A DNA stretch of 20,462 nt from a virus, in IMG/VR virus record IMGVR_UViG_3300042691_047251, positions 1-20,462 of that record; one strand, given 5' to 3'. Made by a program: the position numbers and the translations under genes. Below are positions 1 through 20,462 of the stretch, piece by piece (position 1 is the stretch's first letter; every line of letters begins with the position of its first letter). The notes beneath the pieces are model-generated. The model was not told the origin of the DNA. It was given only the letters and a program-made list of their open reading frames with translations, and did no database searches.

Positions 1-571
1 CGCTCAAGGTGACCAGCTTGCTGCCATTCAATGCAGCGATCACTTTTTTCATGGTTGGTTGGGTTTTGTTTGAGTTGAAAAAATTCTTCAAAGCAATAGC
101 GTCTACCTTATCGTTAAGGGTAAGCGTATGACCTGCGTGGCTCAGCTTGCAACAATTTGGGTTGGCCCCAATATCGGTGATGCTTACCTCGCGCAGCTTC
201 CACTTCGTTACAGTAGGTAGCATTTGGCCGGGCAGCATCAAGGCAGGGTCTTCGCTCCACTCCATGGCTTCAAAGCCTATGCTGGCCATGTTGAAGATGT
301 TCTTCTCGTACTTGCGCGCGATCTCTGCCGCAAATTCATCTTCCATGTCAAACACCGGAGTGGCTACCAGCTTGGTACCCATGCGTTGCAAATCAGTAGC
401 AGTGCCAATGGGCAGGATAATGTCCTTCTCATTTTCACCGCGCCTGCGGGTGTGGTCATATAACATTACCGGATTCTTCAGATAGTCGCTGTAATCTCCT
501 CCGTCCGTTAGCACACGGAATCCGTAGGAGTTCACCACGCTGTCATCTGTAATTACAATCGGCTTTGCCAT
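1..571 (-). CDS. Prohead protease (HK97/Mu gpI-like), 5' part
   Basis: The reverse strand from the ATG at 571 is open to the left edge (190 codons) and begins MAKPIVITDDSVVNSYGFRV. The features fit a phage prohead maturation protease: an early His in NPVMLYDHTRRRG (about residues 33-45), a Ser in the FNMASIGFEAMEW segment (about 93-105), and the family-typical KWKLREVSITDIGANPNCC stretch (about 122-140). The protein would cleave scaffold and capsid proteins during head assembly. An in-frame Met (codon 174, position 52) starts MKKVIAALNGSKL and may begin the scaffold part, as in Mu gpI/gpZ. The gene is divergent from the terminase genes, so the capsid genes probably continue leftward. The 3' end is missing. 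The plus-strand open frames here are antisense shadows. Confidence 0.8.
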   Translation of the reverse strand, partial: MAKPIVITDDSVVNSYGFRVLTDGGDYSDYLKNPVMLYDHTRRRGENEKDIILPIGTATDLQRMGTKLVATPVFDMEDEFAAEIARKYEKNIFNMASIGFEAMEWSEDPALMLPGQMLPTVTKWKLREVSITDIGANPNCCKLSHAGHTLTLNDKVDAIALKNFFNSNKTQPTMKKVIAALNGSKLVTLS

Positions 572-616
572 TTCTTTTCCTTTTAGCAAGCGCAAATGTG
601 CATGTGTTAAAGCACC

Positions 617-624
617 TAATTTTG
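617..624 (+). promoter_or_regulatory. Candidate -7 box for the rightward head operon
   Basis: TAATTTTG matches the Bacteroidetes -7 consensus TAnnTTTG and sits about 110 bp before the small terminase start, in the divergent gap between protease and terminase. No convincing -33 TTTG box is seen at the usual distance. The assignment rests on one short motif. Confidence 0.25.
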
Positions 625-631
625 GTTTCAA

Positions 632-684
632 AAAACGGTTAGAACCTCAATTGTTGTACATACAACTGTTGTTTCAACCGTTTT
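632..684. repeat. Nested inverted repeat in the divergent late-gene gap
   Basis: AAAACGGTT (632-640) is exactly complementary to AACCGTTTT (676-684). Inside the pair is a second perfect inverted repeat, GTTGTA-CA-TACAAC (653-666). The structure lies in the only non-coding gap between the divergent protease and terminase genes. It could be the binding site of a late activator (the role of Mor/C in Mu) or a leader hairpin. The arms are seen directly; the role is inferred. Confidence 0.5.
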
Positions 685-727
685 AATGCGCAGGCGTGCG
701 CGCCCTTCTTCTGCGCACTTTTGTGGC

Positions 728-1189
728 ATGGCACGAATGAAGAAAGGACAAAGCGAAGAGGTAAGGCAACGGGGCTACGACCTCTTTATGAACACCGCTA
801 TGAGCCTGGGCGAGATAGCCGAGAGCATTGGCGTGGGCAAAGACACTGTGGGCGACTGGTGCGCGCGCTACAAATGGAAACAGAGCAAAGCCGCCAACAG
901 CATCACGCGCGAGCGCAACGTGAGCATGATGCTGGTGCAGATCAATACGCTGCTCGAAGAAATAAACGAGCGCGATAAGAAGTACCCCACCGCATCAGAG
1001 GCTGACACCATTACCAAACTCACCAACAACATTCGCGCACTCAGCAGCCGCACATCGCTGCCCGACTTCTTTAATGTGCAAACGGAGTTCTTAAAGTACC
1101 TGCACACCACCAACGACAAGCTGGCCAAGCAGGTGGCCGACTACAGTAAAGAGTTTTTGCAAACCAAAGCCCGTGAGCTGGATAACTAA
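728..1189 (+). CDS. Phage terminase small subunit (DUF1804-like)
   Basis: The protein is 153 aa and starts MARMKKGQSEEVRQRGYDLF. An N-terminal helix-turn-helix (SLGEIAESIGVGKDTVGDWC, about residues 29-48) is followed by charged helices, as in Mu-type terminase small subunits that recognise DNA for packaging. It lies directly upstream of the large subunit: its TAA ends at 1189 and the next ATG is at 1190. The frame is open back to an ATG at 686, but the extra N-terminus (Arg-rich, then SSAHFCG) looks non-coding and would overlap the inverted repeat, so the ATG at 728 is preferred. MKKGQ at 737 is another possible start. Confidence 0.75.
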   Translation: MARMKKGQSEEVRQRGYDLFMNTAMSLGEIAESIGVGKDTVGDWCARYKWKQSKAANSITRERNVSMMLVQINTLLEEINERDKKYPTASEADTITKLTNNIRALSSRTSLPDFFNVQTEFLKYLHTTNDKLAKQVADYSKEFLQTKARELDN

Positions 1190-2710
1190 ATGAGCAAGCG
1201 CGCCAAACTAGAGAAAGACTTTGAGGCTCTTGTAAAGCAAATCAAGAGCAGCACACCCGCAGAGGCAGGCGAAGACATTGCGGCCAAGAACAAACGCATT
1301 CAAAAACTATTGGCCGATCCGTTGGCCTTCTGTAAATACTATTTCCCTAAGTGGGCAAGCAGCGAGTTTGCCGATTTTCATAAAGATGCTGCCAAAGCCA
1401 TCCTCAACCATCCGGAAAAGAAAATGATACTTGCCTGGGCCATTGCCCGAAACATGAGCAAGACTACTTTCTTTCAGATGATCAGCATCTGGATGAACTG
1501 CCGTTACATTCACAAGATGGAAAAGGGCTACAGCACCGGCATCTGGATGAGCAAGACCTTTGACCAGGCTGTAAAATCATTGCGTGCCATCCGCTTGCAG
1601 TTCGAATACAACGAGCGTTTAAAGAATGATTTCGGAGTGTTTAAAACCGTGAGCACGTGGGGCGATGACATGTTCATCACCACGCAGGGCATCAGTTGGT
1701 TTCCGTTGGGCAAAGGCCAAAGCCCACGCGGTGCCAAGAATGAAGAGATCAGGCCGGACATACAAATCTGGGATGACTTTGATGATGACGAAGAATGCCT
1801 GAATGACATTCGCCTGGATAAAAGCTGGCGGTGGATGATGGATGCGTTGCTTCCTACACTTGATGTAAGTCAGAACGCTTTCATTGCCGCGCTCAATAAT
1901 ATAATAGCGCCCAAAAGCCTGATGACGCGCGTGATGGAGATTGCCGACTACACGGCCAAGATCAATTTATTAGATGATCGCGGTCAGCCACGCTGGAAAG
2001 CGCGCCACAGCTTGGACGATTGCATGTGGATGATCAGCAAGATCGGCACACTGGCAGCGCAGAAAGAGTATTTCAACAATCCGATCAGCGAGGGCAAAGT
2101 GTTTAAAGCCGAGTGGCTGCAAGATAAGAAGATGACCAGTGGATACACGGCCCTGATCGCTTACCTTGATCCTTCCTTCAAATCAAAAAAGAATGCCGAT
2201 CACAAAGCGTTGGTCTTGCTTGGCTTGAAAGAGGGCGAGTTCCACATCTTAAAAGTCTATTGTGACCGTGCCACTGTAGAAGACATGGTAGAGTGGCATT
2301 ACGAACTGGAGAAGTTTGTGAAAGGCAAGAACATGCTATGCGAGTTTTGGATGGAAGAAGTTTTCCTTCAAGACCTATTATATAAAGACTTTGCCGAAGC
2401 CGCCAAGCGCAAGGGCTGGCCAATAGGCGTGCAGGGCGACAAGCGCCAGAAGCCTGACAAGGATATGCGCATTGGTGCAATGGCCGGATACTTCGAGCGC
2501 GGACAGGTTTACTTTAATGAAGCAGAGAAAGACAACCACCACATGATTATGCTCAAGCAGCAGATCATGCTCTTTCAGCCAGGCAATACCGGCATAAAGA
2601 AAGACGGCCCCGATGCACTGGAAGGCGCACTCTTTAAGATGATGGACAAAGTGCAGATGAGCGCACCGCAAAGCTTTGGCAAACGTGCCCGTGGTAAAAA
2701 CATGTATTAG
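1190..2710 (+). CDS. Phage terminase large subunit (Mu gp28-like)
   Basis: The 506-aa packaging motor has an N-terminal ATPase and a C-terminal RNase H-like nuclease. A degenerate Walker A lies in LAWAIARNMSKTTFF (about 81-95), the Walker B is the acidic DIQIWDDFDDDEE (about 190-202), and a G..RG motif occurs at GQSPRGAK (176-183). The nuclease part begins at ALIAYLDPSF (about residue 324), whose Asp is a likely metal ligand. A late Asp in GPDALEGALFKM near the C-terminus fits the last nuclease acidic position. The length is normal for the family. It directly follows the small subunit and precedes the gp36 and portal genes, the usual Mu-like head order. Confidence 0.93.
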   Translation: MSKRAKLEKDFEALVKQIKSSTPAEAGEDIAAKNKRIQKLLADPLAFCKYYFPKWASSEFADFHKDAAKAILNHPEKKMILAWAIARNMSKTTFFQMISIWMNCRYIHKMEKGYSTGIWMSKTFDQAVKSLRAIRLQFEYNERLKNDFGVFKTVSTWGDDMFITTQGISWFPLGKGQSPRGAKNEEIRPDIQIWDDFDDDEECLNDIRLDKSWRWMMDALLPTLDVSQNAFIAALNNIIAPKSLMTRVMEIADYTAKINLLDDRGQPRWKARHSLDDCMWMISKIGTLAAQKEYFNNPISEGKVFKAEWLQDKKMTSGYTALIAYLDPSFKSKKNADHKALVLLGLKEGEFHILKVYCDRATVEDMVEWHYELEKFVKGKNMLCEFWMEEVFLQDLLYKDFAEAAKRKGWPIGVQGDKRQKPDKDMRIGAMAGYFERGQVYFNEAEKDNHHMIMLKQQIMLFQPGNTGIKKDGPDALEGALFKMMDKVQMSAPQSFGKRARGKNMY

Positions 2711-2718
2711 TATCGATT

Positions 2719-2744
2719 AACCAACAACGATCAACCAACAACGA
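2719..2744 (+). repeat. Direct repeat upstream of the gp36-like gene
   Basis: AACCAACAACGA occurs twice (2719-2730 and 2733-2744), 14 bp apart and ending 2 bp before the ATG at 2747. It fills most of the short gap after the large terminase and may be an unstructured A-rich translation leader or a recent small duplication. Confidence 0.6.
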
Positions 2745-2746
2745 CA

Positions 2747-3175
2747 ATGCCTTTTTTAACCGACTCCGACTACCTCGACCAGATCAAAGCCACACAGCTT
2801 TCGGTCATCACCGAGAACACGCTCAGCATCCGCCAGACGTGCGAGGCCAAGGCCGAGGCACAGATGCGCAGCCGACTGGCCGTGCGCTATGCGGTAGACA
2901 GCATCTTTGGCGCAACCGGAGCCAGCCGCAACAGCGAGATCATCATGTACTATATAGATATGGTACTGTACCACCTGCACAGCCGCATCAACCCGGGGCA
3001 AGTGCCGGAGCTGCGCAAAGAAAGGTATGGCGATGCGCTGGACTGGCTCAACAAAGTAGCCAGTGGCGACTACCTGCCCGACCTGCCTAAAGTGGGGGAT
3101 GCCGATGGGGACGGGGTAGATGACAAAAACGTGGTGAAATGGGGAAGTTCATCCCCACGAAACCCGTATTTCTAA
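2747..3175 (+). CDS. Mu gp36-like head protein (DUF1320-like)
   Basis: The 142-aa protein begins MPFLTDSDYLDQIKATQLSV. DUF1320/Mu gp36-like proteins share the N-terminal 'FLT..DY...I' start, a helical segment with a conserved Tyr-rich helix (here IIMYYIDMVLYHLHSR), and a tail such as RYGDALDWLNKVASGDYLPDLP. They are thought to be head-tail connector or head-completion proteins. The C-terminal tail is Asp/Gly-rich (GDADGDGVDD), looks disordered and could bind metal. It sits between the large terminase and the portal. The family call rests on the overall pattern and context rather than on any catalytic residue. Confidence 0.7.
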   Translation: MPFLTDSDYLDQIKATQLSVITENTLSIRQTCEAKAEAQMRSRLAVRYAVDSIFGATGASRNSEIIMYYIDMVLYHLHSRINPGQVPELRKERYGDALDWLNKVASGDYLPDLPKVGDADGDGVDDKNVVKWGSSSPRNPYF

Positions 3176-3205
3176 AATCGGCATGGGGATATAATTGCCC
3201 AACCC

Positions 3206-3224
3206 GTTTAACACCTGTTTAACA
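3206..3224 (+). repeat. Short direct repeat in the pre-portal leader
   Basis: GTTTAACA occurs at 3206-3213 and 3217-3224, 11 bp apart (one helical turn), in the 126-bp gap before the portal gene. It could be a regulator half-site pair. It may equally be chance in AT-rich DNA. Confidence 0.25.
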
Positions 3225-3301
3225 TCGTTCAGGTTTGATCGGGAAACGAAAAACGAAGTAGAACTCGATTAAAAAATTTAGAGCCTTTAAATCAAATAAA
3301 A

Positions 3302-5404
3302 ATGGCCAAAGAGCAAAAAGCAGGGAGAACGACAGCCGCAGGTGGTGAACCAATCGTTATTCAGGACATCAAAGTGGCCCTCTTAAACCGAGGCAACCAG
3401 ACTATCCAGACTTGGTTTAACAACCTGAAGCGCGCAGAGAGCAGCCTCTACCCGGACAGGCGTGAGATTTACAACACCTATCTCGATGCTACAGTAGACC
3501 TGCACCTTGATATGCTGATCGACAAACGGGCAAGGGCCGTGAAGACTACGCCATTCGAATGGAAGGAGCTCAGCAACGACCTGATCAAGGATAATTTTCA
3601 AAGCCCGTGGTTTATGAACTTTCTGGATATTGTTCAGAAGCGCATCTTCTTTGGCACTACCTTAATAGAGGCGCAGATCAGCAACGGCCTGATTGAAGAT
3701 GTGACTATGATACCCCGCCAGAATGTGAAGCCCGAAAAAGGGCTGATCACCAAAGACGGGTATAGCGAAAGCGGAGCCATCCATTACAATGAAGGTGTGT
3801 ATGCCGATTATGTTTTTCAGATAGGTCGCAATAATGAGCTTGGTAAGCTAGCCTACATCGTTCCCTATGTATTGATGAAGCGCCAGAACTTGGCCGACTT
3901 TAGCCGCTACAATGAAATGTATGGCATAGACCTGCGCGTGTATGAGTACGATCCGCTGAAGTCTGGTGCGCAAGATGCCATGGAAGAGTCTGCAAAAAAG
4001 TACGGCTCTGCCGCTTATATAGTAGTGCCGAAAGGAATGGGTTCGGTATTGTTCCCAAACAGCACCAACAAACAAGCCAGTGCTTTTGCATTTGATAAGC
4101 TGCATCAATTATGTGATGAAGCCATGACCGTGGGTGTGCTCGGTCAAAGTCTTACCACTGGTGGGCAAGGTGGCGGCAGCTACAGTCTGGGCCAAGTGCA
4201 TAAGAGTGTAGAGCAGGAAATTAATATGGAAGATCGGTTGATGGCTGAGTACATTATCAACTATCCATTTAAAAAACAAATTCTTTTAAAGCATGGCTAC
4301 CGCGATTTAGAAAAGCTGAAGGGCTGCTTTAAGCTACACGATGAGCTGCCAAAAGAATTAAAAGCAAAAATGTGGATTGACCTCAGTAAGAATGGGCTGG
4401 CCATTGCTGAAGAAGATTTCTACAATGAATTTGGGGTTCCCTTTCCTAATGGAAGGCCGGTAGTGGTAGCCGTCCCGACCGCAGCGTCAGGACCGCTCCC
4501 TCCGGCAAACCCAAACAAGCCTAACGATTTGCCTCCACCACCTACACCCGAAAAAAAAAAGGTAAAGCTTAACCTAAACGCTGAGCTGGCCACCTTCTAC
4601 GGGCACAAGTGCAGTCATGACAAAAGCCCGATGCGCGTAACACTCGGCTACAAGAGTGAGCTGAACGCGATCATCGACAGCATCATTCAAAAATTGAAGA
4701 GTGGTGAGCTGAAGGCGGGTGATGTAGACCCAAAACTATACAACCTCACTGCCGAAGAGCTTTGGCTAGGTGTGCAAAAAGGAATTGGCGTAAAGCTGGA
4801 AGCCGCTAGTGGCACAGAGTACGCCATGCTGAAAGCCTTGCGGACTAATGTGTATGTGTTCAGTGGGTTTAAGACCTATCAGTTTTTGAAACAAGCCAGT
4901 GAGCTGCTGGTAGATGCAGATGGTAAGGTGAAAGCCTTTAGCACCTTCCGCGATGAAGTGCTGGCACTAAATAGCCAATACAACATCGAGTACCTGCGCA
5001 CCGAATATAACTATGCTATTGCCAGCAGCCGCATGGCTGGCAAGTGGCAACAGTTTGTGGCCAACAAAGGCGCGTTGCCATTGCTGCAATACGAAACCGT
5101 GGGCGATGCACGTGTACGCGCGGCTCATGCTGCCCTGGATGGAATCATCAAACCCGTGGATGATGACTTCTGGAATCAATACCTGCCACCAAACTCCTGG
5201 AACTGTAGATGCACGGTGCGCCAACTGGCAGAAGGCACAGTGAGTGAGACCAAGCCCGAGAACTTGCCACAGCTTACCAAAATGTTTAAGACCAACACCG
5301 GCAAGAGCCAGGTAATATTCCCGCCAAGCCATCCTTACTATAATGTAGATGCAGGCGACCAGAAGAATGCAGATAAGAATTTTGGGTTAAACATTCCAGA
5401 CTAA
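3302..5404 (+). CDS. Fused portal (DUF935/gp29-like) and MuF minor head protein
   Basis: The 700-aa protein combines two functions that are separate genes (gp29 and F) in Mu. Residues about 20-400 look like a DUF935 portal, the ring through which DNA enters the head (for example LDMLIDKRARAVKTTPFEW and GQSLTTGGQGGGSYSLG). A Pro/Asn-rich linker follows (about 395-416). The C-terminal part (about 425-700) carries the MuF/SPP1 gp7 signature around DARVRAAHAALDG, DDDFWNQYLPP and SWNCRCTVRQL (about 600-640), typical of the minor head protein bound to the portal. The linker DNA ends in ten adenines (4551-4560) in frame. Slippage in either direction there would stop translation within a few codons and release a portal of about 420 residues. 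Confidence 0.88.
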   Translation: MAKEQKAGRTTAAGGEPIVIQDIKVALLNRGNQTIQTWFNNLKRAESSLYPDRREIYNTYLDATVDLHLDMLIDKRARAVKTTPFEWKELSNDLIKDNFQSPWFMNFLDIVQKRIFFGTTLIEAQISNGLIEDVTMIPRQNVKPEKGLITKDGYSESGAIHYNEGVYADYVFQIGRNNELGKLAYIVPYVLMKRQNLADFSRYNEMYGIDLRVYEYDPLKSGAQDAMEESAKKYGSAAYIVVPKGMGSVLFPNSTNKQASAFAFDKLHQLCDEAMTVGVLGQSLTTGGQGGGSYSLGQVHKSVEQEINMEDRLMAEYIINYPFKKQILLKHGYRDLEKLKGCFKLHDELPKELKAKMWIDLSKNGLAIAEEDFYNEFGVPFPNGRPVVVAVPTAASGPLPPANPNKPNDLPPPPTPEKKKVKLNLNAELATFYGHKCSHDKSPMRVTLGYKSELNAIIDSIIQKLKSGELKAGDVDPKLYNLTAEELWLGVQKGIGVKLEAASGTEYAMLKALRTNVYVFSGFKTYQFLKQASELLVDADGKVKAFSTFRDEVLALNSQYNIEYLRTEYNYAIASSRMAGKWQQFVANKGALPLLQYETVGDARVRAAHAALDGIIKPVDDDFWNQYLPPNSWNCRCTVRQLAEGTVSETKPENLPQLTKMFKTNTGKSQVIFPPSHPYYNVDAGDQKNADKNFGLNIPD
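4551..4560 (+). other. A10 homopolymer at the portal-MuF junction, possible slippage site
   Basis: Ten adenines directly follow the Pro-rich linker. In frame they read GAA AAA AAA AAG GTA AAG. One extra A in the transcript gives GGT AAA GCT TAA. One A fewer gives AGG TAA. Both alternatives stop at once, so RNA polymerase slippage could yield portal alone beside the fusion. The run and both stops are seen directly; slippage is inferred. Confidence 0.4.
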
Positions 5405-5412
5405 AAAGAAAT

Positions 5413-5458
5413 GAGTATTGAAACATGAGATAGTCCCAAGTCTCACATCTCAATACTC
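5413..5458 (+). repeat. Interrupted hairpin between portal-MuF and gpG genes
   Basis: GAGTATTGA (5413-5421) pairs with TCAATACTC (5450-5458), and the inner TGAGA (5426-5430) pairs with TCTCA (5441-5445). They are separated by a symmetrical 4-nt internal loop and a 10-nt apical loop. It fills the 71-bp gap inside the head operon. It lacks a U tract, so it is more likely an RNA processing or stability element than a terminator. A second TCTCAATAC copy follows at 5462-5470. Confidence 0.45.
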
Positions 5459-5475
5459 AAATCTCAATACAAATT

Positions 5476-5907
5476 ATGCACTACCTACAAGCCATAGCCA
5501 ACTTAGAAGCACTCAAGACGAGGCTTACTACTCTTGCCGGAAACGAGATGGTGAACGAGGCGCTGGATAACATTCGCCAGGAGAAGGACATCAACGGGCA
5601 ACCGATGAAGCCACGCAGCCCGAAGGCTAAGCGCAACCGTGGCAGAAGGTTATTGGTAGATACCGGAGAAGGTCGCAGAAGCATTCGCCAAAAGATAAGC
5701 GGCACCAAGGTAGGCTTGATTGCCAACGACTACATGGTGGCCCACAACGAAGGCGTGAATAAAACGGTGAGTGTGCGCAGCCGCAAGGGCAGAACGTTTA
5801 GCCGGAAGATGAACCTGCCGCAACGTGAGTTTACGGGCGAAAGCCGTAAGCAAACCGAGCGCATTGAAAGAGTAATTGCAAGCCAAATTTTAAAAGCTGT
5901 ATCATGA
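5476..5907 (+). CDS. Phage virion morphogenesis protein (Mu gpG-like)
   Basis: The 143-aa basic protein begins MHYLQAIANLEALKTRLTTL. It shows the family pattern of gpG/'tail S' virion morphogenesis proteins: a helical N-terminus, a GQPMKPRSPKAKR segment, LLVDTGEGRRSI, then VGLIANDYMVAHNEGVN (about 75-91) and a C-terminal NLPQREFTGES (about 113-123) matching the usual 'PqR.FlG.S' motif. The role is inferred from the family: head-tail joining or tail completion. It follows the MuF-bearing gene and overlaps the next gene by 4 bp (ATGA at 5904-5907), indicating translational coupling. Confidence 0.8.
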   Translation: MHYLQAIANLEALKTRLTTLAGNEMVNEALDNIRQEKDINGQPMKPRSPKAKRNRGRRLLVDTGEGRRSIRQKISGTKVGLIANDYMVAHNEGVNKTVSVRSRKGRTFSRKMNLPQREFTGESRKQTERIERVIASQILKAVS

Positions 5908-6275
5908 AAAATCTATTACTTGTGTGGATCGGGTTGTCACTACTTGAAGTAGTGAGGCACTGGTATATCATAAAAAGAAAAAAGAAAAGCCCCAATAAGT
6001 TGGTAAGCTTTTTGGCAAGGGCGGTTGTGGCCTTGTGCCTGGCATGGTTAGATGAACTGCCCATAACAATTACATTGCCCACCTTTGCCATTGTCAACTG
6101 GTGCATTCACGATTATGTTTTAAACCTGCTGCGCGGCATCAAACCTATCTGGTACTTGAATGAAACCGGGCCAATCGATCGCTTTCAGCGCAACTATCCA
6201 AACATGTTTGTTTGGTTTGTCTGGAAGGTTATTCTTATGATTGGTTTAGTAGGCGCTTACTTCTTTAATTTTTAA
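5904..6275 (+). CDS. Small multi-pass membrane protein in the head operon
   Basis: The 123-aa protein has hydrophobic segments near residues 1-20 (LLLVWIGLSLLEVV), 34-48 (LVSFLARAVVALCLA), 53-68 (LPITITLPTFAIVNW) and 103-121 (FVWFVWKVILMIGLVG). A basic loop (KRKKKSPNK) follows the first segment. It overlaps gpG by 4 bp and is followed after 4 bp by the gp37-like gene, so it is part of the operon. I recognise no family. A holin or a superinfection-exclusion or envelope protein are possibilities suggested only by size, topology and context. Confidence 0.75.
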   Translation: MKNLLLVWIGLSLLEVVRHWYIIKRKKKSPNKLVSFLARAVVALCLAWLDELPITITLPTFAIVNWCIHDYVLNLLRGIKPIWYLNETGPIDRFQRNYPNMFVWFVWKVILMIGLVGAYFFNF

Positions 6276-6279
6276 AAAA

Positions 6280-6771
6280 ATGGAAAAGACAATCTACGAA
6301 CAGGCCATTGTGCGCCTCACCAGTGCCGGAGCTATTGCCTACATTGAAGGAGCGGGGCAGGTGCGCCTACAGACCACCGATTGGTATGAGCAGCAGGTAG
6401 AAGATGCATTGAAAGAGAAAGACGTTCAGAGTTACCCGTTTAACTGCCCGGCAGTGTTCTTCCAGTTTACGCCCACGCGCTACGAGAAGGCCAACGGCAT
6501 GCGGCAAGAGGCTACGGGCGAGTTGATCATACACCTGGCGCAAAACAAAATAGGCAAGGATGGCAAGCAGGGCAGCGAGAGCCACACGGCATTTAAGAGT
6601 TTGCTCGATTATGCCGACTTGTTAATCAATCTTTTAAACGCCTTTAAACTGCCATGCAGCGCACGGCTTATAATGACAGGCGTAGAGCGCGACCACACCA
6701 ACAGCGGCCTCATGCACGACAAAATCACCTTTAGCTGGACAGCCCAGCGCAAACGAATAAACGTAGCATAA
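6280..6771 (+). CDS. Mu gp37-like head/tail connector protein
   Basis: The 163-aa protein begins MEKTIYEQAIVRLTSAGAIA. The pattern fits gp37/DUF1834-type or related phage proteins: an N-terminal helix, a short beta region, AVFFQFTPTRYEKANGMRQE (about 65-84), a central beta strand ELIIHLAQNK, then SLLDYADLLINLLNAFKLP and a C-terminal beta strand KITFSWTAQRKR. Such proteins act in head-tail joining in Mu-like phages. It is the last gene of the rightward operon and its stop codon abuts the bidirectional terminator. The family assignment rests on position and pattern. Confidence 0.6.
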   Translation: MEKTIYEQAIVRLTSAGAIAYIEGAGQVRLQTTDWYEQQVEDALKEKDVQSYPFNCPAVFFQFTPTRYEKANGMRQEATGELIIHLAQNKIGKDGKQGSESHTAFKSLLDYADLLINLLNAFKLPCSARLIMTGVERDHTNSGLMHDKITFSWTAQRKRINVA

Positions 6772-6799
6772 AAAAAGCCCTCAAGTTGAGGGCTTTTTT
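6771..6799. terminator. Bidirectional intrinsic terminator between convergent operons
   Basis: AGCCCTCAA-G-TTGAGGGCT flanked by A6 on the left and T6 on the right forms a perfect hairpin with a U tract in both directions. It separates the rightward head operon from the leftward operon. The TGA stop of the leftward 115-aa gene (6781-6783) lies inside the stem. Confidence 0.9.
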
Positions 6800-7128
6800 A
6801 TAATCAATTCATCAACTGTAATTGGTATGCCACCGATGGGTTTGAAGTCTACAAAAGAAAATTGCATGTTTGACTTGATCATGTCAACCTCTACAGAGAA
6901 CAAAAACTGTTGTTGATCGGTGTCGTAATCTAAATAATACTTTTCTGTTCTAACAGTCAAAGAGTTTTCATAAAGCCTTGTCACTCGTTTAACGGTTTCT
7001 TCATTAGGTTCAAAACCTTTCTTCTTTAACCGCTCAATAAGTGTTGATTCAATTTTGCCAGACACGGTTACAATCAATCTTGAGATTAACTGATCCACAT
7101 CATCATTTGTCATTTTCTTATTGCTCAT
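6781..7128 (-). CDS. Hypothetical protein, 115 aa
   Basis: The protein begins MSNKKMTNDDVDQLISRLIV. The N-terminal half is predicted helical and charged (KIESTLIERLKKKGFEPNEETVKRV). The C-terminal half alternates like beta strands (YYLDYDTDQQQFLFSVEVDM). No signal peptide, membrane segment or catalytic motif is seen. It is the last gene of the leftward operon and its stop is inside the terminator. Its start overlaps the end of the previous gene by 11 bp. It could be a small cytoplasmic phage accessory protein; no function can be given. Confidence 0.65.
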   Translation of the reverse strand: MSNKKMTNDDVDQLISRLIVTVSGKIESTLIERLKKKGFEPNEETVKRVTRLYENSLTVRTEKYYLDYDTDQQQFLFSVEVDMIKSNMQFSFVDFKPIGGIPITVDELIIKKPST

Positions 7129-7483
7129 AAAGTAGCTGGTCTAATTGTTCGCGGTAGATCTCTTCTTCTTTCTTAGGGCGTGCCAAAATCAGAATATAAA
7201 ATCTCATGTGTAGCGTGTTCTCGGCTATCTTAACGTCTTGTATCAGCATGTTCTTATTTCCTTCTTTAAAAATGTCGGCTACTGCCCTGTAATGATTTAC
7301 CCATGGCGGCAGGGAGTTGATCTCCATTTGAAATTCAAATCGCTGCATCAGTTCCGCAGGTTCGTGGGCAATGTCCGGATAGTAACCTCTGCCGAACCTT
7401 TGAAGTTCACGCATCACGTATCCCACAGAGTCGTCTCTCACGTTATGTCTCACGTCTAACATCTCACGTCTATTTACAGTCAC
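7118..7483 (-). CDS. Hypothetical protein, 121 aa
   Basis: The protein begins MTVNRREMLDVRHNVRDDSV, with a mixed alpha/beta pattern and a Glu-rich C-terminus (RPKKEEEIYREQLDQLLYEQ). No domain is recognised. Two starts are possible. The ATG at 7483 overlaps the lipoprotein gene by 14 bp. The ATG at 7462 (MLDVRHNVRDDS) gives no overlap. The start region holds three copies of ACGTGAGA on the coding strand (plus-strand TCTCACGT at 7436, 7448 and 7462). The overlap with the next gene suggests an operon. Confidence 0.6.
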   Translation of the reverse strand: MTVNRREMLDVRHNVRDDSVGYVMRELQRFGRGYYPDIAHEPAELMQRFEFQMEINSLPPWVNHYRAVADIFKEGNKNMLIQDVKIAENTLHMRFYILILARPKKEEEIYREQLDQLLYEQ

Positions 7484-7715
7484 TGCATTTAGCTACAGGA
7501 GTCCAAGTTACAGAAGTATAGTTAGTAAACGAAGCGATGCCGCCAGCGGCCACATTGCTGCCGGCAAGGTATTGCTCTTTGGTGCAGCAGCGGATAAGGC
7601 CACGGTTGGTGTAGCCCTTAGGTATGCCCGTCATGCAGCCCATTTGTGGGCCTGCTTCTTCTTTGGTGCAGCCCATGGCCGCTACCAGTAACAAGATAAA
7701 GATTGCTTTTTTCAT
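7470..7715 (-). CDS. Small Cys-rich lipoprotein, 81 aa
   Basis: The N-terminus MKKAIFILLLVAAMGCTKEE is a classical lipoprotein signal with lipobox AAMGC, cleaved before Cys16. The mature part is about 66 residues, with Cys27, adjacent Cys43/Cys44 and a C-terminal CSDC, suggesting disulfide bonds or metal binding. It contains a Gly/Asn/Thr-rich middle. In Bacteroidetes the Cys followed by T-K-E-E is close to surface-export-like acidic lipoprotein starts, though this is only suggestive. A phage-encoded lipoprotein may serve lysis (spanin-like), exclusion of other phages or host surface change. None can be chosen from sequence. Confidence 0.75.
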   Translation of the reverse strand: MKKAIFILLLVAAMGCTKEEAGPQMGCMTGIPKGYTNRGLIRCCTKEQYLAGSNVAAGGIASFTNYTSVTWTPVAKCSDCK

Positions 7716-7747
7716 AGTGTTTGTGTGTTTAAAGTTATAAATTATTT

Positions 7748-8068
7748 TTAAAATAGACTCCCCTGTGTATGTGTTTCCTTTTGCTCCACCAGACTAAACT
7801 GCTCTTGTACATGGTGGCCGCGTGCGTCCCAATCAGCCGCCAACCATTGGTTTTGCGTGTAGACCTGCCCGGTAATGATCTGGCGGTAGTGAGCTGTGGT
7901 AATTACCTTTCCGTTGATCACCGTTTTATTGGTTGTCTCAATGCGCAGATTGCGCACAGGTTTATCGTTGGCCGTGCGAAAGCTTTTGGTTACATCTATG
8001 GCAGAGGTAACGCGAAAAGCTTTTTCCTTCCTTATCTGATCATAATTCTTGTCTCCTTGTCCGGTCAT
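7748..8068 (-). CDS. Hypothetical protein, 106 aa
   Basis: The protein begins MTGQGDKNYDQIRKEKAFRV and is rich in Thr, Lys and Asn, with beta-like stretches (VRNLRIETTNKTVINGKVITTAHYRQIITG) and a Trp-containing C-terminal part (TQNQWLAADWDARGHHVQEQ). No signal peptide or known domain is seen. It lies 11 bp after the preceding 98-aa gene and 32 bp before the lipoprotein, on the same strand, so it is probably co-transcribed. The function is unknown. Confidence 0.6.
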   Translation of the reverse strand: MTGQGDKNYDQIRKEKAFRVTSAIDVTKSFRTANDKPVRNLRIETTNKTVINGKVITTAHYRQIITGQVYTQNQWLAADWDARGHHVQEQFSLVEQKETHTQGSLF

Positions 8069-8079
8069 ACAGTTTTCGT

Positions 8080-8376
8080 TTAAGTGAATTCGTAATAATC
8101 GTTGTCTCCGCGAATGATGGTAGTGAATGGAAAGCCTTGCTCAGGCACACGCCTGATCTGCTCAATCAACACCTTCGAGCCGGTGAACACAATCCGCTTC
8201 TCACCACCCTTTTCAATTTGTAATGTGAGCAAGTCAGTATCTTTCTTTTGCTTCGATGGCTCAACTTTAAATGCCAATACAGTAATGGAAAGATTAAACA
8301 GTTTTTGCACCTGAATCTTCTCGCCCACAAACGAGTTGATTTTTGGCTTGATGTTGAAGTCTTTAAAGTTGTTCAT
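8080..8376 (-). CDS. Hypothetical protein downstream of the DGR reverse transcriptase, 98 aa
   Basis: The protein begins MNNFKDFNIKPKINSFVGEK. The middle and end look like a small beta-barrel (IQVQKLFNLSITVLAFKV, LLTLQIEKGGEKRIVFTGSK, FTTIIRGDNDYYEFT), which could be an OB-fold or similar nucleic-acid-binding fold, but no signature proves it. It overlaps the reverse transcriptase stop by 14 bp (8363-8376) and is therefore probably translated with it. It does not resemble Avd, the four-helix accessory protein of the best-known DGR: it is beta-rich rather than all-helical. A role in retrohoming is possible from position only. Confidence 0.65.
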   Translation of the reverse strand: MNNFKDFNIKPKINSFVGEKIQVQKLFNLSITVLAFKVEPSKQKKDTDLLTLQIEKGGEKRIVFTGSKVLIEQIRRVPEQGFPFTTIIRGDNDYYEFT

Positions 8377-9280
8377 GGAGTAGTTTTTTAGTTAGGTGTT
8401 TGGCGTTGCAATGGCTGAGCCAGCCGAGGTAAGATGCTTTGCTCGCATGGTTTGGATTAGCTGCAAGCTTACGGGCAAAGTTTTGCTTGATGCTCTTGCG
8501 TATGCGGATGTGTGTGTGAAAGAAAACATAGCCAACGTAGTCGATGCCACGCGCTGCCACAGGAAACACCTGGTGGTTGTCTTTTACTTCCAGATTTAGA
8601 TCGCTCAGGTAGCTTTTAATCTCTGCTAGCAATGCATGCAGCACAGCCTTATCGTTGTGGAGGATTACCACGTCATCGGCATAGCGGTAGTAATATTTTA
8701 CCAGCTTGGTTTCTTTTATCCAATGGTCGAAATAGCTCAGGTAAAAATTCGCGAGGTACTGACTCAGGTAGTTGCCAATAGGTAATCCGGGCGCACTGTC
8801 GATAATCTCATCCAGCAGCCACAGCAAATCCTTGTCTTTGAACTTGCGCCTCAGTAACTGCTTCAGCACATCGTGGTCGATGCTCGGATAAAACTTCTTA
8901 ATGTCAAACTTCAGGCAATACGCAGTGCCTTTTACATCCGTCAAATCAGCTTTCAATTTTTGGAGCAATAGGTGTATGCCTCGCTTCTTGATGCAGCTAT
9001 AAGTGTCTGCTGTAAACGTGGCCACAAATATTGGCTCCAGCACGTTCATGATGGCGTGGTGAGTGATGCGATCAGGAAAGTAAGGCAACCGATATACAAT
9101 GCGCTCCTTCGGTTCGTGAATGGTAAAAATGTCGTAAGCAGATGTGCAGTAGGTTTTGCTCTGCAACATATCTTGAAGTAACAGAAGGTTGCCTTCAGCA
9201 TTTTGGTTATGCAGCTTCACCCCATATTGATTCACTTTACCCAACTGGCCTTTCCGGTCAGCTTCAATCAAGTTGGCCAT
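8363..9280 (-). CDS. DGR reverse transcriptase
   Basis: The 305 aa counted from ATG 9280 copy template-repeat RNA into cDNA with errors at adenines. Fingers/palm motifs are in order: ERIVYRLPYFPDRITHHAI (about 59-77), palm motif A CLKFDIKKFYPSIDH with D126, GLPIGNYLSQYLANFYLSYF (165-184) with the IGxxxSQ form typical of DGR enzymes, YRYADDVVIL with YADD at 200-203, and GIDYVGYVFF (245-254). Homologues begin 'RxxNLY..I....NL..A'. Here that segment (KRLSNLYRQVTSMANLIEAD) is encoded 13 codons upstream of the ATG with no ATG available, so the true start may be a non-ATG codon near 9319 (ATA or ATT), overlapping the ASCH stop. There is no retron, group II maturase or Abi context. Confidence 0.95.
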   Translation of the reverse strand: MANLIEADRKGQLGKVNQYGVKLHNQNAEGNLLLLQDMLQSKTYCTSAYDIFTIHEPKERIVYRLPYFPDRITHHAIMNVLEPIFVATFTADTYSCIKKRGIHLLLQKLKADLTDVKGTAYCLKFDIKKFYPSIDHDVLKQLLRRKFKDKDLLWLLDEIIDSAPGLPIGNYLSQYLANFYLSYFDHWIKETKLVKYYYRYADDVVILHNDKAVLHALLAEIKSYLSDLNLEVKDNHQVFPVAARGIDYVGYVFFHTHIRIRKSIKQNFARKLAANPNHASKASYLGWLSHCNAKHLTKKLLHEQL

Positions 9281-9315
9281 GCTGGTAACTTGGCGATATA
9301 GGTTGCTGAGTCGTT

Positions 9316-9720
9316 TTATAGCAATTCCAGTTTAATGATGAAAAGAATTTTGCCCACATCTTCAGGCTCGCACCATTCGGGGTTAGGCTTTCCGATTTTT
9401 ATCTCCTTTACAAAAGCAAGTTTCATCGGTCGGTTCTTACGATAACCCATTATCAATTCAGCCCACTTAAATGTTTTGAACTGGCACCGATATGCCTTCA
9501 ATACATCATCTGCCCAATAACCATTTTCAAAAATATCATACACAATGTTATCTGGCACTACACTATTCTCTCTCGGTTTCTCTTCAGGTAGATTGCATTC
9601 TAGTAAACGTGTTATCCAATAAGGTTTGATTTCTCGGTAGTCTTCCAACTTACCGTTGCCATACATGTCAAACCATTTCTTCTTCAACACTAGCTTTAAG
9701 GGTAAATCTTTCTTTTTCAT
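9316..9720 (-). CDS. ASCH-domain-like protein between DGR template and reverse transcriptase
   Basis: The 134-aa protein begins MKKKDLPLKLVLKKKWFDMY. LKLVLKKKWFDMYGNGKLED followed by YREIKPYWITRL (about 8-38) matches the ASCH-type start (beta strand, 'WFDMI..G.K..EYR'). It ends in a beta-rich part (RPMKLAFVKEIKIGKP, then VGKILFIIKLELL). ASCH domains are related to PUA and are thought to bind RNA. The gene lies 121 bp downstream of the template repeat on the same strand and its stop overlaps the probable reverse transcriptase start. It could be an RNA-binding helper of the DGR or just a phage cargo gene. The domain call is from pattern memory. Confidence 0.65.
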   Translation of the reverse strand: MKKKDLPLKLVLKKKWFDMYGNGKLEDYREIKPYWITRLLECNLPEEKPRENSVVPDNIVYDIFENGYWADDVLKAYRCQFKTFKWAELIMGYRKNRPMKLAFVKEIKIGKPNPEWCEPEDVGKILFIIKLELL

Positions 9721-9795
9721 TTGATCCTTTGCTTTTCATAAGTCGCCTTCTCACAAGAGGTACCAACGACCTACATTTTAACTTCGTTATTTTTT

Positions 9796-9814
9796 GCCCC
9801 TACAAATTCGGGGC
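9796..9814 (-). other. Hairpin just 3' of the template repeat
   Basis: GCCCC (9796-9800) and GGGGC (9810-9814) flank a 9-nt loop. In template RNA orientation the stem lies 27 nt downstream of the repeat and is followed by an A tract, not a U tract, so it is not a terminator on that strand. The RNA 3' of the template is needed for priming in the Bordetella phage DGR, so a structural role in the template RNA is plausible. Confidence 0.4.
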
Positions 9815-9841
9815 ATGGCCTGCGCTGGTTTATTGTTCTTC

Positions 9842-9920
9842 AGCATAGGTGAGAGCTGACATTCGAATTCGAATTCCAATTATCGTAGTCGTTAAACCGA
9901 AACCCGGACGAGCCGCCCAT
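9842..9920 (-). repeat. DGR template repeat (TR), 79 bp
   Basis: The coding strand runs from ATGGGCGGCTCG at 9920 to CTATGCT at 9842. It is non-coding here: read in the VR frame it hits TGA right after the Cys codon. It aligns without gaps to both variable repeats. The 62 non-adenine positions are identical in all three copies and every difference is at one of 17 template adenines. The codons carrying adenines are ATG, AAC, GAC, TAC, GAT, four AAT, AGC, CAC and CTA. None of them can become a stop codon when A changes to any base. It lies between variable protein 1 and the ASCH-like gene, so template RNA could be made from the same leftward transcript. Confidence 0.96.
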
Positions 9921-9943
9921 ACCAGCACACAGCCTTTCATTTT

Positions 9944-10330
9944 TTACATTACAAAATAATCCTTGTACAACTTCACAAACTGCCTAGCCACATGCTCGCC
10001 AGCCTCGCGCGAAATAAAGCAAAGGCGAGAGCCGACAAGCGAAGCCGAATACCAAGTACCGAAGACGTAAAACCGAAACCCGGACGAGCCGCCCATTTCA
10101 AACCAATTATGATATTTATCCCATTGACCATTGTTCCAATCGGGCTTCCATGCTTTGCCATTGTTGGCCAGCTTGTTCGCTGCCTTTGCAATGATCACCA
10201 GCTTGGCATGAGCAATCATCGCCTTTCTGTCTTTTACAGGATAGGCTTTGAAATCAGGTATCACTTTTTTTGGATCGAGACGCTCAACCTGGCAAGCATC
10301 TTCAAACGTTTTTAAATCTTCGAGTTTCAT
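9944..10330 (-). CDS. DGR variable protein 1 (C-type-lectin-like end), 128 aa
   Basis: The target protein begins MKLEDLKTFEDACQVERLDP. The constant part contains KAWKPDW (59-65) and WDKYHNWFEMGGSSGFRF (70-87). The diversified stretch covers residues 88-100, and SRLCFISREAGEHVARQFVKLYKDY closes the protein. The form WFEMGGSSGFRF...SRLCF is typical of short Bacteroidetes DGR proteins with a C-type lectin-like fold. TR adenine positions fall in codons for Y88, V89, F90, G91, T92, Y94, A96, L98 and G100, while W93, S95, S97 and V99 stay fixed. It has no tail-fibre domain or signal peptide. It is a paralogue of the next gene upstream. Confidence 0.9.
   Translation of the reverse strand: MKLEDLKTFEDACQVERLDPKKVIPDFKAYPVKDRKAMIAHAKLVIIAKAANKLANNGKAWKPDWNNGQWDKYHNWFEMGGSSGFRFYVFGTWYSASLVGSRLCFISREAGEHVARQFVKLYKDYFVM
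10018..10096 (-). repeat. DGR variable repeat 1 (VR1), 79 bp
   Basis: It differs from the template at 13 of 17 template adenines (coding strand) and at none of the other 62 positions. It covers residues 79-104 of variable protein 1. Its 3' end (coding strand CTCTCGCCTTTGCT) is identical to VR2 and differs from the template at three adenines, which suggests it is the fixed IMH part and not a homing-altered part. Confidence 0.95.
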
Positions 10331-10335
10331 AATAA

Positions 10336-10785
10336 TTAGATTACCATAAATTGTTTGTACACTTCAGTAAAATTATTTCCGGCATGCTCTGCCAGCTCGC
10401 GCGTTTTAAAGCAAAGGCGAGAGCCGACAGGCGAATGCGAACCCCAACCACCGCAGTCGTTAAACCGAAACCCGGACGAGCCGCCCATTTCAAACCAAGG
10501 ATAGTACTTGTATTGATTGGAGTCGCTCCAATCAGGAGTCCAGCCTTCGTTTAGTGTGACTGCCAGCATCTTTAGAATTCGGAAAGCCTTCTCGTCATCT
10601 GATAGTGATTCGCACCGCTTGTCAAACTGCGCCTTGGTCAAGCCATTTTCAGCAAGCAGGTCATCAACACTTTTGATGCGCTCCAGCACACTCTTTGGCC
10701 TTTCTTTGAACTTGATCTCTCCGGAGTTTTTATCGAAGCTCTCCACTTCGTACCCTTTCGGGATTTGGATTTTGAGTGTTTCCAT
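10336..10785 (-). CDS. DGR variable protein 2 (C-type-lectin-like end), 149 aa
   Basis: The protein begins METLKIQIPKGYEVESFDKN. It has an extra N-terminal part of beta strands and a helical LDDLLAENGLTKAQFDKR-like segment before the region shared with variable protein 1: GWTPDWSDSNQYKYYPWF (81-98), EMGGSSGFRF (99-108), variable residues 109-121, and SRLCFKTRELAEHAGNNF (122-139). Variable-codon residues are N109, D110, C111, G112, G113, G115, H117, P119 and G121, with W114, S116, S118 and V120 fixed. It ends 5 bp before variable protein 1. The N-terminus could mediate attachment to a phage or host partner, but no such domain is recognised. Confidence 0.9.
   Translation of the reverse strand: METLKIQIPKGYEVESFDKNSGEIKFKERPKSVLERIKSVDDLLAENGLTKAQFDKRCESLSDDEKAFRILKMLAVTLNEGWTPDWSDSNQYKYYPWFEMGGSSGFRFNDCGGWGSHSPVGSRLCFKTRELAEHAGNNFTEVYKQFMVI
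10410..10488 (-). repeat. DGR variable repeat 2 (VR2), 79 bp
   Basis: It differs from the template at 12 of 17 template adenines and nowhere else. It differs from VR1 only at template-adenine positions too. It covers residues 100-125 of variable protein 2. In the sequence just after it (coding strand), CTGGCA-GAGCA-TGCCGG could form a 6-bp stem with one G-T pair. Confidence 0.95.
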
Positions 10786-10796
10786 AAATTGATTGT

Positions 10797-11030
10797 TTAG
10801 TTAAGTTTTTTCTGGTCGTTGTTAAAAAAATCTGAAGTGGTTACTTCTGCATTGGTTGCCCTTACAAAGTCTACCTCTACTTTTGCGCTTTCAATAATCA
10901 CTTTGCTTAGCTCAGCAATGCCCTTGCTCCTTTCTAATTCTTTTTTCATGTCTTCGGGGCTTTCGGCTTCTGCCAATTTTTCGAGGCTAGCAAACATGTG
11001 GTTTCTCAAATCTTCAATCTTGTTTCTCAT
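10797..11030 (-). CDS. Small conserved phage protein, 77 aa
   Basis: The all-helical, charged protein begins MRNKIEDLRNHMFASLEKLA, followed by MKKELERSKGIAELSKVIIE and SAKVEVDFVRATNAEV. The pattern is like a small phage early protein that recurs in many phages with no known function. It overlaps the HNH gene by 17 bp and ends 11 bp before variable protein 2, so the DGR follows the early operon without a clear gap. The coiled-coil look suggests a protein partner. Confidence 0.7.
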   Translation of the reverse strand: MRNKIEDLRNHMFASLEKLAEAESPEDMKKELERSKGIAELSKVIIESAKVEVDFVRATNAEVTTSDFFNNDQKKLN

Positions 11031-11664
11031 AGGATTTTATTTTACGTTTTAGTTTTGAAAGTGTGTGTATGGATGATATTAGTTCGTTCGGAAAACGCTG
11101 GATGCTATTACGTAGCATGTTTTCGTTGAAGGTTAGCAGCTTTAAATTCTCTGGCTTGCAGTTGAGTTGGTTGCCATCTTTAAAGGCCACTACCTTGCCT
11201 GCGGGTATGGGGCCATAGTGCTGCTGCCAGACGTGGCGATGCAATAGCTCCCACTTTGCTTTGCCTATGCGTATGTACTGGTAACTAAGCCCACTTTTGT
11301 CTTGCCTGGTGCGCAGGGCACCATCGTACAAGGTGTTGTGTGGTAGTTGTCCTTTTTTAAAACATGTTTTCTTTAGCCTGGCAATAAGCTCGGGCTTCAT
11401 CCATGTTTCTATTTTCCTGCCTTTGTTATGGGGCACTTGTCCCTTTTTGAAAACGGTGCCACCACCCAACTTTTTGCCAGGTGTAATTCTGCCACTGAAA
11501 GGAGAGGCCAGGTACTCGGCAGATTTCTTGATGCCCAAGGTGTACACTGCACCATAAATTGATTCTTTGCTTCTGCCCAGGTGAGCTTGCACGTTGTGCA
11601 TAGGCAGTACGGGATAGTTGACTTTAAGCCACGCAACCTCTTCGGGTGTCCAAATTTTCCGCAT
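11014..11664 (-). CDS. HNH endonuclease-like protein with N-terminal HTH
   Basis: The 216-aa protein begins MRKIWTPEEVAWLKVNYPVL, a Myb/SANT-like or HTH start (TPEEV..LK.NYP, then HLGRSKESIYGAVYTLGI). Two copies of FKKGQ(V/L)PHN occur at 72-80 and 102-110, as seen in DNA-binding arms of HNH proteins. The catalytic core is WELLHRHVWQQHYGPIPAGK (138-157) then VVAFKDGNQLNCKPENLKLL (158-177), matching the HNH_3 layout with His142/His144, Asp163/Asn165 and Asn173. It may be a free-standing homing endonuclease or a phage nuclease. It lies between the DGR and early replication genes and overlaps its downstream gene by 17 bp. Confidence 0.82.
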   Translation of the reverse strand: MRKIWTPEEVAWLKVNYPVLPMHNVQAHLGRSKESIYGAVYTLGIKKSAEYLASPFSGRITPGKKLGGGTVFKKGQVPHNKGRKIETWMKPELIARLKKTCFKKGQLPHNTLYDGALRTRQDKSGLSYQYIRIGKAKWELLHRHVWQQHYGPIPAGKVVAFKDGNQLNCKPENLKLLTFNENMLRNSIQRFPNELISSIHTLSKLKRKIKSYEKQD

Positions 11665-11666
11665 AC

Positions 11667-12245
11667 TTATAACTTTATAGGCTCTGTCCAGGCTCCATCT
11701 ACTTTCTTCCAGCCCAGGGTGCGCAGGTGTGCCCAGTAGCGTTGCAACTTGGCCACATCTTCGCTGATGGTTTTTTCGTAGGCCTTGTCATACACCTGAG
11801 GGAAGCTGCTCTTGGCCTGCACACCGTTAGCGGCAAGATCGCGCACGGTATTGTAGTGGCGTATGTAATCGGCCATGCCTTTTGTGCCGTTAAGCGGGTA
11901 ATTAACATGCTTGAAATAGGCATCTAAAAGAGCTTCTGTTACAGTTACGTTTTTCAGGTTGGCTTTCTCTTCCTTCATGGCGCGGTAGGGTTGGCCTTTG
12001 TGCTGCTTGTATTTGAGTGTGAAGAGTGCCACTTTATCTGCTACAGATTTGGGCTTTAGCAATTTGGCTGTGAGCATTTCGCTGTGCTGCAGGTCAAACT
12101 CTTTTAAAGGAAACATATCGTAACCGGGCGGGGTGCAGCTAAGGGGCATGGTAATATCGGAAAGTAGCATTTCCAGTATTCCGTTTTTATACATGGCGTA
12201 CACCACGCCATCGAAGTAACCGGTTACTTTGTAGGTGTTGGTCAT
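11667..12245 (-). CDS. Hypothetical early protein, 192 aa
   Basis: The protein begins MTNTYKVTGYFDGVVYAMYK. An N-terminal beta part (YKVTGYFDGVVYAMYKNGIL) is followed by a Lys-rich helical region and a C-terminal LQRYWAHLRTLGWKKVDGAW. No enzyme motif is seen. Its start overlaps the stop of the ATPase gene by 4 bp (ATGA at 12242-12245), so the two are probably translated together. It may work with the ATPase in DNA handling. This is inference from coupling. Confidence 0.7.
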   Translation of the reverse strand: MTNTYKVTGYFDGVVYAMYKNGILEMLLSDITMPLSCTPPGYDMFPLKEFDLQHSEMLTAKLLKPKSVADKVALFTLKYKQHKGQPYRAMKEEKANLKNVTVTEALLDAYFKHVNYPLNGTKGMADYIRHYNTVRDLAANGVQAKSSFPQVYDKAYEKTISEDVAKLQRYWAHLRTLGWKKVDGAWTEPIKL

Positions 12246-12874
12246 GCTACATTTAGTTTTAGTTGATCGCCCACTTCGGCTTTCTTATTCCAGATCACAA
12301 AGTCTTTGTTGCCGCCAAACCTGCCGCGCGAATTGGCTTTGAAATCGTGAACATGCACCACTACGTCTACCATGTACTCAATGTCTTTGGCAAACTTGCC
12401 GGCAGGCTTGCCCGCTTGCTCCCAGCAGATGATGATAAAGCTCTTATGCGGGTATAGCGTAATGAGCTTAATGTATTGCTGAGCGGTGAGCTTCATATAA
12501 TCGCGGCTATCGATAAACACAAACTTGCCTCTGTTGGGTTTGGCCAGGTATTCTACCAGATCGTTGAAGAAGTATTGATCGCCCAACATAAAGCGGCCAT
12601 CAGGTATTTCTATCATCTGCTCACGCACGAAGGCATCTTGTGTGGTTTTGGTATCACCTTCTTCAATGGATGAGTAGAAAACTTTGCCAAAGTTTATAGC
12701 CAGGTACTTGGCGAAGCGCATCATAAAGGTGGTCTTGCCATTTTTTGGGTGGCCATACACCAGCATGTGAAAGGGATCGGACGGCAGACCGAACGTGTCT
12801 TTCCAATGGCCCTCAAAGGGCAAGGTGTGGTAGTTCTTGTTGATGATTTGGCTTACGCCTAATGTACGTGGCAT
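12242..12874 (-). CDS. P-loop ATPase (RecA/Sak4-like)
   Basis: The 210-aa protein begins MPRTLGVSQIINKNYHTLPF. Walker A is GHPKNGKTT (41-49) and Walker B is GKFVFIDSRD (116-125). KSFIIICWEQAGKPAGK (about 144-160) fits the sensor/strand region of a RecA-core ATPase. The short form with GHPKNGKTTF is typical of phage ATPases involved in single-strand annealing or recombination (Sak4-type) or general DNA handling. It would bind ATP; the DNA role is from family and context. It is coupled to the downstream 192-aa gene by a 4-bp overlap. Confidence 0.85.
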   Translation of the reverse strand: MPRTLGVSQIINKNYHTLPFEGHWKDTFGLPSDPFHMLVYGHPKNGKTTFMMRFAKYLAINFGKVFYSSIEEGDTKTTQDAFVREQMIEIPDGRFMLGDQYFFNDLVEYLAKPNRGKFVFIDSRDYMKLTAQQYIKLITLYPHKSFIIICWEQAGKPAGKFAKDIEYMVDVVVHVHDFKANSRGRFGGNKDFVIWNKKAEVGDQLKLNVA

Positions 12875-12900
12875 GGTGAGATGCGGTTTAGAAGGTGAGT

Positions 12901-13152
12901 TTACAGTTGATAGTTATCTTTGATGGCTACTTTGTAAGCAGCGCTGCAACGCTTTACATCTACCGGCACTTTATCGCAGCTGGCTATGATGTGGTTGACC
13001 AGCTCGGGACTGATGTGATACTCGCGATTAAAAAACGCGTGTACCAGGTGGCTGCGGTAGCGTTTCATCAGGTGCTTGTACAAGTCGCGCACCTCGCGGT
13101 TTCGCTGTAGCTTTGTTTGATGCTTATCGTAGGTGTGCTTTAGCTCTGGCAT
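12901..13152 (-). CDS. Hypothetical basic protein, 83 aa
   Basis: The protein begins MPELKHTYDKHQTKLQRNRE and is basic and helical throughout, including VRDLYKHLMKRYRSHLVHAF and SPELVNHIIASCDKVPVDVK. The charge and helix pattern suggest a small DNA- or RNA-binding protein, possibly HTH, but no family is recognised. It starts 2 bp after the end of the 93-aa gene and is followed by a 26-bp gap before the ATPase gene. It could be a middle-gene activator, but nothing in the sequence shows it. Confidence 0.6.
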   Translation of the reverse strand: MPELKHTYDKHQTKLQRNREVRDLYKHLMKRYRSHLVHAFFNREYHISPELVNHIIASCDKVPVDVKRCSAAYKVAIKDNYQL

Positions 13153-13154
13153 GT

Positions 13155-13436
13155 TTATTTATACATTTCGTTGATTATGTGCTTGGCTGCTTGCTGAAAC
13201 TGAGTGCATACTTCGTTCAGCTCTTTAAGGCTGAGCTTGTGCAGCTTTTTTTTATGAACTCCATACTTTAAAATCCAGCCGTTTACTTTGTTAAGATTTA
13301 CCTTCCAGCGCGGCCAGTTGTAATCTTCAGGGCTTTGCGGTTCGCCCCAGCCAAGCGAGTGGCCAATAGCCAGTATCTTGCGCGATACCTGCTGCTTGGC
13401 CTCTCTGCTCTCTTGAATGTGGTCTTGCTGGGTCAT
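13155..13436 (-). CDS. Hypothetical protein, possible GemA/gp16-like (DUF1018), 93 aa
   Basis: The protein begins MTQQDHIQESREAKQQVSRK. It contains ILAIGHSLGWGEPQSPEDYN (26-45), then WKVNLNKVNGWILKYGVHKK and LHKLSLKELNEVCTQFQQAA. An N-terminal 'H.LGW' followed by a Lys/Leu-rich 'L..LS..EL' segment resembles Mu gp16/GemA-type early regulators, which lie near Gam in Mu-like phages. The match is weak and rests on order and pattern. It sits 3 bp downstream of Gam on the same strand. Confidence 0.6.
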   Translation of the reverse strand: MTQQDHIQESREAKQQVSRKILAIGHSLGWGEPQSPEDYNWPRWKVNLNKVNGWILKYGVHKKKLHKLSLKELNEVCTQFQQAAKHIINEMYK

Positions 13437-13439
13437 GGG

Positions 13440-13961
13440 TTATGTGTTTACCAAATCTTCTTCTTTGGCTTTTACATAGAAAGTTTCTTCCTGCACCACG
13501 GTCACACCAATTTTGCTAAGCTTAAACATGAATTCATAGTTAGCGCGGTTGGCAATGATGAGCTCTTTGTTGACCTCTTCTTTGCTGCGCACAAAGGTTG
13601 AGTCTATTGCTTTTAGGTCTTCAAGCACGCCATCCCATGTTACCTTCTTAGACTTATCTACTTTGGGTGTGCCCATTTGAAAGCCAATGGTGCCATGTGC
13701 CAGCTCCATGCTTTTCTTGGTAGAAAACAAACTTTCGCGGTGGTACTCGGCAAAATTTTGCAGTGTATATACGGCTTCATCGCGCAGCTCGTTAAGTTGT
13801 TGCAGCTTGCTCTCGTACTTGCGCACGATCTCTTGCTTCTGCAATTCAATGTCGGCTTCAATCGCTTTTAGCTTGCTGGTTGCAACAGCAAATTTTCTCA
13901 CTTGCTCGGGCAGCTCATCTTGTGTGATAAGTACTGTCACTTTCTTTTTGGTTCGGTTCAT
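13440..13961 (-). CDS. gam: Host-nuclease inhibitor Gam-like protein
   Basis: The 173-aa protein begins MNRTKKKVTVLITQDELPEQ. The Mu Gam pattern is clear: a long N-terminal coiled helix (KLKAIEADIELQKQEIVRKY, then ESKLQQLNELRDEAVYTLQN), FAEYHRESLF, HGTIGFQMGTPKV (about 88-100), a W-containing helix, FVRSKEEVNKELII and a C-terminal IGVTVVQEETFYVKAKE. In Mu, Gam binds DNA ends and shields them from host exonucleases (Ku-like). The frame is open 45 codons further upstream, but that part overlaps the preceding genes and is compositionally odd. The ATG at 13961 overlaps the upstream stop by 4 bp, supporting this start. Confidence 0.88.
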   Translation of the reverse strand: MNRTKKKVTVLITQDELPEQVRKFAVATSKLKAIEADIELQKQEIVRKYESKLQQLNELRDEAVYTLQNFAEYHRESLFSTKKSMELAHGTIGFQMGTPKVDKSKKVTWDGVLEDLKAIDSTFVRSKEEVNKELIIANRANYEFMFKLSKIGVTVVQEETFYVKAKEEDLVNT

Positions 13962-14125
13962 AGTTGTTTGATTGTTTGAATTATAAATTTTAGTTCTCGT
14001 TTTATGCACTTTAACTTCTTGCGATCGTGATTCTCTACCTTCAGTATTTGCTTTACGCCCTTCAGCGATTGCTCCATGGCTTTTTTGTTCACACATTCCA
14101 ATCGTGCAGTTGCTGACAGGTTCAT
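13958..14125 (-). CDS. Small basic hypothetical protein, 55 aa
   Basis: It begins MNLSATARLECVNKKAMEQS and is Lys-rich to the end (KLKCIKRELKFIIQTIKQL). The frame is open further upstream to 14296, but the ATG at 14125 overlaps the stop of the 124-aa gene by 4 bp (ATGA) and its own stop overlaps the Gam start by 4 bp. This coupled spacing favours a real 55-aa gene. No function can be given. Confidence 0.65.
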   Translation of the reverse strand: MNLSATARLECVNKKAMEQSLKGVKQILKVENHDRKKLKCIKRELKFIIQTIKQL

Positions 14126-14496
14126 ACCTTTTCCTTTTTGGTGATGTGCTTTATTACCTGGTGATAGCCTGCGTGCATGAGCGCATCTTGTGTGTAGCGC
14201 GAGCCTGCATGGAAGTAGCGATACCAATAGGCAGCGTGCATCTCGTATTGAAAGCGATTGTGGTGCGCCAGAAACAACACATCTATCCGGTGCCACTCGC
14301 GCAGCCAGAAGCTACGCCAGAACTCTTTTGTGCTGGCCATCTGTGTTTGCATAGGGCCGGTGCAGCCTATGGTGGTGAGCCACTCAAAGGCCAGCTCTAT
14401 GCGCATTTCAGTGATGGCCTCTTCGCTCAGGCGCGTTACCTCGCGCACGCGTGCGTGTGTGCGAGCTACCAGGTCTTTTTGTTCTTGTGTTGTCAT
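14122..14496 (-). CDS. Hypothetical protein, 124 aa
   Basis: The protein begins MTTQEQKDLVARTHARVREV. It is helical and aromatic-rich (ELAFEWLTTIGCTGPMQTQM, then WRSFWLREWHRIDVLFLAHH and YWYRYFHAGSRY). No signal peptide or known motif is seen. The 4-bp overlaps on both sides (14122-14125 and 14493-14496) place it in the tightly coupled early operon between the MuB-side genes and Gam. The Trp/His content might indicate metal or protein binding, but this is speculative. Confidence 0.7.
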   Translation of the reverse strand: MTTQEQKDLVARTHARVREVTRLSEEAITEMRIELAFEWLTTIGCTGPMQTQMASTKEFWRSFWLREWHRIDVLFLAHHNRFQYEMHAAYWYRYFHAGSRYTQDALMHAGYHQVIKHITKKEKV

Positions 14497-14828
14497 AACA
14501 GGCGGTGGAGTTGTCCTTTTAGGTTTAACAAGTCGATATCTTTGGCAAGGGCTATAGCCAATACCAGTACACCCATTTCGTGGGGCTTTACAGGCAGCGT
14601 TTTGCGCCTGGCATCCGCTACCTTTTTTTCCAGCAGCTCATTGGCTACCCATGCCAGTGATTTATCGGCTATGGTAGCTTCCTTCTTTTCGTAGATGCCC
14701 ACAGAATAAAGGCATAGGAAAAATTGAAGTCTATCGATGTGCCAGGGTGTAACGCCCTCGATCACCACGCGACCGCTGGGCTTACGCACGGCACCAAAAT
14801 TTTTTCGTTTTGCTTTTGGCTTCTTCAT
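14493..14828 (-). CDS. Hypothetical protein, 111 aa
   Basis: The protein begins MKKPKAKRKNFGAVRKPSGR, a very basic N-terminus. VVIEGVTPWHIDRLQFFLCL (21-40) and LAWVANELLEKKVADARRKT follow, and the end is LLNLKGQLHRLL. The basic start suggests nucleic-acid contact. Overlaps of 4 bp at both ends show translational coupling. No family is recognised. Confidence 0.7.
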   Translation of the reverse strand: MKKPKAKRKNFGAVRKPSGRVVIEGVTPWHIDRLQFFLCLYSVGIYEKKEATIADKSLAWVANELLEKKVADARRKTLPVKPHEMGVLVLAIALAKDIDLLNLKGQLHRLL

Positions 14829-15385
14829 AGCTTTTGCAGTTCAGCGTCTATGATTTCAATCTTGCGCACAATCTCTCTGCGTATGCCGTTCATCTCATCG
14901 ATGCTGAAGGCATCAAAGCTTTGCTCTATCTCACGGTCTATCGTAGCCAGCCGGTATTGCAGCTGTAGCTTGTGTTGACTTTTAAGCTCGCGCAGGGTTT
15001 CGTTTGTCCACTTTAGCTCTTCTTGCTTTTCGTGCAGCAGTGTGGCATAGTTGGCATCCGGATTTTGTGAACCTTGGAGGCGTTCTTTCAGCACTTCAAT
15101 TTCGTGCAGCAGCTTTACCTTTACTTTTACGTTGTTGCCAATGGCATCTTCGTTGAAGGTATTTAATTGGATAGCTGTGCTATCGATCTCCCACTTAGGA
15201 AGCAAAGGCACACCTTCTGCATTGTGTTTCACAGCCTTTAACGTGTTGATAATGGCCTGTTCAATGGCTGTCGTATCTATCATCCACTCGTCTCCTTCGC
15301 CTTTTGCCATGAGCTGGTTCCACTCGTCTACCGTGCTTTGCAGGTAGGCGATCATTTGCGGTATGGTTATCTTTTCGGCTACCAT
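14825..15385 (-). CDS. Coiled-coil hypothetical protein, 186 aa
   Basis: It begins MVAEKITIPQMIAYLQSTVD. The N-terminal half has conserved-looking WEIDSTAIQLN and AIGNNVKVKVKLLHEIE. The C-terminal half is a long heptad-rich helix (EKQEELKWTNETLRELKSQH, then LQYRLATIDREIEQSFDAFS). The frame is open to 15475, but that leader overlaps the 52-aa membrane protein gene, so the ATG at 15385 is chosen (7-bp overlap with that gene). The helix could bind DNA or pair with a partner. No function is known to me. Confidence 0.7.
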   Translation of the reverse strand: MVAEKITIPQMIAYLQSTVDEWNQLMAKGEGDEWMIDTTAIEQAIINTLKAVKHNAEGVPLLPKWEIDSTAIQLNTFNEDAIGNNVKVKVKLLHEIEVLKERLQGSQNPDANYATLLHEKQEELKWTNETLRELKSQHKLQLQYRLATIDREIEQSFDAFSIDEMNGIRREIVRKIEIIDAELQKL

Positions 15386-15537
15386 ATTCTTGGGTTTAAA
15401 AGGGTGAAGAAAACATAGATAATAGCTGCATCGAAAGCGATTGCGCACAGCACAATCACGGCAGCATCTTTCCAAAAAGAGGATGCAAACTGGCTGTCGT
15501 TTTTCAGTTCAAAGCGTGGGTCTAATTCGGTTTTCAT
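15379..15537 (-). CDS. Micro-membrane protein, 52 aa
   Basis: It begins MKTELDPRFELKNDSQFASS and has one transmembrane helix, about residues 24-47 (DAAVIVLCAIAFDAAIIYVF), then LLNPRIW. Its start overlaps the stop of the 40-aa gene by 4 bp (ATGA, 15534-15537) and its stop overlaps the next gene start. The chain of overlaps is the main evidence that it is real. A small membrane protein right after MuB could anchor a complex or modify the envelope. The role is unknown. Confidence 0.6.
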   Translation of the reverse strand: MKTELDPRFELKNDSQFASSFWKDAAVIVLCAIAFDAAIIYVFFTLLNPRIW

Positions 15538-15656
15538 AGTGTTGAAATGAATTTAAAAATGGCAATGCACACGGCCAACACTGCTGCGGCCAGCAAGGTT
15601 GTAAGCACGTTCTTGGCGCGCTTCTGAAATGGGTCGGGAAATTCATCGTAGCTCAT
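15534..15656 (-). CDS. Micro-membrane protein, 40 aa
   Basis: It begins MSYDEFPDPFQKRAKNVLTT. A single transmembrane segment (LLAAAVLAVCIAIFKFI, about 21-37) follows a positively charged KRAK. The ATG at 15656 overlaps the MuB stop by 4 bp and its TGA overlaps the start of the 52-aa gene by 4 bp. The two coupled ends support expression. Function is unknown. Confidence 0.6.
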   Translation of the reverse strand: MSYDEFPDPFQKRAKNVLTTLLAAAVLAVCIAIFKFISTL

Positions 15657-16612
15657 GCTGACTTGCTTAAAGTGTTGAGAGAAAAAAGTTGAGCCACTTC
15701 TTGGCCGGTAATCTTCTTACCGTTTTGCTTCTGCCAATCCTTTATGTCGGCCACGTATTGGCTTAGCATATCTAAGTCGGTAACGTACTGCGCCAGCATG
15801 TTTTGCGCGCCCTTGTTGCTGATGTCTTCGAACTCGCACACCTGCACAATCTCACTCTCGCTCAGCTTGCTGGCCGTTACTATCTTGTTGCCAAAGAACC
15901 GCCTGCGCAGTTGTGGAAACCCTGCTTTGTTTTTGCTCGCGAGCTTATCCAGCTTGTTGATCAGGTCCATGCCGCAGATGATGAAGCCAGCTTTGTTCTG
16001 CGTCCAATCGCTGATGTCTTTGAGCACAGAATAGATGCCAGCGCGCACCACTTCCGTTTCGTCAATGATAATCAGCCAGCCTTTGCGCTGATTGATCACT
16101 CGCTTGATCATTTCCAGCTTGCTGTGGTTGCCCCGGATGCTATCATGCACGCCCATCTTCTCTAAGATGGTATCGAGCAAATCTTTGCTGCTCATGTTCA
16201 TGGTGGCCTTCACATACAGCACGTAGTCGTTGGTCATGGCGTAGCTTTCCAGGGCGTAGGTCTTGCCCATGCCTGTCCAGCCTTGTATCACTTCGCGGAT
16301 GGCGTTTTTCTGTGCCTTGCGGCAGGCGCGCTGTATGGTTTTAAAGTTGCCGATGAAATCCCAGTGCAATTGCCCATCGAAGCGGATGCCAATCGCATCG
16401 GCAATGCGGTGGAAGTACGCATCGCTGATCTGCGTTACGCGTCCGCTTCCTACTTCAATTTCGTAGGTGCTGTTTTTGATTTTGCTGATGTAGGCTTGGT
16501 TGATGCCTGCCTTCTCGGCCAGCTTGTTGCCACTTCGGGCAGGGTTCTTGTCGTCAATCCAGCTGTTCACCGCTTCGGTGATCTGCTGCTTGTGTGTGCG
16601 GGTTAGATTCAT
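15653..16612 (-). CDS. MuB-like transposition activator ATPase
   Basis: The 319-aa protein begins MNLTRTHKQQITEAVNSWID. An N-terminal helix-turn-helix (GNKLAEKAGINQAYISKIKN, 28-47) is followed by an AAA+ core with Walker A GWTGMGKT (111-118), Walker B GWLIIIDETE (178-187), a later LRRRFFG segment near residues 234-240 and a helical C-terminus. In Mu, MuB binds target DNA as an ATP-dependent filament, delivers targets to MuA and protects from self-insertion. It lies 24 bp downstream of MuA, the usual order. Confidence 0.93.
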   Translation of the reverse strand: MNLTRTHKQQITEAVNSWIDDKNPARSGNKLAEKAGINQAYISKIKNSTYEIEVGSGRVTQISDAYFHRIADAIGIRFDGQLHWDFIGNFKTIQRACRKAQKNAIREVIQGWTGMGKTYALESYAMTNDYVLYVKATMNMSSKDLLDTILEKMGVHDSIRGNHSKLEMIKRVINQRKGWLIIIDETEVVRAGIYSVLKDISDWTQNKAGFIICGMDLINKLDKLASKNKAGFPQLRRRFFGNKIVTASKLSESEIVQVCEFEDISNKGAQNMLAQYVTDLDMLSQYVADIKDWQKQNGKKITGQEVAQLFSLNTLSKSA

Positions 16613-16636
16613 TTGTTTATTTAGTTTGGTGAGATT

Positions 16637-18817
16637 TTATTCTAGTGGAAGTTGTTCGTCATAGCCTGCAAAGCGGTCTATTCCGGTGTTGGTTTGTTCT
16701 GCTATCGGTTGGCCCTCGCCCAAGCGATAATCTTCTCCGTGTATGATGGCATTATTAATCTCTGCCTGCGCTGCCTGAAGCACTTCTTTGTCGAAGGCAT
16801 TGGCAGTGATCATATCGGTATAGGTGCCGTTGCGTTTGGTGGTTTCTACCAGTTGGGCAAACTCTTTTTGAACTATGGCGCGTTGCTTTTTCTTTTCGGC
16901 TAGGCTGGCTCGCAGCTGTGTGCCTTCGCCTGGGCGATAGTCGGCAATGGCCATGTGGTACACGTCTTTTGGCAATGCGGCCACGTGCATGCCTTGCCAC
17001 TGTACAGGTTGGCCTTGCACATAGAGCAGGATTTTGTCGGGCTGGCCGTTTGTCCAGCGCTCTGGATTAGGTTCGAACTTAATTGATACTCGCTGGCCAA
17101 TGAACTGAGTGCGGAACTCAGCTTGCGCAATGTCGTACGCGCATGCTTTGCCTTGAATTGTAACTTCAATTCCTTTGTTAGTGAACTCATAGGTTTGAGG
17201 GATGAATGTGTTTACTGTTTTTGGCTTGCCTTCGTCATAGGTGCGGATTTTCTTGTGCTCGCCTGGCATATTCCAGAAGGCATCTACATCTATCAGCTCG
17301 CTGAAGGCACGCTGCTTGTTTAAGGTTTGTTCAACACTCTTTCTGTAGGCTTGTATGGGTGTTTGCCCTGCCAAAAACTTGCGTGGCTTGTTGTTCCACA
17401 GGTTCAAGTCTTCAATGGCTTGCTTCAGTGCGCTCTCGGCTGCTGGCAGCTCGTGGCTCTTCACCATTTTGGCAAGTGCCTCGCGGTTGGCTCGGTTGTT
17501 CAGGCTTATCGCAAACGGGTTGTGTGTAAACCCTGGGCGAAACTTCTGCACATCGGCATTGAAGAGGTGAAAGAAGTTTTCGATGATCTTTGCACGTGCA
17601 TTGCCTGCCGATGCGCCAAAACTTACCACGCTTATTTTGTCGATGGCCTCTTGTGCGCGGTAGCTTTGTATGGCAGAGCTATTGTCGTACAATATTTGGT
17701 GGGGCATGTGGCCGGTGACCATGCAGGCAGAGCGCAAGGCACCTAATACGGCCTCGGTGTTTTCGCTTTCGCTGAGCCAGAAACCTACCACACACCAGCT
17801 GTGTGCATCGAGTATTGGGAAAATGTTAAACCGGAAATATCTGCCCTGGTCGCCATGCTGAAAGTAGCGGTGCGATGGTGTGCCATCTATTACCCACAGC
17901 GCATTGGCATAACTAGCGCGCTCGCGCAAGGTTACAGGCTCAAATACGCTGCGATACTCTTGGTATCCGTGGCGTGGCTCAAACCAAAGTTGTTTGATAG
18001 ATGGCTTAGTCAAAAAAGCGCGAACCGTAGATGGCGAAATCATTGATTCGTCATTGCCCCAATGTTCCAGGCTCACCATCTCTTGGGCCTTGCGTGTGTA
18101 GATGTGCCACACCTGTTCAAAAGTTGGCTTGGCGTTTCCATCGGCATACATCTGAACGAGCAGCGCCTTCTGTTCTTCGCCCAGCACTTCGGCATTGCTG
18201 TTTCCTACCTTTTTGCTGATCAGCGATTCGAAAGCTTTTGATAGTAGGGCATTGTCTTTAACAGCCTTTTTAAAAGGTGTTAATTTCTTGATCAAACCCT
18301 TTAGTGTGCTGCACTTCCAAGCGTGCCACTCGCGCGCGCTGGCCTGTTGGTTCATCAGGTCGATGGCTTTGAGGTAGAAGTCTTCGACTTTAACAAAACC
18401 GAGCGGCTTCCAATGGGTACCTTTAGCTCCCGCTATGGCAAGTAGCCATGAAGCCTGCTCGGCTTTTTCTTTAGCGCGCTTGGCCGTGGCCGGATGCGCG
18501 AGGTAATAGTTATAAGCGTGTTGAGAGAAAGCCACCAGGCTGGCCAGCTGTTGGTTTTGGATGTGCTTGATTAGCTCGGCCTTGGTGGGCATTCCTTTGG
18601 ACAAGCGGGTGGCTTCGGGTATGCTGTCATAATCCACAAGCGTAACGGTGCGCTTGGGGTCATTAATAAAATCGATTCCTTTTACGTTGGCGTAGTTGTC
18701 GGTAATGCCAGAGCGATATTCGTTGCACTCTTTTTTGAGAAACGATTGGCTAAACCCATATTTGGTAACCAAGTCGGCTGTCACCGATAGCAGTAGTATG
18801 TTATCTTTTACTACCAT
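16637..18817 (-). CDS. MuA-like DDE transposase
   Basis: The 726-aa protein begins MVVKDNILLLSVTADLVTKY. DNA-binding helical domains occupy about the first 290 residues. The RNase H-fold core carries the DDE triad: D311 in LWVIDGTPSH, D378 in ILYDNSSAI and E413 in KIIENFFH. GKPKTVNTFIPQTYEFTN (about 540-557) and later strands fit the Mu transposase C-terminal beta-barrel. The C-terminal tail is charged and could contact MuB. It would cut and join the phage ends for integration and replicative transposition. Its start overlaps the upstream Cys-rich gene by 7 bp. Confidence 0.95.
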   Translation of the reverse strand: MVVKDNILLLSVTADLVTKYGFSQSFLKKECNEYRSGITDNYANVKGIDFINDPKRTVTLVDYDSIPEATRLSKGMPTKAELIKHIQNQQLASLVAFSQHAYNYYLAHPATAKRAKEKAEQASWLLAIAGAKGTHWKPLGFVKVEDFYLKAIDLMNQQASAREWHAWKCSTLKGLIKKLTPFKKAVKDNALLSKAFESLISKKVGNSNAEVLGEEQKALLVQMYADGNAKPTFEQVWHIYTRKAQEMVSLEHWGNDESMISPSTVRAFLTKPSIKQLWFEPRHGYQEYRSVFEPVTLRERASYANALWVIDGTPSHRYFQHGDQGRYFRFNIFPILDAHSWCVVGFWLSESENTEAVLGALRSACMVTGHMPHQILYDNSSAIQSYRAQEAIDKISVVSFGASAGNARAKIIENFFHLFNADVQKFRPGFTHNPFAISLNNRANREALAKMVKSHELPAAESALKQAIEDLNLWNNKPRKFLAGQTPIQAYRKSVEQTLNKQRAFSELIDVDAFWNMPGEHKKIRTYDEGKPKTVNTFIPQTYEFTNKGIEVTIQGKACAYDIAQAEFRTQFIGQRVSIKFEPNPERWTNGQPDKILLYVQGQPVQWQGMHVAALPKDVYHMAIADYRPGEGTQLRASLAEKKKQRAIVQKEFAQLVETTKRNGTYTDMITANAFDKEVLQAAQAEINNAIIHGEDYRLGEGQPIAEQTNTGIDRFAGYDEQLPLE

Positions 18818-19077
18818 CTACCGATCGGGCATTTAGCTTCCACTACTTTTGTTTTGGCCTCCATATCGCAGCCGCAGCTGTTGCAATACTTTTTGTCGCG
18901 CAGTCCGGGGCCGTTGGTGTTCTTATCTGTGGGATGGGGAGTTAAATCGCAGAGTAAGCAATCGGCAAAGCGTATCTCGCTCAGCTTCTTGGTGTCATCG
19001 GGCAGCATGCCCACCTTATCGATCATTTTGTTGAAGTAGCCCTCGATGATTTGGCCTACGTGTATAGGGTTACTCAT
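18811..19077 (-). CDS. Cys-rich putative zinc-binding protein, 88 aa
   Basis: It begins MSNPIHVGQIIEGYFNKMID. Six Cys (40, 43, 65, 68, 70 and 83) lie in CLLC, YCNSCGC and the C-terminal KCPIGRW. This CxxC...CxxCxC...CP...W arrangement suggests a small zinc ribbon, as seen in many small phage proteins near the early promoter. The role is unknown; DNA or protein binding is likely. It overlaps the HTH gene by 8 bp upstream and MuA by 7 bp downstream. Confidence 0.75.
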   Translation of the reverse strand: MSNPIHVGQIIEGYFNKMIDKVGMLPDDTKKLSEIRFADCLLCDLTPHPTDKNTNGPGLRDKKYCNSCGCDMEAKTKVVEAKCPIGRW

Positions 19078-19327
19078 ATACCAGGCGTTGGTTTTTGCGT
19101 GCTCTTCTTTTTGCTTCGCGGTCGGCTAGTTTTTCGCGTGCTTCCAGCAAATCGGAAAAAACTTTTTGAATATTATGATTGTCTGGTCTGGTGCCAGAAA
19201 CGACCTTTTTAACAGTGCTTTCGCTGACTTTAGCAATTTCAGCTACTCGGATATAATCACCGTTTGAATACTTCCTTTTGATTTCTGATAAAGTTTTCAC
19301 TAATCTTTGTGTCTGAATTCGGTACAA
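19070..19327 (-). CDS. Small HTH DNA-binding protein (Ner-like position)
   Basis: The 85-aa basic protein has a probable helix-turn-helix, IRVAEIAKVSESTVKKVVSG (26-45), and a charged C-terminal helix (LEAREKLADREAKRRARKNQ). No ATG is available. TTG at 19327 directly follows an in-frame TAA, and GTG at 19300 (then KTLSEIKRKY) is an alternative. As first gene of the leftward early operon, next to the operator, it takes the place of Mu Ner, a repressor of early and c promoters. The role is inferred from position and fold. Confidence 0.7.
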   Translation of the reverse strand: MYRIQTQRLVKTLSEIKRKYSNGDYIRVAEIAKVSESTVKKVVSGTRPDNHNIQKVFSDLLEAREKLADREAKRRARKNQRLVYE

Positions 19328-19347
19328 TTATACCACAAAGGTATAAT
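19327..19347. promoter_or_regulatory. Repressor/Ner operator palindrome
   Basis: ATTATACC-ACAAA-GGTATAAT is a perfect inverted repeat with 8-bp arms in the divergent gap between the HTH gene and the repressor. The half-site GGTATAAT recurs at 19383-19390 and overlaps the repressor ATG (19389-19391), which would allow autoregulation. Confidence 0.75.
19336..19343 (-). promoter_or_regulatory. Candidate -7 box of the leftward early promoter
   Basis: On the minus strand TACCTTTG matches the Bacteroidetes TAnnTTTG box and lies inside the operator palindrome, so operator binding would block it. The TTTG upstream is only 14 bp away, shorter than the usual 19-21 bp, so the -33 element is unclear. 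Confidence 0.4.
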
Positions 19348-19388
19348 ACAACGCAAGCAAACTGAAAAATATATTCTAAAAAGGTATA

Positions 19389-19736
19389 ATGACCAGAGGG
19401 GAAAGACTTCGTGATATTCGGGCTAAATTGGGCTATAATCAGGCTCAAGCGGCTGATCTTTCTGGCGTTTTGCAGAAGGAGATAAGCCTTTTGGAGAATG
19501 ACAAGAGAGACAATATACCTTTAATGTATATTGATTGGATGGGTAACCTTGGTGTAAACCTTAACTGGGTTTACTTTGAGCGAGGGCCTGTATTTTTAAC
19601 TTCGAACTATGAATTTCAGTCAACAGAAAATAGAGTGGCGGCAGAGGATCGAGCTGAGTATGTTAAACTGATGGACCTCTCTAGGCAGATGAACATTATC
19701 CAGGTAGAGATTGAGAAAATGAAAAACAACTTATAA
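19389..19736 (+). CDS. XRE-family repressor (c-like)
   Basis: The 115-aa protein begins MTRGERLRDIRAKLGYNQAQ. An XRE-type helix-turn-helix (LGYNQAQAADLSGVLQKEIS, about 14-33, then LLENDKRDNIP) is followed by a short linker and a C-terminal helical part (VKLMDLSRQMNIIQVEIEKM) that could dimerise. There is no LexA/peptidase domain. It is divergent from the early operon and next to the palindromic operator, the position of the Mu c repressor. A half operator covers its start codon. Confidence 0.85.
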   Translation: MTRGERLRDIRAKLGYNQAQAADLSGVLQKEISLLENDKRDNIPLMYIDWMGNLGVNLNWVYFERGPVFLTSNYEFQSTENRVAAEDRAEYVKLMDLSRQMNIIQVEIEKMKNNL

Positions 19737-19737
19737 T

Positions 19738-20169
19738 ATGAAAGTGCCAAATTTTATCAAGTATGCAGTTGTGGCTGTGTTGGCCATTGCTAGCTATCAG
19801 TTTATCATGTACAAGCCAACTGTTTCTAATATTCAGACTTCAACTGATAGCTCTGTACCGTTTTTAGAACAATTGGACAAAGAGCAAGGAGTCTCTGCGC
19901 CTGAAGTCTCCAATAGTTCAAAAGATGTAGTATTAATAAAGGTTAGAAACGAACCGAAGGTAATCGAAGCGATGATAACAGATGCAAAAGTTCTCTATGT
20001 ATCAGTACGGGATGATGGTACTCGTAGAACTGGTTATGCCGAGTATCTTTGCATGATCGCTAAAAGCAATTTTGTCGAACGGGTGAAAGTTATAAAGGTC
20101 AATAGTCAAAATGATCCTAACAGAGATAATTCCTACGGTGTTTTGCTTGGCGAAAGTTGGTGTAAATGA
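19738..20169 (+). CDS. Membrane-anchored hypothetical protein, 143 aa
   Basis: It begins MKVPNFIKYAVVAVLAIASY. A hydrophobic N-terminal segment (residues 8-24) is a signal anchor. No lipobox Cys is present. The rest is polar with an Asn/Ser-rich stretch and a beta-like part (VLYVSVRDDGTRRTGYAEYL). It starts 1 bp after the repressor stop, so it is probably co-transcribed with the repressor and made in lysogens. A lysogenic-conversion or exclusion role is possible from context only. Confidence 0.65.
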   Translation: MKVPNFIKYAVVAVLAIASYQFIMYKPTVSNIQTSTDSSVPFLEQLDKEQGVSAPEVSNSSKDVVLIKVRNEPKVIEAMITDAKVLYVSVRDDGTRRTGYAEYLCMIAKSNFVERVKVIKVNSQNDPNRDNSYGVLLGESWCK

Positions 20170-20171
20170 TT

Positions 20172-20238
20172 GGGGGAAGGTAAAGGGGGAAGGTAAGGGG
20201 GAAGGGGTAACCTAAGTGGGTAACCTTTGGGGTAACCT
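20172..20238. repeat. Periodic GGGGGAAGGTAA / GGTAACCT array
   Basis: GGGGGAAGGTAA occurs at 20172-20183 and 20185-20196, with a variant (GGGGGAAGGGGTAA) at 20197-20210. GGTAACCT follows at 20206-20213, 20219-20226 and 20231-20238. The spacing is about 12-13 bp throughout. GGTAACC is itself palindromic. It starts 3 bp after the last gene and may be a protein-binding array (transposase or regulator) near the phage end. Confidence 0.6.
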
Positions 20239-20255
20239 TTTAGGTTTTAAAAGGT
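20235..20255 (+). terminator. Hairpin downstream of the repressor operon
   Basis: ACCTTTTA-GGTTT-TAAAAGGT has perfect 8-bp arms and lies 66 bp after the last rightward gene. No U tract follows, so termination is uncertain. It may be part of the end-repeat array. Confidence 0.3.
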
Positions 20256-20322
20256 GTTTAACTGGCTGCAAATGGGGTTTTGTTTGTGTCGCTACCTAGC
20301 CAAAGTGGCAAATATTGGCATT

Positions 20323-20450
20323 TTCTCTACTTTTGGTTTTGCGGCCACAAAATCAACCTATAGGTTAATAAACCTTTAAATCAGCTTTAAAACGCACATT
20401 TTAACACGTTCCGCAAATTTTTCCGGCAAATTATTCTCTACTTCTGGTTT
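20323..20450 (+). repeat. 17-bp direct repeats, candidate transposase end-binding sites
   Basis: TTCTCTACTTTTGGTTT (20323-20339) and TTCTCTACTTCTGGTTT (20434-20450) are 16/17 identical and 111 bp apart. Each is preceded by GGCAAAT a few bases upstream. A 12-bp palindrome AACCTATAGGTT (20355-20366) lies between. In Mu the left end holds several MuA-binding sites beyond the c gene, the same relative place. The true end is not visible in the window. Confidence 0.5.
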
Positions 20451-20462
20451 AGATCCCCCTAC

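Follow-up and report, generated by a model that had tools for sequence, protein, structure and literature searches.

The question raised by this locus is whether three repeats beside a reverse transcriptase (RT) gene form a complete diversity-generating retroelement (DGR) in a Mu-like phage, how such an element would operate, and what its target proteins do. The window, meaning the whole stretch of 20,462 nucleotides analyzed, contained the following features, with TR denoting the template repeat and VR the variable repeats.

3302..5404, plus strand: Mu-like portal fused to Mu F-like domain; PF06074 E 4e-46, PF04233 E 4.2e-15
8080..8376, minus strand: candidate DGR accessory protein; 98 aa, pI 9.4, 11.4 kDa
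8363..9280, minus strand: DGR reverse transcriptase; 305 aa, IGNYLSQ and YADD
9316..9720, minus strand: inserted ORF between spacer RNA and RT; 134 aa, phrog_625 (unknown function), E 6.5e-10
9728..9841, minus strand: predicted structured spacer RNA, 3' of TR; 57-sequence alignment
9842..9920, minus strand: TR; 79 nt, 17 A
9843..9860, minus strand: IMH*-like 3' end of TR; sequence GTCAGCTCTCACCTATGC
9862..9893, minus strand: diversified TR core; 13 A, chiefly in AAY codons
9944..10330, minus strand: target gene 1 (proximal type); 128 aa, VR = residues 79-104, phrog_11581
10018..10096, minus strand: VR1; IMH at 10019-10036
10336..10785, minus strand: target gene 2 (distal type); 149 aa, VR = residues 100-125, phrog_11581
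10410..10488, minus strand: VR2; IMH at 10411-10428
15653..16612, minus strand, same orientation as DGR: TniB/MuB-like AAA protein; PF13401 E 4.1e-11
16637..18817, minus strand, same orientation as DGR: Mu-type transposase, rve domain; PF00665 E 8.2e-8

We put at roughly 0.88 the probability that this is a DGR of the Bacteroidota-phage type, located among the transposition genes of a Mu-like phage and working as proposed below. Domain profiles identified the phage as Mu-like through its Mu portal/F proteins and a Mu-type transposase with ATPase. The portal/Mu F gene is on the strand opposite to the DGR, and the TniB match of the AAA protein (E 0.00046) fell under the TniB cut-off.

Adenine-Specific Divergence of the Repeats

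Re-alignment on the minus (coding) strand gave TR, VR1 and VR2 as three 79-mers without gaps. VR1 differed from TR at 13 of the 17 adenines (6 A>T, 4 A>G, 3 A>C) and VR2 at 12 of 17 (8 A>G, 3 A>C, 1 A>T), and the 62 non-adenine positions were the same in all three copies; the chance of the differences hitting adenines alone was 9e-12 for VR1 and 1e-10 for VR2 (hypergeometric). The repeat coordinates and adenine-only divergence described in an earlier note on this DNA were thereby reproduced to the base, and non-adenine TR/VR differences, on whose absence that note had staked its claim, were not found. Its wider description of a complete adenine-specific DGR, with RT, TR and two VRs, in a Mu-like phage was also borne out. 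Both VRs lie inside protein-coding ORFs. The comparison set consisted of about 150 relatives, Bacteroidota phages; an environmental Flavobacterium strain (L119) was among the carriers of the cassette. Across this clade the VRs were changed, upstream of IMH*, at 1452 of 2296 adenines (63%) versus 19 of 6497 non-adenines. Plain gene duplication followed by homogenization through gene conversion, with the adenine bias arising by chance, would fit the paralogy of the two target proteins (38% identity), but the probability of such a bias is about 1e-10 or less per VR, the TR lies outside the target ORFs, and the relatives repeat the adenine pattern with an RT at a similar distance. This explanation was rejected as extremely improbable.

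At TR positions 63, 70 and 74 (0-based) both VRs of the window have G, G and T where the TR has adenines, and over the 142 VRs of 75 loci these bases recurred 142, 142 and 140 times. We read the last three adenine differences of each VR as constant differences between TR and VR at the end that holds IMH* or IMH, and not as products of mutagenesis, with the three positions taken to mark the IMH*/IMH boundary; an IMH in the VRs and a non-identical IMH* in the TR, as used to define DGRs, were both found. Protein selection alone was rejected as the reason for the fixed 3' sites, because the third difference is silent (CTA/CTT). Since three of the 13 and three of the 12 differences belong to these fixed sites, the near-saturation of adenine changes described previously was overstated; with the fixed sites set aside, 10 of 13 core sites were diversified in VR1 and 9 of 13 in VR2.

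Reverse Transcriptase

The RT matched RVT_1 (E 1.5e-20) and phrog_1423 (E 1.4e-113) and carried the DGR-group motif (I/V/L)GxxxSQ as IGNYLSQ. Its best solved match was 8ub7_A (E 1.3e-39), in which the aligned sequence is a BPP-1-type DGR RT, and in the RT tree it was split from group II RTs at 100/100. A retron or group II origin, which the earlier note had named as the finding that would count against it, was ruled out by the solved-structure match to a DGR RT together with the tree. The nearest RTs among phage records were crAss-like (49-57% identical), one of which has been placed in lineage 3 (PMC7290462). The target-TR-RT order without avd, characteristic of lineage 3/CLec3, was found in the window, no Avd-like match being obtained among the ORFs scanned, which included some of the small ones, and the SRLC/A motif at the VR 3' end was present as VGSRLC in both targets and most relatives. 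The element is read as a DGR of the Bacteroidota-phage type that probably belongs to the group called RT lineage 3.

This arrangement, with a VR ending in SRLC, is shared with the RT lineage 3/CLec3 DGRs (Wu 2018 scheme per PMC7290462), including that of crAssphage LMMB, which has one target, a 486-aa tail-collar fiber (PMC7290462). The crAss-like DGRs also have a related spacer RNA, but the two crAss-like RTs compared were about 130 aa longer and had no detectable accessory homologue. With the BPP-1 DGR the window shares an RT with the SQ motif and catalytic DD, adenine-specific transfer from TR to VR, a spacer between TR and RT, and repeats whose 3' ends differ as IMH* and IMH. Unlike BPP-1, it has no Avd among the scanned ORFs, a different accessory gene after the RT, and two tandem paralogous targets away from tail genes.

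Spacer RNA

The TR-RT spacer is a predicted conserved structured RNA with two helices, the first pairing 9815-9812 with 9798-9795 and the second, which has an inner stem, pairing 9773-9766 with 9746-9739. In the alignment of 57 sequences 95.5% of cells were paired and compensatory change was seen in 11 of the 13 spacer pairs; covariation was 0.605, versus 0.205 when shuffled and under 0.1 when slid. A model of this RNA (R1) gave matches just upstream of the RT in genome loci and in two crAss-like DGRs, and did not detect the BPP-1-type spacer. One further match, in locus L145 (7269-7378, E 0.067), lay away from the RT and was taken as chance. No Rfam family was obtained for the spacer RNA at E<=1. 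In BPP-1 the folded spacer brings in bRT-Avd, and cDNA is primed from an internal adenine within IMH* (PMC12875486); the covariation seen here suggests that this RNA, too, has a role in its DGR. Both the spacer RNA and the accessory gene had been missed by the earlier reader.

Candidate Accessory Protein

The accessory ORF overlaps the RT ORF by 14 nt at the RT stop. It encodes a basic, 11-kDa protein with a profile match in 157 of 169 loci, and by tblastn the gene was within 400 nt downstream of the RT in 142 loci. The protein was assigned to phrog_19665 in 70 of 70, no Pfam match was obtained, and its profile gave nothing significant against solved structures. The predicted strand pattern, judged by eye, could be that of a small beta-barrel (OB-like), although we do not claim this.

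Accessory proteins named for DGRs are Avd, HRDC and MSL (PMC10053308). From its linkage and fusion to the RT, the protein described here likely stands in for Avd. That it is instead a hitchhiking phage gene and no part of the DGR would agree with the putative nature of its link to the DGR and with BPP-1-type, crAss-like and several other DGR loci having no detectable copy. We consider this improbable given its presence in 157 of 169 loci and its distribution elsewhere: among 199 genomes of a single family the gene was found only in the two with this RT, among 395 Bacteroidota genomes it was found in five, every one beside this RT, and no copy was detected in those sampled genomes that lack this RT. 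It was also present in different phage types and in archaeal viruses, among them ANMV-1, whose DGR encodes a homologue of the 98-aa protein directly after the RT and has a single Mtd-like CLec target, adtA, adjoining putative tail-fiber genes (PMC4372165). In Hankyphage, likewise a Mu-like phage of Bacteroidota, the same domain is fused to the RT C-terminus, although the RT there is only 35-38% identical to that of the window. No earlier description of this element's structured RNA or of its small partner protein was found; the Wu 2018 survey may mention the gene. As a stand-in for Avd, it would offer a handle on how DGRs without a recognized Avd start and guide cDNA synthesis.

Proposed Mechanism

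Gene order and orientation suggest that target 2, target 1, TR, spacer RNA, RT and accessory gene would be carried on one transcript, in which the spacer would fold into two conserved helices binding the RT, with the accessory protein likely replacing Avd. Synthesis of cDNA would start at the TR 3' end, between TR positions 59 and 62, judging by the onset of the fixed TR/VR differences and by the precedent of BPP-1. As the divergence pattern shows, the RT would misincorporate opposite adenines, and the mutated cDNA would then replace the matching stretch of either target gene, presumably anchored by the IMH GTCGGCTCTCGCCTTTGC, which is constant; IMH* differs from IMH, so the TR would not be overwritten. 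The 13 core adenines, arranged as five AAY and three single-A codons, would let each target take about 5e7 protein forms, none of them interrupted by a stop codon. Given the covarying RNA and a cDNA start predicted to within 4 nt, priming can be tested in a second type of DGR, beyond that of BPP-1.

Besides the lack of variation in near-identical records (see below), two observations count against this working. BPP-1 requires a hairpin downstream of the VR for full efficiency (PMC3240598), but no conserved hairpin was found just 3' of the VRs (40 nt following IMH in each of 142 VRs; z averaged -0.58 and was below -2 in 9%), nor was a clear one present after those of the window. The extra 134-aa ORF parts the spacer RNA from the RT in the window; among 168 loci it was found only in the near-identical records L002 and L003, and most other phages had no ORF at this position.

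Role of the Target Proteins

The targets may have a virion role or an early cytosolic role. Searched by tblastn, the phage collection contained no match to either target protein, so that named phage records offer no clue to their function, and target profiles gave nothing significant against solved structures. AlphaFold models had pLDDT of 85 and 88, with parts of the VR below 50. Foldseek and VIA-align returned no PDB match at E<=0.001 for either model, and in a viral structure library only uncharacterized viral proteins were matched (best A0A8S5UWJ8, E 4.5e-5).

As virion receptor-binding proteins, such as small tail-tip or lectin-like subunits, the targets would allow the DGR to shift host range in the manner of BPP-1. 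Where their function is known, the targets of phage DGRs are mostly tail proteins (PMC10743442), and the VGSRLC of both targets recalls the SRLC motif of lineage-3 VRs, which are filed as C-type lectin class 3 (PMC7290462). Against this, in the window and five Mu-like relatives the targets are on the strand of the transposition genes and between these and the portal, no recognized tail gene adjoins them, and the models lack a PDB match; we hold a virion role to be possible at somewhat under even odds. In Hankyphage, by contrast, the cassette lies by the tail fiber. The Hankyphage DGR has one VR (PMC6199706); it diversifies that fiber, has an annotated Avd and is active in the laboratory (PMC12135933).

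The same placement and orientation with transposition genes would suit small early cytosolic proteins diversified to bind molecules of the host or of competing phages, in counter-defence or superinfection control. Around the target genes lie short ORFs of unknown function and a gene for an HNH protein, and the targets, of 128 and 149 aa, have no recognized structural domain. No functional match supports such a role, however, and early timing is putative, since position alone does not give it; we regard it as rather doubtful. Equally tentative is the proposal of a DGR sub-type with a covarying spacer RNA and an 11-kDa protein replacing Avd, by which Mu-like phages would diversify paired small early non-virion proteins. 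Targets outside tail genes would widen the presumed purpose of phage DGRs.

Number of Targets and Activity

One target was found in 34 of 132 loci, two in 81, three in 16 and four in one. Having two or more targets is usual for the clade, at 98 of 132 loci, and the earlier view that two targets per template are less common did not hold here. DGRs with several VRs are known, at about 1/7 (PMC3521204) or 28.6% (PMC6642488).

The record L002 was identical to the window over 9805 bases including the VRs, and L003 over 4045, with no VR variation in either. These identities, and the ORF inserted between spacer RNA and RT, would agree with the cassette being a recently inactivated relic whose VRs record past mutagenesis. 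We think this unlikely: no part of the cassette, from the RT and the two targets to the spacer RNA and accessory gene, is missing or interrupted, TR and VRs show no non-adenine drift, the identical records may be one and the same population, and the pairs L013/L014 and L030/L032 also had no VR change while L015/L016 varied. The claim of an active or recently active system stood for relatives but not for this phage, because L002 and L003 show no variation, and this copy could therefore be inactive. Between L015 and L016 there were 6 differences in 2257 bases, all at VR adenine sites, and 0 in 2180 bases elsewhere. L039 and L088 differed at 11 of 20 VR A-sites versus 10 of 12844 positions elsewhere. 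The two targets of a locus could, under the proposed mechanism, diversify separately; L070 and L073 differed at 11 of 47 VR A-sites versus 14 of 10959 positions elsewhere, with only one of the two VRs changed.

Repeats, reverse transcriptase and relatives

Re-alignment on the minus strand found the three 79-base repeats of the diversity-generating retroelement (DGR) where the earlier note had placed them. Its adenine-only divergence was upheld, the alignment being gap-free with 62 non-adenine positions identical in the template repeat (TR) and both variable repeats (VRs). The TR holds 17 adenines, 13 of them changed in VR1 and 12 in VR2, and the probability of every difference landing on an adenine is 9e-12 and 1e-10, respectively.

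9842-9920, TR
10018-10096, VR1, in target gene 1
10410-10488, VR2, in target gene 2
8363-9280, reverse transcriptase (RT), 305 aa, with IGNYLSQ and YADD motifs and matches to RVT_1 and phrog_1423

The solved structure closest to the RT was 8ub7_A (E 1.3e-39; runner-up 6e-14), whose aligned sequence is the BPP-1-type RT as read from comparison locus L163. A phylogeny split the RT from group II RTs at 100/100, with long branches limiting finer placement. The phage of this 20462-base virus record is Mu-like, as claimed, with Portal_Mu, Mu F, an rve transposase and a TniB/MuB-like AAA protein identified, and its DGR belongs to a known group.

RT searches produced 80 viral loci and 80 loci from genome records, the latter titled nearly all as Bacteroidota (Flavobacteriaceae, Chitinophagaceae, Prolixibacteraceae and others). 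TRs and VRs, located by a purpose-written, adenine-tolerant repeat search, were recovered in most loci, and the TR lay ~130-160 nt upstream of the RT in most. With near-duplicates and the window excluded, two VRs were found in 81 loci, one in 34, three in 16 and four in 1, these counts being automatic, lowered by fragments and with a few spurious pairs left in. Two targets per template, described previously as less common, are thus ordinary in this group. DGRs with multiple VRs are already known, at about one seventh (PMC3521204) or 28.6% (PMC6642488), and cluster in one RT branch (PMC6642488). L152 (VRs at 3856, 7592 and 16732; RT at 8001), L127 and L138 include VRs that are several kb away from the RT, in either direction, so a target can be remote. 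The TR of L069 has just 10 adenines, yet 8 and 9 are changed.

Targets and cassette position

Target paralogues are of two types, proximal (~125-130 aa) and distal (~150-160 aa), and 91 of 97 were assigned to phrog_11581; both targets of the window have 24 residues C-terminal to the VR. While extra target paralogues without a VR have been reported generally (PMC3521204), target-family copies in 20 host genomes were almost all at the DGR locus. A Dyadobacter genome has four copies within about 52 kb, and the Aquimarina algiphila genome carrying L083 has four in tandem, the last with stops (G001:C233:16602-18250), on a different contig from the RT locus. AlphaFold models of the targets were confident outside the VR, the VR being the poorly predicted part, and had no fold match among solved structures. 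Since lineage-3 VRs with SRLC are filed as CLec3 (PMC7290462) and the VR is poorly predicted, the targets may have a CLec fold despite this missing match.

The cassette lies between portal and transposase, co-oriented with the transposase, in the window and in the five relatives where both genes were found, positions in relatives being derived from contig ranges. No Mu portal was detectable in 13 of 21 relatives, including L004, the locus with the nearest RT (85%), and the cassette therefore seems to move between phage types.

Fixed 3' sites and probable cDNA start

At TR positions 63, 70 and 74 (0-based) the TR has A, and VR1 and VR2 alike have G, G and T. Clade-wide, in 75 loci with the same TR end, the VRs carry G in 142/142, G in 142/142 and T in 140/142, extending an initial count of 92 VRs. 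Upstream of the fixed end 1452 of 2296 adenines are changed, distributed among G, T and C, with mismatches at 19 of 6497 non-adenines. The change at position 74 is silent (CTA/CTT, both Leu), which rules out protein selection as the cause of its constancy, and some relatives, e.g. L053 and L070, have non-adenine TR/VR differences within the TR end. Taken together, these observations identify positions 63, 70 and 74 as differences between IMH* (the TR 3' end) and IMH (the VR 3' end) rather than mutagenesis. The 13 and 12 adenine changes counted earlier are therefore real differences, but the core sites truly diversified are only 10/13 in VR1 and 9/13 in VR2; TR position 0, an adenine, is unaltered in both.

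The cDNA reaching the VR must start upstream of position 63, and as the last diversified TR adenine is position 58, the start would probably fall within TR 59-62. This agrees with BPP-1, where a spacer adenine primes cDNA inside IMH* (PMC12875486). At TR adenines 5' of the core in many relatives (e.g. L015, L030, L053), VR cells are G in 170/230, A in 44, T in 10 and C in 6, a G excess that may mark another fixed boundary, on the 5' side, which the window lacks.

Spacer RNA

The stretch 3' of the TR is conserved in both sequence and structure.

9728-9841, spacer RNA of the window, ending just short of the inserted ORF
9316-9720, inserted ORF, present among the phages searched only in the window's own records

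Of the 13 pairs that RNAalifold gave for 57 spacers, 11 show double compensatory changes, and 95.5% of alignment cells pair. Covariation was 0.605, versus 0.205 in shuffled alignments (0/500 as high; no probability, the sequences being related) and <=0.095 in the slid control, which preserves relatedness. A covariance model built on viral loci placed the element directly before the RT in almost every genome locus, and few genome loci duplicate viral ones. It also matched the crAss-like cr55 (E 1e-5) and LMMB (E 0.002), with no match at E 0.1 to BPP-1-type and Hankyphage loci; an Rfam search with the spacer returned no family. The gap separating the spacer RNA from the RT is a site of insertion, measuring 558, 515, 433 and 368 nt in L004, L007, L015 and L025 versus the usual 130-160.

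Candidate accessory gene

8080-8376, minus strand, candidate accessory gene, 98 aa, pI 9.4, overlapping the RT stop
7470-7715, minus strand, 81-aa ORF just downstream of the cassette, with a lipoprotein-signal-like N-terminus (MKKAIFILLLVAAMGC), present only in the window's own records

A profile search found an accessory homologue in 157/169 loci, and in 142 tblastn put the gene on the RT strand, downstream by no more than 400 nt. Twenty DGR-bearing genomes hold 22 copies, the second copy of one (G012) fitting a second DGR there (L114, L117). Among 199 genomes of one family the gene occurs only in the two having this RT; in the phylum it occurs in 5/395 genomes, each time adjoining this RT, and six of the 395 have an RT match below E 1e-100, five of these with the gene. 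In Hankyphage the domain forms the RT C-terminus (residues 327-422, E 1e-13), in the archaeal viruses ANMV-1 and vir525 a homologue follows the RT, and in LoVEphage the domain was detectable once the search was iterated. The LoVEphage locus (L209) has RT homology in three pieces over several ORFs, then the possible accessory domain, perhaps a frameshifted or split RT. No homologue was found in BPP-1-type, BalMu-1, ACA2 or crAss-like loci. The protein is PHROG 19665, which has no assigned function, and it matched neither Pfam nor solved structures. We infer that the gene is a DGR component, its product possibly standing in place of Avd; named DGR accessory proteins are Avd, HRDC and MSL (PMC10053308). 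Neither this gene nor the group's covarying spacer RNA was found described in literature other than the Wu 2018 classification, and prior mention is possible.

Diversification

The suggestion of an active or recently active system holds for relatives, which diversify, but not visibly for the window. Its near-identical records L002 (9805 bases) and L003 (4045) are 100% identical to it, VRs included where covered, and so give no sign of present diversification in this phage. L015 and L016 have 6 differences in 2257 bases, every one at a VR adenine site; L039 and L088 differ at 11/20 VR adenine sites versus 10/12844 positions elsewhere, and L070 and L073 at 11/47 versus 14/10959. In this last pair VR1 is identical and the changes are confined to VR2, showing that one target can diversify independently of the other.
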